Assembly: GCF_000507245.1 (NCBI RefSeq)
Contig: NC_023035.1
Span: forward strand, 310,001-374,000
DNA length: 64,000 nt
Source: Salinispira pacifica
GTDB lineage: Bacteria > Spirochaetota > Spirochaetia > DSM-27196 > Salinispiraceae
Direction of reading: 5' to 3'
The notes beneath the pieces were generated by a model, which saw only the letters and a list, made by a program, of their open reading frames with translations, made no database searches and was not told the DNA's origin. Within the stretch, counting starts at the first letter, position 1, and every line of letters starts with the position of its first letter. Both the position numbers and the translations under genes were made by a program. Of the stretch, positions 1-64,000 are shown piece after piece.

Positions 1-2
1 GT

Positions 3-326
3 GTGCCGCTGCGCATGTTTCCTCTCCGTGGTGAAGAATCATGGATGGATGATGTGGTCTTCTTCTACGATGACTACAGCTACCTCTACTGGTATGAGGA
101 TCGGGTCTGGCAGATACGCTTTGATTACCGCTATGCATCTGCCATAGCCGGAGTTCGGATGGGGATGAATATAGATGAGGTGAGTTCAATTCTCGGCCCA
201 CCCAGATATATGGGAAACAGCAGCCTCTATTATGATCTGGTTGACCCCGGGTATCCGCTCAGGGCAAGATTTGTATTCGAAGAAAATATTCTCAAGGATG
301 TGTACATCTACCGAAGCGATTTCTAA
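3..326 (+). CDS. C-terminal part of an unknown protein (truncated by the window edge)
   Basis: The frame is open from the left edge to TAA at 326, so the visible GTG at position 3 is probably not the real start. The protein is rich in Tyr and Asp. It contains a segment (about residues 50-68) with the pattern GVRMGMNIDEVSSILGPP, which resembles the first helix of SmpA/OmlA-type periplasmic modules, where a 'G-M-x-x-x-E-V-x-x-x-L-G-x-P' pattern is common. That suggests an envelope protein, but the resemblance is short. No signal peptide can be judged because the N-terminus is missing. aroDE follows 45 bp downstream on the same strand. Function is not assigned. Confidence 0.5.
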   Translation: MPLRMFPLRGEESWMDDVVFFYDDYSYLYWYEDRVWQIRFDYRYASAIAGVRMGMNIDEVSSILGPPRYMGNSSLYYDLVDPGYPLRARFVFEENILKDVYIYRSDF

Positions 327-371
327 TCCGTTTCACTAACGTAAAACATTCTGTTCATATGAGGAAAAACC

Positions 372-1925
372 ATGTCGCGTATTTGTCTGACGCTTCCGGG
401 GCCCGATGCAGGAGCCGACATCCGCTTCGCCGGAGATTATCAGGGCTGTTATCAGGCCCTGGAACTGAGATTGGACCTGCTCGAAAACCCTGTAGCTGAC
501 GCCCTGGAAATTTTGAGTTTTCTGGGGGAGCAGAATTCCGTTATGGAAACCCTGGGGAATGATCCGTCGCTGATAATGACTCTGAGGAGAGTTGAGGACG
601 GGGGCCGGTTTTCTGGAAGTGTACAAGAGCAAACCGAGCGTATCAGCGCAATTCTTGAATCTCTTCAGAATACTGCCGGTCATACCTGGAGCAGAATCCA
701 GCCCGTTCTGGCAGTGGACCTGGAAGCAGACTCCGCTCTGGATCAGTTTGCAGGTTCACTTGGCAGAAAGCATGTGACCGTTATCCGGTCTCTACACGAT
801 TTTCAGGGAACCCCGCACGATCTGGCCTCGCTTCTGGAGCACTGTGCTTCACAAGGGGATATTCCCAAGCTCGCGGTAATGCCCGGAGGTCTGCATGATC
901 TTACAAGGATATTTCAGGAAGGAAGAAAGTATGCCCGGCGCCGCCCCGGTAAGCGGTTCATTCTCCTGGGGATGGGAGAGTATGGTATTCCCAGCAGAAT
1001 TCTGCCGGAACGGATCGGAAGCTATTTGAGTTTCGCTTCTCCAGGAGAAGGGGTTGCTCCCGGGCAGATGGATTGCCGGGAGTTGCATGAAAGCTTTCGT
1101 GCCCGGAAGATCAATCCCGATACGCCCATCTTTGCGATTATCGGAAACCCCGTATCCCACAGCCGTAGTCCGGAAATACACAACGGGAATTTCCGGCGTG
1201 ACCGGCGGGAGGCATTGTACATTCCTCTCCTTTGCGATGATCCCGAAGAAATTCCCGCTTTTGCTCTGGAAGCAAATCTTCTGGGGGCTTCGGTAACCGT
1301 GCCCCATAAGGAGGCGGTGCGGAGGATTCTCCAGCACGAGGACGATGAGGTCTCAGCCGTTGAAGCCTGCAATACTATTATTCGCGATTCCCGGGGATGG
1401 ACGGGGCTGAATACGGATGTCAGCGGGTTTATTCAGCCCATTATCCCGGTCCTCAGAGAAATCAGAGAGTCCCGGGGCGAGGTGAAGGCGGCGGTGATTG
1501 GAGCCGGCGGTGCGGCCAAGGCTGCGGCATATGCTCTTCTGAGAGAAGGCTGTGAGCTCATAATTCTCAACCGTACGCCCCGCCGGGCAGAAGAGCTGGC
1601 GGAGCAGCTATCTTCAATCTTCCCGGGGAAGGTTATCAGCGGAGTACTTGGTCCTGATTCAAGGTCTTTGCTGCAAACATACCGGTATATGATTGTCCAA
1701 ACAACAACTGTGGGTATGGCTCACGGTCATGCCGGGGATCCCCTATCATTTTACGATTTTACAGGAGATGAATTTCTCTATGATATTATTTATACCCCTG
1801 CGGTTACAGAACTTATGGGGCGGGCCGAAAATGCCGGATGCAGAACCAAAAACGGATGGGAAATGTTTCAGAGACAGGCTGCCCTTCAGGCCCGGCGTTC
1901 TCCAAAGTTATTGACGAATATGTGA
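372..1925 (+). CDS. aroDE: Bifunctional 3-dehydroquinate dehydratase / shikimate dehydrogenase
   Basis: This enzyme would catalyse steps 3 and 4 of the shikimate pathway in the cytosol: dehydroquinate to dehydroshikimate, then NADPH-dependent reduction to shikimate. Residues 1 to about 240 are a type I dehydroquinase: ELRLDLLEN near residue 31, the catalytic His in SLHDF (about 142) and the Schiff-base Lys in IPKLAVMP (about 166). Residues from about 250 are AroE: IGNPVSHSRSP substrate loop, catalytic Lys in VTVPHKEA (about 313), NTD (substrate Asp), the NADP fold GAGGAAKAA and NRTPRRA. At 517 aa it is the size of the two enzymes joined. Fused AroD-AroE is known from Chlamydiae and plants. 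The start at 372 follows GAGGAAAAACC. The next genes are on the other strand. Confidence 0.95.
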   Translation: MSRICLTLPGPDAGADIRFAGDYQGCYQALELRLDLLENPVADALEILSFLGEQNSVMETLGNDPSLIMTLRRVEDGGRFSGSVQEQTERISAILESLQNTAGHTWSRIQPVLAVDLEADSALDQFAGSLGRKHVTVIRSLHDFQGTPHDLASLLEHCASQGDIPKLAVMPGGLHDLTRIFQEGRKYARRRPGKRFILLGMGEYGIPSRILPERIGSYLSFASPGEGVAPGQMDCRELHESFRARKINPDTPIFAIIGNPVSHSRSPEIHNGNFRRDRREALYIPLLCDDPEEIPAFALEANLLGASVTVPHKEAVRRILQHEDDEVSAVEACNTIIRDSRGWTGLNTDVSGFIQPIIPVLREIRESRGEVKAAVIGAGGAAKAAAYALLREGCELIILNRTPRRAEELAEQLSSIFPGKVISGVLGPDSRSLLQTYRYMIVQTTTVGMAHGHAGDPLSFYDFTGDEFLYDIIYTPAVTELMGRAENAGCRTKNGWEMFQRQAALQARRSPKLLTNM

Positions 1926-2059
1926 AGCGTCGCGTATAGACTCTGATGCCGACGGACCAGCTCCGGTAAGCCCCGGTCTGCCTTGTTCTGCCCTGGAGCC
2001 TGGGGCTGGATGAAGGCTGTTGGAAGCCGTTTGGGTTGGTTGGAGCCGATTGGAGTTGA
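1926..2059. other. Intergenic spacer between convergent genes
   Basis: This 134-bp gap lies between the end of aroDE and the end of the 711-aa helicase-partner gene. It is rich in imperfect repeats of a TTGGAAGCCG/TTGGAGCCG type (about 2020-2060). I see no convincing terminator with a T-run, no promoter and no small ORF with a ribosome site. Confidence 0.4.
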
Positions 2060-4150
2060 CTACAGCCGGTTAAAAAGGCTCCCCTTGAGCCGGCGTATCA
2101 ATTTTGCCTTGCTGATGGGAATAACCGTGTCCTGCTGGGAAGGCAGCAGTTTTCCTTCAAGAAGATCGCTTCCCCGGCCGGGTTTCTTAATAATTCTTCC
2201 GGGACGAATCAGCATGGGAATTTCGTTTCCCGAGCTGAAAAATTCCAGCAAATCATGATCCCCCAGGGCCATTTCTATGAGCCGAAGCTTGGAATTGTAA
2301 TTCAGGCCCCTTGCCTCGGTGATGTCCGGGCGAATTATTTTTGGATCGATCTGTTCTTTCCGGAAAATGAGATTATTGTCCACCCTGAGAATCAGCTCCT
2401 TTTCCGCATCTTCGCTGAGGCCCATGTTTCGGACAAATTCCCGTAGAGCTTCTTTTTTCTCTTCCGTAATTTCCGGTTCGCCGCCGGAAAGCGTAATTTC
2501 TTCATCCCGTTCACCGGAACTGTGGGTGCGCTGAGACTTTTGCCTTCCGGAACCTGTGAGAGTGTCCAGATGAAGGGGTTCGGGAGGAGGGAAAAACGGA
2601 CCTTCGTCACTTTCAATTTTATCCAGAAGCTGGGCAACCCGAATTCCGTTTTCTTCAAGGAGATCGACCCAATCCAGGTTATGCATCGGGAAGAGGAAAT
2701 TTCCACCGCCAAGATTGAGCACGTCCTCCCGGGAATCGCATACATGCTCAATGATCGCCGAGCTGGATTCACTGCTTTGAATAAGGTACCCGGGCCGGAT
2801 CTGAATGGAAAGATATTCACCCACCCAGCTTTCGATGCTGAATATCACATTTTGAGGCAGGTGATGACCGCTGAGATTCTCCAACCCTTCCCTGATTTCT
2901 TCACCCGTGTATCCGGCGCTCATGGCCCGGAAGAGGCTTTCTTTTGAAAGTTCGAAGCGTGAAACCATGTCATACTGGGTAAGGCGGCTTGCTGCGGCCA
3001 CTGCGCTTCTGTGAATGAAGGATCCCCGGGGCTGCATGGTAATATGGTAGTCGCTTTGAATTACCACCCCCGGTCCCTGCTCATCTTCATCCCCGGATAT
3101 AAAAAGTTCTTCAAGAACAGGATTGACGGTAAGCTCATTCTGGTCGGGGATGAGGAGATCCAGGTCTTCCATAAGACGGATCATCAGCCTGGCTGAATAA
3201 TTCAGTTTGCTTCCGTCAAGTTCAAGATGAATGATTCGGGCTGCTGTTTCACGGCTGTAGGCTCTTCCCGGTGAAAACTTCCCGAGACTTCTAAACAGAA
3301 ATTCACCGGCGGTTTTCAGCTCCTGCTGTATGAGGAATAGAGACTCATCCCCCGGCTCCAGCAGACTGTGATCCTGCTTCTGCAGGCTCATGATATAGGA
3401 TGCCCAGTAATATACATGTCGCTCACTGATGGAGAGTTCGCCCCATTCCTTCCAGCGGGATATTTCACCGCGCACCTCCTGTCCTTGCTTCCGGATAAAT
3501 CCCAGAATCGACAGGCTGAGGAAGAAGCGTTCGAAGCGGCTGTAGGTTCCCTGGGGAGACTCGGGAAAGAGTGCGGGAATCATATGTTCAAACCGGGTGT
3601 AGACAGCTTTTTTGAAGCTTCCGTCGGCTTTCAGCATAGATGGGTTTTCCAGGATCAGCGGCAGAACCGCGTGAAAGAGAGTATCATTCAGCCAGGGAAG
3701 AACCCGGTAGCTGAGCCGTGCGGGTTTTGAAGGAAAAAGGTTTTGTGTTCCCAGCCCCTTTTGTTTCAGCTCATCCGATAAATACGGATTGATACGCAGT
3801 TCGGCATTTTCCGGGTGTCTGAAAATGATCAGTCTGTCCTTCAGATTCAGCAGGCGACTGTAAAGCCGGCCGGGGTTAACCGTGTTGCCAAAGAACGAGA
3901 TTATGGAATTCACATCATCACTGTGGAGAAGGTTGATTGCTGAAATCAATTCCATTTCTTCTGAACTGATGGATCCGGTGATCATCTGCCGGTTTTCCGG
4001 GTTCTGAAGAAAGAGAACAAGCTTTTCAATCAGATCGTGCTTGTTGTATGGGGTGGGAAACGGTCCCAGATAGTTTCTGATAACATTGAAAAAAACCTCA
4101 TCGCTGAGAGTAAAGAGAAACTGCTTCCAAATCTGTTCATGCTTCGCCAT
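2060..4150 (-). CDS. XPB-associated protein with Helicase_C_3-type domain
   Basis: Large acidic cytosolic protein, about 697 aa from ATG 4150 (a GTG at 4195 would give 711 aa and overlap the helicase gene by 13 bp; neither start has a good ribosome site, so translational coupling is likely). No ATPase motifs. The middle (about residues 360-480) holds a segment starting VVIQSDYHITMQPRG and running through YTGEEIREGL to HHLPQNVIFSIESWV. This matches the pattern of the Helicase_C_3 / XPB N-terminal module (a 'viQ-D' start, 'aG-s-e-e' helix, 'lP-nv---I-dW' end). The same kind of module sits at the N-terminus of the adjacent helicase, so the two look like paralogous partners. The C-terminus is basic. 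I infer a dedicated helicase cofactor, in the way archaeal XPB works with a partner, but this is not proven. Confidence 0.72.
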   Translation of the reverse strand: MAKHEQIWKQFLFTLSDEVFFNVIRNYLGPFPTPYNKHDLIEKLVLFLQNPENRQMITGSISSEEMELISAINLLHSDDVNSIISFFGNTVNPGRLYSRLLNLKDRLIIFRHPENAELRINPYLSDELKQKGLGTQNLFPSKPARLSYRVLPWLNDTLFHAVLPLILENPSMLKADGSFKKAVYTRFEHMIPALFPESPQGTYSRFERFFLSLSILGFIRKQGQEVRGEISRWKEWGELSISERHVYYWASYIMSLQKQDHSLLEPGDESLFLIQQELKTAGEFLFRSLGKFSPGRAYSRETAARIIHLELDGSKLNYSARLMIRLMEDLDLLIPDQNELTVNPVLEELFISGDEDEQGPGVVIQSDYHITMQPRGSFIHRSAVAAASRLTQYDMVSRFELSKESLFRAMSAGYTGEEIREGLENLSGHHLPQNVIFSIESWVGEYLSIQIRPGYLIQSSESSSAIIEHVCDSREDVLNLGGGNFLFPMHNLDWVDLLEENGIRVAQLLDKIESDEGPFFPPPEPLHLDTLTGSGRQKSQRTHSSGERDEEITLSGGEPEITEEKKEALREFVRNMGLSEDAEKELILRVDNNLIFRKEQIDPKIIRPDITEARGLNYNSKLRLIEMALGDHDLLEFFSSGNEIPMLIRPGRIIKKPGRGSDLLEGKLLPSQQDTVIPISKAKLIRRLKGSLFNRL

Positions 4151-4182
4151 ATGTTGTCCGTATCTGCCTGAGTTTTCCCGTT

Positions 4183-5880
4183 TCAGGCGTCCCACACCTC
4201 TAGAAGATATGAATATCCCTGCTCGGCAAGGAATTTCTGACGGTTCATGCCGAATTCCTCCTCTACAGTATAGCGTGAAATGATGCTGTAGAAATACGCC
4301 GACTGTTCTTTCGGCCGGAGAATTCTCCCCAGTCGTTGCGCCTCTTCCTGGCGGGAGCCGAAGCTGCCGGATATCTGTACTGCTACCGAGGCATCGGGCA
4401 GGTCAATCGCGAAATTGGCTACCTTGGAAACAATAAGAACCCGGATTTTTCCATCCCGAAAATCCTGATACAATTCATCTCTGCGGCTGTTGGGAGTTTT
4501 TCCGGTGATGATGGGTGCGTCAATCCGTTTCCGCACCTCTTCCAGCTGTTCAAGGTATTGCCCGATGATCAGGATCTGATCCTGAGGATGGTGATGGATG
4601 AGATAATCCAGAATATCGTATTTGCGCTCATTTTCACTGGCGATCCGGTATTTCTTCCGCTTGTCTGCAGTGGCATACTTCAGCTGATCCTTGTCCGGCA
4701 GCTCCACCCGTATCTCCTTGCAGATAGCTTCTGAAATCCATCCCCTGCTCTCCAGATCCTTCCAGGGAACATCGAAACGTTTAGGGCCCACAAGAGAGAA
4801 CACTTCCTTCTCCTTCCCGTCCTCCCGAACGAGGGTGGCGGTAAGGCCCAGTCTGCGTACCGCCTGGATTTCCGCGGTGACCCGGAAAATGGGGGCGGGG
4901 AGAAGATGAACCTCATCGTAGATGATCAGACCCCAGCTGCTTCTGGTCACCAGGTCGAAATGGGGGAAATCTCCGTCGATGTCGGGTCTCCATACCAGAA
5001 TCTGATAGGTTGCAATGGTTACTTTCCGGATCTCTTTCCGCTGACCGCTGTATTCACCGATATCATCTTCACTGAGATTTGTTTTATCCAGCAGTTCCCG
5101 CTTCCACTGATGAACCGCAGATACATTGGGGGCAAGAATCAGCGTCTGGGTCTTGAGACGGGACATCACCTCAATTCCAACAATCGTCTTTCCGCCGCCG
5201 CAGGGGAGAACCACAGTTCCGTAGCCGGTACCCCCTTCCATGTTCCCCACGAATGAGTCTGCAGCCTGAAGCTGATAATCCCTGACATGAAATTCCCCTC
5301 CGGATACGGTCTGCTCCAGCTTCCCGATTTCCAGAGGCTCCCCCTCCTTGAGAGGGATGAGGTCATCAACGGGGTATCCCAGCTGAATAAGTTCCTGCTT
5401 GATATTTCCCCGCTGCATGGGGTGAAGATAAAACGATGCGCCGTCATCTTCCCGCCGGGGCAGCAGCAGTTTCTCCACACTCTTGGTGTTTTCAATGATT
5501 TTGTAAATATATGGATCATGGACTTGGAGTATCAGAAGTTTCCGGTCCCCGCCTGCATCCTCTTCCGACTCCCTGAGAGTAATGGTGCCGTACCGGTCCA
5601 TGATTTCACCAATCTTGGTATCCAGTCCCGAGGGCATGGGATAGCGGCTGTATGAATCGAGCACCTTTAAAACGGTTTCGCTGCTGTACCCCGCAGCTGC
5701 CGCATTCCACAGGGACAGGGGGGTAAGGCGGTAGGTGTGAATGTGTTCCGGAGATTTTTCCAGTTCCGCAAAAGATGCGATATCTTTCCGCGCATCTTCT
5801 GCACGGGGGTCGTGAAGGTCCAGAAGTATGCTCTGATCTCCCTGAATTATAAGAGGGCTGCCTGCGCTGTTAAACATCAT
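4183..5880 (-). CDS. XPB/Rad25-type superfamily 2 DNA helicase
   Basis: DNA repair or transcription-linked 3'-5' helicase of the ERCC3/XPB family, 565 aa, cytosolic. Residues 1 to about 110 are the XPB N-terminal module (PLIIQGDQSILLDL; AAGYSSETVLKVL). The helicase core shows Walker A LPCGGGKT (about 230), DEVH motif II (YDEVHLLPA), motif III GLTATLVREDGKE, and motif VI with the arginine finger EAQRLGRILRP. The start codon pair ATGATG at 5880 follows CAGGT. Upstream is an amidohydrolase 17 bp away. Downstream is the 711-aa partner, which overlaps the helicase stop. Bacterial XPB occurs in Treponema and actinobacteria, which fits a spirochaete. Confidence 0.92.
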   Translation of the reverse strand: MMFNSAGSPLIIQGDQSILLDLHDPRAEDARKDIASFAELEKSPEHIHTYRLTPLSLWNAAAAGYSSETVLKVLDSYSRYPMPSGLDTKIGEIMDRYGTITLRESEEDAGGDRKLLILQVHDPYIYKIIENTKSVEKLLLPRREDDGASFYLHPMQRGNIKQELIQLGYPVDDLIPLKEGEPLEIGKLEQTVSGGEFHVRDYQLQAADSFVGNMEGGTGYGTVVLPCGGGKTIVGIEVMSRLKTQTLILAPNVSAVHQWKRELLDKTNLSEDDIGEYSGQRKEIRKVTIATYQILVWRPDIDGDFPHFDLVTRSSWGLIIYDEVHLLPAPIFRVTAEIQAVRRLGLTATLVREDGKEKEVFSLVGPKRFDVPWKDLESRGWISEAICKEIRVELPDKDQLKYATADKRKKYRIASENERKYDILDYLIHHHPQDQILIIGQYLEQLEEVRKRIDAPIITGKTPNSRRDELYQDFRDGKIRVLIVSKVANFAIDLPDASVAVQISGSFGSRQEEAQRLGRILRPKEQSAYFYSIISRYTVEEEFGMNRQKFLAEQGYSYLLEVWDA

Positions 5881-5897
5881 AACAGACTACCTGAAAA

Positions 5898-7097
5898 TCA
5901 CGGCAGGTTCAATTCGCCCAATGCAAGATAAGCCATCAGTCCTGCGCCGGTGACCAGAGCGGACTCATCCACCATCATATTGGGGCTGTGAAGGGGGGAC
6001 GTCCAGCCCTTCTGTCCATTGCCTATCCCCAGATTATAGAAACAGCCGGGAATTTCCCGGTTATAGTATGCGAAGTCTTCAGCCCACATAACCAGAGGAA
6101 GTTCAACCACGTTTTCCTCTCCCAGATATTCCTTCGCCAGCTCCATACTCCTGCGTGTAAGAGAAGGATCATTTTCCAATACCGGGTAACCCCGTATAAT
6201 TTCCAGGTCACAGCTTCCGCCCATGCTGGATGCCAGGGACTGTGCAATGCTTCGGATCTCTCCCAGAGCACGTTCCCTCCATTCTTCATTCACGGTGCGG
6301 AAGGTGCCCTCTATGCGTACCGATGACGGGATTACGTTCATGGCACCGGGGGCATCCACTTTTCCGAAACTGAGAACTGATGGAGTGTCAGGATTCGCCA
6401 TTCTGCTGACAATCTGCTGGAGAGCTACAATGATATGACTGGAAATGAGAACCGGGTCTATCACGCTGTGGGGAGCTGCGGCATGTCCGCCTTTTCCATG
6501 AACCGTCATGTAAATCTCATCCGCACTGGCCATCATCAGTCCGGATCTGAACCCCACCTTCCCTGCGGGGAGGCCGGGGTTCACATGTTCTCCCAGAATT
6601 GAGTTCATGGATTCCAGGGCACCGGCGGCAATCATATTCTTTGCCCCTCCCGGGCTTTTTTCTTCCGCAGGCTGGAAAATCAGGTTCAGAGTCCCGGAAA
6701 ACTCATGCCGGAGTGATTGCAGGATGGATGCCGCCCCCAATAATACTGCACTGTGGGCGTCATGGCCGCAGGCATGCATCACACCCTCTCTGGTGCTTTT
6801 AAACGGGATGTCGTTGGCTTCAAGCACTGGCAGGGCATCTATGTCCGCCCGGAGCGCAAGGTTCCTGGAGGTAACTTTACCATCTTCTTTCTTTTCCCCC
6901 TGGATCCGGGCTATGGTTCCGGTTTGCTCCTCCCGGTAGGGAATGTTCAGCTCATCCAGCTGACTGCGGATGTACTCCGCTGTTTCAAATTCCCGGTACG
7001 AAAGCTCAGGGTGGGCATGAAGATGCCGGCGGATGGCCAGAATCCGTTCTTCAAGCGCCTCTGCTTTGCGTTGTATGTGCCGTATAAGTTCACTCAT
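5898..7097 (-). CDS. M20-family amidohydrolase (N-acyl amino acid / hippurate hydrolase type)
   Basis: Cytosolic dinuclear-metal hydrolase, 399 aa, cleaving N-acyl or similar amide bonds of amino acids (peptidase family M20D). Visible features are the LRADIDALPV strand-turn, the metal-binding Cys and His in MHACGHDAHS (about 105), the catalytic Glu pair in FQPAEEKSPGG, the metal His in GEHV, and the dimerisation-domain motif GAMNVIPSSVRIEGTFR. The C-terminal metal site lies in EDFAYYNREIPGCFYNLGIG. The start at 7097 follows GGAGGAAAAGAAGAAC. Natural substrate cannot be told from sequence. It sits upstream of the XPB helicase on the same strand with a 17-bp gap, so the two may be co-transcribed without a functional link. 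Confidence 0.9.
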   Translation of the reverse strand: MSELIRHIQRKAEALEERILAIRRHLHAHPELSYREFETAEYIRSQLDELNIPYREEQTGTIARIQGEKKEDGKVTSRNLALRADIDALPVLEANDIPFKSTREGVMHACGHDAHSAVLLGAASILQSLRHEFSGTLNLIFQPAEEKSPGGAKNMIAAGALESMNSILGEHVNPGLPAGKVGFRSGLMMASADEIYMTVHGKGGHAAAPHSVIDPVLISSHIIVALQQIVSRMANPDTPSVLSFGKVDAPGAMNVIPSSVRIEGTFRTVNEEWRERALGEIRSIAQSLASSMGGSCDLEIIRGYPVLENDPSLTRRSMELAKEYLGEENVVELPLVMWAEDFAYYNREIPGCFYNLGIGNGQKGWTSPLHSPNMMVDESALVTGAGLMAYLALGELNLP

Positions 7098-7381
7098 GTT
7101 CTTCTTTTCCTCCGGGGCAAATCCGATTGCTGTGCACGGAAGCTTGTAAAACGGTTCCTCCGGGACTTTTCGCTTCAGATATGGGGGCGCTCCGTTCGTG
7201 CACCGCTATATAGCGCGGTGATGCCCACTTCCAGAGGAAAATCAGTTTTTTTTCACAAGCTTTGGTGCACTGTCTAATCTAAACTCTGGAGATTGAAGAG
7301 ACAAGTTCGTATACTGAAACCAGAAAGCATTCTTTCTCGGGAACCAACATCCCGGAGAACACTCAAAACAGCGGAGGGGTT
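7098..7381. promoter_or_regulatory. Divergent intergenic region between amidohydrolase and PIN-PhoH genes
   Basis: This 284-bp region must contain both promoters for the outward-facing genes. It includes a small hairpin around CACCGCTATATAGCGCGGTG (about 7201-7220), a T8 run near 7248, and a TATACT hexamer near 7310 without a convincing -35. The + strand gene has a good ribosome site, GGAGG, 5 nt before ATG 7382. I see no riboswitch that I recognise. Confidence 0.35.
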
Positions 7382-7957
7382 ATGCCCGATAAGCACGGCG
7401 ACACCAAAAGTTTCGTTATTGATACCAATGTCTTTATTCACCGGCCGGATGCCATTCTCAGCTTCCGGGACAATGAAATAGTGGTTCCCCTTTGGGTGCT
7501 TGAAGAACTGGACAAGCTGAAAACCTACAGTGATGAACGGGGCCGCAATGCCCGGCATGCCATCCGCTTCCTGGACGAGGCCAGCCGTCACGGCGACCTT
7601 TCAGAAGGGGTGAAACTTGAGAACGGAAGCATTCTCCGGGTGAAGCTGACCCATACTGAAAATGTTGGATCGGGAATTCTTCAGGATAAAATGGATAACA
7701 AGATCATTCTTGCCGCCTACGAGCTCAAACAGGAAGGACGGCATGTTTTTTTCGTTTCCAAGGATATTAATGCCAGGGTGAAAGCCACGGCTCTGGGCAT
7801 CCGGGCAGTGGACTATGAAAAGCAGAAAGTCAATGTGAAGAAGCTGTACACCGGATACGGACAGATCGAAAGCAGTCCCGACACGCTCAGCAACCTGGAA
7901 CAGGGGGAGAAATCCCCTGGCAGGAACAGCTCCCGCCGAATTTCTTCTTTCTCATGA
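7382..7957 (+). CDS. PIN-domain half of a PhoH2-type protein (split by a frameshift)
   Basis: PIN-fold ribonuclease domain, 191 aa. The nuclease signature FVIDTNVFIH (first catalytic Asp) is near the N-terminus, followed by VPLWVLEELDKLK and the later acidic residues (LAAYELKQ; FVSKDINARVKA). In B. subtilis YlaK and mycobacterial PhoH2 this domain is fused to a PhoH ATPase in one chain of about 430-440 aa. Here the frame drifts into a Ser/Arg-rich tail after the G5 tract at 7903-7907 and stops at 7957. The ATPase half begins in the next frame with an ATGA overlap. Adding one base in the G5 tract would join both halves. Start supported by GGAGG before 7382. Either a real or artefactual frameshift, or a coupled gene pair. 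Confidence 0.82.
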   Translation: MPDKHGDTKSFVIDTNVFIHRPDAILSFRDNEIVVPLWVLEELDKLKTYSDERGRNARHAIRFLDEASRHGDLSEGVKLENGSILRVKLTHTENVGSGILQDKMDNKIILAAYELKQEGRHVFFVSKDINARVKATALGIRAVDYEKQKVNVKKLYTGYGQIESSPDTLSNLEQGEKSPGRNSSRRISSFS

Positions 7958-8703
7958 AAAATTCTTCATCCTCCGCTGATGCCGAAGATGAGTTGATTTC
8001 CCGTTACATCTCTTCTCGGGGCGTACTGAAACTTGTGGATTATAAAATGCCGGCGGTTGCGGGAGTTCGCCCCCTGAACCACGAGCAGCGGATGGCCTTG
8101 GATCTGCTTTTGGATCCTGAGGTGCAGCTGGTGAGCATGGTGGGCAAGGCCGGGACCGGTAAGACGCTGCTGGCGATTGCCGCAGGTCTGAAGCTTACCA
8201 TGGAGGACAAGAAATACAGCAGAGTTCTGGTGAGCCGGCCGGTAATCCCCATGGGAAAAGATATCGGTTATCTTCCGGGCGCAAAGGATGAAAAGCTCAG
8301 TCACTGGATGCAGCCCCTTTTTGATAATCTTGAGTATATCCTTTCGGTGTACAAGCGTCAGAATATTAAAAGTCTGGATCATCTGATGAACAGCAAGGTG
8401 ATTGAGCTGGAAGCTCTTTCATACATCAGGGGGCGCAGCCTTCCATCACAGTATATCATCATCGATGAAGCCCAGAATCTGTCCCCCCATGAGATCAAAA
8501 CTATTGTGAGCAGGGCGGGAGAAGGAAGCAAGGTGGTTCTCACCGGAGATCCGTATCAGATTGACAGCCCATATCTGGATTCAAGCTCCAACGGTCTGAG
8601 CTACCTGGTGGAGGCGTTCAAGTCCCAGGAACTTTCGGGGCATATTACCCTGGAGCGCTCCGAGCGCAGCACCCTGGCAGAGCTTGCAGCTGAACTTCTG
8701 TGA
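7954..8703 (+). CDS. phoH: PhoH-type ATPase half of a PIN-PhoH protein
   Basis: RNA-helicase-like P-loop ATPase, 249 aa. It shows Walker A VGKAGTGKTLLA (about 65), SRPVIPMGKDIGYLPG (the PhoH family signature), Walker B YIIIDEAQNLSPHEIKT and the sensor VLTGDPYQID. PhoH2 proteins couple this ATPase to a PIN ribonuclease to unwind and cut RNA. The upstream part of this same frame (about 7915-7953) still encodes PPNFFFL, which corresponds to the conserved linker of the full-length family. The natural protein therefore probably reads through from the PIN gene, and ATG 7954 may not be a true start. No Shine-Dalgarno is evident at 7954. Confidence 0.88.
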   Translation: MKNSSSSADAEDELISRYISSRGVLKLVDYKMPAVAGVRPLNHEQRMALDLLLDPEVQLVSMVGKAGTGKTLLAIAAGLKLTMEDKKYSRVLVSRPVIPMGKDIGYLPGAKDEKLSHWMQPLFDNLEYILSVYKRQNIKSLDHLMNSKVIELEALSYIRGRSLPSQYIIIDEAQNLSPHEIKTIVSRAGEGSKVVLTGDPYQIDSPYLDSSSNGLSYLVEAFKSQELSGHITLERSERSTLAELAAELL

Positions 8704-8838
8704 GCCCCATTCTCGTCTTCCCATCCGGCCATCTATCGTTCCGTCCGGTGGTCTGAGGTTTCCGTATTGCGGAATCGGCTGGTTCCCTGTCTCCCCCACC
8801 CCCGGGGGCCGGGCGAGGGAGGGAAGCGTTTTCCTTCC

Positions 8839-8858
8839 ACGAAATTTGCAAATTTCGT
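8839..8858. promoter_or_regulatory. 20-bp perfect palindrome, candidate operator
   Basis: ACGAAATTTG is followed directly by its exact reverse complement. It lies in the 200-bp spacer between phoH and the 60-aa ORF, 46 bp before the ATG at 8905. Perfect symmetry with no loop suits a dimeric repressor site rather than a terminator, and no T-run follows. I did not see another copy in the window. The cognate regulator is unknown. Confidence 0.5.
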
Positions 8859-8904
8859 CGTGAATGATTCGCAACAAATCTGCACAATCGTTATACTTAG
8901 GAAC

Positions 8905-9087
8905 ATGACTGGTAACGAGGAAGCTACAGTTCTTGATCTGGAAGAAATTGTGGATGAAAGCCTTTCAGAAATGGAACAGCGAAGAAACAGATTTAACCTC
9001 ATACGTCTGGAAAAATCTCTGAAGAAACTCGATGAGCTGGAACATGAGCTCGACGAATTCCTCGCCGGTAAGGAAATTTCCGGTTAA
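8905..9087 (+). CDS. Small acidic coiled-coil protein, 60 aa, function unknown
   Basis: Short charged protein with a strong heptad-like helical pattern (LEKSLKKLDELEHELDEFL). No signal peptide, membrane segment or catalytic motif. The frame is open further upstream to 8767, but that stretch is low quality, so ATG 8905 is preferred. A TATACT hexamer lies at 8892-8897, 7 nt before the ATG, and AGGA is only 3 nt from it. The gene may therefore be read from a leaderless or near-leaderless transcript. It precedes the NodB-like secreted protein by 57 bp on the same strand. Confidence 0.6.
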   Translation: MTGNEEATVLDLEEIVDESLSEMEQRRNRFNLIRLEKSLKKLDELEHELDEFLAGKEISG

Positions 9088-9144
9088 TTCACAACCAACC
9101 TGCGCCGATAATTAGAAAGAAAATAGAAGAGTGGGGTAGGTGTT

Positions 9145-11469
9145 TTGAAATCTCGAATAATTCTGACACTGTTGCTGGCAGGTGCGTGCGCGACCCTGTG
9201 GGGAGAAGTACAGTTCTCCAACCTGACGATCAACAGTTCCAATAGAACCCTTTTTACCGCAGAGGTGGATGCTCCCGAATACAGAAGCTATACCACGGCA
9301 TTTACCGCACAGATTACCGGTGAACAGGGTCCCTGGGAGATGCAGCAGCTCAGTTTTTATCCCGAGCGAATAGATTATCTGGCAAGTTCCGGACAGCTGC
9401 AGATTCACAACCGTTTCGGTTTGTTCCGCTCCGATGCAAATCTGGAAGATATTTCTCCCCTGGAAACCTACGACAGTTTTGTGAGGGGAACGGACATCCT
9501 CACCGGGAAAATTCATCCCGTGGATGTGAGTCCCGACGGCCGCTACCTCGTCCATTTCGAATCCACCAGTCCCGCTTACGGCAATCTGGTTCTTACCCTT
9601 CTGGCGGACAATTCCCGGACAGTAATCAGCCGGGATGTTGAACTCAACCTTGATCGCCTGCCGGTTGAGTGGAGTCCCGAGTCCGATTTCTTTATTTATC
9701 AGAAATCCGGGGAGCTGTACTATTTCAGCATTGACCAATTTGAGAGCGGACGGCTTCTCAGTGAGAATTTCAGAAGCATCGGTCCCGGGAGAATGGCCAA
9801 CGTCAGCTGGGGCAATGAAAACGAACTGTATTACATCAGCGGCAGACTGGTGTATCAGATTCTGGGAGTGGAGTTTTTCACCCGTTCGCTATACCAGGAA
9901 TTTCTGAAAATCGGCCGAATCGTCGGGAAAATCCCCTTCCGCTTTGATTCCAATTTCGATTCATTCTGGATCTCCCCCGACGGAAGTCAGGTACTTCTGG
10001 ATAAGGGCGGCAGAAATCTCTATCTGTATTTTCTTGAAACTGATGATTACGATGCCAGCACCAGCCCTCTGGAGCTGCCGTATCTGTATATGCCCCGGAA
10101 TGCCGGGGTTGAGCAGGTACTGTGGTCAAGCGAAGGCATTGTGACCATACTGCTGGAAGCGTTGTATGAGGGTGAGAGAAGCACCAGTCTGTATCGACTT
10201 GATTTGAGCCGGACCAGGGATGTCTACAGTTTTCAGCGGATGGAGGCCTCGGAGGTGGAGGCCATGGTGATGAGCCCCGATGAGCGGCAGATCGCCCTGC
10301 TCCACGAAGACGGGATCGAAATCCGGGACTATGCTGAATGGACCGAAGAAGAGCGCATTCCCTACACTCTGCCCCACCACCTGATTTATGTGAACAACAG
10401 TGAATTGATTATCGCCGGCAGAGATACCATTCAGCGCCATAATATCAAGAGCGGAGAATCGGATTTTATTGCATTTTCCCGTGTTGATACCATCGGCTAC
10501 AGCTCTTCCAATGGAGAGATTCTGGTGCAAACCGGTGATGTCACTCAGGCATATGACCACGAAACCCGACGCTGGTTCAGCCGGGAAGAATATCAGGTGA
10601 AAGAGCCTGAAGTTGCAACCCGGGATTTCAGGGTCTACCTGGAATCCCTCAGTTCCGGAAGTTACCGGAATATGATAATGGTTCGCCGAATGGCCAGGAG
10701 CAGCGATTCACCGGGCACGGTCAGCCTGTTTGATCCTCCGGTGAGGTCATACGAGCCCTTCCCCACCCGGGAGGAGGAGGTGAGCTTTACCACCTTCAGG
10801 CATGGTTCGCGCATCCGCAGGCGTGAGGTTTCCCTGGTGTTTAATGCCGTGGATTCGGTTACCGGCCTGTCGGAAATTCTCTACACCCTGGAAGAGTACG
10901 GTATCCGGGCTACCTTCTTTCTCAATGGCGATTTTATGCGGCGCCATCCCGGCGCAGTACGGGAAATTGCCAGGAGCAACCATGAAGTGGGCTCCCTGTT
11001 CAACATGTATTTCAATATGTCCGACTCCCGTTTTCAGATCACCAGGGACTTTATCCGCCAAGGGCTGGCAAAGAACGAGGATGCGTATTTTGAAATGACT
11101 GGTGAGGAACTGAGTTTGCTTTGGCACGCCCCGTATTATTACGTTAGTCCAGAGATAATAGATGCCGGTGAACAGATGAGTTACACATATATCGGGAGGG
11201 ATGTGGACAGTCTTGACTGGGTGCCCACCCGTGACGATAATGGGATTTCGCGGCTTTACTTCCCATCTGCACAACTCGTTGAACGCATCATTGAACAGAA
11301 AAAACCCGGCTCAATCGTCTCCATGACTGTTGGTGAACCCGGGGATGATAGAGCTCACGGAGGAAGGGAGGATTATTTGTTTAATAATCTGGATATCCTC
11401 ATCAATAATTTACTTGAACGTGGTTACAGTATGGTACCGGTTTCCACGCTTATGGATCATGCAAAATAA
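9145..11469 (+). CDS. Secreted beta-propeller-like protein with a degenerate polysaccharide deacetylase (NodB) domain
   Basis: 774 aa, TTG start at 9145 behind GGGTAGGTG. The N-terminus is an export signal (hydrophobic LTLLLAGACATLWG; the Cys could be a relaxed spirochaetal lipobox). Residues about 30-500 contain repeated short beta blades (DVSPDGRYLVHF, WISPDGSQVLLD, VMSPDERQIALL), typical of WD40/TolB-like propellers. The C-terminal 220 aa follows the NodB fold (ATFFLNGDFMRRHPGAVREI). However, motif 1 TFDDG is VFNAVD, motif 2 HxxxH is lost (GSLFNMYFNM), and motif 3 RxPY is HAPY. The metal site is therefore absent and deacetylase activity unlikely. More likely a glycan-binding or scaffold protein of the envelope. 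fliS follows after 36 bp. Confidence 0.8.
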   Translation: MKSRIILTLLLAGACATLWGEVQFSNLTINSSNRTLFTAEVDAPEYRSYTTAFTAQITGEQGPWEMQQLSFYPERIDYLASSGQLQIHNRFGLFRSDANLEDISPLETYDSFVRGTDILTGKIHPVDVSPDGRYLVHFESTSPAYGNLVLTLLADNSRTVISRDVELNLDRLPVEWSPESDFFIYQKSGELYYFSIDQFESGRLLSENFRSIGPGRMANVSWGNENELYYISGRLVYQILGVEFFTRSLYQEFLKIGRIVGKIPFRFDSNFDSFWISPDGSQVLLDKGGRNLYLYFLETDDYDASTSPLELPYLYMPRNAGVEQVLWSSEGIVTILLEALYEGERSTSLYRLDLSRTRDVYSFQRMEASEVEAMVMSPDERQIALLHEDGIEIRDYAEWTEEERIPYTLPHHLIYVNNSELIIAGRDTIQRHNIKSGESDFIAFSRVDTIGYSSSNGEILVQTGDVTQAYDHETRRWFSREEYQVKEPEVATRDFRVYLESLSSGSYRNMIMVRRMARSSDSPGTVSLFDPPVRSYEPFPTREEEVSFTTFRHGSRIRRREVSLVFNAVDSVTGLSEILYTLEEYGIRATFFLNGDFMRRHPGAVREIARSNHEVGSLFNMYFNMSDSRFQITRDFIRQGLAKNEDAYFEMTGEELSLLWHAPYYYVSPEIIDAGEQMSYTYIGRDVDSLDWVPTRDDNGISRLYFPSAQLVERIIEQKKPGSIVSMTVGEPGDDRAHGGREDYLFNNLDILINNLLERGYSMVPVSTLMDHAK

Positions 11470-11505
11470 ACCGATAGTATTCATACATGAGAGGGGTGAA
11501 TATAG

Positions 11506-11934
11506 ATGCCGATGACTAATTACCAGACCAATGCGTATAAGGAAACGAGGGTCAAGACCGCCGGTCAGGGTCAGATCATTGTTATGCTTTACGATGAAGC
11601 AATCAAACAGATCGGCTATGCAGTGAAGCTTCTGGATGAAAACTCCAAGGAGCTCGACAAGGTGAACAATGCAATCATGAAGGCCAGGGATATTATCACT
11701 GAGCTCATGGTTTCCCTGGATATGGAACAGGGGGGAGAGTTTGCAACCCGGATGTTTGCGGTGTATCAGTGGTTCAGTGAACAGCTGATTCAGGCCAATC
11801 TGAAAAAAGAAACCCAGCCCCTCAGACAGGTGAAGGATATGATGTCCGAGATTCGGGAAGCCTGGAATCAGATTGCAGGCAAAACCAACGTTGAGGGCAG
11901 CGACGGCCGTTCAGGAGTGAATATAGCCGGCTAA
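11506..11934 (+). CDS. fliS: Flagellar export chaperone FliS
   Basis: Cytosolic four-helix chaperone that binds the C-terminus of flagellin before export. The protein is 142 aa and matches the family layout: an N-terminal NAYKETRV segment (the conserved 'Y-x-x-x-x-v' cap), then GQIIVMLYDEAIKQI, the helix AIMKARDIITELMVSLD and the closing WNQIAG. Ribosome site GAGGGGTGAATATAG precedes ATG 11506. An FlgN-like gene follows, so this is a flagellar chaperone pair. The flanking genes are not flagellar. Confidence 0.93.
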   Translation: MPMTNYQTNAYKETRVKTAGQGQIIVMLYDEAIKQIGYAVKLLDENSKELDKVNNAIMKARDIITELMVSLDMEQGGEFATRMFAVYQWFSEQLIQANLKKETQPLRQVKDMMSEIREAWNQIAGKTNVEGSDGRSGVNIAG

Positions 11935-12017
11935 AGCCGTCTCCGATGTCTGCCCGGAAACCCGCAGGGCCACACCATGTCCCCGGATAGTGCCACAGCA
12001 GGAAAGCAGGAGGTCAT

Positions 12018-12509
12018 ATGTCAGATACAAACCATGCAGTAAATTCAGTTCTTGAAATGGATGAAGATGAAATCCGTCAACGTGTGAATCTCCTGAAACG
12101 GTTCCGCAGCATGCTGGAAGTCCAGAGAGATCGGTTCCGTGATTACCTGAATGTCCTTGAAGTGCAGGAACAGGCCATAGTTGAAGGGGATGCCCGTGCG
12201 ATCGAAGCCCAGGCAGGCATGGAGCAGCAGATTGTTCGTGAAATCTTATCGGTTCAGAAAGTAATCAAACCCCTTGAGGGGATGTACGGCCGGATGTATC
12301 CCGGAAAGAAACCGGAAATCACCCGTCTTCAGAGCAGTCTTCAGCAACTGCAGTCCCAGGTGCTTGAGCGCAACCGTATGAATCGGGAGCTGCTTGCCCG
12401 GCAGCGGGATGAGCTCAAAGAAAAAATACAATCACTGAGAATTCCCAAGGGGCGCAAATCCGTATACGCAGGGAATCAGACTCCCAGTATGGTGGATCTG
12501 TCAGCCTGA
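12018..12509 (+). CDS. FlgN-like flagellar chaperone
   Basis: 163-aa, almost entirely helical, highly charged protein with long coiled-coil-like stretches (RFRDYLNVLEVQEQAIVEGD; LQSSLQQLQSQVLERNRMN). Size, helix content and position directly after fliS fit the FlgN family, which guards hook-associated proteins FlgK and FlgL before export. Sequence identity in this family is weak, so the call leans on context. AGGAGG sits 6 nt before ATG 12018. The short tail is basic then hydrophilic. Confidence 0.75.
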   Translation: MSDTNHAVNSVLEMDEDEIRQRVNLLKRFRSMLEVQRDRFRDYLNVLEVQEQAIVEGDARAIEAQAGMEQQIVREILSVQKVIKPLEGMYGRMYPGKKPEITRLQSSLQQLQSQVLERNRMNRELLARQRDELKEKIQSLRIPKGRKSVYAGNQTPSMVDLSA

Positions 12510-12605
12510 AACCGCCCTGGTTGCTTTTTTCCCCCTGACCGACCTCCGCCGGAGTACTTGAAATGTCTCTCCTCTTACCCGAAAATGGTGGAAGAGGCAA
12601 AAAGA

Positions 12606-13631
12606 ATGAACATCACCAGAACTATGAAAGATCTGCTCTATGCCAACCGCAGGAACATCCTGATCCCGGGAGTGGTGTATGCTTTGAGCGGATGTGTGCT
12701 CCTGTTCTACTCCTTTGGCGGTAACAGGCTGTTCCTTTCCATTTCACTCCTCACGGTGGGTGTTCTCGCCTTGATCTATCCTCTGATATACCGTCGGATG
12801 CCGGTGAAACACGGAATGGAATTGAGCATCCAGCTCTCCATCTGCTTTCTCATGGTGCTTGCTGCCACATTCGGAGCAGGTCTCCTGGCTCCCGGTATTA
12901 CGGGGCTTATCCTCTACCTGACCCTCATGATTACCGTGTTCCTCAGCATCCGGCTCAGCGACGGGTTAACCGCAGTTCTGAATCTTCTGAGTTTCGGAGC
13001 CGTCACAGTGATGCTCAGTCTCTCCCCGGATCCGGTTCCGATTCTCCATTATGTTCCGTTTTTTCTGGGATCCGCCTTATCTGCCGCAGTTGGCCTGCGG
13101 ATCAACGAATTTCAGCGGCAGCTCAGTGATACCAGACGTGAGCTTATTGAGCAAAGCATTGTTGATCCCTTAACAGATGTATACAACCGAAGGTTTTTCA
13201 TTGAAGAGCTGGAACGGAGCGTTCAAAGACACAAGCGCTATGGTCATAAATTCTGCCTTGCGGTTATTGACCTGGATCATTTCCGGGAAGTGAATGATCA
13301 GTTTGGTCCTCAGGTGGGAGATTCGGTTCTGGAGTCCTATGCCTGGAAGATTCTCGATCTGCTGAGAGAGAGCGATGTGGTCTCCCGCTACGGCGGAGAT
13401 TCGTTTATGGTGATACTCTCGGAAGTGGATATGGAACAGGCCGTTCCGGTCATGGAGCGTCTTCGCCGATATTTCTCGGAGACGCCGTTTCAGGGTATTG
13501 AGCGGAGGATCACCTGCAGCATCGGTGTGGTGCCCGCCCAATCAGAGTTGAACACCGGACAGCTTCTGTACCAGGCTGAGCAGAAGCTGATGGAAGCCAG
13601 ACGGGCGGGCCGGGATGCGGTAGTATCCTGA
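12606..13631 (+). CDS. Membrane GGDEF-domain protein with a degenerate active site (GGDSF)
   Basis: 341 aa from ATG 12606, chosen because GGAAGAGG lies 8 nt upstream (an earlier in-frame ATG at 12558 lacks one). The N-terminal half has about six hydrophobic helices (IPGVVYALSGCVLLFY through IVLHYVPFFLGSAL-type segments) and no recognised sensor domain. The C-terminal GGDEF domain begins at DPLTDVYNRRFFIEEL. The signature is RYGGDSF, so the catalytic Glu of GGDEF is Ser. The inhibitory site RESD lies exactly five residues before it. I infer loss of diguanylate cyclase activity with retention of c-di-GMP binding, that is, a receptor role. It follows the flagellar chaperones, so a link to motility is plausible. 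Confidence 0.85.
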   Translation: MNITRTMKDLLYANRRNILIPGVVYALSGCVLLFYSFGGNRLFLSISLLTVGVLALIYPLIYRRMPVKHGMELSIQLSICFLMVLAATFGAGLLAPGITGLILYLTLMITVFLSIRLSDGLTAVLNLLSFGAVTVMLSLSPDPVPILHYVPFFLGSALSAAVGLRINEFQRQLSDTRRELIEQSIVDPLTDVYNRRFFIEELERSVQRHKRYGHKFCLAVIDLDHFREVNDQFGPQVGDSVLESYAWKILDLLRESDVVSRYGGDSFMVILSEVDMEQAVPVMERLRRYFSETPFQGIERRITCSIGVVPAQSELNTGQLLYQAEQKLMEARRAGRDAVVS

Positions 13632-13655
13632 TTTCAGCGGAGCAGCGATTGGTGC

Positions 13656-13684
13656 TGGACATAAGATGCTCCAGACCATATTCT
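13656..13684 (+). promoter_or_regulatory. Candidate promoter of polA (leaderless geometry)
   Basis: TGGACA at 13656-13661, a 17-bp spacer, and TATTCT at 13679-13684. The -10 ends 6 nt before ATG 13691, so transcription would begin at or next to the start codon. No Shine-Dalgarno is present before this ATG. Confidence 0.5.
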
Positions 13685-13690
13685 TGACGT

Positions 13691-16621
13691 ATGAAAACTC
13701 CCCTGTACCTCATAGACGGCTATGCCCTGATCTTTCGTTCCTACTTTGCATTTATCAGAACCCCCCTCACCACAAGCGGGGGGGTGAATATCTCCGCCCT
13801 TCACGGTTTCACCAGAATACTCCTGAACATTCTCAGAGACTACTCCCCTGAATACTTGGCTGTAGCCCTGGACAGCCGTACGCCCACATTTCGGGACGAA
13901 ATGTTTGAGGATTATAAAAAGACCCGGGACAAGACGCCGGAAGACCTGAAGGCGCAGTTTCCGATTATTGAAACCCTGCTGAAGGAATTCCATATCCCCA
14001 CGGTGCGGCGAAACGGTATGGAGGCAGATGATATCATCGCCAGTCTGGCGCGGAGCTGTTCCGCCGAGGGACGCCCCTGTTTCATTGTGTCCGGCGATAA
14101 GGATCTGTATCAGCTGGTGGATGAACATGTACGCATCCTGAAGCCCTCCCGATCCGGAGGCTTTGAGGAATTGGATGGTGAAGGGGTGTTTCAGGATAAA
14201 GGGGTGCATCCCGATCAGATCATCGATTACCTTGCCCTGCTGGGTGACAGCGCGGACAATGTCCCCGGGGTGAAAGGTATCGGGCAGAAAACTGCGGAAA
14301 AGCTTCTGGGACAGTATGAGAGTCTGGACGGAATTTATGATCATCTGGAAGATATCCAATCCGCAAACTGGAAGAAGAAGCTCAGTGAAGGGCGCGAGAG
14401 CGCATTTCTCAGCAAAAAGCTGGTGATTCTCAAGGATGATCTGGATTTTGAGTTCACACTGGATGATTTAACCCTGGAAAGCCTGGACGGCGGTTCCGCC
14501 GCCGAATTATTGAAAAAGTACGAGATTCAGAATCTCAGTAAAGAGATTCAAAAAGTGAACGGCAGTTCGCCGGGCAAGGAATCGCCCTTTTACGGAATGG
14601 GGGAAATCGGCGGCCCGGAAATGGACCCCGGCGGCGGAATGCTTGAAGAGGACCTCTCCTCAGGAAGCCCCGGCCCGGGAGATCAGGCTCCTGCGGATGG
14701 GATGGATAAAGAGGCTCGGGAAAAACGTGAAGCCCTGAATGCCCGCATCGGCGACATGGAACAGGATTTCTCAAGCCTGGAAGCCCGGTACGAACTGGTA
14801 ACGGATGCGGAAGGGCTTCGCAACTGGGTGGACCGCTGCATGAACGCCGGGGAGTATGCCTTCGACACCGAAACCGACAGCCTGGATGCCCTGGATGCAC
14901 AATTGTGCGGTTTCAGCCTCAGCTGTACACCCGGAGAGGCCTGTTACGTGCCGTTGCGAAGCCCCGGAAACACCCCGCATCTGGATGAGTCTACGGCTCT
15001 TTCAATTCTCAAGCCTCTGCTGGAAAATCCCGAGTACCGCCTGGCGGGGCAGAATATCAAATACGATTACTGCATCATGGCCCGCAGGGATGTGGTGATG
15101 GCTAATCCCTGGTTTGACACCATGATAGCCGCCTGGCTCATTGATACCACCGCCAATTCCTACGGAATGGATGCCCTTGCGGAGCAGTATCTGGGCTATA
15201 CCACCGGGAAACTGATTCCCCTGTACGAGGAAATAACCGGTGAAAAAGTGACCAAGGCCCGGGCGAACAGCATCGATTTTGCACGGATTCCCCTGGACCG
15301 GGCGCTGGATTATGCCGCCGAAGACGCGGATATCACCTTGAGGCTCTCCCGTATTCTGGGGCTGTACCTTGAACGGGCCGACTTGAATCCCGGGGCGAAG
15401 CAGACCGCCCTGTTTCATGACCTGGAGATGCCCCTTGTACCTGTGCTGGGCGACATGGAGATGAGGGGAATCATGCTGGACACCCCGGCACTCCGGAAAT
15501 ACAGCACAGAGCTTGAGGAACAGCTGGAGGAGATAACCGGGGATATTTACGAGATGGTGGGGCACGAGTTTAACATCGCCAGCACCAAACAACTGCAGGA
15601 AGTGCTGTTTCAGGAACGGAAACTCACTCCGGTAAAAAAAACCAAAACCGGGTATTCAACCGACACTTCAGTGCTTGAGCAGTTATCCAAGGAGGACAAA
15701 GTTCCTGAGCTGGTCCTCCGGCACCGGACACTCTCCAAGCTGAAATCCACCTATGTTGACAGTCTTCCCCTTCTCATCCATGAGGAGAGCGGACGGCTTC
15801 ACAGCCGGTTTCAGCAGAACGGAACTGCCACCGGCCGCTTATCCAGCCACGACCCCAACCTGCAGAATATCCCCATCCGGGACGAGGAAGGGCGGAAGAT
15901 CCGGGAAGCCTTTGTTCCAAGGGACGGATGCATGTTCATTTCTGCGGACTATTCCCAGATAGAGCTGGTGGTTCTTGCCCACTTATCCCGGGATCCGGGG
16001 CTGGTGAAGGCATATAATGAGGGCACGGACGTTCACTCTCTCACCGCCAGTCAGATCTTCCAGGTCAAGGTTGATGATGTGAGCTCAATGCAGCGCCGGA
16101 TAGCCAAATCCATTAACTTCGGTGTGATGTACGGCATGAGCGCCTTCCGTCTATCCCGTGAAATCGGGATCAGCAGAAATGAAGCCCAGGAATTTATCGA
16201 CGCGTATTTCCAGACCTATTCCGGCATTCGACGCTACATTGACGATCTGGTTGAGCGCACCGAAAAGCTGGGCTATGTGGAAACCATGGCCGGACGGCGC
16301 AGGAGCATCCCCACCATCTCCAGCTCAAATAAAAATGAGCGGATGGGGGCACAGCGGATTGCTGTGAACACCCCCATTCAGGGATCTGCAGCGGATATCG
16401 TGAAAACCGCCATGCTCAAGGTGGATGCTGAGCTGAAGAAACAGAATCTTCAAACCCGGCTGCTGCTGCAGGTTCACGATGAACTGATTTTTGAGGTCCC
16501 TGAAAATGAACTGGACGGAGTGGAAGAACTGCTGGGCAGAATCATGCCGGGAGCCGTGGAGCTTTCGGTTCCCCTTTCCGTGAACATTGAGCGGGGCGCC
16601 AGCTGGGGAGAAATGCATTGA
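13691..16621 (+). CDS. polA: DNA polymerase I
   Basis: 976 aa, three-domain family A polymerase for Okazaki fragment maturation and repair. Residues 1 to about 285 are the 5'-3' exonuclease (LIDGYALIFRSYFAF, EADDIIASLA, GDSADNVPGVKGIGQKTA). An unusual acidic, Gly/Pro-rich linker of about 70 residues follows (about 290-360). The 3'-5' exonuclease is intact: FDTETDS, GQNIKYDYCIM and DYAAEDADI keep the metal-binding acids. The polymerase domain has SADYSQIELVVLAH (motif A), RRIAKSINFGVMYG (O helix) and LLQVHDELIFEV (motif C). The coaE start overlaps the stop codon. No ribosome site precedes ATG 13691. Confidence 0.97.
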   Translation: MKTPLYLIDGYALIFRSYFAFIRTPLTTSGGVNISALHGFTRILLNILRDYSPEYLAVALDSRTPTFRDEMFEDYKKTRDKTPEDLKAQFPIIETLLKEFHIPTVRRNGMEADDIIASLARSCSAEGRPCFIVSGDKDLYQLVDEHVRILKPSRSGGFEELDGEGVFQDKGVHPDQIIDYLALLGDSADNVPGVKGIGQKTAEKLLGQYESLDGIYDHLEDIQSANWKKKLSEGRESAFLSKKLVILKDDLDFEFTLDDLTLESLDGGSAAELLKKYEIQNLSKEIQKVNGSSPGKESPFYGMGEIGGPEMDPGGGMLEEDLSSGSPGPGDQAPADGMDKEAREKREALNARIGDMEQDFSSLEARYELVTDAEGLRNWVDRCMNAGEYAFDTETDSLDALDAQLCGFSLSCTPGEACYVPLRSPGNTPHLDESTALSILKPLLENPEYRLAGQNIKYDYCIMARRDVVMANPWFDTMIAAWLIDTTANSYGMDALAEQYLGYTTGKLIPLYEEITGEKVTKARANSIDFARIPLDRALDYAAEDADITLRLSRILGLYLERADLNPGAKQTALFHDLEMPLVPVLGDMEMRGIMLDTPALRKYSTELEEQLEEITGDIYEMVGHEFNIASTKQLQEVLFQERKLTPVKKTKTGYSTDTSVLEQLSKEDKVPELVLRHRTLSKLKSTYVDSLPLLIHEESGRLHSRFQQNGTATGRLSSHDPNLQNIPIRDEEGRKIREAFVPRDGCMFISADYSQIELVVLAHLSRDPGLVKAYNEGTDVHSLTASQIFQVKVDDVSSMQRRIAKSINFGVMYGMSAFRLSREIGISRNEAQEFIDAYFQTYSGIRRYIDDLVERTEKLGYVETMAGRRRSIPTISSSNKNERMGAQRIAVNTPIQGSAADIVKTAMLKVDAELKKQNLQTRLLLQVHDELIFEVPENELDGVEELLGRIMPGAVELSVPLSVNIERGASWGEMH

Positions 16622-17262
16622 GAGAAGAGGAAGCTAACTCAGATTGTCCGGTACTGGGAATTACCGGCCCCTATTGTTCCGGCAAATCCACCCTGGCACA
16701 GGAGCTCACCCGGCGGGGCTGGGTGCAGATTGAAGTTGACAGATTGGGTCATGAGAGTCTCGCCAGGAAAAAAAATGAAATTGTCACCGAATTCGGTTCC
16801 GCGGTGCTCAGTCCAGACGGAACCAGTGTGGACCGGAAAAAGCTGGGATCCCTGGTATTCTCCGATCCCCGCCGCCTGGAACAGCTTGAGAACATCGTGC
16901 ACCCCGACATGAAAGCCCGAAGCGAAGAACTCATTCGAGAGTACCGGCAGTCGCAAGATCTCCCGACGGGGATTCTGCTGAATGCAGCCATCCTGTTCAA
17001 AATGGAGCTGGAGTCCCTCTGCGATGCGGTTATCTGGGTCAGTGCTCCTCTTCCTCTGCGGATTATCCGTGCACGGAAGAGGGACGGTCTGAGCTGGAAG
17101 GAATTATTCCGGAGATTTTCCGCCCAGAAAAAATTACGGCCTCAACTTGCGCCGGGAAATGTCGATATGTATAAAGTGGACAACCTTCAAAAAGGGAGAG
17201 CGGTTCGACGCATCGAACGCATTGTAAGGGACAGATTATGGAACAGAACAAAACCTACATAA
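16618..17262 (+). CDS. coaE: Dephospho-CoA kinase
   Basis: Last step of coenzyme A synthesis: ATP-dependent phosphorylation of dephospho-CoA at the 3'-OH of ribose, in the cytosol. 214 aa, the usual length. P-loop GPYCSGKSTLAQEL at about 16-29, the substrate region EVDRLGHE, HPDMKARSEELI and the lid region RIIRARKRDGLSWKE. TTG start at 16618 overlaps the polA TGA, with GGAG 8 nt upstream inside polA. This suggests translational coupling. The next gene starts 25 bp before this one ends. Confidence 0.92.
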   Translation: MREEEANSDCPVLGITGPYCSGKSTLAQELTRRGWVQIEVDRLGHESLARKKNEIVTEFGSAVLSPDGTSVDRKKLGSLVFSDPRRLEQLENIVHPDMKARSEELIREYRQSQDLPTGILLNAAILFKMELESLCDAVIWVSAPLPLRIIRARKRDGLSWKELFRRFSAQKKLRPQLAPGNVDMYKVDNLQKGRAVRRIERIVRDRLWNRTKPT

Positions 17263-18149
17263 TCATGCTGGTAATAACCCTGGTGGCCGCAGGACTGCTG
17301 GCTTCAGGTCTGTTTCTTTTCTCTCCCCGGCAGGAAGACGCCCGGATGGCCGCAACAGACGGTCCGGACGTCCAGCCCTTTTTATATATCAATCCTGAAC
17401 CGGATCCCGGCGGACAGAACGTGCCGGGCGAAGATCAGGATGCTGAATCCCCGGAATCCCCGGTCGGGGAAGACGGCGATACTTCTGATCCCGGTGACGG
17501 ACGGGCTGCAGGCAATGAAACTGCTGCCCCAGATGATGAGGCCGCGGAACAGGATCAGCCCCTGATTTTTACCCAACGACAGGTGTACGGGCGAACCGGA
17601 GAAACCCGAGACGACTCTCCCGGTGCATCTTCTGTAAGGTCTTCAGAATCCGGCCGCTCCTCTGAATCCGGCCCCGGTGAGGAAACCGGACGGCAATCCA
17701 CATCTGATGATGGAGCCGCCAGGGCTGCTTCCGGTGAAGCGGCAGATGACAGGGGATCCTCTGAGGAAACCTCAAGGGAACGCTCAGCGGATGAAGGCAG
17801 CGCAGGTTCGCCCGTTGGAAGAACGGCACAATCCAGTCAGAGTGATGGCCGGAGTACCGATACACCGGGAGTCGGAGCACCTTCCCAGGACCCGGTAACA
17901 GTGGAAGAATACTGGATCCAGGTATTTGCCAGCCCCAGCATTCAGAGCATTGAAGATGCCCGACAGGCGCTTCTGGAGCATGGTTTCGGAGGAAAGGTGA
18001 GCAGTGTGAGCAGAAACGACACCCTCTACTACCGCCTTCGCTACGGGCCGTTTCTGGTGGAAGATGAGGCGGAGAAATTTCTAAGCTGGATTACCGCCAT
18101 GGACGAGTTTTCAGATGCCTACATATCACTTGAATATAATCAGCGTTAA
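17238..18149 (+). CDS. Membrane-anchored SPOR-domain protein
   Basis: 303 aa. A single N-terminal membrane helix (about residues 8-28) leaves the rest in the periplasm. Residues about 35-215 are a low-complexity linker of Ser, Gly, Glu, Asp and Pro with short repeats such as SSESGRSSESG. The C-terminal 75 residues are a SPOR domain (YWIQVFASPSIQSIEDARQ; LYYRLRYGPFLVEDEAEKF), which binds septal peptidoglycan stripped of stem peptides. This points to a role in cell division or wall remodelling. It overlaps coaE by 25 bp and starts behind AGGGACAGATT. It is the last gene of the polA-coaE cluster. Convergent cysE follows. Confidence 0.87.
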   Translation: MEQNKTYIIMLVITLVAAGLLASGLFLFSPRQEDARMAATDGPDVQPFLYINPEPDPGGQNVPGEDQDAESPESPVGEDGDTSDPGDGRAAGNETAAPDDEAAEQDQPLIFTQRQVYGRTGETRDDSPGASSVRSSESGRSSESGPGEETGRQSTSDDGAARAASGEAADDRGSSEETSRERSADEGSAGSPVGRTAQSSQSDGRSTDTPGVGAPSQDPVTVEEYWIQVFASPSIQSIEDARQALLEHGFGGKVSSVSRNDTLYYRLRYGPFLVEDEAEKFLSWITAMDEFSDAYISLEYNQR

Positions 18150-18166
18150 CTTTGATGCGCCGCCCA

Positions 18167-19102
18167 CTAGATCTGAAAATCCTGAACATGTTCATATTTA
18201 TTACGGATCACATGTTCGGGATCCCGGATATAAATCCTGCTTCCAGCAGGGACCGAATGGGTTAGCCACACATTCCCTCCGATAATGGAATTTCTGCCGA
18301 TTACCGTTTTGCCCCCCAGAATAGTTGCGCCTGAGTAGATGGTTACATCATCCTCAATTGTCGGATGGCGTTTGGTATTGGCTTCTTCCTTTTTCACCGA
18401 AAGCGCGCCAATGGTGACTCCCTGATATATTTTTACGTTTTTACCGATCACCGTGGTCTCCCCGATCACCACACCAGTGGCGTGGTCAATGAAGAACGAT
18501 TCACCGATCTGTGCGCCGGGGTGAATATCTATTCCTGTTTTTCCGTGAATATGTTCGCTCATCATCCTGGGGATCAGAGGAATATCCCTGATCCAGAGTT
18601 CGTGGGCAACCCTGTGGATCATGATTGCTTCTACTCCCGGGTAGGAAAGGATTACCTCTTCATGGGAGCGGCTGGCGGGGTCTCCCTTGAGGGCCGCTTC
18701 AACATCCTTGTGAACCATGCTTCGGATTGCCGGAAGCTGATTGAGTATCTGAACCGTGAGTACTTCGGAATCGCTTCTGCATTTTGCGATCTCACCGCTT
18801 CCCGGATCATTCATGCAGTAGGGATCGCCGTCCAGTCTTCTTTGAAAGCAGAGGCTTTTTGTAATTTCCTTGGTGAGATTTTTCATAACCCGGTTCAGCC
18901 GCTCTCCGATTGAATAGCGGATATTGGCGGTATCCAGAGGTTCTTCGCATTTGTATCCTGGAAATATCAGGCCTTCAAGATCATCGATAATATTCTGAAT
19001 GCTGAGTCTGCTGGGGAGATTGGGACCGTGAATATGATTCAGGCCGCCGATATTGTCATAGCTTTCCAACAGGGAAGCGGTGAGTTTTTCTAGCTGGTCC
19101 AT
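18167..19102 (-). CDS. cysE: Serine O-acetyltransferase
   Basis: First committed step of cysteine synthesis: acetyl-CoA + serine to O-acetylserine. 311 aa, longer than E. coli CysE, as in the EpsC/SatA forms with an extended N-terminal helical domain. The C-terminal left-handed beta-helix is clear: GIDIHPGAQIGESFFIDHA, VVIGETTVIGKNVKIYQGV, TIEDDVTIYSGATILGGKTV. The catalytic His is in FIDHATG. The start ATG has no Shine-Dalgarno. A TTGACA with a weak -10 sits just upstream (19110-19137), placing the transcript start near the ATG. Confidence 0.93.
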   Translation of the reverse strand: MDQLEKLTASLLESYDNIGGLNHIHGPNLPSRLSIQNIIDDLEGLIFPGYKCEEPLDTANIRYSIGERLNRVMKNLTKEITKSLCFQRRLDGDPYCMNDPGSGEIAKCRSDSEVLTVQILNQLPAIRSMVHKDVEAALKGDPASRSHEEVILSYPGVEAIMIHRVAHELWIRDIPLIPRMMSEHIHGKTGIDIHPGAQIGESFFIDHATGVVIGETTVIGKNVKIYQGVTIGALSVKKEEANTKRHPTIEDDVTIYSGATILGGKTVIGRNSIIGGNVWLTHSVPAGSRIYIRDPEHVIRNKYEHVQDFQI

Positions 19103-19109
19103 GTTTTAT

Positions 19110-19137
19110 AAGATGATGAATCCCGATGGAATGTCAA
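19110..19137 (-). promoter_or_regulatory. Candidate cysE promoter (leaderless geometry)
   Basis: On the minus strand a perfect TTGACA (19137-19132) is followed after 16 bp by CATCTT (19115-19110), which keeps the key A2 and T6 of a -10 box. Seven nt then lead to ATG 19102. The site fills the 36-bp gap after the viaA stop, so cysE has its own promoter. Confidence 0.45.
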
Positions 19138-19138
19138 C

Positions 19139-20797
19139 TCACAATTCCACCAGACCGGTAATTCCCAGGGGCATCTGCTTGCTGGATATCCGGTAATGCC
19201 ATCGGCTGTCAAAAATATTGTACTGATCCTCCACCGGAAACTGCCCTATGGTGAGGGCATGGATTCGGTTTTTACCCTCCCGCCGAAGTGATTCCATGGC
19301 CGGGTGCTGTTTGATCATGATTTTTGGAACCCGGAAATCGGACACGATAAGCAGATCGGCGTTTTTGTATCCATCATCCCGGATTTTTCTGATGGATGAT
19401 TTCAGAGCCGGCCTTAAATCGGTGCCTCCCCGGAACTCCATGGAAAAAAGCGCACTGAATTCCGGGAGTGCCGCCTGTATATCGCTCACATCAATTTCAC
19501 GGACCTCGGTGGAGAAAAGGATGAGGAAGAGTCGGCGTTTTTGACCCCAGCAGATCTGCACCAGCGCCAGGCTCAAGGCCTTGGCCACCTGCTCCGGCCA
19601 GCCGGTCATGCTTCCGCTGGTATCCAGGGCAACCACCACAGGTCCCAGGGGTTCACTGGCTTCCACCTGGCGGGTTTCCCGGCTCAGGTTGCTGCGGCTG
19701 CGGATTTCACGGTTTCTGAACTGCGAAACCATCAGCTCCCCGTCCACCAGCTCTTTATAAAACCGGTGCTCTATATCAGGTTCGTTCAGAAAGCCGTATT
19801 CTCCGGGAAGAAGGCGATTCAGATCGCTGCCGAACTCAACCCCCAGGATTTCCTGTTTTCCAAGAAACTCTTCCTCCCGGTGGCGATGTTCAACCAGGGT
19901 CTCTACGCTTTTGTGATGCGTTTGCCGTCCCTGCCGGCTTCCGGGTCCTCTCCCCAGAATATCTGCCAGACGCTGTACGCTGGGGTTATCCTCCAGAAAT
20001 TGTTTGCTCATTTCAAAAATATCCCAGGGAACTTCCTGCCATACGCCGTTATCCAGATCCCAGCCGGCGGAACTGATGCCGAAGAAATGCTGCATGTTTC
20101 TGGAGATATCCTTCAGCTTCCGGCTTTCTTCCAGAAGATCGCTCATGAGCCCCGGCAGTTTGCTCCGGATAAGCGACCGGTATACTCTGTATTTGTAACG
20201 TTTCAGGTCTTCCCGGATCTCTGTGGACAGGCTTTCCTTCACTGCCTCCAGCCGCAGCTGTTCGGATGTGCTTCCGTCATTTCGGGATTCCCGGGGGTGA
20301 GGTTCGCTGAGCTGTTTGAGAAGTTCTGCCAGTCTCCGGGTGTTGGGGCTTTCCAGGCCCCGGGCGCGAATCAGCTCGAACTGCCGGGCAGGCGGCACCG
20401 CATCCAGCCGTGTATGCAGTCCTTTGAGAGCCTCCAGGGCGGTGAGTTCGTTGGAATGGGAGAAATCGTGCCCGATTTTATGGATGGTGTCGTGGGCCAG
20501 CCGCAGACCCATCTCCCGGTTTTCCTCAACCAGCTCCCGTACGCCGCCGGCAAGATCTCCCACCCGGTCAACCAGCTCCCACAGGGCCTTCAGCCGTTGA
20601 GCATCTTCCGTAGGGGCGTTCCGGCTGGGGTTATGCATATGCCCGCTCACGCGGGCCCGGCCGCCGGTGTCGTGAGACGCTTCCTGTGTTCCGGAGCTAT
20701 GGCCGGTAAAGGTGTGGGTCAGCCGCTCTTCCAGAATTTCCCGGAGATCCTCCGGAATGAGATCTTCATCATGATAATAGGGGCATACATGATTCAT
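19139..20797 (-). CDS. viaA: VWA-domain protein of the RavA-ViaA system
   Basis: 552-aa cytosolic protein. The N-terminal two thirds are helical and charged. The C-terminal von Willebrand A domain has an intact metal-ion site: DTSGSMTG (DxSxS), the Thr in FRGGTDLRPA and the Asp in LLIVSDFRVP. In E. coli, ViaA stimulates the RavA ATPase, and the pair affects respiratory complexes and aminoglycoside sensitivity. It starts inside the ravA stop codon (ATGA overlap at 20794-20797), so the two are translated together. The antisense strand here has a long open frame, which I regard as a shadow. Confidence 0.87.
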   Translation of the reverse strand: MNHVCPYYHDEDLIPEDLREILEERLTHTFTGHSSGTQEASHDTGGRARVSGHMHNPSRNAPTEDAQRLKALWELVDRVGDLAGGVRELVEENREMGLRLAHDTIHKIGHDFSHSNELTALEALKGLHTRLDAVPPARQFELIRARGLESPNTRRLAELLKQLSEPHPRESRNDGSTSEQLRLEAVKESLSTEIREDLKRYKYRVYRSLIRSKLPGLMSDLLEESRKLKDISRNMQHFFGISSAGWDLDNGVWQEVPWDIFEMSKQFLEDNPSVQRLADILGRGPGSRQGRQTHHKSVETLVEHRHREEEFLGKQEILGVEFGSDLNRLLPGEYGFLNEPDIEHRFYKELVDGELMVSQFRNREIRSRSNLSRETRQVEASEPLGPVVVALDTSGSMTGWPEQVAKALSLALVQICWGQKRRLFLILFSTEVREIDVSDIQAALPEFSALFSMEFRGGTDLRPALKSSIRKIRDDGYKNADLLIVSDFRVPKIMIKQHPAMESLRREGKNRIHALTIGQFPVEDQYNIFDSRWHYRISSKQMPLGITGLVEL

Positions 20798-22344
20798 GCG
20801 TCCTGCTCTTCCAGTCCTTCCTGCCTGCCGATTTCCAGAACTTCTGCCAGAAGCTGCTGAACGGACTGTTTTTTATCCCTTCCCCCTTCCATGAGCGGAC
20901 TTAAATCATGACTGGGAATAAACAGGTGGGTTGAGCCCTGTTCCCGGCAGGAAGCAAGCTCAGCGTCGATGTGGGAAATGGCTGCTTCCAACCTGCTGAT
21001 GCGGTTTCTATACTCCTGCCCCAGGATTTTCCGGTCCTCTGTGCTCAGTTCCCGGGCTACCCGGGTAAAGGTTTTCTCGTTCTGATGTTCAATAATACCG
21101 CTTCCCGGTCCTCCGCTGAGCTTCCAGTTTTCTTTATCGGTCCAGCGCATCGGATGCACTTCTGTGCGGTAGAAGTTCCCGCTTTTGTACACAAAGAGCT
21201 CCAGTTCACCCCGCTCATCAAGATATTCCAGGTCGTCAGCCCAAACTCTGTAATCCTCGTCACCGTTTCCCTGGTCGGGAATAAACCGGAAGTACTCTCC
21301 GTCATAGCGAACCGGGATAAACTGCGTGACTTCCTGATCATCGTAGGCCCGGGAGTTCACCGCATCCTTGAGACTTTCCACTTTCTGCTGCAGCGCAATT
21401 ACATTAATGCTGCTGTTGAACATCATTCTCGAAATCTCTTCTGAAAAAATTTCTTCTACCCGCTGTCTGTTTGAGGCATTGTTCCATATGCAGTGGGGGA
21501 TGATGAACGCATCCACCATATTTGCTTCGTTTCTGCCGTGAAAATAGGCGGACGTCTGGAGAAGCTCGGCAATCTGCTTCCAGCGTCTATCTGAAATAAA
21601 GAAGCTTCCATCCTCGGATGCTTCGGTGTTCATTGATTGTCTCAGTGCTCCGATCATACCCACCAGATCATCGCTGAGTCTGAGGGTTCGGCTGGAATCC
21701 AGCCATTGCGACCACTCCTGGGGGGTGATGGCCAGGGGAGCTTCGGTTATCTCTGGATCCGACGGGGTTCGGATCAGGTCTTTAAAGAATTCCGGATCCC
21801 GGATGGCGGTAATTTCCAGACGGATAAGAAACCTGTCCCAGAACGCCCTTGATTCATCGTCATCCTTGATCTCGTTGCTGGCTGCGATGAAGCATTTCAT
21901 GGGGATTTTGATCAACTCGTCGCCGTTGCGGAAAGTTCGCTCATTCAGGGCAGCCAGCAGTGTATTTTGAATCGGCGGGCTGGACTTCCATATTTCATCC
22001 AGGAACACAATGTCGGCGCCGGGAAGGTACCCTTCAATATTTCTGCTGTAGCTATCCTCATGTTTCAGACGGGCGATGGATACAGGTCCGAAAATTTCAT
22101 CCGGAGTGGAGAATCTTCCCATCAGATACTCAAAAAAGTCCGCATCCTTGAATGCCGATGCGATTTTTCGGGCAATGAGGGATTTGGCCACCCCCGGAGG
22201 CCCCAAATAGAAGATGCTCTTTCCCGAAAGGGCCGCAAGAAGACTGAGGCGTACCGCCTCCTCCCGCTCATACAGGCCGTCCAGGAGATGACTTAAAATG
22301 TTTTCCAATCGCTGATATACTTTTGTTTCGGACACGTTTCCCAT
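20794..22344 (-). CDS. ravA: MoxR-family AAA+ ATPase RavA
   Basis: 516 aa (E. coli RavA is about 498). AAA+ core: Walker A LGPPGVAKSLIARKI (about 47), the MoxR signature GRFSTPDEIFGPVSI, Walker B DIVFLDEIWKSSP, sensor 1 FIAASNEI, and the arginine-rich sensor 2 region after RLSDDLVGMIGALRQ. The C-terminal part with WADDLEYL and a helical end corresponds to the RavA LARA/triple-helix region, where I see less conservation. It forms hexamers and works with ViaA encoded next. Only 28 bp separate it from the divergent Nudix gene, so the two promoters overlap. Confidence 0.9.
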   Translation of the reverse strand: MGNVSETKVYQRLENILSHLLDGLYEREEAVRLSLLAALSGKSIFYLGPPGVAKSLIARKIASAFKDADFFEYLMGRFSTPDEIFGPVSIARLKHEDSYSRNIEGYLPGADIVFLDEIWKSSPPIQNTLLAALNERTFRNGDELIKIPMKCFIAASNEIKDDDESRAFWDRFLIRLEITAIRDPEFFKDLIRTPSDPEITEAPLAITPQEWSQWLDSSRTLRLSDDLVGMIGALRQSMNTEASEDGSFFISDRRWKQIAELLQTSAYFHGRNEANMVDAFIIPHCIWNNASNRQRVEEIFSEEISRMMFNSSINVIALQQKVESLKDAVNSRAYDDQEVTQFIPVRYDGEYFRFIPDQGNGDEDYRVWADDLEYLDERGELELFVYKSGNFYRTEVHPMRWTDKENWKLSGGPGSGIIEHQNEKTFTRVARELSTEDRKILGQEYRNRISRLEAAISHIDAELASCREQGSTHLFIPSHDLSPLMEGGRDKKQSVQQLLAEVLEIGRQEGLEEQDA

Positions 22345-22372
22345 AGTCCCATCATAACCTCAGGGAGATCGC

Positions 22373-22987
22373 ATGAACAGTCGTTTCCAGGTACATGAGT
22401 ACCGGAAAGGTCGGGATATCGCACATCTTGACTGGAAAAGCGGAGAGAGCAGGCAGGTATTCACCAGTCGGATATTCAATGTCGATTCGGTGCATCACTC
22501 CAGGGAGGATGGACGGCAGGGAGATTTTCTCAGACTCAACTGTCCGGATTGGGTAAATATCTGCGCAATGACCCGGGATTCCCGGGACAGGGAATGCCTG
22601 GTGATGGTTCGCCAGTACCGCCACGGGAACGAGCAGATCGCTCTGGAGCTTCCCGGGGGGATGGTTGATTCCGGAGAAGCAATTGAAGACTCTGCCCGCA
22701 GGGAACTGTTCGAGGAGACGGGGTTCAGTGCCGGGAATATCCACCATATCGGGTCGTCAAATCCGAATGCAGCCTTCATGGGGAACACCATGCATGTTTT
22801 TGCCGCCGGGGAATTGGAGTTTGCCGGAAACCGACAGCTGGATGACAACGAGGTTCTGGATGTTGAGCTGGTGCCCATTGCCTTGCTGGACAGGGGTGAA
22901 GTACCGGAATTCCTGGTTAACGGAATAATGACACTGGCCTGGTATTATTTCGCCACATGGATGCGGAGAACAGGGAGGATGCCATGA
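22373..22987 (+). CDS. Nudix hydrolase, ADP-ribose pyrophosphatase type
   Basis: 204 aa. The complete Nudix box begins at GGMVDSGEAIEDSARREL and continues FEETGF (GX5EX7REUXEEXGU). A preceding VRQYRHGNEQIALELPGG is typical of ADP-ribose/GDP-mannose type enzymes that cut nucleoside diphosphate sugars. Cytosolic housecleaning role likely. Ribosome site GGGAG precedes ATG 22373. Its stop overlaps the start of the thioesterase gene by 4 bp (ATGA), so the two form an operon. Confidence 0.87.
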   Translation: MNSRFQVHEYRKGRDIAHLDWKSGESRQVFTSRIFNVDSVHHSREDGRQGDFLRLNCPDWVNICAMTRDSRDRECLVMVRQYRHGNEQIALELPGGMVDSGEAIEDSARRELFEETGFSAGNIHHIGSSNPNAAFMGNTMHVFAAGELEFAGNRQLDDNEVLDVELVPIALLDRGEVPEFLVNGIMTLAWYYFATWMRRTGRMP

Positions 22988-23415
22988 AAGAGTATGATTT
23001 TGTCATGGAGATGGAAGTCCGTGACTACGAACTTGATCTTCAGGGAATAGTGAATAACGCAGTGTATCAGAACTATCTGGAGCATTGCCGTCATAAGTAC
23101 CTGCGTGCCATCGGTATCAATTTCGGGGAAATGCACGACGACGGCATGGATCCTGTGGTTACCAGGTCCGAGATAGATTACATTCAGTCGCTGCGTTCTG
23201 GTGACCTTTTTTATGTGGGAGTGAAACTTTCCCACGAGGGAAGGCTGCGGCATGTTTTTCACCAGGAGATTGTCAGGCTCATCGATGAGGCAATTATCTG
23301 CAAGGCGAAAATCACTGCGACGGTTCTGAAAAACGGCCGTCCGTCTCCGGCTCCCGAGTTTCAGCAGGCTGCTGAAGAATTTCGCGCCCGCGAGGGTGTG
23401 GGTTTCAGGGTGTAA
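22984..23415 (+). CDS. Acyl-CoA thioesterase, hotdog fold (4-HBT/YbgC type)
   Basis: 143 aa from ATG 22984, chosen because GGAGG lies 5 nt upstream and it overlaps the Nudix stop as ATGA (an earlier in-frame ATG at 22957 is less likely). The segment VRDYELDLQGIVNNAVYQNYLEH matches the family's 'R-y-x-E-x-D-x-x-G-h-v-N-x-x-x-Y' helix with its catalytic acid. YIQSLRSGDLFYVGVKL and IVRLIDEAIICKAKITATV complete the hotdog sheet. It probably hydrolyses an acyl-CoA or acyl-ACP, with substrate unknown. The tRNA-Cys gene lies 4 bp downstream on the other strand. Confidence 0.85.
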   Translation: MKEYDFVMEMEVRDYELDLQGIVNNAVYQNYLEHCRHKYLRAIGINFGEMHDDGMDPVVTRSEIDYIQSLRSGDLFYVGVKLSHEGRLRHVFHQEIVRLIDEAIICKAKITATVLKNGRPSPAPEFQQAAEEFRAREGVGFRV

Positions 23416-23419
23416 AAAA

Positions 23420-23492
23420 AGGCGCCGATCGGATTCGAACCGATGCATAAAGGTTTTGCAGACCTCTCCCTTAGCCACTTGGGTACGGCGCC
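23420..23492 (-). tRNA. tRNA-Cys (GCA)
   Basis: On the minus strand the acceptor stem GGCGCCG pairs with CGGCGCC. The D arm has CCCAAGTGGCTAAGG, the anticodon loop CTGCAAA carries GCA, and the T arm is ATCGG-TTCGAAT-CCGAT. The discriminator is U, as expected for tRNA-Cys. CCA is not encoded. A run of U residues follows the 3' end directly and may serve in termination. It is the only tRNA I find in the window. Confidence 0.95.
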
Positions 23493-23590
23493 GTTGCTTG
23501 GGCGATTAACATACTAAAAGACGACATATTTGTCCAGTACCTGGTTTTGACCTTTTTCTGTGATTTCTCCCTGTGTTGTGGTATATTATA

Positions 23591-23612
23591 AAAGAACGAA
23601 TGATCGGTCTTT
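23591..23612. promoter_or_regulatory. Candidate TetR-type operator upstream of the SDR gene
   Basis: An imperfect 22-bp inverted repeat with outer arms AAAGA and TCTTT and inner CGA/TCG (8 of 11 pairs symmetric). It overlaps or adjoins the AT-rich TATATTATAAAA stretch that may be the -10 of the epimerase gene at 23678. Dimension and position fit a TetR-family site, and a TetR regulator is encoded convergently just after the epimerase. Confidence 0.4.
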
Positions 23613-23677
23613 ATGAGACGGGTGTGGGAGTTTTACACCCAGGCTCAAACCGGTCCGGCAAATCGGGGGAGGTAACC

Positions 23678-24811
23678 ATGTTTCTCGTTACAGGTGCCTT
23701 CGGGCTTCTGGGAACTGAATTGATGAAGGTAATTCAGGAGACAGGAAGCAAGGCGTTGATCATTGAGAGGCCGGGAGCAAAGATCCCCCCGTCGCTCATG
23801 CATAGAATCGGAAATAGTATCAGGAAAAGCATCAGGAAAAACATCAGGAAAATACCACCCAAGGTTTCACAGAGATTTTTCTCGAAGACGGCGGCTCGGT
23901 ATTGTTCGGGTGGAAAAATGTCACCGCAGCCTTTTCTCTGGCTTCCGCTGGATATTTCCCATCCGGGGTGGAGCAGGTATCTGCCGGCGGATTTCCATCC
24001 GGAGGCGATTTTTCATCTGGCGGCACTTATTCCGCCTGCTGCTGATCGTAACCCCCTCCTTTCCGAGCGGGTGAATTTGGCGGCAACCAGGGAACTGATC
24101 CAATGGGCACAGGCTCATGCATCCGCCGTTCCATTTATATTCACTTCAAGCGTAGCGGTATACGGCGACAGGAGACACAGCGGTGAGATTTTTCCGGATG
24201 ATCCGCTGCATCCCAGCCCCGGCGACTGTTATGCCCGTCATAAAATTGCCGCAGAGCAATATCTTGCAGAGAGCGGGCTGCCCTGGAATATTTTGCGAAT
24301 GAGCTACATTGTTTCCCCCCGGAAACTCAGACCGGATCCCCTGATGTTTCATATGCCCCTGAATACGAGGATCGAAGTGATCCATGCATCGGATGCCGCC
24401 TGTGCCCTGTTGCAGGCCTTTCAGAAATTCAGGTCAGGCGAAATTTTGAATATAGGTGGAGGCGAATGGTGCAGGACGGTGTATCGGGAATACCTTATGG
24501 AGATGCTCAGTATTTTCGGTCTGAATCCTGCTGAAATCCCGGATGATCTGTTCTCCGTTGAGCCGTTTCACTGCGGTTGGATGAACACCCGCAGGAGCAG
24601 CTCATATCTGAATTATCAGCATCATACTCTGCTTGACTATTACCTGGAGGTGTATGGGAAAAAACGGCGTCTCAGATGGAGCGTCCACCGTTTCCGGCGA
24701 TTCATCTGGAGGAAAATCCTGGATGGATCGGGCTATTTTTCTGCTCTGCCTGAAGGACGTAAATCCCGGATGATAATGTCTCTGATGAAAGAGAGAATGT
24801 CCTTCCGTTGA
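23678..24811 (+). CDS. NAD(P)-dependent epimerase/dehydratase (extended SDR)
   Basis: 377 aa from ATG 23678 (GGGGGAGG ribosome site; the open frame starts earlier at 23573 without one). Rossmann signature VTGAFGLLGTEL at the N-terminus, FHLAALIPPAADRNP, SSVAVYGD and the catalytic pair in YARHKIAAEQY (YxxxK). This is the nucleotide-sugar epimerase or hydroxysteroid-dehydrogenase-like branch; substrate unknown. Residues about 48-58 contain a basic run (IRKSIRKNIRK) made by a 12-bp tandem repeat, an insertion not expected in the family. The C-terminal 80 residues are very basic and end inside the convergent TetR gene (79-bp overlap). A TetR-like operator lies upstream. Confidence 0.82.
   Translation: MFLVTGAFGLLGTELMKVIQETGSKALIIERPGAKIPPSLMHRIGNSIRKSIRKNIRKIPPKVSQRFFSKTAARYCSGGKMSPQPFLWLPLDISHPGWSRYLPADFHPEAIFHLAALIPPAADRNPLLSERVNLAATRELIQWAQAHASAVPFIFTSSVAVYGDRRHSGEIFPDDPLHPSPGDCYARHKIAAEQYLAESGLPWNILRMSYIVSPRKLRPDPLMFHMPLNTRIEVIHASDAACALLQAFQKFRSGEILNIGGGEWCRTVYREYLMEMLSIFGLNPAEIPDDLFSVEPFHCGWMNTRRSSSYLNYQHHTLLDYYLEVYGKKRRLRWSVHRFRRFIWRKILDGSGYFSALPEGRKSRMIMSLMKERMSFR
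23819..23854 (+). repeat. In-frame 12-bp tandem repeat (3 copies) in the SDR gene
   Basis: Three consecutive ATCAGGAAAAnn units at 23819, 23831 and 23843 add Ile-Arg-Lys-x per unit after the first strand-helix of the Rossmann fold. Unit length is divisible by 3, so copy number can change without a frameshift. Confidence 0.85.
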
Positions 24812-25371
24812 ATACCCAGCTCTGTCCGCCGTGAAATGCGGGTTGCTTCCATACTGCCCAGAAAATAGACGGTAACCGCAGTACGAAGCGCTCTTTCCCC
24901 TTCAGATGAAAAGGCAGCTTCCATGTTTTCCCGGTCGTTCCGAGTCCCCGGGTAAGGAGTCGAGCCCGGGATTTTCGTGCTCAGATCCAGTACAAGATTG
25001 GTGATCTGCATGAGTTTATCGTTGATTGCTGATAATTCGGGGGTTTCGCTGAGGAGAATGTGAATCAGTTCCTCATCTTCCATGAGCCGGGGCATGACGG
25101 TGAATGCGAAAAAATCCGCGAGTTCCTCAAGACTGGCCGGTGAAGCAAGGGCGGCATGGATGTCCTTCATAATATCATCCCAGCCTTCCTCCACAATGGA
25201 AACAGCCATCTCCTCCTTGGAGCTGAAGTACGTGTAGATGGTTCCGGTGGAATAGCCGCTTTCCCTGCGGATATGGGAGATGCCGGTTGCGTGATACCCG
25301 TGAAGGGCGAACAGGGATTTGGCTGCTTTGAGAATCGCCGTGCGCTTTTGCTGATCTTTTTTCCGGGCCAC
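24733..25371 (-). CDS. TetR-family transcriptional regulator
   Basis: 212 aa. The N-terminal helix-turn-helix is clear: RTAILKAAKSLFALHGYHAT, then ISHIRRESGYSTGTIYTYF and SSKEEM (residues about 10-60). The C-terminal ligand and dimer domain is helical and has no known signature, resembling fatty-acid-type regulators only in general form. It would act as a dimeric repressor released by a small molecule. Its 3' end overlaps the convergent SDR gene by 79 bp. A palindrome upstream of that gene is the best candidate target. It lies downstream of gpsA with a 71-bp gap holding a hairpin. Confidence 0.9.
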   Translation of the reverse strand: MARKKDQQKRTAILKAAKSLFALHGYHATGISHIRRESGYSTGTIYTYFSSKEEMAVSIVEEGWDDIMKDIHAALASPASLEELADFFAFTVMPRLMEDEELIHILLSETPELSAINDKLMQITNLVLDLSTKIPGSTPYPGTRNDRENMEAAFSSEGERALRTAVTVYFLGSMEATRISRRTELGIQRKDILSFIRDIIIRDLRPSGRAEK

Positions 25372-25401
25372 CTGCAGGTCCTTTGCCGTTCCGGGACTCT
25401 C

Positions 25402-25429
25402 CGCCGGAACCTGAGGCTATGTTCCGGCG
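25402..25429. other. 9-bp inverted repeat with 10-nt loop between gpsA and the TetR gene
   Basis: CGCCGGAAC and GTTCCGGCG form a perfect 9-bp stem. It lies between the gpsA stop and the TetR start, both on the minus strand. No T-run follows in either direction, so it is not a standard intrinsic terminator. It may be an operator for the TetR protein, or an RNA hairpin. Confidence 0.45.
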
Positions 25430-25442
25430 CAATACCCGGGTG

Positions 25443-26549
25443 TTAAAGATGCTTGGATAAGTCCACGTGGAAGTCGATATCTCCAGGTTTGATGCTGGCA
25501 CCGGTGAGGGTCTGGAGAATCCGTTCAGATTCCTCCAGGGGTTTGCTTTCCTTGTTGAGTATCCGGTACACCCCCATGGAAATGGGCATTTTCAGCTTCT
25601 GACGGTCTACAATTTCTTTCATGGCTCTGACGGCAACCGCACCTTCCGGGAGATATCCGATGTTCTGAAAATCATTAATCAGCTCATCGATACCGGAGTA
25701 CTTCTGGAGAAGGTCTTTCAGGATGATTTCTCTGCCGAAGCGCCGGTTTCTCCCGTGGATGGAACGGCAGGTTACATCCAGATCTCCCACCGCCGCAATG
25801 GAGGTGAAGGTTTCCGGATGGCTTGCGCCCACCGCTGCACCGAACTGCTGTATTTCGTTGAGCCCCCCCGCAAGAAGGAGAGATTCAGTGTTATCACCCA
25901 CGGAGCCGCTGTATTCCTTCAGCGCATCCAGTATGCCGAAGGCGATGGCAATAACATTTTTCAATGCGGCCGAAACCTGAACTCCCACCACATCCAGTGA
26001 GCTGAACATCATAAGGGTTCGGGAATTTAAAAGCTCCCGGATTTTGATGGAGTTTCGGGGGTTCTGGCTGGCACTGATCAGCCCGGTGAGAATTCCTCTG
26101 CTCACCTCTTCGGCATGGCTGGGGCCGGAAATGTACACCAGGTTTCCCTTGTAGAAGCCGGGAAGATAATCCTCCAGGGTCTCGATAATCAGCCGGGGAC
26201 CGCGATTGGTGAGCATAAAGCCCTTGGTGAGCACGCCGATTACCGCCTCACCTTCCATAATGCTGGGTACGGTGAGAATCTGGCGAATGGTGCTCAACAG
26301 AAAGAGGGAAGGAGAGGCTAAGATGATGAATTCCCTTCCGCTGGCCGCTTCCCGAATATCAGTTGAGGCCTTCACCGCTTTTGGAAGACGGATTCCGGGA
26401 AGATAACGGCGGTTTTCGTTGTCATCGTTGATTCCCTTTACCACATCTTCCTCGAAGGCCCACATGAGCACATCATGGCCGTTTTCCCCGATATTTTTGG
26501 CGATGGCGGTGCCCCATGCACCTGCACCGATAATTCCCACCTTACTCAT
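25443..26549 (-). CDS. gpsA: NAD(P)-dependent glycerol-3-phosphate dehydrogenase
   Basis: Reduces dihydroxyacetone phosphate to sn-glycerol-3-phosphate for phospholipid synthesis. 368 aa from ATG 26549 (GAGGAG 9 nt upstream; an earlier in-frame start at 26591 lacks a site), slightly longer than usual at the C-terminus. Rossmann motif VGIIGAGAWGTAIAKNI, then LVYISGPSHAEEVSRG, the catalytic Lys in VSAALKNVIAIAFGI, and GLNEIQQFGAAVGA with the Arg-rich substrate segment RRFGREIILK. It starts 2 bp after the M3 peptidase stop, so ndk, the peptidase and gpsA form one operon. Confidence 0.94.
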   Translation of the reverse strand: MSKVGIIGAGAWGTAIAKNIGENGHDVLMWAFEEDVVKGINDDNENRRYLPGIRLPKAVKASTDIREAASGREFIILASPSLFLLSTIRQILTVPSIMEGEAVIGVLTKGFMLTNRGPRLIIETLEDYLPGFYKGNLVYISGPSHAEEVSRGILTGLISASQNPRNSIKIRELLNSRTLMMFSSLDVVGVQVSAALKNVIAIAFGILDALKEYSGSVGDNTESLLLAGGLNEIQQFGAAVGASHPETFTSIAAVGDLDVTCRSIHGRNRRFGREIILKDLLQKYSGIDELINDFQNIGYLPEGAVAVRAMKEIVDRQKLKMPISMGVYRILNKESKPLEESERILQTLTGASIKPGDIDFHVDLSKHL

Positions 26550-26551
26550 AA

Positions 26552-28537
26552 TCAACTGCTCCTCTGATTCCCTGCAGCGTTTTCGAACCACTCCACATAG
26601 GGTTCAAGCATGGACAGCCCCGATTTCCAGAAATCGGGGGTTTCAATATCAAATCCGGCCATGCGGCAGAGATCAACGGCGGACATGGTACCGGTGTTCC
26701 GCAGAAGATTTCTATACGTTTCCGGAAATTCCCCGGGATTTTCCCTGAATTGCGAATACAGCCCCAGGGCGAACAGCTGACCGAAGGCATAGGGATAGTT
26801 ATAGAACGCCAGGTCAGTGCTGTAATAGTGTCCCTTAACCGCCCACATGTAAGGATGCCGGAGGGAATCATCCACAGCATCACCGTAGGTTTCCCGCTGA
26901 GCATCCAGCATCAGCTCATTGAGTTCATGGGGGCTGAGCTCGCCGTTCTGCCTGGCCTGAAAGAGAGAACGTTCAAACCGGAATCTGCTGAGAATGTCCA
27001 CAATCACCTGAGTGTTCTCCATGAGAAGGCCTTCCACCAGGGCCAGTTTGCCGTCGCCCCGGGCCTGCTCGATGGCTGAGTGGTACACGATGGTTTCGCA
27101 GAAGGTGGATGCCGTCTCCGCCAGGGTCATGGGGTAATCCCGGTTGATGAAATCCAGACCTTCCAGCTGAGCGCTGTGATAGGCATGTCCCAGCTCATGA
27201 GCCAGCGTGGACACGGCCGAGAAGGAACCGTCGAAGTTGGCAAGAATTCGTGCTTCATCATGGAGGGGGAAATCGGTCATGTATGCCCCTCCCACCTTTC
27301 CGCTTCTTGGCTGTGCATCGATCCAGCGGTTTTTGAATGCATTCCGGGCAAATTCCCCCAGATCCGGAGAAAAAGAATTGAACCGATCAACGATGAATTC
27401 TTCGGCTTCCCGGTAGCTGAACTCTTCCGTCTGTTCTCCCACCGGTGCGAAAAGATCATAAAAGGCGAGAGTTTTCTGCCCCAGGCAGGAGGCCTTCCGC
27501 TTCAGATAGCGGCGGAACATGGGCAGTGCGTCCTCCATGGCCTGTATCAGGGAATCCAGGGTTTTGCGGCTGATTCGTGAAGACCGGAGGGAAGGATCCA
27601 GCATGTCTGGATAGTTCCGGCGGTTGTAAAGGCTGATACTGTTGCCTTTTACGCCGTTCAATGCAGCTGCAAAGGCGGTTTCATGCCGCTTCCAGAGGGA
27701 CAGCTCAAGATGATAGGCCTTTTCCCTCACCTGCCTGGAAGGGGAAAATGCCAGATTTCGCAGTTCCACCACGGTCTTAGTTTCACCGGTAACATCATTC
27801 CAGCGGCAGTTCATTTCCGAGGACATGGAACTCTGAAGCCTGCCCCAGGCATCTCCGGCAGAACGCTGAAGGTCGCTTGCCAGATCCTCCAGTTCGGGGC
27901 TCATCTGATGCTCCAGACCTTCGAGCTCTCTCTGAAGGAAGTACTCAAGGCGCTGAATAATGCTTTCAGCCGGAAGTTGTGCAAGGAATTTTTTCAGACC
28001 GCTGCTGTCCGGAGTCAGGGATAGATTGCGGAGTATATCCCGGAAAATCAGGCGAAACCGTGTTGAGTAGCCGCTCAGGGGCATGCTCTGTTCTTCCAGA
28101 CGGTTGATCTCCCGTATCCAGGCTGAATCCGAGGTGGCTATTGTATAATTGCAGTAGGCATAGCTGAACTGTTCGTCCAGGAGTCCTGCAATTCTGTCCA
28201 CTTTTTGAAGATAGGTCTCCAGCCAGCTGACCACGGAAGAGTTGCTCTGTGTTCCGGTCTCTTCGGCCAGCTGTTCTCCCTTCCGGAGAATATCCGGTAT
28301 TTCCCCGATGAGCTGTCCGGTTTCTTCCCGCTGTGCGGGGATGCTCTTGCTGATCTCGGAAAAATCCCAACGGGGAAGGGATCCGTTCTGTGAACCCCGT
28401 TCTGATGACCCCTGTTCTGATGGATCCGGGAGATCCGGTGAGACCTCTCCCGAAGCAGTTCCCCGGCTGCCGCTCTCATTTGCTGCGGCCCGGATCAGCC
28501 GGTCTTTACCCCAGCCAGTGCGCGCTGTCATCCACAT
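26552..28537 (-). CDS. pepF: M3-family oligoendopeptidase (PepF type)
   Basis: Cytosolic zinc metallopeptidase that degrades short peptides. About 661 aa from ATG 28537, which has GAGGAG 10 nt upstream; ATG 28531 is an alternative, and the frame is open to 28609. The zinc motif is in STLAHELGHAYHSAQLE (HExxH), with the third ligand Glu in MTLAETASTFCETI. The N-terminal helical domain shows NRLEEQSMPLSGYSTRFR. The first 50 residues are Ser/Gly/Glu-rich and look disordered. The gene start lies within the end of ndk (32-bp overlap) and its end touches gpsA. Confidence 0.9.
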   Translation of the reverse strand: MWMTARTGWGKDRLIRAAANESGSRGTASGEVSPDLPDPSEQGSSERGSQNGSLPRWDFSEISKSIPAQREETGQLIGEIPDILRKGEQLAEETGTQSNSSVVSWLETYLQKVDRIAGLLDEQFSYAYCNYTIATSDSAWIREINRLEEQSMPLSGYSTRFRLIFRDILRNLSLTPDSSGLKKFLAQLPAESIIQRLEYFLQRELEGLEHQMSPELEDLASDLQRSAGDAWGRLQSSMSSEMNCRWNDVTGETKTVVELRNLAFSPSRQVREKAYHLELSLWKRHETAFAAALNGVKGNSISLYNRRNYPDMLDPSLRSSRISRKTLDSLIQAMEDALPMFRRYLKRKASCLGQKTLAFYDLFAPVGEQTEEFSYREAEEFIVDRFNSFSPDLGEFARNAFKNRWIDAQPRSGKVGGAYMTDFPLHDEARILANFDGSFSAVSTLAHELGHAYHSAQLEGLDFINRDYPMTLAETASTFCETIVYHSAIEQARGDGKLALVEGLLMENTQVIVDILSRFRFERSLFQARQNGELSPHELNELMLDAQRETYGDAVDDSLRHPYMWAVKGHYYSTDLAFYNYPYAFGQLFALGLYSQFRENPGEFPETYRNLLRNTGTMSAVDLCRMAGFDIETPDFWKSGLSMLEPYVEWFENAAGNQRSS

Positions 28538-28958
28538 ATTCCAGAATCTCCTCAGGTTTAAAAAACAGTTTGATTTCACGCTCAGCGCTTTCCACACTGT
28601 CAGATGCATGAATAATATTCATCCGGGTGACAGACGCATAATCTCCCCGGATAGTTCCCGGAGCCGCTTCATCGACGTTGGTGGCTCCGCACAAAAGACG
28701 CAGGTGGGCAATTGCATTCTCGCCCTCCAGCACCATGGCAATTACCGGGCCGCTGGTCATGTAGGCAATCAAGCCGGGGAAAAAGGGTTTCCCCTCATGT
28801 TCCGAATAATGACGCCGGCATAGTTCCTCGCTTATTCGCATGATCTTCATCGCAGTTACATGGAAGCCTTTTTTTTCAATCCTGCTGATAATTTCACCGG
28901 AGATGCGCCGCTGTAAAACCCCCGGCTTGAGCATGGAAAATGTTCGTTCATGTGCCAT
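28506..28958 (-). CDS. ndk: Nucleoside diphosphate kinase
   Basis: Transfers the gamma phosphate between nucleoside triphosphates and diphosphates through a phospho-histidine. 150 aa from ATG 28958 (AAGGAG upstream; the frame is open to 28985). RTFSMLKPGVLQRR is the N-terminal nucleotide-binding strand. The active His is in MNIIHASDSVESAEREI. GVGA-type substrate residues are present in the loop PVIAMVLEGENAI. The C-terminus (EEILEYVDDSAHWLG) is a few residues longer than the E. coli enzyme. First gene of an ndk-pepF-gpsA run, divergent from a secreted protease. Confidence 0.95.
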   Translation of the reverse strand: MAHERTFSMLKPGVLQRRISGEIISRIEKKGFHVTAMKIMRISEELCRRHYSEHEGKPFFPGLIAYMTSGPVIAMVLEGENAIAHLRLLCGATNVDEAAPGTIRGDYASVTRMNIIHASDSVESAEREIKLFFKPEEILEYVDDSAHWLG

Positions 28959-28968
28959 GGAAAACTCC

Positions 28969-28998
28969 TTGTAGTATACTGTCAATATACACTATAAC
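28969..28998 (+). promoter_or_regulatory. Candidate promoter of the secreted protease gene
   Basis: TTGTAG at 28969-28974, an 18-bp spacer and TATAAC at 28993-28998, in the 70-bp divergent gap between ndk and the protease. The same stretch contains the near-palindrome GTATActgtcaaTATAC, and TATACT boxes exist on both strands, so the two promoters share this DNA. Confidence 0.4.
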
Positions 28999-29028
28999 AT
29001 GAAATGCAGATCGGTTCGGAGGTGAACC

Positions 29029-30546
29029 TTGAAATTCAAAAATCGCCGGCACCCGGGTATCCAACAGCCGAAGGTCCTGCTGGTTGTATTGCTTCAGCTC
29101 ATTTCTCTTCATATTCTCAGCGCTGCACCGGGAAATCTCCGGCTGGTGCACGGGTTTCCGGTGCAGAATGCTCTGAACTTTCAGGGGGACGTGCCTGTGT
29201 CCAGGGAGTTTGCGATTCATATCCATCCGGATGTTTTCTCAGCCCGTATCACCTTACGAGAATCCAGAGCGGATCTGGATCTGTATTTATATAATTCATC
29301 CGGCGATCTTGTGAGCTATGCGGAGGAAAGCAGTTTCAATGAGAGCATATACCTGGACCGCCTGACCGCACCATCCCTGGAAAACGGTGAATACCGGATC
29401 GAGGTGCTGTATCAGCTGCCCAGGCAGCCCGTCATCGACGGCAGGCCGGTGGAAGAAATCCCGTTCCAGCTTGAGCTGGATCTGATTCGCAGAGGGGACC
29501 CTGTGCCTCTGGAGACCGGAGTGAGCACCATGGGCAGGCTGCGCCAGGATCGGGGCATGATCGAATACTTCCTCATTGACCTCCCGCCGTCGGCAGACAC
29601 CCTCCGTGTTGATATTTTCGGCGCACCTGCGGATATTGATTTTGCCCTGAATCCCGGAGAAGGATTTACCGATCCCTATACGGCCCTTTATCCTGCTGAC
29701 AGCCACCTTGCTTCAGAGAGCCTGACCATATCTACCGGGCACGTATCACAGCGCCGCTTCTTCCTGATGGTATACACCAGAATGTTTGAAGAACAGGACA
29801 TCGGGTATTCCATACGGGTATCTGCAGATGATTCTCCGCCCCCGGAAGCCCTGGAGTACCCCGAGCTGCCCCGGGAGCTCAACGGGCTGGAGCGGGCGGT
29901 CGCCGCCACGGTGGAACTGGCAGGTCAAACCGGCGGGGGATCCGGCTGTGTTATCAGTCCCGACGGATTTATTCTCAGCAATTACCATGTGATTCTCGAC
30001 CAGTCAGGCCAGCCGGCCCCTCATATGACCGTGGGGCTTACTCTGGACCAGCGATCTCCGGCCAGGGAACTTTTTACCGCAGAAGTGGTCCGCTGGGACG
30101 CGGAGAAGGATCTGGCGCTGCTGAAAGTGATAAGCGGTCGCTACGGACAGGCATTGCCTGAAGATTTTCGTCTGAATCATTTTTCCCTGGGAGAACCCCG
30201 GGATCTGAAACTTTCGGAGAGTCTGCACTTTCTGGGCTACCCTGCCGTTGGCGGTCTGGGAAGCAAGGTTACCATCAGCTATACACGGGGAACCGTCTCA
30301 GGATTTGAGCAGAGGGGAGAAGGGTTATATATAAAAAGCGACGGGGAGATCAACTACGGAAATTCCGGGGGAGCAGCGATGGATCGGGATTTCCGGCTTA
30401 TGGGAATTCCCACCCAGATTAATCCCGATGCCGGGGGAAAACTTGCGTACATTCACGCCGTGAGCATGGTTCCTGAAAGCTGGCTGGAATTGGCCGGTAC
30501 AATTGCCGGGAAGGACTCTCCGGGGACTGCACCGGCCGCTGACTGA
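29029..30546 (+). CDS. Secreted trypsin-like serine protease (S1 family, HtrA-like core)
   Basis: 505 aa, TTG start at 29029 behind GGAGGTGAACC. A signal peptide with a hydrophobic core VLLVVLLQLISLHI ends near SAAPG. Residues about 35-275 contain two beta-sandwich segments of the bacterial pre-peptidase kind (ARITLRESRADLDLYLYNS; TLRVDIFGAPADIDFAL). The protease domain follows: His in SNYHVILD, Asp in DAEKDLALLK and Ser in INYGNSGGAAMD, so the catalytic triad is complete. There is no PDZ domain, unlike DegP. It would act in the periplasm or outside. The promoter region is shared with divergent ndk. A 17-bp tandem repeat follows the gene. Confidence 0.88.
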   Translation: MKFKNRRHPGIQQPKVLLVVLLQLISLHILSAAPGNLRLVHGFPVQNALNFQGDVPVSREFAIHIHPDVFSARITLRESRADLDLYLYNSSGDLVSYAEESSFNESIYLDRLTAPSLENGEYRIEVLYQLPRQPVIDGRPVEEIPFQLELDLIRRGDPVPLETGVSTMGRLRQDRGMIEYFLIDLPPSADTLRVDIFGAPADIDFALNPGEGFTDPYTALYPADSHLASESLTISTGHVSQRRFFLMVYTRMFEEQDIGYSIRVSADDSPPPEALEYPELPRELNGLERAVAATVELAGQTGGGSGCVISPDGFILSNYHVILDQSGQPAPHMTVGLTLDQRSPARELFTAEVVRWDAEKDLALLKVISGRYGQALPEDFRLNHFSLGEPRDLKLSESLHFLGYPAVGGLGSKVTISYTRGTVSGFEQRGEGLYIKSDGEINYGNSGGAAMDRDFRLMGIPTQINPDAGGKLAYIHAVSMVPESWLELAGTIAGKDSPGTAPAAD

Positions 30547-30640
30547 GGATGACTGAACAGCAAGCTCTCGGTCAGTCAGCACGCTGATATTGCAGCCCGG
30601 CCATTACAGCAGCCTGCAAAATAGCGCAGACTGCCGACAA

Positions 30641-30708
30641 AAGTCCGATCGGGAGGAAAGTCCGATCAGGAGTGAAGCCCGATCAGGAGTAAAGCTCGAT
30701 CGGAAGTA
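30641..30708 (+). repeat. 17-bp tandem repeat, four copies
   Basis: Four 17-bp units of the form AAGnnCGATCnGGAGnn begin at 30641, 30658, 30675 and 30692, and a weaker fifth follows. It lies in the 177-bp gap between two convergent genes. No terminator is evident there. Unit-to-unit divergence suggests an old minisatellite. Confidence 0.85.
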
Positions 30709-30723
30709 AAATGCATCAGGAGA

Positions 30724-31167
30724 TCAGCCGTTTCCCTTGCACTTCATGAGAGCGTCATTCGTTTCCCGGAAGCGCTGAACAACCAGAGGCAGAATTCCCA
30801 AGGCCACTTCAGGGTGGGATTTAAGAATGGCCTGGAAGCTCCATGAGGACAGAAGAAGACATTCAGTTTCCTTCACGGCGATGACGTCTGCAGTTCTGGG
30901 CGCACCGTCCAGTACGGAAAACTCCCCGATAACCTCACCGCTGCCGTGGGTTGCCACATCCAGATGCTCGCCGCTTTCGGTGGTCTTCTGAACCTTCACC
31001 GATCCGCTCTGAATGATAAAAAGCCCGACACCGCTGGTGCCCTGTTCGACCAGCGCATCCCCCGGTGAAAAACTCCGTTTGGTACAGGCCTTGTAAATGG
31101 TTTTCAGATAGCGGGCTTCCAGATTCTGGAAGAGGCTCACCTGTTCAAGCACTTTGTAGTCATTCAT
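30724..31167 (-). CDS. Cyclic nucleotide-binding domain protein
   Basis: 147 aa from ATG 31167 (GAGGAGAATCAG upstream; frame open to 31242). One cNMP-binding domain: SPGDALVEQGTSGVGLFII, then GSGEVIGEFSVLDGAPRTADV, the phosphate-binding cassette with its conserved Glu and Arg (GEFSVLDGAPRTA). No helix-turn-helix follows, so it is a single-domain receptor, not a CRP-type regulator. It lies 52 bp downstream of a class III cyclase on the same strand. I infer that it reads the cyclase product and relays it by protein contact. Confidence 0.88.
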   Translation of the reverse strand: MNDYKVLEQVSLFQNLEARYLKTIYKACTKRSFSPGDALVEQGTSGVGLFIIQSGSVKVQKTTESGEHLDVATHGSGEVIGEFSVLDGAPRTADVIAVKETECLLLSSWSFQAILKSHPEVALGILPLVVQRFRETNDALMKCKGNG

Positions 31168-31219
31168 CTGATTCTCCTCGAACCGAAATACCGTTTCAAA
31201 TTGACTCTCTCCAGTATAA

Positions 31220-34200
31220 TTAGCTCTTGATGCCCTGTCCATCTGGATTTTCGTTCCCCATGGGGTACTCTTCCAGGGACTCGTAGATTTCCTGAAAGAA
31301 ACGGGTTCTTTTCAGGTTTTTCAGGCCCGAGTCCGGCACCAGCTGTTCCTCTTCAAGACGGCATAATTCCCCCAGATCCTGGGAGCAGCCCTGCTCCTCT
31401 CCTGCATGAAGCAGAGTTGAAAAGTAGAGGCAGCTGATTCGATCCCTCCGTCTCAGGGAAGGAAAGCTTCCGCACATTCCCATGGCATCGCTGATGAAAA
31501 ATGCAGCGCCTTCACGGTCATCCCGGGCGGCGTGTATTTCACCCAGCAGAACCAGAAGGGTGAACAGCTCATGGTAGGTGCTGTGCCTCTGGGCCAGGAG
31601 CAGTCCCGATCTGGCTTCCTCTTCGGCCTCGCTGAGTCTTCCCAGGATCAGGAGGACCTCAGCTCTCAGGCAGGCATTGCTGATACGGTCGAATATATTG
31701 GGACTCTGGCTGCTGCGGAAGGAGCTTTGTTCCATAACCGTATCGATTTCAGGGTTTTCCGGATTCAGATGCCAGAGATACACCGCCTTGTAGCTGTATG
31801 CCGCAACCCGGTTTACGCTGTCCCGCTGGGCGGAGGCGATCATCTCGTCGCAGATTGCCCCCAGCTGATCCCACTTCCCGCTGAGGAATGAAAGTACGGG
31901 TACGGTGGGTTTCAGCATATCGTCACCCACCGAGCCGCTGTGGAAGGGTGAGGCCTCAATAAGCTCCAGGGCGTATAGATAGCGGCCGCGGTACATGGAA
32001 AGCTGAACCTCCGACTGGATCTGATAAATCCGGTGCTCGGCTTGCGCCAACTCTCCCAAAAGTGCTTCTGCATTCTCCCAGTTTCCCCGTTTGGATTCAC
32101 TTTGAATCATCAGGCTGAGCACCGCCGCCTGGGCATGATGCCTGCTGTTGGCAACCAGTCCTCTGTGGAGATGAAATTCCCGGTCATCGCAGCGGCGGTA
32201 ATACTGAAGGGACCGGCTCCCGCAAAATATCCCCTTTTCAAAGCGGTGGGATCTGATGTTGTAGGCGGTGAGAATATGCAAGGCAACGGCTCCGTAGAGC
32301 CAGGTCTTTTCGTCGATGGAAATTCCCAGCATCTCTTTCACAATGCTGTCGGCCTGGGTGACGAAACCGTTGTTGAAGAGTATCCGCGCCCGCATAAAGA
32401 GAATATCCAGCCGGAATTCCGGGGCCTTGCCGATCTCCTTCTCCATGATCTCCAGGTATGGAACAAATTCCATGTTGTAGGCTCTGGTTCTGCTGTCGGC
32501 AGCATGCTCAACCGCCATCCTGATCTCCCTGCTGTGTACCAGATGATGCAGAAGGCGCACCGGATGAGGATGGTCCTGTTCCCTCATAATATCCGCAACA
32601 ATCCGGTGAAGGATCCGCTTGTTATAATTGAGAATGGAATTGTACAGAGCCCGTTTGATCAGGTCGTGCCTGAAATAATATATGCCCCGATCCTCTTCAA
32701 GAAGATCCTCGCTGATATAAAACTCAAGGGCTCCGGGGACTATTGCCGGATCTCCCGACGTAAGACGCTGCACGGTTTCAGCATCGATGGTGCTGAAAAA
32801 ATGGGAAAACACCGATAATTTGATGATGAGATCCCGGATATCCGGGTTGTAGCCCTCGATCCGGCTGAGAAAAAGGTTCTGAATGCTGTCGGGAATGCCT
32901 TCGTCGGTGACGGTGTTCCTCCCCTCCTTCCCAAGCCGTTCAACATGACCTGCGTAGCTCCGCAAATAGAGCGGGTTGCCCTTGCTCTGATTGAGCAGCA
33001 GTTCTCTCAGCTGAGGGTTGTCCGGGGTGCCGAGAATATCCAGAAGTTTCGCCCCCTCCTCCTGAGTGAGGGGCGGAATTTCACGGTGCTGCAGCCCGGG
33101 AATAATCTCATCGGTTTCCGCCCGTGGCTCCCGTTCGCAGAGAATTACCATGGGGGAGTTGGTTCGCTGCTTGAAGAAGAATTTCAGGAAATCCATGCTT
33201 TTTCGGTCCATGCTGTCGGAATTATCTATGAACATGATAACCCGGGAGTCCCGGCCCATGCTCTGAAGCAATTCGTTCAGCAGGCCGTTAAGTATCTCAA
33301 AGGCCTGATCCCGGAGGGTGATACCGCTTCGGTCCCGATAGAACCGGGCGAAACGGGAGGCTGCAGGTCTGTCGCCGATATTCACCTTATCCGGAGAGTT
33401 GCAGAGCTGTTTGGTAATTTCCGCTTCATCCATGCCGGGGTGTACCCGGAAATAATTGGCGATGAAGTCCACGATCACAATATATGGTTGACGGCGGAAT
33501 TTCCGCGCCCGACTGAACAGCAGTTCCACCGGAGACGTGCTTTGCTCCTCGATTGCCTTGATGCACTGGTGAACCAGCTCGGTTTTTCCTATGCCCGGTT
33601 CGCCGGTGAGCAGAAAGCCCTGGAAGTTTCCTGCAGGGGGCAGAAAGTACTGACGCTGGATTTCTCCCAGCAGATGTTCCCTCCCTACAAATTCTTCCCG
33701 GCGGACGATCGCCTGTTTCCCGTGGCTCACCGGATAAAGAGTGAGGGGCTCTTTCACACCCTTCACCCTGACCCGCCGGGCAGGGCCCAGCTCCATATCT
33801 CTGCTGCAGAGCTGTGCGCTGTCTTCGCTGATCAACAGCTCTCCGGAGGCGGCGGCTTCCTGAATTCTTGATGCTACATTCATGGTGCTGCCGGTAACTA
33901 CATCGAATTCCCCCCGGGTTCCGGTGGTAATCAGGCCGCTGTGCACGCCGATGCGCATCTTCAGACCCAGATCTTCTCCCGAGGGGCCGCTGATGGAGGG
34001 GAGCTCCCTGAGAAGCTCTATTCCGCAGTAAACGGCCCGTTCAGCATCATCCTCATGAATGGTGGGTACGCCGAACACCGCCACCATCGCATCGCCGATG
34101 TATTTCTCCACACTTCCTTCGTGGGCGCGGACAATATCTTCAAAGCGGCCGAATACTGCAGAAAGCAGCTCGTCGGCTTCTTCGGGATCCATGTCCCGGG

Positions 34201-34294
34201 TGAGTTCTGTTGAGTTTTCCAGATCGGCGAAGAGCACGGTTACCCGCCGCCGCTCCCCTTTTCGTAGATGGGCCGACTGCCCTGATTCCCGGAT
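31220..34294 (-). CDS. Class III adenylate/guanylate cyclase fused to an AAA-type ATPase and helical repeats
   Basis: About 1024 aa. N-terminal cyclase domain: RRRVTVLFADLENSTELT with the first metal Asp, EKYIGDAMVAVFG with the second, and TGSTMNVASRIQ (transition-state Asn/Arg). Next a P-loop NTPase of the STAND kind: GEPGIGKTELVHQ, Walker B VIMFIDNSDSMD. The C-terminal 500 residues are helical repeats of TPR type. Cytosolic. The first canonical start is GTG 34237, but that cuts off the first cyclase strand. The homologous frame continues upstream to a stop at 34366 without ATG, GTG or TTG. An ATC at 34294 lies 9 nt after GGAGG, so I give that start with caution. The cNMP receptor gene follows. 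Confidence 0.87.
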   Translation of the reverse strand: MRESGQSAHLRKGERRRVTVLFADLENSTELTRDMDPEEADELLSAVFGRFEDIVRAHEGSVEKYIGDAMVAVFGVPTIHEDDAERAVYCGIELLRELPSISGPSGEDLGLKMRIGVHSGLITTGTRGEFDVVTGSTMNVASRIQEAAASGELLISEDSAQLCSRDMELGPARRVRVKGVKEPLTLYPVSHGKQAIVRREEFVGREHLLGEIQRQYFLPPAGNFQGFLLTGEPGIGKTELVHQCIKAIEEQSTSPVELLFSRARKFRRQPYIVIVDFIANYFRVHPGMDEAEITKQLCNSPDKVNIGDRPAASRFARFYRDRSGITLRDQAFEILNGLLNELLQSMGRDSRVIMFIDNSDSMDRKSMDFLKFFFKQRTNSPMVILCEREPRAETDEIIPGLQHREIPPLTQEEGAKLLDILGTPDNPQLRELLLNQSKGNPLYLRSYAGHVERLGKEGRNTVTDEGIPDSIQNLFLSRIEGYNPDIRDLIIKLSVFSHFFSTIDAETVQRLTSGDPAIVPGALEFYISEDLLEEDRGIYYFRHDLIKRALYNSILNYNKRILHRIVADIMREQDHPHPVRLLHHLVHSREIRMAVEHAADSRTRAYNMEFVPYLEIMEKEIGKAPEFRLDILFMRARILFNNGFVTQADSIVKEMLGISIDEKTWLYGAVALHILTAYNIRSHRFEKGIFCGSRSLQYYRRCDDREFHLHRGLVANSRHHAQAAVLSLMIQSESKRGNWENAEALLGELAQAEHRIYQIQSEVQLSMYRGRYLYALELIEASPFHSGSVGDDMLKPTVPVLSFLSGKWDQLGAICDEMIASAQRDSVNRVAAYSYKAVYLWHLNPENPEIDTVMEQSSFRSSQSPNIFDRISNACLRAEVLLILGRLSEAEEEARSGLLLAQRHSTYHELFTLLVLLGEIHAARDDREGAAFFISDAMGMCGSFPSLRRRDRISCLYFSTLLHAGEEQGCSQDLGELCRLEEEQLVPDSGLKNLKRTRFFQEIYESLEEYPMGNENPDGQGIKS

Positions 34295-34299
34295 GGCTG

Positions 34300-34887
34300 C
34301 TATCCTCCGAAGTTCTGCTTCAGTTCCCGCCGAACGTTGTCGATCACCTGCTGGTACTGACCGTCAAGGTGTTCAAGGTTTGCCTGAAGGGCTTTGTTGA
34401 ATTCCGGATCCATTTCCGGACGGATGGACATGCGCTGACCTGTCTGACGTGCCATCTGTTCTTCCTTTTGCTTGAGATGGTCCGCAAAACGTTCCTTCAG
34501 CGCATCCAGAAGACGCTCTTTATCCTGGAGATAATTCTGATAAAACTCTCTCAACTGTTCAGGCACCCCTTCCATGGCTTTATTGCCCGGAAACAGAAAC
34601 TTCAGGGCGCCAGCAATAATACTGATATCATCCAGGCTCTGGTCGGTGGAGGGGAGGGTGATGCGGGCAAGCACCGAATCCATAAGACCCGAAAGCACTT
34701 CCTTCCGCTCATCTTTTCCGAATTGCTTCAGCTCCTTCTCCACTTCATCCTCATTGCCTTTCTCCAGTTCAGCCATGAGACGCATGCCTGCCTCCCGGTG
34801 CTCCCGGGCTTTCAGAGAGCTGCTGTCCGCCTTAATATCTTCCGTACGCTCCAGAGCCAGTTCCAACGCACTTTTTATGTATCCCAT
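34300..34887 (-). CDS. Helical protein of unknown function, 195 aa
   Basis: Charged, almost fully helical protein with no signal peptide, membrane segment or recognised motif. It has a coiled-coil-like end (DALKERFADHLKQKEEQMARQ). Start ATG 34887 follows GGAGGGAAAAAT. It overlaps the folate cyclo-ligase by 13 bp and its stop codon lies inside the GGAGG-ATC signal of the downstream cyclase gene, so the three genes are probably co-translated. The tight link suggests it works with the cyclase/ATPase, but this is inference from position only. Confidence 0.7.
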   Translation of the reverse strand: MGYIKSALELALERTEDIKADSSSLKAREHREAGMRLMAELEKGNEDEVEKELKQFGKDERKEVLSGLMDSVLARITLPSTDQSLDDISIIAGALKFLFPGNKAMEGVPEQLREFYQNYLQDKERLLDALKERFADHLKQKEEQMARQTGQRMSIRPEMDPEFNKALQANLEHLDGQYQQVIDNVRRELKQNFGG

Positions 34888-35534
34888 ATTTTTCCCTCCT
34901 GTAAGCTGATAACTTTGTGAACCCGCTGATCCCCGGGCTCCAGCGGAAGTGAACTGCGAATTTGACAGGTAAAACAGAGAGCCGCGCTGAAAATATCCCG
35001 GTGACTTTCCAGAAACTGGTCGTAAAAACCGCCTCCCCGGCCCAGCCTGTCTCCCCCTGTTGTGAAACCAAGTCCCGGTACAATGACAAGGCTGTCCTGC
35101 TGCCGGTAATCAGGGGCAGCTTCCAGCCTCCGTGAGTCCTCAATCCGGGGCACGGGTATATTATACGCATCGAGCTCCAGTTCATCCATGCTCATGGTAA
35201 TCCATTCATGGAAACCGAGGACTTTCCCTCCCAGAGTCCGGGGGGGGTGGAGAGGATGTTCCGGACTCTCAACCCGTGGAAGAAATATCCTTTTTCCCTC
35301 CCGTGAGGCCTGTTTCAGCAAGGGCAGAATGGGAACCTCTTCCTTCATGGGAACATAGGCCAGAATGAAGCGGGCATTTTTCCATTCATCCAGGCTGCGA
35401 AGCTGTGAAGTTATGGCTGCGGCTTCCCCATTCCGCCGTTCCCTGGAAAGATTGTCCAGCTCTTTGCGGATCTCCCTGCGCAGAAGCTTTTTTTTCCTTT
35501 TTACATCACCTGCTTCCCCGGCCCCATTATCCAT
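34875..35534 (-). CDS. 5-formyltetrahydrofolate cyclo-ligase
   Basis: Converts 5-formyl-THF to 5,10-methenyl-THF with ATP (MTHFS/YgfA family). 219 aa from ATG 35534, preferred because AGGAG lies 7 nt upstream and it overlaps the trmH stop (ATGGATAA). The N-terminus is basic (VKRKKKLLRREIRKEL, the family's K-x-x-x-R substrate region). The ATP-binding signature is VIVPGLGFTTGGDRLGRGGG followed by FYDQFLE. It is the middle gene of trmH, cyclo-ligase and the 195-aa gene. Confidence 0.92.
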   Translation of the reverse strand: MDNGAGEAGDVKRKKKLLRREIRKELDNLSRERRNGEAAAITSQLRSLDEWKNARFILAYVPMKEEVPILPLLKQASREGKRIFLPRVESPEHPLHPPRTLGGKVLGFHEWITMSMDELELDAYNIPVPRIEDSRRLEAAPDYRQQDSLVIVPGLGFTTGGDRLGRGGGFYDQFLESHRDIFSAALCFTCQIRSSLPLEPGDQRVHKVISLQEGKIWDT

Positions 35535-36216
35535 GCGTTTTCTCCTGTCCATATGCACGGATAAGCTGATCAGGCCTTTTCAGGCTGTTCCGATACCACT
35601 GATGGCGAATTTCCTGGAGTTCGTGGGCATCAGGTTGAATGGGAATCCGGGAATCCCTCAGCCTCCTGTCCAGGGAGCTGAGGCAGATTGCCGCTGAAAC
35701 GGATATGTTGAAGCTTTCCACAAATCCATGCATGGGTATGCGAACAAATTCATCCGCCAGATCCAATGCGGTATCGCTTAACCCGTTGAGCTCGGTACCG
35801 AACATCAGGGCCATGGGACCTTTCTCTATGGAGAGATCCTCCAGGAGGCAGTCCCGGCTGTGGGGGGCTGTGGCAATTATTCGGTATCCGCTTTCTTTGA
35901 GCTGCCGAATTGCATCGGGGGTGTTGTTTTCCTTCTCCCGGTAATGATGAAGGGTGAGCCACTGGGCGGTGCCCAGCTCAACATCCGGGTTTATCCGGTA
36001 GCTGTTTCGATTCTCCACTATGTGCACATGCTGAATTCCGAATGCATCGCAGCTTCGAAGTACCGCACTGGCGTTGTGAGGCTGATAAATATCTTCCAGC
36101 ATGACGGTGACATGGCGTTGACGCAGCGACAGAACCTGATCAATCTTTTCCGCCCGTCCCGGGGTTACAAATCCCTTCAGATAATCATTCAGGGCTTTCA
36201 ATTCGTGAGTATTCAT
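35527..36216 (-). CDS. trmH: tRNA (guanosine-18-2'-O)-methyltransferase TrmH
   Basis: SPOUT-fold enzyme that methylates the ribose of G18 in the tRNA D-loop. 229 aa from ATG 36216 (CAGGA immediately upstream), the same length as the E. coli enzyme. Motif 1 DIYQPHNASAVLRSCDAFGIQ (given here as a 21-residue span from about 40, key residues N-x-x-A-x-x-R), motif 2 LMFGTELNGLSD, and motif 3 IPMHGFVESFNISVSAAI form the knotted SAM site. The frame is open further upstream to 36771, but that part is antisense to rlmD. Only 30 bp separate it from divergent rlmD. Confidence 0.93.
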   Translation of the reverse strand: MNTHELKALNDYLKGFVTPGRAEKIDQVLSLRQRHVTVMLEDIYQPHNASAVLRSCDAFGIQHVHIVENRNSYRINPDVELGTAQWLTLHHYREKENNTPDAIRQLKESGYRIIATAPHSRDCLLEDLSIEKGPMALMFGTELNGLSDTALDLADEFVRIPMHGFVESFNISVSAAICLSSLDRRLRDSRIPIQPDAHELQEIRHQWYRNSLKRPDQLIRAYGQEKTHG

Positions 36217-36231
36217 TTCCTGAATGTTACA

Positions 36232-36240
36232 TGATATAGT
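36232..36240 (+). promoter_or_regulatory. Extended -10 of rlmD (leaderless geometry)
   Basis: TGATATAGT is an extended -10 (TG-n-TATAGT). It ends 6 nt before ATG 36247. The -35 region (TTCATT, 17 bp upstream) is weak, which extended -10 promoters tolerate. No Shine-Dalgarno is present. Confidence 0.5.
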
Positions 36241-36246
36241 GCGCCG

Positions 36247-37650
36247 ATGGCCAGAAAAAAGAGACGATTTGAAGATATAGAATTCCAGCAGGTGAGCCTG
36301 AAAGGCCAAAGCCTCTCGGCACCCCTTGAAAACGGAAAGCAGATTCGTGTGGACGGTAATCTGCTGATTCCCGGCGATGCCGCCGATCTCACCGAGCTGA
36401 GAAAGCGGAAGGGGTTTATCGATGCCCGGCCTCTGCGCCTGGTCCGCCGCAGCCCCGACCGGGTTACGCCCTGGTGCCCCCACTTCGGAATCTGCGGCGG
36501 CTGTACCTGGCAGCACGCCGATTACCCGGCACAGCTTCGCTACAAAGACGAGATTCTCCGAAAAGCCCTGTCCGATCATCAGGATATACCGGAACCCATG
36601 GCGCCCACCCTTCCAAGTCCCCGGCAAATTCGCTACAGAAACAAGCTTGAATACAGCTTTTCCCGCCGCAGATGGTTTGAAGACAGCAATGCGGGAAGCG
36701 ATCCCCGGGCTCTGGGGTTTTTTGTTCCCAAACAGAATAACCGGGTGGTGGATATTTATGAATGCTATCATCAGGATTCTGTATCAGACAGAATCCGAAA
36801 CCGGGTGCGGGAGTACGCTCTTGAGAAAGATATCAGCTTTCACGATCCCATCGAGCACCAGGGGCTTTTACGCACCCTGGTAATCCGGATTACTTCAACG
36901 GGTCAGATAATGGTGGCTCTGGTGCTCTATGAAGAGGATAAGACGGTAATTGACGGTTTCGTGACCATGCTCCAAAGCGAGTTTCCCGAGATAACCAGCC
37001 TCTATTATATTGTGAATAATAAAATGAATGACGCCTACGGGGACTGTCCGGCCACCCATGCAGGCGGAGAAACGGCAGTGTATGAGCAGCTCGGCCATGT
37101 GCGGTTCCGCATCGGCCCCCTGTCCTTTTTTCAGGTGAATCCCCTTCAGACGGTTGCACTCTATGAGCTTATCCGGGATTTTGCCGACCTGGACAGCAGC
37201 GAGACCCTGTATGATCTCTACACCGGCACCGGCAGTATTGCCCTTTTTCTTGCAGAACGGGTGAAGAACTTGGTTGCCGTGGAATACGTGGAATCGGCAA
37301 TTGAGGATGCCAGAATTAATGCTGAACTGAACGGGATAAAAAATGCAGAATTTTTTGCCGGGGATATGAAGGATGTGCTGAATGATGAGTTCATCGCCCG
37401 CAACGGAAGGCCCGATGTGCTGATCTGTGATCCTCCCAGGGCAGGGCTGCACCCGGATGTTGTGGAGACCATTATCGCGTCGGGAGCATCCCGGCTGGTG
37501 TATGTAAGCTGCAATCCCGTATCTTTGGGGCGTGATCTCCTGCGCCTCAGGGAATCGTACCGGATTGTAAAATACCGGGCGGTGGATATGAGTCCCCAGA
37601 CCCCCCATGTGGAAACGGTAATGCTCCTTGAGAAGAAGCGTGAAGCGTGA
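36247..37650 (+). CDS. rlmD: 23S rRNA (uracil-5-)-methyltransferase, RlmD/RumA family
   Basis: SAM-dependent enzyme methylating a uracil C5 in 23S rRNA (U1939 in E. coli RlmD). 467 aa. An N-terminal TRAM-like domain is followed by the [4Fe-4S] cysteines: CPHFGICGGCTWQH plus a fourth Cys in IYECYHQ. The SAM site is LYDLYTGTGSIALFLA. The motif with the catalytic Asp/Pro is VLICDPPRAGLHP and the nucleophile Cys is in YVSCNPVSLGRDL. The Fe-S ligands distinguish it from TrmA. Exact uracil target is not decided by sequence. The start has an extended -10 but no ribosome site. Confidence 0.93.
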   Translation: MARKKRRFEDIEFQQVSLKGQSLSAPLENGKQIRVDGNLLIPGDAADLTELRKRKGFIDARPLRLVRRSPDRVTPWCPHFGICGGCTWQHADYPAQLRYKDEILRKALSDHQDIPEPMAPTLPSPRQIRYRNKLEYSFSRRRWFEDSNAGSDPRALGFFVPKQNNRVVDIYECYHQDSVSDRIRNRVREYALEKDISFHDPIEHQGLLRTLVIRITSTGQIMVALVLYEEDKTVIDGFVTMLQSEFPEITSLYYIVNNKMNDAYGDCPATHAGGETAVYEQLGHVRFRIGPLSFFQVNPLQTVALYELIRDFADLDSSETLYDLYTGTGSIALFLAERVKNLVAVEYVESAIEDARINAELNGIKNAEFFAGDMKDVLNDEFIARNGRPDVLICDPPRAGLHPDVVETIIASGASRLVYVSCNPVSLGRDLLRLRESYRIVKYRAVDMSPQTPHVETVMLLEKKREA

Positions 37651-37655
37651 AATCC

Positions 37656-37684
37656 TTGAGTTATTCCGGCACAGGTCCTATAAT
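37656..37684 (+). promoter_or_regulatory. Strong sigma-70-like promoter of the chemoreceptor gene
   Basis: TTGAGT at 37656-37661, a 17-bp spacer and a perfect TATAAT at 37679-37684. The transcript would start near 37691, giving a leader of about 145 nt before ATG 37836. Confidence 0.65.
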
Positions 37685-37835
37685 TTAGACAATTAGTTTT
37701 TCGTTAAAAAAATGGCGCAGTTCGATTCACGGAGTGAAGGAATTAGCGGAGCAACGCAGGAATGCGTACCAGATCGGAGGATTCGGCCTCCCTGGAATTG
37801 AAATCCATGAAAAAGCAAAAGCTTGAGGTAAAAAT
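37685..37835 (+). other. Leader region of the chemoreceptor gene with a 29-codon ORF
   Basis: The leader contains a short ATG-started frame (37712 to about 37801, 29 codons plus stop) without a Shine-Dalgarno, and a hairpin GGAGG-ATTCGG-CCTCC that would fold near 37780-37796. It matches no riboswitch that I know. It may regulate translation of the receptor, but nothing proves that. Confidence 0.35.
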
Positions 37836-40097
37836 ATGACGATACGTGCCAGATTGATGATAAGTTTTGTGCTGGTGATGGTACTGGCCGCATCATTGAT
37901 TTTCAGCATCTTTTTCATTTCAGATCTGAACAGCAAAGCCAGGGCTGACCAGCGGGTGCTGATCGGTCTCCAGGCTCAAATAGATCTGGAAGCTCAGAGC
38001 ATGCTGAAGATGCTTGCCAATACAATGAGCAGCTACCCCGATGCATATGAGGAGGCGGTGGCGGAAACCGACGCCCAGCTGGCACGGGTTTCTGAAATTC
38101 AGTTTATCCGGGGGCTTTCCCCGGTAATTGACCGGCAGCTTCTTGAGATTGATAATATTAAGGCGATTATCAGAGCCAACAGCCAAAAAGTCCTTCTGGA
38201 TGCAGAGCAGATATTTGAAGAAAACGGGTTCAATACCATCAGCGGTTCCAGTCTCTTTTCCTATATTCTGAGAAATCACGAACGCCTTACCAGTTTTCAG
38301 CTCTTTCTGATTTCCGAATTCGCCGGAAAGACCAATCAGTATGTATTCGGATATGAGGTGGCCCACGAGCAGTTTGCGGAAGTTATTGATTCCATCAACG
38401 ATGCAGTAATCCGCCGCAGCAGGATTATCACCCTTGTGATGGTCGGCTTCAATATCTTCCTGCTTCTGGCCGTGCTGGCGGTGACCGCAGGAATTATGTC
38501 CGGGATCAGTAAATCCATTAAAGGTCTGGTCAACGCAGTGAAAATTATGACCGATAAAGACCTGAGTCAGACGGTTCCCGCCGTAGGCAGGGACGAGATC
38601 ACCTTTATCAGCAAAAATCTGGAAAAATTGCGGCTTTCCCTTTCCCGACGGCTTTCGGAAGCCCAGCGGATGAGCGTGGAAAGCGTGGATGTGGGCCAGG
38701 ATCTTTCTTCAATCACCCAGCAGACTGCAGCGGCGGTAACCGAGATTTCCAGCAATATTTCCAGCATGGGTGATCAGGTAGAGAAAATCAGCGACAGCCT
38801 GAATACTTCCGCAGAACGGAATAACCGGGTGAACACTGCCATATCTGAATTGAACAACAGTTTTCACAAAACCAGAGAAGCATTCACCCTCACCGCAGAA
38901 TTGATCACCAGCCTTCTGAAATCCTTTAACCGGATTTCCGAGGTCTCCAGCACCCGGCAGGAACAGGCAGAGCTGTTGAGCCGCCTGAGCAAAGAGCGGA
39001 TAGCCGAGCTGAAGCAGATGGTTGATCAGATTCAGAAGGTGGAGGATTCTTCCCAGAATATGGAGAAGATTCTCACGGCCATCAATGAAATCGCAGAACA
39101 GACCAGCATTCTTTCCATGAATGCCGCAATTCAGGCCGCCCGGGCCGGAGATGCAGGAAAAGGCTTTTCGGTTGTTGCCGACGAAATCCGGGCCCTCGCC
39201 ATTACCAGCGGGGAACAGGCTGCCAACATGCGGGATATCATGGTGGGGGTAATCAACTCACTGAAGAGCGTGTCCCGTACGTCCCAGACCACAGAAGAAT
39301 CTTTTCTTCATTTTCAGGGCGAAATTCAGGCCCTTGTTCAGGCCTTTGAGGAGATCGGCGATAATACCTCCCAGATGACGGGAACCGTGGAAGACGTACG
39401 CAGCCATCTGAACGAGGTTGATGACCTCAGCGCCCATTCGGTGGCCCAGTCCGAGGAAATCAAGGAATCGGCTTCCGGCGTGGCCCAGGAAATTGAGCAG
39501 CTGAAAAATCTGGGCTCGGAAATCAGCTACGGTTTCACCGAGATCTCCCAGTCCGTGGGAGAGATCACCTCTGCCATGACCTCAATATCAGATCTGAATG
39601 TGGGGCTTCAGGACAAGGCCAAGGGGCTGGATGAATCCATCGCCTCCTTTGTTCTCCCCGGCAGGGAGGAGTTGTACGAGGATGCATCGCCCGGGGATGA
39701 AGGGGATGCCGAACCCCGGGAAGCGGATCAACGTACTTCCGAGCCGGCGGATCTTGAACCAGAATATGAATATGAATCCGAGACTGATGGTGAAGAGCTA
39801 TCCGATACTTCGGAAGGTTCCGATTTTCACGCAGATTCGGAGGTTCCCGAATCCGATACGCTGAAAGAACAGGTTGAACCGGAAGCCGTGGAGGAAGAAA
39901 TCTTCGACGCCCCGGTGAGCAGGAACACCCCGGACAGCCAGGACGCTCCGGAGAGCCGGGACGAAGCTGCTGAGGAATTTGAGAGCCCGGAAAGCTCCGA
40001 AAACCGGGAAACAACAGACTCCAGCGCTGATGCGGGGGATCCGGATCAGTCGGAGGATGTTACCGAACTGGATATTGAAGAACTGGGAGACCGCTGA
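37836..40097 (+). CDS. Methyl-accepting chemotaxis protein with a long acidic C-terminal tail
   Basis: 753 aa inner-membrane receptor. TM1 at about residues 7-30, a small periplasmic helical sensor region (about 31-190), and TM2 about 192-218. A HAMP domain then leads into a long cytoplasmic coiled coil. The signalling tip is canonical for CheA/CheW contact: AINEIAEQTSILSMNAAIQA, then ARAGDAGKGFSVVADEIRAL. After the coiled coil (about residue 605) there is a 145-residue tail rich in Glu, Asp, Ser and Pro, ending TELDIEELGDR. It has no CheR-binding pentapeptide (xWxxF). A ribosome site is weak (GAGGTAAAAAT). A strong promoter lies upstream. Confidence 0.92.
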   Translation: MTIRARLMISFVLVMVLAASLIFSIFFISDLNSKARADQRVLIGLQAQIDLEAQSMLKMLANTMSSYPDAYEEAVAETDAQLARVSEIQFIRGLSPVIDRQLLEIDNIKAIIRANSQKVLLDAEQIFEENGFNTISGSSLFSYILRNHERLTSFQLFLISEFAGKTNQYVFGYEVAHEQFAEVIDSINDAVIRRSRIITLVMVGFNIFLLLAVLAVTAGIMSGISKSIKGLVNAVKIMTDKDLSQTVPAVGRDEITFISKNLEKLRLSLSRRLSEAQRMSVESVDVGQDLSSITQQTAAAVTEISSNISSMGDQVEKISDSLNTSAERNNRVNTAISELNNSFHKTREAFTLTAELITSLLKSFNRISEVSSTRQEQAELLSRLSKERIAELKQMVDQIQKVEDSSQNMEKILTAINEIAEQTSILSMNAAIQAARAGDAGKGFSVVADEIRALAITSGEQAANMRDIMVGVINSLKSVSRTSQTTEESFLHFQGEIQALVQAFEEIGDNTSQMTGTVEDVRSHLNEVDDLSAHSVAQSEEIKESASGVAQEIEQLKNLGSEISYGFTEISQSVGEITSAMTSISDLNVGLQDKAKGLDESIASFVLPGREELYEDASPGDEGDAEPREADQRTSEPADLEPEYEYESETDGEELSDTSEGSDFHADSEVPESDTLKEQVEPEAVEEEIFDAPVSRNTPDSQDAPESRDEAAEEFESPESSENRETTDSSADAGDPDQSEDVTELDIEELGDR

Positions 40098-40180
40098 TCT
40101 GCTTCGAAACCTGGAGATTTCACAACTGACAAACTACAATAAAGATGCCCTAGGGCAAAACCAATACTTTGAGGTGTTTT

Positions 40181-40699
40181 ATGCGAATTGTGTCTGGTAA
40201 GTTTTTACTTCTCATGCTTGCGTTTTTTCTGGCTGCAGGTTTCTTTCTCTCCGCCGATCCGGTGGAAGGGTACTGGAAAAGTGTGGATGAAGACGGCGAA
40301 CCCACCGCCTTCTGGCAGATATATATCGAAGACGGAATGGCTTTCGGCCGGATTGTAAAGATCATCGGCAAACCCCAGGATTCCATCGCAGACAAAGTTG
40401 AGGCAAGCTATCCCGACCATCCGGTGAGCGGTCAGCTGAATACCATGCGGGTGGTTGATGTGCCGTGGATTTATAACCTGGAACCACGTCGAAATGAAGG
40501 AGAGTGGACCAAAGGGCATATTATCGACCCCAATGACGGGAAACGCTATGCCCTGGACCTGAACTTCATTCCCGCAGATCACCGGAAAGCGGTGGACGGA
40601 CAGGAAACCCTGGAAGTTAAGGGGAAAATTCTGATGTTCGCCCGTTCCCAGTACTGGGTCCGCTCAAGCCGTGCCGAGGTTGATTCCTATCAGGAATAG
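40181..40699 (+). CDS. Secreted DUF2147-family protein
   Basis: 172 aa from ATG 40181 (GAGG 7 nt upstream; the frame is open to 40169). N-terminal signal peptide with hydrophobic LLLMLAFFLAAGFFL, cleaved near SADP. The mature part follows the DUF2147 pattern: PVEGYWKSVDEDGEPTAFWQIYIEDG, then GRIVKI, and a mid-protein GHIIDPNDGKRYALDLNF (here the family's 'G-x-I-l-d-P--G--Y'), ending MFARSQYWVR. Periplasmic; the molecular function of the family is not known. It follows the chemoreceptor with an 83-bp gap containing the palindrome GCCCTAGGGC. Confidence 0.85.
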   Translation: MRIVSGKFLLLMLAFFLAAGFFLSADPVEGYWKSVDEDGEPTAFWQIYIEDGMAFGRIVKIIGKPQDSIADKVEASYPDHPVSGQLNTMRVVDVPWIYNLEPRRNEGEWTKGHIIDPNDGKRYALDLNFIPADHRKAVDGQETLEVKGKILMFARSQYWVRSSRAEVDSYQE

Positions 40700-40724
40700 C
40701 GGCTGACCGCCCGGAAGAAAAATC

Positions 40725-40757
40725 AATTCTCCGTTCCCGTCCGGTGAACGGAGAATT
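40725..40757. other. 12-bp perfect inverted repeat, possible terminator
   Basis: AATTCTCCGTTC and GAACGGAGAATT form a perfect 12-bp stem with a 9-nt loop, 26 bp after the DUF2147 stop. On the + strand no T-run follows; on the minus strand GATTTTT follows the stem. It may end or stabilise the DUF2147 transcript, or bind a protein. The rest of the 160-bp gap to the next gene has an AT-rich TATATGATACAT stretch near 40799 that could be its promoter. Confidence 0.5.
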
Positions 40758-40862
40758 ATACTCCCTGCCGTTCCCGAAAACCTCCCGAATACTCCCGATA
40801 TATGATACATATGAAGCATCCCCCATGGCAGTTGCCGGAAACCTGCGGCATACGAGGTGCAA

Positions 40863-41606
40863 ATGAACAGAGAAGCCGGAAACCGGCGAACTTCCGAATA
40901 CAGAAAAAAGAAGTCCGACAAAACCCCCATCCCTATTGAAATCCTGTATCAGGATGAAGTCATATTTGTTGTCGATAAACCTCCGGGGATGCTGGTGCAC
41001 CCCAATCAATACGACAGAAAAACCCCATCCCTGGTGAACAGCCTCAGCGGAAAAATGCACGCCAAGGTCTACCCCGTTCACCGGCTGGACAAGGATACCA
41101 GCGGTCTGATTCTTTTCAGCCGTGACAAGGCTGCTGCAGCCAAACTGGGGGAGCAGTTCAGCGATTCCCGGGTGTTGAAGAAGTATCACGCAGTGGTGTT
41201 CGGTACGCTGGATACCCCCGCAGAGGTTACCGCCCCCATCCGGCAGGGAGGCAAGGGGGAAAAGCAGCCTGCTCTGAGCAGAATACGCTTTCTTGCAGAG
41301 GCGCAGATTGAGGGCGTTCAGCTCAGCCTGGTGGAGATCGAACTGGAGACCGGAAGAAACCATCAGGCCCGCATCCACTGTGAAATCCTGGGAAAACCCA
41401 TCGTCGGTGACCGGCAGCACGGCTGGAAAGAGCCGAATGCTGAGCTTGCCCGGATCCTGAACCTGCCGGAATGGACTCCCATGTTTCTCCGTTCCATGGA
41501 ACTGGGGTTTGACCACCCCATGGACGGCCGGCGGATGTTTTTCTCCGAGGGGTACCCCGGCATGTGGCAGGCACTGCTGGAACCCTTGTTCAGGGAAATT
41601 CAGTAG
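40863..41606 (+). CDS. RluA/TruC-family RNA pseudouridine synthase
   Basis: Isomerises uridine to pseudouridine in rRNA or tRNA. 247 aa from ATG 40863 (GAGGTG 4 nt upstream; a GTG at 40857 is an alternative). The N-terminal DEVIFVVDKPPGMLVHP and the catalytic Asp in YPVHRLDKDTSGLILFSRD are family hallmarks. The later ELETGRNHQARIHCEILG contains the conserved R-x-H-Q-x-R/H pattern. There is no S4 domain, and the size is near E. coli TruC (tRNA U65) and RluA. RNA target not decided. Confidence 0.9.
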   Translation: MNREAGNRRTSEYRKKKSDKTPIPIEILYQDEVIFVVDKPPGMLVHPNQYDRKTPSLVNSLSGKMHAKVYPVHRLDKDTSGLILFSRDKAAAAKLGEQFSDSRVLKKYHAVVFGTLDTPAEVTAPIRQGGKGEKQPALSRIRFLAEAQIEGVQLSLVEIELETGRNHQARIHCEILGKPIVGDRQHGWKEPNAELARILNLPEWTPMFLRSMELGFDHPMDGRRMFFSEGYPGMWQALLEPLFREIQ

Positions 41607-41645
41607 ACATATTTCCTGTAGTCTTTTTACAGTATTTTGAATATC

Positions 41646-41674
41646 TTTCAACAGAACGTGTACTTGCATATAAC
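41646..41674 (+). promoter_or_regulatory. Candidate promoter of the ABC/LolA/OMP cassette
   Basis: TTTCAA at 41646-41651, 17-bp spacer, TATAAC at 41669-41674, about 75 bp before ATG 41756. It stands at the head of five same-strand genes with short gaps. Confidence 0.45.
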
Positions 41675-41755
41675 GTATCAAACCTATCAACCTAAATTTT
41701 GGACCGGAACTGCGCTGCATTCGGGCAGGCTGTATCCGGCCGCACAGGAGTTTTC

Positions 41756-42451
41756 ATGGCAATTGTAGAATTACAGGACGTTCACAAGGTGTATCCTCTG
41801 GGAAAAACCGAAGTCCATGCGGTTCAGGGAGTAAGCTCCCAAATTCAGAAAGGGGATTTCATTTCCATAGCCGGACCTTCGGGATCGGGAAAATCCACCA
41901 TTTTGAACATGCTGGGCTGCATAGATGTGCCCACCGACGGATCGGTGATTATCGACGACGTGGATACGAAGGACCTCAGTGATAAACAGATCACCGAACT
42001 TCGGCACAGATTCATCGGGTTCATTTTTCAGAGCTTCAATCTGATTCCGGTGCTCAACGTGTATGAAAATATTGAGTTCCCCCTGCTTCTGGGCAAAGAG
42101 AAAGTATCCCGGGGTGAAAAAAGCGACTGGATCAACTACCTCATCGAAGAGGTGGGGCTGGCAGATTGGCGGAATCACCGCCCCAACGAACTTTCCGGAG
42201 GCCAGAGACAGCGTGTAGCCATTGCCAGAGCCCTCGTGGCCAAACCCCAGGTTATTCTGGCTGACGAGCCCACTGCCAACCTGGACTCCAAAACCGGAGA
42301 ACAGATCATCGAACTGATGAAAAAAGTAAACCGGGATCAGGAAACCACATTTATCTTTTCCACCCACGACCCCACAATTGTTGGAATTGCCGACCACATT
42401 ATCCGACTTCAGGACGGCAAGATTGTTCATGAAGAACGCCGGGAGAAGTAA
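41756..42451 (+). CDS. ABC transporter ATP-binding protein (LolD/MacB type)
   Basis: 231 aa from ATG 41756, chosen because AGGAG lies 6 nt upstream. Walker A GPSGSGKSTILNMLG, Q-loop FIFQSFNLIP, signature LSGGQRQRVAIARAL, Walker B VILADEPTANLDS and the switch His in FSTHDPTIV. The family powers mechanotransmission by FtsX-type permeases, for example LolCDE lipoprotein release or MacB. The permease gene begins 2 bp after its stop. First gene of the cassette that ends with an outer-membrane barrel, which argues for export across the envelope and not import. Cargo unknown. Confidence 0.93.
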   Translation: MAIVELQDVHKVYPLGKTEVHAVQGVSSQIQKGDFISIAGPSGSGKSTILNMLGCIDVPTDGSVIIDDVDTKDLSDKQITELRHRFIGFIFQSFNLIPVLNVYENIEFPLLLGKEKVSRGEKSDWINYLIEEVGLADWRNHRPNELSGGQRQRVAIARALVAKPQVILADEPTANLDSKTGEQIIELMKKVNRDQETTFIFSTHDPTIVGIADHIIRLQDGKIVHEERREK

Positions 42452-42453
42452 AT

Positions 42454-43983
42454 ATGCCCATTTTAATGCGAATTGCTCTCCGGAATCTCCGGGAGCATAA
42501 GGCCAAGACTCTTATTGTGGGAGTGCTGATCGCTCTGGGTATTTTGATTCTCACCCTGGGGAATTCGGTGCTGGCCACCGCCGCGGTGGGAATTGAGCGT
42601 TCCTTTATAGACAGTTTCACCGGACACATTCTCGTCCGGGCGGAAGCGGAGAATCCGGTGACCATCGCTGGCGCACAGGGGTTCAGCTCCGATATTACAG
42701 GTCAAACCATTCCGAATTATGACCGGGTCTACGAATATGTTTCCGGGCTGGATCAGGTTACGGCGGCGAATCCCCAGATCACCTTTTTCGGGACCATAGA
42801 TTTCAGTACCGAAGAGAAATCCAAGGCGGCCATCGCCCCGATTTTCGGGGTGGAACCCGAGAGCTATCTGAATATGTTCCCCGACAGCCTGCAAATTCTT
42901 GAGGGCCGATTCCTGGAGCCCGGTGAAAGCGGTGTCGTGCTTCCTGCGGAGACGGTGAAGCAGATTCGGGAAGACCTGAACGAAGATATTCAGGTGGGTG
43001 ACGAAGTACGGATCCAGGGGTTTTCCGGTGGACCGGGCGGCGGAGGAGGCGGAATCCGCATCCGACGGCTCGAGCTCCTGGGAGTGTACGAATACCTGGT
43101 GGATGCAGGAAACACCCAACCCTATGCCTTTATTGATGCCTCCACGGTACGCTCCATGGCCGGCATGGTTGTGGGAAGCGCCGATGCGGTGAACATTGAT
43201 CAGGCGGACAGCAGCCTGCTGGACACCGGAGATGAGATGTTCGGCGGGGATGATATGTTCGCCGAAGAAGACCTGTTTGCCGATGACGCCCTGTTTTCAT
43301 CGGAGGTTGATACTGTTGAGGCCGATCTGAATGATGAGAATCTCTACGGAATTCTGGGAGATACCAGCGAACGGGCCATGGCCAGCCGTCCGGACGCCGG
43401 TGCCTGGACCTATATACTCCTTCGCCTTGAAGATGACAGCCAGACTACCACGACCCTTATGGAGCTGAACGGCCATTTTCAACAGGAGGGCTGGGCGGTG
43501 GAAGCCGTGGACTGGTCCGAAGCCTCGGGAGGGGTGGCCCAGTTCAACCAGGCCTTCCAGGTGTTTTTCTACGTTGTGGTAATCATCCTGTCGGTTGTCT
43601 CAGTGATCATCATTATGAATACGCTGGTTATTTCGGTGATCGAGCGCACCAAGGAGATCGGTACCATGCGGAGTCTGGGGGCCCAGAAAAAGGTTGTCAG
43701 AAGAATGTTCATAGCCGAAACCATGAGTATTTCTCTGGTGTTCGGAACCATCGGACTCTTGCTGGGACTTCTGATCATCTGGATTCTCAATATGGTTGGT
43801 ATTACCGCTCCAAACCCCTTCTTTGAGGTGCTGTTCGGCGGATCAACCTTGAGACCCATTCTGGACAGCGGGGCAATTCTCAGCTCGTATCTGATTATGC
43901 TGGGAATCGGACTCATATCAAGCTGGTATCCGGTACGGGTTGCGTTGAAGATTCAGCCCCTGGAAGCCATGCAGGCGGCATGA
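42454..43983 (+). CDS. FtsX/LolC-like ABC permease with an acidic-Phe insert
   Basis: 509 aa inner-membrane protein. TM1 at about residues 18-45, a large periplasmic domain (about 46-365), then three helices near the C-terminus (VVVIILSVVSVIIIMNTL; GTIGLLLGLLIIWIL; SSYLIMLGIGLISSW). The ERTKEIGTMRSLGA coupling segment is typical of this family. The periplasmic domain carries a Gly-rich loop (GGPGGGGGG, about 190) and at residues 260-282 a cluster of acidic-hydrophobic-Phe steps: EMFGG, DDMF, EEDLF and ADDALF. Similar motifs occur in the outer-membrane protein two genes further on. The insert is longer than in LolC/E. Confidence 0.9.
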   Translation: MPILMRIALRNLREHKAKTLIVGVLIALGILILTLGNSVLATAAVGIERSFIDSFTGHILVRAEAENPVTIAGAQGFSSDITGQTIPNYDRVYEYVSGLDQVTAANPQITFFGTIDFSTEEKSKAAIAPIFGVEPESYLNMFPDSLQILEGRFLEPGESGVVLPAETVKQIREDLNEDIQVGDEVRIQGFSGGPGGGGGGIRIRRLELLGVYEYLVDAGNTQPYAFIDASTVRSMAGMVVGSADAVNIDQADSSLLDTGDEMFGGDDMFAEEDLFADDALFSSEVDTVEADLNDENLYGILGDTSERAMASRPDAGAWTYILLRLEDDSQTTTTLMELNGHFQQEGWAVEAVDWSEASGGVAQFNQAFQVFFYVVVIILSVVSVIIIMNTLVISVIERTKEIGTMRSLGAQKKVVRRMFIAETMSISLVFGTIGLLLGLLIIWILNMVGITAPNPFFEVLFGGSTLRPILDSGAILSSYLIMLGIGLISSWYPVRVALKIQPLEAMQAA

Positions 43984-44025
43984 GTGCGGCGGCCGATCCG
44001 CCGCACACAGACCTTGAGGTGAAAA

Positions 44026-45336
44026 ATGAAATACTTGAATATCGCAATACGAAATCTCAGCAGGCAGAAAAAACGGAGCCTGCTGCTGGGGGGCGCCATA
44101 GCCTTCGGCATTCTGATGATCACTCTGGTGAATGCCTTTACCGCCGGAGCCACCCAGAATGTAAAAGAAAACTTTTCATACCTGCTGGCAGGACACATCT
44201 ACATCAGTGAAGAAACCAAGCGGGCGGACGGTGAAGTGCTCGATGAATTCATGGATGACGAGATTGTGCTCCAGGAGCTTGAAAATCTGGGCATCCAGGA
44301 GACGGACATGGTGAAGCGCTCATCCATGTTTGCCACCATGATTTTCAACGGCAGGCAGACAAGCCAGAGCGTACAAGGAGTTCGCTGGCAGCAGGAGCCC
44401 CAGCTGGTGGAACGGATGAAACTGGTTGAGGGGTCGGTGGACGAGGCCCGGGACGATCCCCGGGGGCTGATCCTCAGCGAACAGGCTGCAGAGAGTCTGC
44501 GGGTTCAGTTGGGCGAAGAGATCACCATCAGAACCAATACCATCACCGGGCAGCAGAACGTGGGAAGCTTTGTGGTTCGTGCAATCATGACCGACCCGGG
44601 AATTCTCGGCTCCCTCTCCAGCTACGCAAATCTGGATCGGGTGAACGAGATGATCAATCTTTCTCCCGGCAGCTACCAGACCCTGAATGTCACCCTGGAT
44701 TCCCTGGAACAGGTGGATCCGCTGACCAACCGGCTGTACCAGGCCCTTGAGCAGCGTGCCCAGGTGGCTCCCCGGGATGAACGGGGGGGATTAAACCTGG
44801 GCGATCTGTCTTTCACTTTTCAGGAAGAGGAAGAGGAGCCCTGGGATGGCTCCCGCTATGTAGTTCAGAATATCAATGACTTCACATCCCAGATCGACCA
44901 GCTCTCCCAGACGCTGAATCTGGTGGGGCTCTGGATTCTGGTTCTGCTGATTATCATCACCATGGTGGGTGTGACCAACACCTTCAGGATGATTATGTAT
45001 GAGCGAGTGAAGGAGATCGGCACCATGCGGGCCGTGGGTATGCAGCGGAAGGGTGTCCGGAGAATATTCCTCTGGGAGGCCGCCAGTCTGGGTACTCTGG
45101 GGTATGTAATCGGACTCATCCTGGCAATCATTGCGGGTTTCCTCATCGGGTTCATTCAGATTCCCCAGGATAACGCATTCAGCCTGTTTACCCTGAATGG
45201 AAGCGTGACATTCCCCTTTACCCTCGGTTCACTGCTTTTTAATTATATTTTCGTAACGGCCATGACGGTTCTTGCAGCCAGTTTTCCCGCCAACAAAGCG
45301 GCGAAGGCCCAGCCTGCGGATGCACTGCGGTCATGA
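44026..45336 (+). CDS. Second FtsX/LolC-like ABC permease
   Basis: 436 aa. Same layout as its neighbour: TM1 near residues 17-40, periplasmic domain, and three C-terminal helices (LNLVGLWILVLLIIITMVGV; GTLGYVIGLILAIIAGFLIG; LLFNYIFVTAMTVLAAS) with the coupling segment ERVKEIGTMRAVGM. It lacks the acidic-Phe cluster, so the two permeases are probably a heterodimer, as LolC and LolE are. A good GAGGTGAAAA ribosome site precedes ATG 44026. Two GC-rich hairpins separate it from the LolA-like gene. Confidence 0.9.
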   Translation: MKYLNIAIRNLSRQKKRSLLLGGAIAFGILMITLVNAFTAGATQNVKENFSYLLAGHIYISEETKRADGEVLDEFMDDEIVLQELENLGIQETDMVKRSSMFATMIFNGRQTSQSVQGVRWQQEPQLVERMKLVEGSVDEARDDPRGLILSEQAAESLRVQLGEEITIRTNTITGQQNVGSFVVRAIMTDPGILGSLSSYANLDRVNEMINLSPGSYQTLNVTLDSLEQVDPLTNRLYQALEQRAQVAPRDERGGLNLGDLSFTFQEEEEEPWDGSRYVVQNINDFTSQIDQLSQTLNLVGLWILVLLIIITMVGVTNTFRMIMYERVKEIGTMRAVGMQRKGVRRIFLWEAASLGTLGYVIGLILAIIAGFLIGFIQIPQDNAFSLFTLNGSVTFPFTLGSLLFNYIFVTAMTVLAASFPANKAAKAQPADALRS

Positions 45337-45340
45337 TTCA

Positions 45341-45395
45341 CCAGTGCCGGGCCCTGACCCGGCCTGGTATGAAGACGCCGGGCGATCAGCCCGGC
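45341..45395 (+). other. Two consecutive GC hairpins in the cassette mRNA
   Basis: Hairpin 1 (45341-45367) pairs CCAG-T-GCCGGG with CCCGGC-CTGG, with a 1-nt bulge and a 6-nt loop. Hairpin 2 (45377-45395) pairs GCCGGGC with GCCCGGC around GATCA. Both lie in the gap between the second permease and the LolA-like gene, with no T-run. They may protect or process the mRNA so that downstream genes are expressed at a different level. Confidence 0.55.
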
Positions 45396-45415
45396 AGGCA
45401 AATGAAGGAGATAGT

Positions 45416-46219
45416 ATGAAATATTCCAATACACAAAACACAGCCGGGAGAAGGACTCCCGCCAGGTACGGCGTTGTCGCCGTTTTAATGCTGACATTTC
45501 TGATTCTGCCGGCGTTTCAGCTGGCGGCCCAGGAACCGGACGTGGATGCCATTCTCCGTCAGATAGATGAGTTCGGCACCTTCAACGATGATGATTTTTC
45601 CGCTGAGTATACCATAGTCAGCGACAAGCCCGGGGAAGAGCGCAGCATCTTCAAATCCAGAATATTCCGCAGGGATTCGGAAGAGAAATTTCTGCTCATA
45701 AATCTGGAGCCGGTTCTGCGCCGGGGAGAAGGTTTTCTTCAGGTGGGCGATACCGGCTGGTCCTATGACCCCGAAAGCCGGGAGTTCGGCATTTTCAACC
45801 TCAGTGAAAGCTTTGAAGACAGTGAAGCCAGGAATTCCGATTTCGATGATAATGACTTCTCCGACGAGTATGAAGCGGTGAGTTATGAAACGGGAACTCT
45901 GGGAAAATACGATGTATACATCCTGGATCTGGAAGCAAAAACGGATACTGTGGCGTATCCGGCCATAAAAATCTGGGTACGGCAGGATAATTATCTGCTT
46001 CTCAAAGAAGAGGATTACAGCCTTTCCGGCCGGCTCATGCGCACCAGTTATTTTCCCAATTACGCCAGAGCCGGGGGCTATTTTATCCCCACCAAAATGC
46101 TTTTTGTGGATAACCTCAATCCCGGTGAGCGAAGCGAAGTGACCGTGCGGAATATCAGTTTCGATCCCATTCCCGACACGGTTTTCACCAAGGCATATCT
46201 TGAACAGGTGAACAGATAA
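45416..46219 (+). CDS. LolA-like outer-membrane lipoprotein-sorting protein
   Basis: 267 aa from ATG 45416 (AAGGAG 6 nt upstream; the frame is open further up to 45272, inside the previous gene). Signal peptide with hydrophobic VVAVLMLTFLILPAF, cleaved near LAAQEP. The mature protein shows the LolA-type half-barrel pattern of repeated amphipathic strands (FLLINLEPVLRRGEGFLQVG; TGWSYDPESREFGIFNL; KYDVYILDLEAK; IKIWVRQDNYLLLKEEDY). A likely periplasmic carrier for a lipidated or hydrophobic cargo. Its place between an FtsX-type ABC complex and a barrel fits a shuttle role. Its stop overlaps the next start. Confidence 0.82.
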   Translation: MKYSNTQNTAGRRTPARYGVVAVLMLTFLILPAFQLAAQEPDVDAILRQIDEFGTFNDDDFSAEYTIVSDKPGEERSIFKSRIFRRDSEEKFLLINLEPVLRRGEGFLQVGDTGWSYDPESREFGIFNLSESFEDSEARNSDFDDNDFSDEYEAVSYETGTLGKYDVYILDLEAKTDTVAYPAIKIWVRQDNYLLLKEEDYSLSGRLMRTSYFPNYARAGGYFIPTKMLFVDNLNPGERSEVTVRNISFDPIPDTVFTKAYLEQVNR

Positions 46220-47967
46220 TGAAAATTCCGACTATTCAACGCACTAAACAATACACTGATCAATACACAGACAGGCCGAAGGGACGGCGGAGGATCATCC
46301 CCGTCCTCCCGCTTCTTCTGATTATGTTCCTTCTTCCGGGTTTCGCTCTATCCGCCCAGGACGGGGGAGTTGACGAGGACGCATTGTTCGGCGGCGGAAC
46401 CGGAGAGTCAAATGCAGCTTCAAATGAAGGCGGGGCCGGATCTGACAGTGGTTCTGAAAGTGGATCCGGCGGTGATGTGAACGAGGATGATCTTTTCGGA
46501 GGCAGCGAGGATGATATGTTCGGCGGCTCCGAATCCGGCGGCGGTTCAGACTCCGGCTCGGGAGACGGAATGATCGAAGAGATCGGCGAACCCGGCGAGG
46601 ATGACGGCGACGACAGTCAGGCCTACACCGAATTTCTCACAAGCGAAGCGGTGCAGATCGGCGGCAGCCTCTCCTCCTCCCTTTCCAACTACTGGAGCTG
46701 GAGTGAGTACCCGGGAAGCGATGACGCCCCGGATGACCAGGAGGTGAACGACCAGCTGGGAATCAACCTCCGGGGAACGGTCTATCTCAACGCCCGTCCC
46801 TCAACGGATCTGCGGGTGTACATGAAGGTGAAAACCTCCTACCCGTTCAGCTCCGGTACCCAGGTGCTGGATTCCGCTACTTATATTCCGGATATTCCGG
46901 AAACCCCAACTGAGGATGAAGAAGGGGTCGCAACTACCTCCACAACGGTGGAGACTCCCAATCTGGATATTTTCGAATTCTATTCTGATGTGAACTGGAA
47001 CCAGCGGCTGTTTTTCCGGTTCGGGAAGCAGACGGTGAATTGGGGTGTGGGCTATTTCTGGAGTCCCGGGGACTTTATATCCCTGGTTCCCATCGATCCT
47101 GATGATCCGGAAGCGGAGCGGGAAGGCCCTGTGGCAATCAAGGCAAGTCTGCCCTTCGGCCTGAACATGATCGACGCGTATCTGATCGGCGATGAGACGG
47201 TTCGGGAATTTTCTGAGCTGGGTGTTGCTGGGAAGGCTTCGCTCTATCTGGCTCCGGTTGAAATTGAGCTGGGCGCAGGGTATCAGAAAGACCGGCCGTT
47301 CCGGGTTATGAGTACGGCCCGGCTCCCCCTTCGGGATATCACCTTCTTCGGTGAGGGGCGCCTTTCCTTCGGACGCCAGGGCAGTGTTGTGAGCGATCCC
47401 GGGGATCTGGACGTTGAGCCTGTGCCGGAGCTGCCGGTATTTGAAGAGGATGACGCAACCTATTTCAGCGGTACCGCCGGTTTTCTGTATTTGAAAAGCG
47501 ACCTCTTTGAGAGCAAAACAGATCTGAACCTCATTGCCCAGTATTTTTTCCAGGGCGAAGGATATGACGGAAGCGAGTATGTGAGGGCTCTTGCCTACGG
47601 ACTGAGCACCGGGGAGATCCAGAGCGACCAGCTGGGGAATACCGGCCGCCATTACACCGCCCTCTCTCTGGGGCTGAATCAGCTGTTTCTTGAGGATCTG
47701 AGCCTTTCAAGTTTCTGGCAGGCCAACTGGTCGGATATGAGCGGCCAGATCAACAGCTCCCTGACCTACCGCTTCTTTGACGGCCTCTCCCTGAGCGCCG
47801 GGGTCATCACCGCATACGGGGAAAGTCCTTCGGAATATGTGTCCCTGGGATCATTCACCCTCCCGCCTGAATTCGGAGGCGAAGAGGTCAGCGTGCCGTC
47901 GTTCAAGAATCCTTTCGGTGATCTGGCAATAAATGTTACAGTGAATCTCGGCGGCGGGCGCTTCTAG
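46219..47967 (+). CDS. Outer-membrane beta-barrel protein with acidic-Phe N-terminal region
   Basis: 582 aa. The signal peptide is long and basic (residues 1-47, hydrophobic core VLPLLLIMFLLPGFAL). Residues 48-135 are a Gly/Ser/Asp/Glu-rich disordered segment with DEDALFGG (52-59), NEDDLFGG (88-95) and EDDMFGG (97-103). From about 140 on, the sequence alternates polar and aromatic residues in strand pairs (LRVYMKVKTSYPF; LFFRFGKQTVNW; VTVNLGGGRF) and ends in Phe, which is typical of BAM-inserted barrels. It starts inside the stop of the LolA-like gene (TAATG). I infer the outer-membrane end of the export cassette. No assigned family. Confidence 0.75.
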   Translation: MKIPTIQRTKQYTDQYTDRPKGRRRIIPVLPLLLIMFLLPGFALSAQDGGVDEDALFGGGTGESNAASNEGGAGSDSGSESGSGGDVNEDDLFGGSEDDMFGGSESGGGSDSGSGDGMIEEIGEPGEDDGDDSQAYTEFLTSEAVQIGGSLSSSLSNYWSWSEYPGSDDAPDDQEVNDQLGINLRGTVYLNARPSTDLRVYMKVKTSYPFSSGTQVLDSATYIPDIPETPTEDEEGVATTSTTVETPNLDIFEFYSDVNWNQRLFFRFGKQTVNWGVGYFWSPGDFISLVPIDPDDPEAEREGPVAIKASLPFGLNMIDAYLIGDETVREFSELGVAGKASLYLAPVEIELGAGYQKDRPFRVMSTARLPLRDITFFGEGRLSFGRQGSVVSDPGDLDVEPVPELPVFEEDDATYFSGTAGFLYLKSDLFESKTDLNLIAQYFFQGEGYDGSEYVRALAYGLSTGEIQSDQLGNTGRHYTALSLGLNQLFLEDLSLSSFWQANWSDMSGQINSSLTYRFFDGLSLSAGVITAYGESPSEYVSLGSFTLPPEFGGEEVSVPSFKNPFGDLAINVTVNLGGGRF

Positions 47968-47993
47968 CTTCCCCGCCTGATTCGGAGGAATTT

Positions 47994-48869
47994 GTGTATA
48001 AACTGCTTGCGTCAGACATCGACGATACTCTCCTGACACACGAAGGCGGTCTCCCTGAGGCCACCCACGCCGCTCTTCAGCTTCTTCACGATGCCGGAGT
48101 GGCGGTGGTGCTCAGCTCAGGCCGGGCAACCGCCAGCATGCGTCCGATTGCAGCACGGATTGTGGAGCCCGCAGACGATGAGTATTTAATTTCCTTCAAC
48201 GGCGGAAGAGTGGTTACCGCACTTTCGGATACGGTGCTGTTTGAACAGGCAATCTCTTCCCGGGTAGTTGAGGAAATCATGACGTATGCCCGGGAAGAAA
48301 ATCTTCATGTGCAGGCGTACAGCCATGACGGCTTTCTTGTGGAAGATATTCCCGGAACCAGTGAAGAAGAAAGCCGGCTCTACAGCGATATTGCCGCTCT
48401 TCCCTACGAGCGGGTGAAAAGCCTTTCCGGAGCTCTTCCCCGGGGCAGCGTGAAGCTTCTGATTATCGGGGAGCATGAAAATCTTCTGGTTCATCAGGAG
48501 CGGCTGCGAACGAAAGCCGCCGGCAGGTTTTCCGTAATGTTTTCAAAACCCAGGTATCTGGAAGTGGTGGCTAAAGGTGTGAGCAAGGGCCATGCCCTGG
48601 AAATGCTCGCAGGCCGGCTGAACATACCTCTCAGCCGGTGCATCGCCCTGGGAGACAGCACCAACGACATTGAAATGATTCAGACAGCCGGCCTGGGAGT
48701 TGCAGTGGGCAATGCCCGTCAGGAACTGAAAGACATTGCCGATCATGTGCTGACCCGGCATGCATCCCGGTCCGCCATCCTGGAACTGATCAGTTTTGCT
48801 TTTCCGGATATCGCCTCAAGCAGCCGTTTTCAGGAAATTATGAAAACAGCTCCCCAAGATACGAATTAA
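47994..48869 (+). CDS. HAD-superfamily phosphatase, Cof type
   Basis: 291 aa, GTG start at 47994 after GGAGGAATTT. The catalytic Asp lies in ASDIDDTLLTHEG (DxD), motif II is LSSGRA, and the metal-binding loop is ALGDSTNDIEMIQTAG with the Lys in KGVSKGHALEML. Cof-type enzymes dephosphorylate sugar phosphates, flavin nucleotides or pyridoxal phosphate; substrate unknown. Its 3' end overlaps the convergent lactone oxidase gene by 32 bp. The gap after the outer-membrane gene is only 26 bp, so it may belong to the same transcript. Confidence 0.9.
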   Translation: MYKLLASDIDDTLLTHEGGLPEATHAALQLLHDAGVAVVLSSGRATASMRPIAARIVEPADDEYLISFNGGRVVTALSDTVLFEQAISSRVVEEIMTYAREENLHVQAYSHDGFLVEDIPGTSEEESRLYSDIAALPYERVKSLSGALPRGSVKLLIIGEHENLLVHQERLRTKAAGRFSVMFSKPRYLEVVAKGVSKGHALEMLAGRLNIPLSRCIALGDSTNDIEMIQTAGLGVAVGNARQELKDIADHVLTRHASRSAILELISFAFPDIASSSRFQEIMKTAPQDTN

Positions 48870-50183
48870 GAAATTTACCGTCGGGATCCATATCCCGCCT
48901 GAGAGCTACAAACTCTTCATATTTGGGATACAGCTTCTCCAGAGTTTCCCGGCCGGCTTTAAACCGTTTGGCCCAGTGCGGCCTGCCCCCGAAAGATAAA
49001 AACTGCTCCTCGATAATATCGAAGGCTCTGTAGCGATCGGCTGCATAGGGTTTCCGGGTGACACAGCCCATGGTCACGATATCTCTGTCATAGGCGTTGC
49101 TCAGCCAGCTGCCGTCGCCGGAGAGAAAGCGAATATCCATGGGAATATGGGCAAAGGCACGGGGATCGCTTTCAAGTGCGCTGCGGAAATTGAGAAAAAG
49201 CTCGGAATAATCTTTCTGATCGGCGGTCCACTCCGCAAGCTCAAGAGTGGAGCTCCGCTTTTTGGTTACCGTTGATTCATAGAGGCTGCCGGTGTGCACC
49301 TTTCGGTGGTTGAAAAAAGCCTGCGGATCAGCCGGTTTGAAAATCTGGTGAACCCGGGGCTGTCCCAGGAATACAGAAAGCGTGAGAATTCCCTGCGGTG
49401 CTTCACAAAATCCGGCGCATCCTGTAATTCAATCCGCCTTTCTTCGGCCTTCGCTTTGGCTTCTTCCTGGGCCAGAGGATCCGCAGTGATTTTATATGCG
49501 TATCCGCTGTGGGGAATCCAGAGAAGGCGGAGAAAATAATGCTCTTTCAGCCAGTCCTGCCAGTTATCCAGCCAGATTTCATCCTTAACCGGTTCCTCCC
49601 GGACCAGAAGCCGGGTAAGGGGTTCGCATTGAAGTGTGATTTCGGTGAATACCCCCAGAAGGCCCATGGAGACCCGGAGTGCAGGCATATGCTCATGTTC
49701 GTTACCGTACTCCCTGATGTTTCCCCGGGCGTCCACTATCCGGCAGCCCACCATATATTCCGAGAGGGTTTTTCCTCCTCCGGATGTTCCATGGGTACCG
49801 GTAGATATTGCTCCCCCCAGGGTGATGCTGTCGTTATCCGGCAGACAGGGAATGGTCCAGCCAATATCTTCCAGGCTGCGAAGCAGTTCAGAGAGCAGTA
49901 TTCCGCTTTCCACCCGGATTTGCATGCTGCTCCGGTCTATCTCAATAATTTGGTTATACCTTCGCATGTCGATGAGATCATCCGGACCGGCTACGATATC
50001 CGCCGAGGACTGGCCGGTGCCCAGAGGGCGGATGTTTGGGCTCCGTAATACGGCTTTCTGAATATCGCTCTCGGTGAGAGCTGAAGTTTTGACCTTATAG
50101 TTGTGGGTGATATTTCCGTTCCAGCTGATCCACTCGCCATTTTCGCTTCCAGTGGGAGCGGAAGCTGAGGGTTGCTGTGTCAT
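48838..50183 (-). pseudogene. FAD-linked aldonolactone oxidase (ALO/GULO-like), frameshifted
   Basis: The two reading frames are 49266-50183 (305 aa) and 48838-49299 (153 aa). The first has the FAD-binding PCMH fold (RPLGTGQSSADIVAG; SITLGGAISTGTHGTSGGGKT). The second has the C-terminal ALO signature FGGRPHWAKRF and RRDMDPDGKFLNSYL. In homologues they form one chain of about 445 aa. One missing T in the T6 run (plus-strand A6 at 49313-49318) causes the break: with T7 the frame would read LFFNHRKVHTGSLYES across the junction. The residue that bears covalent FAD in many family members (GxGHS) is Gln here (GTGQS), so FAD would be non-covalent. It starts inside the lgt stop (ATGA). Confidence 0.85.
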
Positions 50184-51112
50184 GAACGCCTGTCCTTCTG
50201 AATCTGATGGGTATACAGTTCATTTGTGTGATTTTTTTTATATGCGATGATCATTCCGGCAATACCTGCGAGGATCATTGGGATGGTGAACAGCATGCTC
50301 AGGGTAAACCAGTCTCCTGCAATAATGGCCGAATGACTTGTGGGTTCCCGGTAGAACTCAATCCAGAATCGGAAAATTCCGTAGCCCAGCAGAAAAAGAC
50401 TCACCACTGCGCCCCGGGGCTTGGGTTTCCCGATATTCCTGAACAGGAGCATCATGGCGTAGAGCACTATTCCTTCCAGTACCAGCTCGTAGAGCTGAAC
50501 AGGGTGCCGGGGAAGGTTCACCATGGATTGGCCTGCCAGTACGGTCATTCCGGTTTCACGGATAATATCCTGGACCCAGGGAAGATCGGTGCTGAACCAT
50601 TCGCTCCGGGGTACTGAATCGAAAACCATTGCAAGGGGAGATGAGCTGGGGCGCCCCCAGAATTCTCCGTTAATGAAATTTCCCAGCCTCCCGAAGGCAA
50701 GGCCGATGGGGGCGGGAATAATAATGAAATCCGCAAGATCCCAGTAATTCATTTTCTGCTTTCGGATGTAGAACCAGGGAATGATCAGAGCGGCTGCGAA
50801 TCCTCCGAAGAAGTACATGCCCCCTTCCCAGACTGCCAGGATTTTGAGGGGATTTTGCAGATAGTATCCGGGGTTCACGAAGAGGGTGAAGCCCAGGCGG
50901 CCGCCTACCAGCACACCGATAAAAATCCTGATAAGGATTTCCATGAACTGGTCCTGGGTAAGGAGAACCTTGTTCCGCCGGATATGGTCCCAGACAAAAA
51001 CGTATGCAAAAACGAAGCCCATCAAATAGGTCAGACCATACCAGCTTACCGCCAGAGGTCCGGGAAGATTCAGCAGAATGGGGTCAAAAACCGGAACCTG
51101 TAAATTTTTCAT
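50180..51112 (-). CDS. lgt: Prolipoprotein diacylglyceryl transferase
   Basis: Integral inner-membrane enzyme that adds diacylglycerol from phosphatidylglycerol to the lipobox Cys of prolipoproteins. 310 aa from ATG 51112 (AGGTG 7 nt upstream; the frame is open to 51181). Seven or so membrane helices. The family signature is present as GRLGNFINGEFWGR, with the Arg and Asn needed in E. coli. The segment that carries His103 in E. coli Lgt (GGMSFHGG) is GGMYFFGG here, so that His is Phe. The oxidase gene overlaps its stop. Relevant to the surface lipoproteins expected in spirochaetes. Confidence 0.93.
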   Translation of the reverse strand: MKNLQVPVFDPILLNLPGPLAVSWYGLTYLMGFVFAYVFVWDHIRRNKVLLTQDQFMEILIRIFIGVLVGGRLGFTLFVNPGYYLQNPLKILAVWEGGMYFFGGFAAALIIPWFYIRKQKMNYWDLADFIIIPAPIGLAFGRLGNFINGEFWGRPSSSPLAMVFDSVPRSEWFSTDLPWVQDIIRETGMTVLAGQSMVNLPRHPVQLYELVLEGIVLYAMMLLFRNIGKPKPRGAVVSLFLLGYGIFRFWIEFYREPTSHSAIIAGDWFTLSMLFTIPMILAGIAGMIIAYKKNHTNELYTHQIQKDRRS

Positions 51113-51308
51113 GTTGTACACCTGTAGTTCAATTAATTTGTCCCGCGGTAATGCATCGAAACAATGTGCCAATAATACCAAAACCCCATGTCCGGGGCAA
51201 ACAATTTATCCCCTTCAGCGGCCGGCGCGATCTATGAAAAACCGTCAAACCCCGGTACACTGCGCCGGATTCGGCAGGTAGAGCATAGGTAACTATCGGC
51301 GGCGGCCA

Positions 51309-51384
51309 GAGGCCGGGTAAACAGACGGAGGCCGGGTAAACATACAGAGACCGGGTAAACATACAGAGACCGGGTAACCGACCA
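51309..51384 (+). repeat. 19-bp tandem repeat, four copies
   Basis: Units starting at 51309, 51328, 51347 and 51366 share GAGnCCGGGTAAnCnnnCn. They lie in the 300-bp divergent gap between lgt and ttcA. The array ends about 40 bp before the ttcA start, so it lies in the promoter or leader region. Two inner units are nearly identical, which suggests recent duplication. The remainder of the gap holds no gene I can support. Confidence 0.88.
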
Positions 51385-51425
51385 AGCCCGGGAAGCATAC
51401 ATTTGCCAGGCAGGTGAAGACAGAT

Positions 51426-52217
51426 ATGACACGGAAAGAGTACGAAAAAAGCCAGCATGAAGCCAATAAGCGGATCAAGCGTCTGAGGCGCCTCACCGGT
51501 TCGGCCATAGCCGATTACCGGATGATTGAGGACGGGGACCATGTGATGGTCGGCGTCTCCGGCGGCAAGGACAGCTACACCCTGCTTGAGATTCTTCTCC
51601 GCCTTCGGGAGGCTGCACCGGTGGATTTCCGGATCACAGCAGTGAACCTGGATCAGGGGCAGCCGGGTTTTCAGCGTGATGTAATTCCGGAATACCTGCA
51701 AAACAGAGGCGTCGACTATGAGGTTGTGAAGCAGGACAATTATTCAGTGGTGCAGCGGGTTATACCCGACGGAAAACCCGGCTGCAGCCTCTGCAGCCGT
51801 CTCAGAAGGGGAGCGCTTTACAGTACCGCAGCCCGCGTCGGGGCGGATAAAATCGCGCTGGGCCATCATCGGGACGATATCATCGAAACCCTCTTTTTGA
51901 ATCTCTTCTTCGGCGGCACCCTCAAGACCATGCCGCCCAAGCTGCGGAGTGACGACGGCAGGCACGTTCTTATCCGGCCCCTCTCCTATGTGAAGGAGGC
52001 GGATATTGCCGCCTTTGCCCGGGAAATGAAATTTCCCATTATCTCCTGCGGCTTCTGCGTAAAGTATGAAAATAAGCAGCGGCGTATAATCAAGCAGATG
52101 GTGCGTGACTGGGAGAAGACCCACCCGGGAAGAGTGGAAAATATTTTCAGGGCCATGAGCAATGTGGCCCCCTCCCATCTGCTGGACGGCGACCTGTTCG
52201 ATTTCAGTTCCATTTAG
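51426..52217 (+). CDS. ttcA: tRNA 2-thiocytidine synthetase TtcA
   Basis: Thiolates C32 of tRNA using ATP and a [4Fe-4S] cluster. 263 aa from ATG 51426 (a GTG at 51414 is an alternative). The PP-loop is [15 protein letters not shown] (about residues 44-58). The cluster cysteines are in [13 protein letters not shown] (CxxC) and in ISCGFC further on. The [19 protein letters not shown] motif is the TtcA signature. Length is close to that of the short TtcA forms. A 19-bp repeat array lies just upstream and a 21-bp repeat pair just downstream. Confidence 0.93.
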
Positions 52218-52266
52218 CTTTTCCATATAGCGTTGGAACAGGGGCCGCCGGCTGACTGCCTGCCAT

Positions 52267-52308
52267 CTTCCTGCAGGGTGTGTGTGCCTTCCCGCAGAGT
52301 GTGTGTAC
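52267..52308 (+). repeat. 21-bp direct repeat, two copies
   Basis: CTTCCnGCAGnGTGTGTGTnC occurs at 52267 and again at 52288, in the 101-bp gap between the convergent ttcA and pit genes. It differs from the 17- and 19-bp arrays at 30641 and 51309. No terminator hairpin is obvious. Confidence 0.8.
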
Positions 52309-52318
52309 TTCTGATCTA

Positions 52319-53314
52319 CTACACGCCTGAAAAAAGGGTGAGCAGCATCCAGCTGAAAACTCCGGCGGTGACGGGGGTGAGGATCCACCCCAGAATAATC
52401 ATCATGAGCATCGATGTATCCACCCTGAAATCTCCCCGGGCCGCTGCCACGCCGATTACCGCCCCTACTGCTGCCTGTGAACTGGAAACCGGAACCTGTA
52501 CCGGACCGGGAAGGGAGAACAAAAACAGCGTCAGAGACACGGACAGCACTGCCACCAGGGCATTCTCCGGTGAGAGATGGTACAGATCAGAGCCGATGGT
52601 CATCATCACTTTCCGGGAATAACTGAGAATCCCCGAGGCAATTGCCAGCCCCCCGAGAAAAAACAGCGCCTGCACGGAACTCAGCTCAAGGGCAAAAATG
52701 CTGAATGAGGTAAACGGCGCCGATTCAACGAACACTCCCATCACGTTGGCGATATTATTCCTCCCCAGGCTGTACGCTCCGAATGCCCCTGCCAGAGCAA
52801 GGGCCCAGCGCAGTAGGAGGTCCTGACTGAACATGTGCAGGGAAAGCAGTTTGAGACATTTCCGGATTACCCGGTACAGGGCAAGGGAGAGTAAACCGGC
52901 CAATACCGGAGATGCAAGCCAGCTTGCGGCAACCGTTCCCAGGACATCCCAGTCCCCGGCTGTGGCAGTGTACACGTTCCATCCCAGGATTCCTCCCACA
53001 ATAGCCTGGGTGGCGCTTACCGGCAGGCTGTGGCGGGTATAGAAAAGAATACACAGTGCCGCGGAGAGAGCCACCAGAAAGGCATGTTCAAGTTCCTGAA
53101 TCTGACCCAGCCTGCCCAGTGTTTCGGAGGTCCCTCCCACGCCCGCCACGGCGCCTATTACCACGAAAACCGAACCGATTATTGCCGCCCTGCGAAAGGG
53201 AAGCATTCTGCTTCCAACGGCTGCGCCCAGGATATTTCCGGCGTCATTTGCTCCCAGACTCCAGCCCAGAAACAGACCGGAGCTCATCAGGAACAGAGTT
53301 GTGAAAAGATCCAT
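52319..53314 (-). CDS. pit: Low-affinity inorganic phosphate transporter (Pit family)
   Basis: 331-aa inner-membrane symporter from ATG 53314 (TGAGGA upstream; frame open to 53452). The two inverted signature repeats are GANDAGNILGAAVGSRM near the N-terminus and GRNNIANVMGVF in the second half, where the family has G-x-N-D/N-x-A/N. About ten hydrophobic helices fit the fold (LSAALCILFYTRHSLPVS; VLAGLLSLALYRV). It imports phosphate, or metal-phosphate, with protons or Na+. The DUF47 gene upstream ends 13 bp before it and is the usual partner. Confidence 0.92.
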   Translation of the reverse strand: MDLFTTLFLMSSGLFLGWSLGANDAGNILGAAVGSRMLPFRRAAIIGSVFVVIGAVAGVGGTSETLGRLGQIQELEHAFLVALSAALCILFYTRHSLPVSATQAIVGGILGWNVYTATAGDWDVLGTVAASWLASPVLAGLLSLALYRVIRKCLKLLSLHMFSQDLLLRWALALAGAFGAYSLGRNNIANVMGVFVESAPFTSFSIFALELSSVQALFFLGGLAIASGILSYSRKVMMTIGSDLYHLSPENALVAVLSVSLTLFLFSLPGPVQVPVSSSQAAVGAVIGVAAARGDFRVDTSMLMMIILGWILTPVTAGVFSWMLLTLFSGV

Positions 53315-53327
53315 ATCCGTACCGTCC

Positions 53328-53975
53328 TCAGAATTCCCGTTTAATTGCCGCCACGGAAATACGGTCGGACACATCTTCCGCCACATCCGCAATGCTGGAA
53401 ATATCCTCGATGATCCCCGAGAGCTGCATCTTTGCCGATAAGCGCTTTTCATCGGAGGTGAACACGGCTCTTCTCAGATTCTGTTCCAGGGTGTCCGCTT
53501 CGTGTTCATAGAACCTGATCTTGTTCAGATAATCCTGAACCTGCTCCGGTTTATTAAGATATGCCTTGGATGCCCGGACGGTGTAGTCTACACTCAGCCT
53601 GGCCGCTTCTGTGAGATCCAGAAGCCCCTCCCGAAGATAGTCGGGGATAAACGGGCGCTCAATGAATATCCGCATGGCACAGTGCTTGATGCTGTCAATA
53701 ACCTTGTCGATGTTCTCCAGTATGCTCAGAACATCCCCGCGGCTCTCCGGGATGAGCATTTTGGTATAAAGTTTGTAGCGGATGTCCCTCCGGATCTCAT
53801 CGGCGTTCTTTTCCAGATCGGAAAGGCTCTCCATTCTTCTGGTAAACTCCTCATCCCGGTCATGGTAATAATCTTTCAGTGCCTGAGGTAGCATGAGAGA
53901 GGCTTCTTCTATTGAATTTAAATAGCGGTCGAAGTCTGCGATGAGGCTTCGGGTTTGCTTGAGTACGGATTTCAT
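53328..53975 (-). CDS. DUF47/PhoU-like regulator of Pit
   Basis: 215 aa from ATG 53975 (AAGGAG 6 nt upstream; frame open to 54017). All-helical, PhoU-like three-helix bundles with the metal-binding acids of the family (DLEKNADEIRRDIRYKLY; FYEHEADTLEQNL). It ends IEDISSIADVAEDVSDRISV. Proteins of this family sit beside pit genes and are thought to gate or modulate the transporter. The pair is divergent from the HEAT-repeat gene. Confidence 0.9.
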   Translation of the reverse strand: MKSVLKQTRSLIADFDRYLNSIEEASLMLPQALKDYYHDRDEEFTRRMESLSDLEKNADEIRRDIRYKLYTKMLIPESRGDVLSILENIDKVIDSIKHCAMRIFIERPFIPDYLREGLLDLTEAARLSVDYTVRASKAYLNKPEQVQDYLNKIRFYEHEADTLEQNLRRAVFTSDEKRLSAKMQLSGIIEDISSIADVAEDVSDRISVAAIKREF

Positions 53976-54112
53976 GTATGCTCCTTCTTTTCCGGAGACC
54001 ATGCTGTTTCCTGACATTCAGGGTGAGCCTGTGTTCTTCGGTACCGTACTTACTATGATATCAGCAGATTGATATGTTTGCAGATTATGAAATAAAAACA
54101 GGAGCAGTTTGT

Positions 54113-54847
54113 ATGAAATTCCCAAGCCATTCGGTAGTTACGTCATTGTTGGCCCTGATTCTCATCGGGTCCGATCTTACAGCCCAGTCGGGGGGATCCT
54201 CCGCCCTTCCGGAACAACCCGGTGGGCCGGAAGATTCGTGGCAGCAGCGGGATATGAAGGCAGATCTTATTGAAGGGTATATTTCCAGCGGAAATCCGGA
54301 TCACAAGCTGGAAGCCCTGGATTGGATATCCAGAATGATAGAAGAGGACACAACAGCTTCTGAAAATATCCGGCTGGCAGAGCAGCTGGAAACCCTTGCT
54401 CTTGAGCCTTTTCTCAATCCACGCCGGGAGGGAATGGTTCCTACCCTGGAAAACGATCATCCTCTGGTGCGCAAAAAAACCGCCGTGGTGCTGGGAGACC
54501 TGGGCGGCCAGCCTGCGGCTGATATCCTTGTGAACATGCTGAAGCTGGAGGGTAACCCGGACGTTCTCAAGGATGTAATGTATTCACTGGGCAGGATTGC
54601 CTTGAATGAGAACATGGAGGTAACCCGTCAGATCGGCACCACTCTCCGGAGCATGGACCGCAGGGGTGAAGTGGACAACGAGCTTGCCTATGCCAGTCTC
54701 TTCGCCATACACCGGATCGCTCTGAATGAACTCCCCTCCGGGGACGAGCAGATCTATGATACGCTTCTGCTGCTGTATGATGAAAAATTCAGCCGTCTGG
54801 TTCACGAAAAAGCCCGGGAGGTGCTGGAGCTGCTCTGGAAAGCCTGA
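54113..54847 (+). CDS. Secreted HEAT-repeat protein
   Basis: 244 aa from ATG 54113 (AGGAG 8 nt upstream; frame open to 54074). Signal peptide with VVTSLLALILIGSDL, cleaved near TAQSGG. The mature part has paired helices of HEAT type: KLEALDWISRMIEED, HPLVRKKTAVVLGDLGGQPA and NPDVLKDVMYSLGRIAL, then EVDNELAYASLFAIHRIAL. Likely a periplasmic scaffold that binds other proteins; no enzyme motif. The 138-bp divergent gap to the DUF47 gene has TACTATGATATC as a possible -10. Confidence 0.8.
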   Translation: MKFPSHSVVTSLLALILIGSDLTAQSGGSSALPEQPGGPEDSWQQRDMKADLIEGYISSGNPDHKLEALDWISRMIEEDTTASENIRLAEQLETLALEPFLNPRREGMVPTLENDHPLVRKKTAVVLGDLGGQPAADILVNMLKLEGNPDVLKDVMYSLGRIALNENMEVTRQIGTTLRSMDRRGEVDNELAYASLFAIHRIALNELPSGDEQIYDTLLLLYDEKFSRLVHEKAREVLELLWKA

Positions 54848-54916
54848 TCCCCCCTCCCCCGGGGGGTGACTGCATTCATTCCCCACAATGTGAAGCTATT
54901 GGTATAGAATGGAATT

Positions 54917-56185
54917 ATGCATTCGTACTCAGGAGCGGGTTCTGTGAGGGATATTTCCGGGAGAAACGGGGTGCTTAATACGCCCCTGTTTATCGCCATA
55001 CATCTGATCATGATAATTCTTTTTGCAGTGGATACGGTTACCAGAACGGAACTGAGTCCCCTGGGGGATCCTGATGCGGTTTACGACTGGTCGGCCCTGG
55101 GGCTTATTCTGGTGCTGCTGCTTATCGGCCTCCGTTTCCGGAAAATCCAGTATTCAGTGCTGAGCATCAGCCTTCTGGTGACCAGCCTTAACATTCTTCT
55201 TTCAATGTCCCGGAGTCCTGAGCCGGGACTCATTCTGGATATTCTGATTCTCCTGTCAATTTCCGTTCTTCTCTCCCTCTATTTTGCCTCCATGGTGGGT
55301 ATCAGTCACGGGGTGATTACCGCGGTGATGTTCGCCCTCTATATTTTCCGCTACTCCGATGAGCTCATGTGGTCCAGCCGGAATATCGTAGTGCTGGTGG
55401 GGGTGTACATTACACTGATAGTTCTGGTAGGCCATTTCGTAAAGAAGGTGAATGAGTTTTTCACGGATTACCGCAGGCTGCAGCGAAGAAATGCCCTGCT
55501 GTCCGATGAAGCGGGGCGGAATTCCGTTCAGAATGAGATTAACGGCCTTCTGATTCGGATGAGTCAGCCCCTCTATGTTAAGACCGGAAATGCACTCTCC
55601 ACCCTGGAAAACTTTACTGGAGTGATGAAAGAGATAATTGATGATGACCGTCTGACGGAAAAGCAGCGGGACCTGAGCATGGAGCTGAGCAGTTCGCTGA
55701 GCTGGCAGCTCACCGGTATTCACCACATCATCCGGGGGGTCAGCGATCTGAACGAAATAGAACCTTCACAGGAGGCTGAACCTTCCTGCAACCCGGTTCA
55801 GCTGAGCCGCTCCCTGTGGGATGATATGACCGAAGGATTTTTCAGCCGTGGCGATGCTCCCGGATTGCGGGTCAGCGGCAGCGACATGTGGCAGATATCT
55901 TCCCGGGAGTTCAGAATCATGATCAACGGACTGTTCAGACATGCAATTTCTCTTGTGAAGCAGGATGCCCCGGCTCATGCTTCTTTTGATTTGATATTTC
56001 GCAGCCGGGTAAACGGCTATGCCATTGATTTTTCCATGCACAATGTACTGAGAACTCCGGAGCCCTGGGAGGGCAGTGCTCTTATGCTCAGCGAATATGC
56101 CGTGCGCATCCTGTTTTCCGGCACGATTCAACGGAGGGAAGATGAAAAGGGAAGCCATATTCATATAGATTTGCCAAAAAGCTGA
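54917..56185 (+). CDS. Membrane protein resembling a histidine kinase but lacking kinase motifs
   Basis: 422 aa. The N-terminal 170 residues hold about six membrane helices (LFIAIHLIMIILFAVDTV; ALGLILVLLLIGLRF; ILDILILLSISVLLSLYFA). Residues about 185-300 form a helical segment like a DHp domain, where no conserved H-E/D phospho-site is seen. The end (about 320-420) resembles an HATPase fold (FRIMINGLFRHAISLVKQD; SHIHIDLPKS) but has no G1/G2 boxes. I infer a receptor or kinase-like adaptor without catalysis. The start is weakly supported; a TAGAAT box lies 6 nt before ATG 54917. Confidence 0.7.
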   Translation: MHSYSGAGSVRDISGRNGVLNTPLFIAIHLIMIILFAVDTVTRTELSPLGDPDAVYDWSALGLILVLLLIGLRFRKIQYSVLSISLLVTSLNILLSMSRSPEPGLILDILILLSISVLLSLYFASMVGISHGVITAVMFALYIFRYSDELMWSSRNIVVLVGVYITLIVLVGHFVKKVNEFFTDYRRLQRRNALLSDEAGRNSVQNEINGLLIRMSQPLYVKTGNALSTLENFTGVMKEIIDDDRLTEKQRDLSMELSSSLSWQLTGIHHIIRGVSDLNEIEPSQEAEPSCNPVQLSRSLWDDMTEGFFSRGDAPGLRVSGSDMWQISSREFRIMINGLFRHAISLVKQDAPAHASFDLIFRSRVNGYAIDFSMHNVLRTPEPWEGSALMLSEYAVRILFSGTIQRREDEKGSHIHIDLPKS

Positions 56186-56198
56186 TTCATGCTATACT
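56171..56198 (+). promoter_or_regulatory. Promoter of the 99-aa gene (leaderless geometry)
   Basis: TTGCCA at 56171-56176, 16-bp spacer, and an extended -10 TGC-TATACT (56193-56198) ending 6 nt before ATG 56205. The -35 lies inside the end of the preceding gene. No ribosome site precedes the ATG. Confidence 0.55.
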
Positions 56199-56204
56199 CC
56201 GCTC

Positions 56205-56504
56205 ATGCAGAAGGTGAACTATGTCTTTACCATCGGATATAAAGACGACCAGGCCATAGTGGATAAACGGCTGAAAACACAATACCGGAAATTGAGTACC
56301 ATGGAACTCTATGAAGAGGGGCTTTTGAAACCCGCCGTTGCTTCAGCAATCTTTGAGAAAGAGGAGGGCCGGGACGAAGAATTGACGGCCCTTATACAAA
56401 GGATGGAGCAGGACATGGGTGAGAAGCTTGATGAGGCAGTGCTTCGAAAAGTGTACGGAATTTCCTTCAACCCCGGAGATCTGGAGAAGGTTTTACTCCT
56501 TTAG
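56205..56504 (+). CDS. Small cytosolic protein of unknown function, 99 aa
   Basis: Soluble, acidic protein with a short beta strand start (VNYVFTIGYKDDQAIVDKRL) and two helical segments (TMELYEEGLLKPAVASAIFE; DEELTALIQRMEQDM). No membrane or signal segment and no known motif. It lies 19 bp after the kinase-like sensor gene but has its own promoter, and precedes yajC by 100 bp. Its reading frame and charge pattern look real. Confidence 0.65.
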   Translation: MQKVNYVFTIGYKDDQAIVDKRLKTQYRKLSTMELYEEGLLKPAVASAIFEKEEGRDEELTALIQRMEQDMGEKLDEAVLRKVYGISFNPGDLEKVLLL

Positions 56505-56537
56505 ACTCCTGCTGTGACTCCAGAGGCTGAGCTTAGC

Positions 56538-56566
56538 TTGACTGTGAGTAGTCTACATGATACTTT
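56538..56566 (+). promoter_or_regulatory. Promoter of the yajC-secD-secF operon
   Basis: TTGACT at 56538-56543, 17-bp spacer and TACTTT at 56561-56566, 38 bp before ATG 56605. A second AT-rich TATATTAATTAT block lies at 56579-56590. The ribosome site is AAGGATG. Confidence 0.5.
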
Positions 56567-56604
56567 TCCCCAAATCTCTATATTAATTATAAGGATGCTA
56601 CATA

Positions 56605-57003
56605 ATGAACTCCCTATTCGAGACTTTCAATCTTCTGCAGGCTGCTGCACCCCAGGGTGGAAGCGGGCAGTTGATTTCAACTCTGGTCATGTTCGGTCTG
56701 GTATTCCTGATTTTCTATTTTCTGATTATCAGACCCCAGAATAAACGCCAGAAAGAAACCAAGCGCATGCTCGATCAGCTGAAAAAAGGCGACAAAATAC
56801 AGACCATCGGCGGAATCCGCGGAACTATTCTTTCTGTGAAAGAAGAAACCGTGATCGTGAAGGTCGATGATGACGCCAAGCTTGAGTTTGTCCGCTCTGC
56901 CATCGCCAATGTCATCAATCCTGAAGACAAGGCGGCAGACAAAGCAGATAAATCGGGCGAAAAAGCCGATAGCAAAAAAGAAAACAAAAAAGAAGCAAAA
57001 TAA
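56605..57003 (+). CDS. yajC: Preprotein translocase accessory subunit YajC
   Basis: 132 aa. Single membrane helix (about residues 29-49, VMFGLVFLIFYFLIIRP) preceded by a short periplasmic end, followed by the family's PQNKRQKETKRMLDQLKKGD and IQTIGGIRGTILSVKEETVIVKV. It associates with SecDF. The C-terminus is a Lys/Asp/Glu-rich tail (ADKSGEKADSKKENKKE) that extends past the usual end. First gene of the operon; a hairpin separates it from secD. Confidence 0.93.
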   Translation: MNSLFETFNLLQAAAPQGGSGQLISTLVMFGLVFLIFYFLIIRPQNKRQKETKRMLDQLKKGDKIQTIGGIRGTILSVKEETVIVKVDDDAKLEFVRSAIANVINPEDKAADKADKSGEKADSKKENKKEAK

Positions 57004-57013
57004 CGTTTTTTGA

Positions 57014-57054
57014 ACAGTATCGGGGTCGGATGTTGTAATCCGGGCCCGTTCTGT
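57014..57054 (+). other. Hairpin between yajC and secD
   Basis: GGGGTCGGAT (57022-57031) pairs with ATCCGGGCCC (57038-57047) around a 6-nt loop, with one mismatch and one wobble. An outer ACAG/CTGT pair (57014-57017, 57051-57054) extends it. GTGTTTAAAAG follows, too few T for a strong terminator. It may act as a partial terminator or mRNA processing site. Confidence 0.45.
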
Positions 57055-57085
57055 GTTTAAAAGATTTTGCTTGGAGAAAGGTATC

Positions 57086-58831
57086 ATGAACAAAAGATTT
57101 AGATTTATCTTTCTTCTTGTGGTAATCGGGCTCGCCTTCCTTCTTCTATATCCCACCATCAACTGGTATTTTATGGTTCCTGAAGATGTGAAGACGATAA
57201 CCTCCGGTTCCCGGGAGGAAATTAGGCGTTTTGCCCAGACTGAGGCCGCTGCGGATCTTGGAGAGCTTACCGAGCTGATCCGTGATGATGAGAATGCTCA
57301 GGTTCCCCAGAGTCTTGAACATGTTCAGGATTTGGCACGGGAAATTCTCCGTGCGGAAGATGCCGATCTTCCTGAAGCCTGGACCGTGCAGGATGTACTG
57401 GCCGCTTTCAGAAGCGAGGATGATGCGCTTCGCAGGATTGAGGATTATTATCGACAGGATATCATCTCCCTGAAGGAACAGAAAAACCGGATCATTAATC
57501 TGGGTCTGGATCTTTCCGGCGGCATTAATGTGGTTCTTGAAGCCGATGTGGACAGCCTCACCGAGCGTCTGGGCCGTGAACCCAGCGAAGAAGAACTTTC
57601 CACCGCCATCGACCTGGCTCTGGAAATCCTCAATAACAGGATCGATACCTTCGGGGTAACCGAGCCTATCATCCGCCGACAGGAAGGAAGCAACCGGATT
57701 GAGATCGAAATTCCCGGTGATAACGACCCCGAACGGGTAAACGCCTTCCTGATGGGCCGCGGCAGTCTGAACCTGCAGATCGTGGATGACGAAGCAACCG
57801 AGGAACTGGTTGCATTCCAGGAGCAGTTCCGTTCACAGAACAACGTAGATTGGGATCCTGAGCGGGATGCCATTCCCGAGTTTGTTCCAGCGGGTGCTGA
57901 AGTGCGTCCCTACGTGCAGAAAGACGAGTACGATATTGATTATGTGGTGCGCTACATCGTAACCAAAGAAGACAGCGCCAGCGTACTGGACGGTTCACAT
58001 ATAGAAGAGGCCGACACCAGCTCCGATCAGCTCACCGGCCGCCCCACAACTATTTTCCGCCTTGATAATGAGGGTGCAAATCTCTTTCAGGATCTTACAC
58101 GAGACAATGTGGGAAGCTCTCTGGCCATCGTAATGGATGGTAAAGTGCGGGCATATGCCCGGATTTCAGAAGAGATTCCCGGGGGCTCTGTACGGATAAC
58201 CGGCTTCACCAGGGAGGAATCCCAGAATATTGCCACCGTGCTGCAGACCGCCGCTCTTCCTGTTGATCTGGTGATTGTGAATCAGCAGAGTGTGGGTGCC
58301 AGTCTCGGACAGGATGCAGTTGATGCGGGTATCCGGGCAATCATGTACGGTCTTATTGCGGTGATTATTTTCATGCTGATCTACTACAAAGGGGCGGGTA
58401 TCATTGCCACTTTGGGCCTTACGCTGAATCTCTTTTTCATCGTATCACTGCTTTCGGCTTTCAATCTCACCCTTACCCTTACCAGTATTGCAGGTCTTAT
58501 CCTGACGGTGGGTATGGCGGTGGATGCCAATGTGATTATCTTTGAGCGAATTAAGGAAGAATACAGACTGGGAAAAACCGCCGCTGCTTCGGTTCAGGCG
58601 GGATACAAAAAAGCGTTCTGGACCATTATGGATGCCAACCTCACAACGGGAATTGCGGCCGTGCTGCTTTCATTCCTGGGTACGGGACCTATTCAGGGTT
58701 TTGCCGTTACTCTGAGTGTGGGTATTTTCAGCTCCCTGTTCACTGCGCTGTGGATCTCCCGTCTCTTCTTTAATATCTCCACCGAAGGTCTCGGCCGTGA
58801 AAAGCTGAGCATCAGCTGGAGGACGAAATAA
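57086..58831 (+). CDS. secD: Protein translocase subunit SecD
   Basis: 581 aa from ATG 57086 (GGAGAAAGG upstream; frame open to 57053). TM1 near residues 7-26, a large periplasmic domain with the P1 base (NLGLDLSGGINVVLEADVD) and head (IRRQEGSNRIEIEIPG), then five C-terminal helices. SecD motifs are SLGQDAVDAGIRAIMYGLIA and ILTVGMAVDANVIIFERIKEE (D-x-N conserved, used in proton transfer). It pulls exported proteins through SecYEG with the proton gradient. Its stop overlaps the secF start. Confidence 0.95.
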   Translation: MNKRFRFIFLLVVIGLAFLLLYPTINWYFMVPEDVKTITSGSREEIRRFAQTEAAADLGELTELIRDDENAQVPQSLEHVQDLAREILRAEDADLPEAWTVQDVLAAFRSEDDALRRIEDYYRQDIISLKEQKNRIINLGLDLSGGINVVLEADVDSLTERLGREPSEEELSTAIDLALEILNNRIDTFGVTEPIIRRQEGSNRIEIEIPGDNDPERVNAFLMGRGSLNLQIVDDEATEELVAFQEQFRSQNNVDWDPERDAIPEFVPAGAEVRPYVQKDEYDIDYVVRYIVTKEDSASVLDGSHIEEADTSSDQLTGRPTTIFRLDNEGANLFQDLTRDNVGSSLAIVMDGKVRAYARISEEIPGGSVRITGFTREESQNIATVLQTAALPVDLVIVNQQSVGASLGQDAVDAGIRAIMYGLIAVIIFMLIYYKGAGIIATLGLTLNLFFIVSLLSAFNLTLTLTSIAGLILTVGMAVDANVIIFERIKEEYRLGKTAAASVQAGYKKAFWTIMDANLTTGIAAVLLSFLGTGPIQGFAVTLSVGIFSSLFTALWISRLFFNISTEGLGREKLSISWRTK

Positions 58832-59859
58832 TGAAACAAACCATACAATTTACCAAATACCGCCTTCCCATGATTATCCTTTCCGCCCTGCTTCTTGCAG
58901 GAGGTCTGGCAGGAACCCTGCTGCAGGAAGGGTTTAATCTGGGTATCGATTTCCAGGCCGGACTGAATCTCAGGGTTGAGCTGGATGGAGATGATCTGGG
59001 CACCGGTGAAGTCCGGGATGCTCTTTCCTCTTTTGAAACCGTTCAGGTGCAGGTGCTGGGCGACCCCCAGCTGCAACGCTTCTCAATCCGTCTTCAGGAC
59101 AGCGGTGAGGTGGAAAATTTCTCTCTCACCATGCGCAACCGGGTAACAGAAGCTCTTGCCCAGGCCTTCGGAGACGGTTCCGTGGAAGTGCTGGGTGTTG
59201 ACTATGTGGAGCCCCGCTTCGCAGCAGACCTGGCGCTGAACGCCACCATTCTGGTGGTGGCAGCCATGGGCTTTATCCTGCTGTATCTGTGGATCCGGTT
59301 CCGGATGGCCTATGCTCTCAGTTCCCTTGCGGCTCTGGTGCACGATATCGCATTTATGGTGCTGTTCATCGGTACGTTTCAGATCGAGGTTACCTCGGCC
59401 ACAATAGCTGCGGTTCTCACCATCATCGGGTACTCGCTGAACGACACCATCGTTATTTTTGACCGGATACGGGAAAACGAGAAACTTCTCAACGATTCTG
59501 CTTTTCCTCAGGTGATCAATGTTTCCATTACCCAGAGTCTCAGTCGTACGGTAATCACCTCCCTGACCACTCTGCTTGCGGTAACATCAATTTACATATT
59601 CACCACCGGGCAGATTCAGGATTTTGCTCTCAACATGATTGTGGGTGTACTTGTGGGTACCTATTCATCTGTGTTCGTTGCAAGTCCCACTCTGCTGGCC
59701 CTGAGTAAAAACAAGCGCATTAAAGTGCGTACCGAGCAGAAGGAAAGCAAGGCCCCTGCAGTTGCAGGAGATGCACCCGAAGCCGGTGCGGCTCAGGTTG
59801 ACAGCTCCGCTCTGAAAGAGCAGCTGAAAGCTCAGAGAAAGAAAAAGAAAAAGAAATAA
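58831..59859 (+). CDS. secF: Protein translocase subunit SecF
   Basis: 342 aa, ATG overlapping the secD stop (TAATG). TM1 near residues 14-34, periplasmic NLGIDFQAGLNLRVELDGDD, then the SecF helices: ALAALVHDIAFMVLF-type segment (SSLAALVHDIAFMVLF), VLTIIGYSLNDTIVIFDRIRE (conserved Asp pairs) and TTLLAVTSIYIFTTG. The C-terminal 40 residues are soluble and end in a Lys/Arg run (KEQLKAQRKKKKKK). A strong terminator follows 60 bp downstream. Confidence 0.95.
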   Translation: MKQTIQFTKYRLPMIILSALLLAGGLAGTLLQEGFNLGIDFQAGLNLRVELDGDDLGTGEVRDALSSFETVQVQVLGDPQLQRFSIRLQDSGEVENFSLTMRNRVTEALAQAFGDGSVEVLGVDYVEPRFAADLALNATILVVAAMGFILLYLWIRFRMAYALSSLAALVHDIAFMVLFIGTFQIEVTSATIAAVLTIIGYSLNDTIVIFDRIRENEKLLNDSAFPQVINVSITQSLSRTVITSLTTLLAVTSIYIFTTGQIQDFALNMIVGVLVGTYSSVFVASPTLLALSKNKRIKVRTEQKESKAPAVAGDAPEAGAAQVDSSALKEQLKAQRKKKKKK

Positions 59860-59918
59860 CCATTTCTCCCCGGATGGTTTCTGGAAATCCGGGATGCTGC
59901 CGCTGAGATGCGGTGATG

Positions 59919-59957
59919 GGCCGGTGCATCCAATGCGATGTGCCGGTCTTTTTTTTT
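59919..59957 (+). terminator. Rho-independent terminator of the yajC-secD-secF operon
   Basis: GGCCGGTGCATC pairs with GATGTGCCGGTC (12 bp, three G-T wobbles) around CAATGC, followed directly by nine T. It is the best intrinsic terminator in the window. Confidence 0.85.
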
Positions 59958-60204
59958 GCCTCTTCCGGGAGATGTTCCATCCGGCGTCTGCCGGCCATGT
60001 TTGCATTTATGGGAAGTGGCCGAGGCCCCGGTTTTCAGCGGAAAAAATCCTTGCTGTGCCGGGGGAAAATCGTAATATTTTAGGTATACCCAAAGCCCCA
60101 TTGCCCCGGCGTATTTAAGCCGGTGACTGCGTGGGAAACCACACACCGTAACCGCCCGATCCATATGAGGGGAAATCCGGGGGCGGTGAAAAGAGGAACA
60201 TGTA
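59958..60204. promoter_or_regulatory. Spacer with likely promoter of the nitroreductase operon
   Basis: This region contains TTGCTG, 16 bp, TAATAT (about 60050-60077) as a possible promoter. The remaining part to ATG 60205 has no recognisable small gene. A good ribosome site, GAGGA, is 7 nt before the ATG. Confidence 0.35.
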
Positions 60205-60819
60205 ATGAGTGATGAGACACAAACCTATCAGACGTATAACGGCAGCGGAAAAGCACTTGAGATGCTGGAACACATCGGTTCCCGGAAAGCCGGGCGCCGC
60301 CTGACAGAAAAACCCATTGGGGATGATGTATTATTGAGAATCCTTGAAGCTGCAAGGTGGGCGCCTAGCTGCAGCAACAAGCAGCCCTGGCGCTACAGGC
60401 TGTGTACCGGTGCGGACGCGGAAAAAATCCGGGAAGCCCTTTTGGGCGGTAACTACTGGGCGGATTCCGCTCCGGCCTACATCGTGGCGGCGGTTGACCG
60501 CAAAGCCAGCTGTAATCTCAGCGACGACAGGGAGTATGCACTGCTGGATCTGGGATTGAGCATGCAGAACATATTTCTGCAGGCCCATGCAGAAGGTCTT
60601 GTGGCACACCCGATGGCCGGAATGGATCCCTTCAAAGTGAAGGAATTGTTCGGTATTCAGGATAATTTTCGTGTGATGGCGGTTATTTCCCTGGCTTACC
60701 CCGGCGGAGACCGGGAGCTCAGCGAAAAACACGAGGAACTGGAACAGAACGGTCAGGTGCGAAAGCCCATGAAGGAAATTCTGTTTAACCCTGAAGTGCT
60801 TGATTCCCTGAACGGGTAG
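60205..60819 (+). CDS. Nitroreductase-family FMN oxidoreductase
   Basis: 204 aa, cytosolic. The N-terminal GSRKAGRRLTEKPIGDDV (R-x-x-x-R FMN-phosphate site) and ILEAARWAPSCSNKQPWRYR are typical. LGLSMQNIFLQAHAEGLVAHPMAG forms the FMN and dimer region, and the closing LAYPGG is present. It uses NAD(P)H to reduce nitro compounds, quinones or similar; natural substrate unknown. A GAGGA ribosome site precedes the start. The alpha/beta hydrolase gene begins 3 bp after its stop. Confidence 0.9.
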   Translation: MSDETQTYQTYNGSGKALEMLEHIGSRKAGRRLTEKPIGDDVLLRILEAARWAPSCSNKQPWRYRLCTGADAEKIREALLGGNYWADSAPAYIVAAVDRKASCNLSDDREYALLDLGLSMQNIFLQAHAEGLVAHPMAGMDPFKVKELFGIQDNFRVMAVISLAYPGGDRELSEKHEELEQNGQVRKPMKEILFNPEVLDSLNG

Positions 60820-60822
60820 CCC

Positions 60823-61671
60823 ATGGAACCTGTTCTGTATTATCAGGAAGTGCGTCCCGGCGATGCGTCAGCTTCCCGGAGTCTGCCGCCCCTGGTGATT
60901 GTTCACGGTCTGTTCGGTTCGGGTGATAACTGGATGAAACTTGCCCGCCGCTTTGCCGGACAGCGCAGGGTGTTTCTGGTTGACCTCCCGAACCACGGAT
61001 GTTCGAAATGGACGGAACGTGCGGATTATCACGCCAGCGCCCGTGAGCTTGCAGCCACTCTGGAGAGGATCAGAGGGCGGGAGTTTTCCGATGATGAGGA
61101 GTTTGACGGCTTTCTCCTCCTGGGACATTCCATGGGCGGGAAGGCGGTCATGGTGCTCGCCCTCAGCCTGTGGGGCGATCTTGAGCCTCCCGGCGATGTG
61201 ACGAATCTCCTTTCGGGAATTGTGATAGCCGACATCGCCCCTGTGGAGTATCCCCGCAGTCATGACAGTATTTTCAATGCACTGGAAAACCTCCCCCTGG
61301 AGAAGCTTGAGAGCCGGCAGGATGCCGACAGGGAATTGAAGCAGAGCCTGCCTTCAGGGGTGTTGCGGGCATTTCTTCTGAAAAACCTCTATCGGGATGA
61401 CCGGGACCGGTTTGCCTGGAAGCTGAATCTGAATGTTCTGCACCGGGATTACCCGGAAATTCTGGGGTTCCCCGATCCGGGAAACCGGGTATCCACCCTT
61501 CCGGCTTTGTTTCTCCGGGGCTCGGAATCTGATTACATCGTGCCGGAGGAACACCGAAGCATCATCTGGAGGCTCTTTCCCCGGGCCAGGATGGAGGAAG
61601 TTTCCGGCGCAGGCCATTGGCTGCATGCAGAACAGCCTGAAAAGGTGTATAACATAATCATGGAACAGTAG
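60823..61671 (+). CDS. Alpha/beta-hydrolase, YbfF-like esterase
   Basis: 282 aa, cytosolic. The oxyanion-hole strand VIVHGLFGSGDNW, the early motif FLVDLPNHGCS, the nucleophile elbow LLGHSMGGKAVMVLA (Ser), the acid after FLRGSESDYI and the catalytic His in SGAGHWLHAEQPEKV form a complete triad. The arrangement is close to YbfF/haloperoxidase-like esterases; substrate unknown. Coupled to the nitroreductase by a 3-bp gap. The glgX gene starts 92 bp downstream. Confidence 0.87.
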   Translation: MEPVLYYQEVRPGDASASRSLPPLVIVHGLFGSGDNWMKLARRFAGQRRVFLVDLPNHGCSKWTERADYHASARELAATLERIRGREFSDDEEFDGFLLLGHSMGGKAVMVLALSLWGDLEPPGDVTNLLSGIVIADIAPVEYPRSHDSIFNALENLPLEKLESRQDADRELKQSLPSGVLRAFLLKNLYRDDRDRFAWKLNLNVLHRDYPEILGFPDPGNRVSTLPALFLRGSESDYIVPEEHRSIIWRLFPRARMEEVSGAGHWLHAEQPEKVYNIIMEQ

Positions 61672-61763
61672 CCCGGGCATACGGCTCATCCCGGGGGAAA
61701 CACATGTCCCGGAACCGGCGATGTACCCGGGGCACATATCAAAATACCAAACAGGGCGGAGTT

Positions 61764-63961
61764 ATGGCAGAGATGATCAAGGCGCAGGACGGATGTATGT
61801 TTACTTCCGGTGACCTGAAATTTTATCCCGGAAAGGCGCTGCCCTTTGGTGCAACGGTCACGCCACAGGGCGTACAGTTCTCCATATTTTCACGCAATGC
61901 AACTGCCGTCTGGCTCCAGCTCTATGATCATGAAACAGATGGAACTCCCGCCCACGAAATCGAGCTGGCCCCGGCTGTAATAAAACGGGGGATTGCTGGC
62001 ATATCACCATTCAGGGTCTGAAGAAAGGTCAGCTGTATCTGTTCCGGATGGACGGGCCGTATGATCCGGAGCAAGGGATGAGATTCAACAAACACAAGGT
62101 GTTGATAGATCCCTATGCCAAGGCCCTCACCGGAGGATTCAGGTGGAACCTGAAAGAAGCCTTCGGATATATCCCCGGCGATGAAGCAGATGATCTATCG
62201 TATTCAACCGACGGGGATGCAGGGGTAATGCCCAAATGCGTGGTTATAGACGACGACTTTTCATGGCAGGGGGATCAGCCCCTGAATTATCCTCTGCGAA
62301 ATACCATTATTTACGAGAGCCATGTGCGGGGGCTGACCCGGCACCCAAGCGCCGCGAAACGATTCGGGGTGAAGCATCCCGGTACATTCAGGGGCGTTAC
62401 CGAAATGATACCCTATCTCCGGGAGCTGGGAATAACCAGTCTGGAGCTGCTGCCCGTACAGGAATTCGATGAGTTTGAATATGAGGACCGGCACAATCCT
62501 GCCACCGGGGAGCCTTTGAAAAATTACTGGGGATATTCTTCCATCGCCTTTTTCGCCCCAAAGGCCAGCTATGCCTCCAGGAGCGACGGAGGCGCCCAAG
62601 TGAATGAGTTCAAGGAGATGGTGCGTCAGCTCCATGCCGCGGGGATCGAAGTGATCCTGGACATCGTCTTCAATCACAGCGGTGAAGGGGACCAGATGGG
62701 GCATACCTTCAGTTTCCGGGGTATCGATAACCGCATTTACTACATGCTTGCGCCAAACCCCCGCTACTACATGAACTACTCCGGCTGCGGCAATACTCTG
62801 AACTGCAACCATCCTGTGGTTCGGGGGATGATTATTGAAGCCCTCCGATACTGGGTCCAGGAGATGCACATTGACGGGTTCCGGTTCGATCTTGGGTCCA
62901 TCCTCGGCCGGGATAAGAACGGTGAGCTGATGGATAATCCGCCGGTTCTGGAGAGGATTGCGGAGGATCCGGTGCTCCGCGATACCAAAATCATTGCCGA
63001 AGCCTGGGACGCCGGCGGGGCCTACCAGGTGGGCAGTTTTCCCGGCGGGCGCTGGGCGGAGTGGAACGACCGCTATCGGGACGAGATCAGGGCATTCTGG
63101 AAGGGCGACTGGCACCGGGTGAGTGATTTTGCCACCCGCTTCAGCGGCAGTGCGGATCTGTATCTTCAGACCGGCCGAAAACCCTTCCACAGTATCAACC
63201 TGATCACCGCCCACGACGGATTCACCCTGAATGATCTGGTGAGCTATAACGGCAAGCACAACGAAGCCAACGGTGAGCAGAACCGGGACGGTCACAATCA
63301 CAATCTCAGCTGGAATTACGGTCATGAAGGACCCAGCGACGATCCCTATATTGCTCAGACCCGGAATCAGATGGTGAAAAACTTCCTGGCAACCCTCATG
63401 CTCTCCAGCGGAACCCCCATGATGCTTGGGGGGGATGAGCTGCGGCGGACCCAGCAGGGTAATAACAACGCCTACTGCCAGGACAATGAAATCTCCTGGT
63501 ACGATTATGATTTCCTGGATGCCCACGGGGACGTGTACCGCTTTGCAAAGCATCTCATCAATTTCCGGAAGAGTCATCCTGCCCTGCAGAGGCAGGAGTT
63601 TTTTGTGGGAAGAGATATCTCCCAAAACCAGGTCCTGGATATTACCTGGTTCAACGAAAACGGGGACCCGCCTGACTGGAATAGGAAGGATAATGTTCTT
63701 GCTCTCCGGATAGACGGCAGCCGCCGTGAAATCCATGCGGACAGGGATGACTGTGATCTGCTCATGTTCTTTAATGCAAGCGGAGAAAACCGGGATTTCA
63801 TGGTTATTCAGCCCAAACCCGGTCAGCGATGGCATCGGGTCATAGACACCCGGCTCCCCAGTCCCCGGGATATTCTGGAGCCAGGAGACGAGGAGTTCAC
63901 CCAGGAGCTGTCAACCTATCTGGTATATTCCCGTTCCATGGTGGTGTTTATTGCAAAATAA
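61764..63961 (+). pseudogene. glgX: Glycogen debranching enzyme GlgX, frameshifted
   Basis: The two frames are 61764-62021 (85 aa, N-terminal carbohydrate-binding part: LPFGATVTPQGVQFSIFS, NATAVWLQLYDH) and 62048-63961 (637 aa: DGPYDPEQGMRFNKHKVLIDPYAKA, catalytic isoamylase core). The true start is probably ATG 61764 (GGAG upstream). Core motifs: VILDIVFNHSGEG, IDGFRFDLGSIL (nucleophile Asp), IIAEAWDAGG (acid Glu) and LITAHDGFTLNDLV. One base is missing around A4/G5 at 61982-61991; adding one restores GDCWHITIQGLKKGQLYLF across the junction. Cleaves alpha-1,6 branches of glycogen. All catalytic residues are intact. Confidence 0.9.
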
Positions 63962-64000
63962 ATCGTCAAGGTGATGATGCAGGCCGATGGTACCATTCAC

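Follow-up and report, generated by a model that had tools for sequence, protein, structure and literature searches.

The question raised by this locus is why an ABC permease and an outer-membrane beta-barrel encoded in one cassette carry the same short acidic phenylalanine motif. In the window, by which we mean the whole stretch of 64,000 nucleotides that was analysed, this cassette comprises five genes, for a LolD-type ATPase, the permeases C1 and C2, a LolA_like carrier and the barrel B (table 1). The genome consists of a single contig of 3.78 Mb, and the nearest named relatives of the cassette are Spirochaetales. The motif strings to which the initial annotation had drawn attention are all found in C1 and B of the window, the copies in B being DEDALFGG at residues 52-59, NEDDLFGG at 88-95 and EDDMFGG at 97-103. 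That annotation was also right to place the LolA-like gene between the two, but B comes third after C1 and not, as it had counted, second, because the FtsX-type permease C2 separates C1 from the LolA-like gene. As stretches of 14 residues, the tags of the window read DEDALFGGGTGESN in B and AEEDLFADDALFSS in C1.

Table 1. Features of the tagged cassette in the window.
Feature	Position	Strand	Basis
LolD/MacB-type ABC ATPase	41756..42451	+	PF00005 E 6.8e-33; best NCBIfam TIGR02211 LolD
Permease C1, FtsX/LolC-E type, 509 aa, insert with tag	42454..43983	+	PF02687 70.7 bits
Acidic variable insert in the C1 periplasmic domain, residues 232-318	43147..43407	+	Profile comparison to LolF
C1 tag cluster DEMFGGDDMFAEEDLFADDALF, residues 260-281	43231..43296	+	Sequence, motif matrix, alignment
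Second permease C2, FtsX + MacB_PCD, without tag	44026..45336	+	Pfam; motif scan
LolA_like soluble periplasmic carrier, PF17131, 267 aa	45416..46219	+	149.1 bits against gathering score of 30
LolA Arg85-Arg86-Asp87, candidate tag-binding residues	45668..45676	+	Signature of LolAs from tagged cassettes
Outer-membrane barrel B, 582 aa, at best remotely DUF1302-like	46219..47967	+	Signal peptide, then barrel-like sequence
B tag copy 1, DEDALF, residues 52-57	46372..46389	+	Sequence, motif matrix
B tag copy 2, NEDDLF, residues 88-93	46480..46497	+	Sequence, motif matrix
B tag copy 3, EDDMF, residues 97-101	46507..46521	+	Sequence, motif matrix, alignment

Within the window, at least four copies in the C1 insert and at least three in the N-terminus of B were each reached in 0 of 20,000 shuffles. 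The four copies in C1 are a local expansion, the usual number being one or two. The generic DNA pattern [DE][DE]xFG is not enriched genome-wide (36 occurrences vs 53 in the reversed control) and a specific matrix was therefore needed. With this matrix, scores above 9 are found in the window only in C1 and B. The genome background consisted of a 400-kb sample plus the ORFs of the loci, and none of the 844 ORFs in this sample of the same genome reaches a score of 14.

Relatives were collected as cassettes from the same order and as 80 named loci found via LolA alignment. This resulted in about 90 homologous loci, for the most part from Spirochaetota, of which many come from MAGs; gene calling was crude. 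The order C1-C2-LolA-B is kept in almost all loci with enough contig. Counted with the regular expression [DE][DESAN][LMIF]F, the motif is present in 77 of 88 non-redundant B N-termini (8.5 +/- 2.7 in shuffles, 10 for the reversed motif) and in 59 of 73 C1 inserts (5.5 +/- 2.3 and 0), and these controls rule out chance or composition as its source. Outside the insert, C1 has the motif less often than expected by chance (4 vs 11), and the barrel part of B has it at chance level (23 vs 20). The sequences counted as misses mostly contain near forms, for example NSLFGG or SDLFGG. Both proteins carry the motif in 52 of the 65 non-redundant loci that were scored with a strict regular expression, so that the pairing seen in the window holds across orthologous cassettes; nine further loci have it in B only, one in C1 only and three in neither, and where one protein has the motif the other mostly has a near form.

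In both proteins the tag stands out from its surroundings. It is found in the variable periplasmic insert of C1, where it is the sole conserved sequence, and just past the signal peptide in B, and its phenylalanine forms an invariant column within each variable segment (F275 of C1 in an alignment of 22 sequences, F101 of B in one of 24). Separate logos for the two proteins match, as D-x-D-[S/D/A]-[L/M]-F-[G/D/E]-x-[D/E], with the hydrophobic Leu and Phe as the most conserved residues. With a matrix trained on C1 alone, the score of 65 of 88 B N-termini exceeds the 99% level obtained when each is shuffled. The likeness can also be seen in single pairs, such as DSLFGGDMVDTG in C1 and DALFSGDMVDTA in B of L156, or DALFGEDVLVTS and DSLFGDEVLVQP of L145. 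L098, a second and diverged cassette in this genome, has VDDLFASP in C1 and VDDLFAVP in B, and the deep relative L204 retains the matched forms EEDIFAE and EEDIYSE. In a few cassettes one protein has no recognisable tag, for example C1 of L101 and L070, whose insert, at a contig end, consists of a GADLGA repeat. Scanned with a strict score threshold, the 3,726 ORFs in the loci yielded 150 matches, 86 in B, 57 in C1 and 7 in DnaJ, and none in C2 or LolA; within the cassette the tag is restricted to C1 and B.

Co-variation of the C1 and B motifs, which the initial annotation had put forward as a further check, gives a more limited answer. The raw likeness within a locus is real (4.59 vs 3.54, 0 of 2000 permutations), but relatedness largely accounts for it: the C1 and B motifs of one locus resemble each other no more closely than such motifs taken from close relatives (14.8 vs 15.2), and given LolA identity the partial Mantel r is 0.11 (19 of 2000 permutations). 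The tags evolved jointly in the main because the cassettes were inherited together. Co-variation specific to the locus is weak beyond relatedness, and we set it aside as a proof of pairing. The tag is retained in barrels that lie outside the cassette. Two cassettes (L105 and L111) have no adjoining barrel and a barrel homologue elsewhere in the genome amid unrelated genes, and both unlinked barrels are tagged, L244 with DFDTLFEEE and EDLF and L245 with EEDLFSDTEMVEE. In the genome of L171 (Trueperaceae) a tagged barrel adjoins a second LolA-like gene (L243), and in that of L104 the barrel search gave only a weak, untagged match.

The tag is also linked to a particular clade of the carrier. LolA homologues split into a high-scoring clade A and a low-scoring clade B; the former occurs in about 36 of 120 well-completed genomes of Spirochaetota. 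In a survey of the phylum with one uniform regular expression, the motif was found in 17 of 21 barrels adjoining clade A vs 3 of 21 adjoining clade B (P 3e-5), and in 19 of 20 vs 3 of 14 adjoining permeases (P 1e-5). In the other clade A barrels near forms can be recognised by eye, for example ESQLF, EKDLF and EAEMF. PF17131 cassettes of the second clade, such as L096 in the same genome and L201 of Vibrio, likewise encode, besides the PF17131 carrier, an ATPase, one or more FtsX-type permeases and either a barrel or a hypothetical exported protein, but they usually have no tag in permease or barrel. Their LolA proteins also differ. Six residues, D25, R50, R51, D52, G71 and F89 in the numbering of L139, show 97-100% conservation among 101 LolAs from tagged cassettes and are absent from 21 LolAs of untagged ones; for the Arg-Arg-Asp triplet (R50-R51-D52, corresponding to R85-R86-D87 in the window) the figures are 97-99% and 0 of 21. 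From the strand order, D25 should adjoin R50-D52. An acidic tag would pair naturally with two adjacent arginines, although the signature could reflect ancestry and not tag binding.

A structure model also points to the carrier. In locus L139 the LolA and barrel genes share a frame, so that translation through the LolA stop gives one natural stretch, and this artificial read-through fusion of LolA with the N-terminus of B was modelled with AlphaFold2 from 73 sequences. Most LolA residues have a pLDDT above 90, and the fold matches NE2245 (3buu), DUF1329 (4z48), 9tp6 (LolA3 of P. gingivalis) and 3bk5 with Z of 22-24. Values drop below 50 in the signal peptide and the read-through linker and to 30-50 over most of the tail, but the tag block DIDALFGDEV reaches 78 and the next block 65, with a helix over the tag (270-276) followed by a beta-bridge (282-283). 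Helix formation alone does not explain this order, because the tail contains another predicted helix (304-316) whose pLDDT is only about 45-51. The ordering in this model suggests that the tag contacts LolA. A fusion model of C1, C2 and LolA from L158, described below, gives the C1 tag a similar local shape and lends suggestive support to a docking role. The initial annotation had proposed a docking tag for a shared partner, possibly the carrier; this is still the best explanation, and the AlphaFold2 ordering together with the Arg-Arg-Asp signature makes the LolA-like carrier the best-supported partner, short of proof.

We therefore favour, as the probable reading, a docking tag with two stations, in which the pump would retain the LolA-like carrier and the barrel would subsequently capture it. 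In this Lol-like export machine, the ATPase together with the C1/C2 pair would lift a hydrophobic cargo from the inner membrane, with a lipoprotein, a lipid or another apolar compound as candidates. The loaded LolA-like protein would carry this cargo in the presumed outward direction and the beta-barrel would receive it at the outer membrane. DxDxLFGxD would act as a short linear docking motif, displayed on the flexible insert of C1 and on the disordered N-terminal tail of B, and both tags would bind the same site on LolA, probably its Arg-Arg-Asp edge. The C1 tag might keep the carrier close to the pump, and the tag in the B tail might then catch it. A common site for the two tags would make binding to pump and to barrel mutually exclusive, so that the carrier is at one or the other and never at both at once, and a hand-over would follow. 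Lipoprotein export, which had been suggested for this cassette, is one option among several because nothing identifies the cargo. On balance, we also lean towards the broader interpretation that this is a transport system found across the phylum, in which one portable tag, carried by the ABC permease and the barrel, would label the pick-up and drop-off points of a LolA-fold carrier.

The tag might instead bind the periplasmic domains of C1 and C2, with the C1 copy as an internal plug or gate that the barrel tail displaces by direct docking. A read-through fusion of C1, C2 and LolA from L158 (1197 residues), modelled from 35 sequences with a pTM of 0.58 and moderate confidence for the tag, gives this idea some ground. 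The C1 tag LDALF (262-266) forms a short helix there in a partly ordered block of pLDDT 71, between 80 just before and 58 just after, followed by a strand (274-276) 8-10 residues past the tag; its predicted local shape is that of the B tag in L139, which is suggestive only, and its partner in this model could be C1 or C2. C2 also accompanies the tag in nearly every locus. We consider this alternative unlikely, however, since the barrel tag is ordered with LolA alone in a model from which C1 and C2 are absent, and since the Arg-Arg-Asp signature of LolA follows the presence of the tag. Recruitment of a general factor outside the cassette, periplasmic or in the outer membrane, such as the barrel-assembly machinery or a chaperone, seems to us improbable. 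The barrel tail does adjoin the signal peptide, a possible place for assembly signals, and the genome also encodes one unrelated, exported FecR-like protein with SEEDFFGSDDDFF at its C-terminus. We do not count this protein as a third carrier of the tag, its C-terminal acidic-FF end being kept in the nearest relatives only. A general factor would fit poorly with the lack of a tag in most barrels of the untagged PF17131 cassettes of the same phylum, and no set of unrelated outer-membrane proteins with the tag was found in the loci, because DnaJ is the only ORF family besides C1 and B with scores above 14. Metal-coordinating acidic loops resemble DxDxxxGxD, and this acidic-loop-like form of the logo could mean that C1 and B independently use a Ca2+-binding or ligand-sensing motif; that the Leu and Phe, both hydrophobic, are its most conserved residues and that neither C1 nor B matches a calcium-loop family makes this very improbable. 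Finally, the similarity might simply arise from disordered periplasmic linkers that are acidic and rich in Gly and Ser, without any specific function. This reading is strongly disfavoured; both segments are indeed acidic and variable in length, with low-complexity expansion in the window, but the shuffled and reversed controls, the invariant Phe columns, the single consensus of the two proteins and the tagged unlinked barrels all speak against it.

With the carrier-docking reading in mind, the cassette can be compared with known systems. It would work like the Lol system, but it is not a canonical member of LolCDE-LolA-LolB, because its subunits fall below the NCBIfam equivalog cut-offs (229 of 308 bits for the ATPase against TIGR02211, 71 and 84 of 362 for the permeases against TIGR02212) and its outer-membrane partner is a barrel. 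With E. coli Lol it shares a type VII permease pair of the LolC/LolE family, a LolD-type ATPase and a LolA-fold carrier; the C1 profile matches structures of LolF, LolE, LolC and MacB, and the C1+C2 model of L158 those of YbbAP and LolCDE. Recruitment of the carrier by a periplasmic element of one permease, as proposed here, would be a further likeness. In E. coli this element is the LolC Hook, residues 167-179, which recruits LolA and is poorly conserved in sequence (PMC10865981). The tag differs from it in being a conserved linear motif that recurs on the outer-membrane partner, and it lies in a long insert away from the Hook-equivalent part of C1, since the insert corresponds to residues 216-248 of LolF (about 30 residues), between the two matched permease halves. 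The five cassette genes include no LolB-like gene, the last being the barrel, where E. coli has the LolB lipoprotein. They also include no MacA-type adaptor as expected for MacAB-TolC; the ATPase is separate, and the two permeases are separate as well.

The nearest published spirochaete cluster is BBJ23-29 of Borrelia, which is described as encoding a MacB/LolE-like ABC transporter, a LolA-like protein, an Omp85 barrel and two TPR proteins (PMC13078400, 2026). It thus resembles our cassette in combining an ABC transporter, a LolA-like protein and a barrel, but it has a single homodimeric permease and an Omp85 protein in place of two permeases and an at best remotely DUF1302-like barrel, and the accessible part of that description mentions no shared tag. 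The LolA of the window matched no plasmid-borne Borrelia relative, and we do not regard the Borrelia cluster as a member of the family. Neither B nor 23 homologues had an Omp85 match in Pfam at E up to 1. DUF1302 (PF06980) gave sub-threshold matches in 10 of 24 B homologues (best E 0.0022) and none in the barrel of the window, and B had no PDB relative by sequence; judged from its sequence, B is at best a remote DUF1302 relative. A LolA-superfamily periplasmic protein together with a DUF1302-type barrel is also reported for AmeABCD of Castellaniella, in which an RND transporter and a DUF1329 LolA-fold protein take part in the efflux of apolar monoterpenes (PMC6394551). The cargo there is hydrophobic, the inner-membrane motor is an RND and not an ABC transporter, and the accessible text of that report mentions no tag. 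A LolA-fold carrier and a DUF1302-type barrel can therefore serve small apolar compounds.

Our search of the open-licence literature turned up nothing beyond the Borrelia cluster and papers on Lol in general, and no LolA docking motif, shared tag or cassette of this kind is described there. If true, the proposed mechanism would be a way of organising trans-periplasmic shuttling with no earlier description in that literature. Because pump and barrel share a tag, two peptides and a single small soluble protein suffice for a direct test. As a conserved mark in a variable tail, the tag may also serve as a sequence handle for pairing orphan barrels with their pumps, as in the case of the two unlinked barrels. 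The tag also marks a widespread cassette: judged by the occurrence of clade A, about 36 of 120 well-completed Spirochaetota genomes have it.

The tag, an acidic-[LM]-F motif in the periplasmic insert of permease C1 and the N-terminal tail of the barrel protein, is followed in many C1 inserts, both in the window and in homologues, by a second conserved piece, LxxILGDTSxR, for which no counterpart was noticed in the barrel. At the start of the contig shared by loci L101 and L070, a tagless GADLGA/GADPGA repeat stands in place of the C1 insert. The barrel there retains two tags despite the tagless insert, which is possibly an exception or an assembly artefact. Repeated DPFADPF-type acidic-Phe units, perhaps a variant of the tag signal, share the tail of the canonical tag in the barrel N-termini of L080, L107, L108, L116 and L119.

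An exported FecR-like protein encoded in the same genome as the window has the C-terminus SEEDFFGSDDDFF, which resembles the tag. Its nearest relative (L248) ends in EDDFFDDPESFF, and in the homologue comparison the tag-like end was absent from more distant homologues. The tag-like score of the DnaJ Gly/Phe region (DFEDLFGGFGD; L071, L072 and L084) is likely a coincidence.

Coordinates of the features discussed
Feature	Locus	Position	Genome position
LxxILGDTSxR region of C1 insert	window	43297-43407	
Repeat-type C1 insert	L101	1-250	
FecR-like protein	L010	409-1536	233245-234372

Some MAGs with the taxonomic label Trueperaceae or Bacillota/Clostridia also carry the tagged cassette (L143, L171, L141, L144, L148, L157 and L168); among these, L171 is a complete chromosome. 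The cassette may have reached these genomes by horizontal transfer, the lineages may be diderm, or the bins may carry the wrong label.
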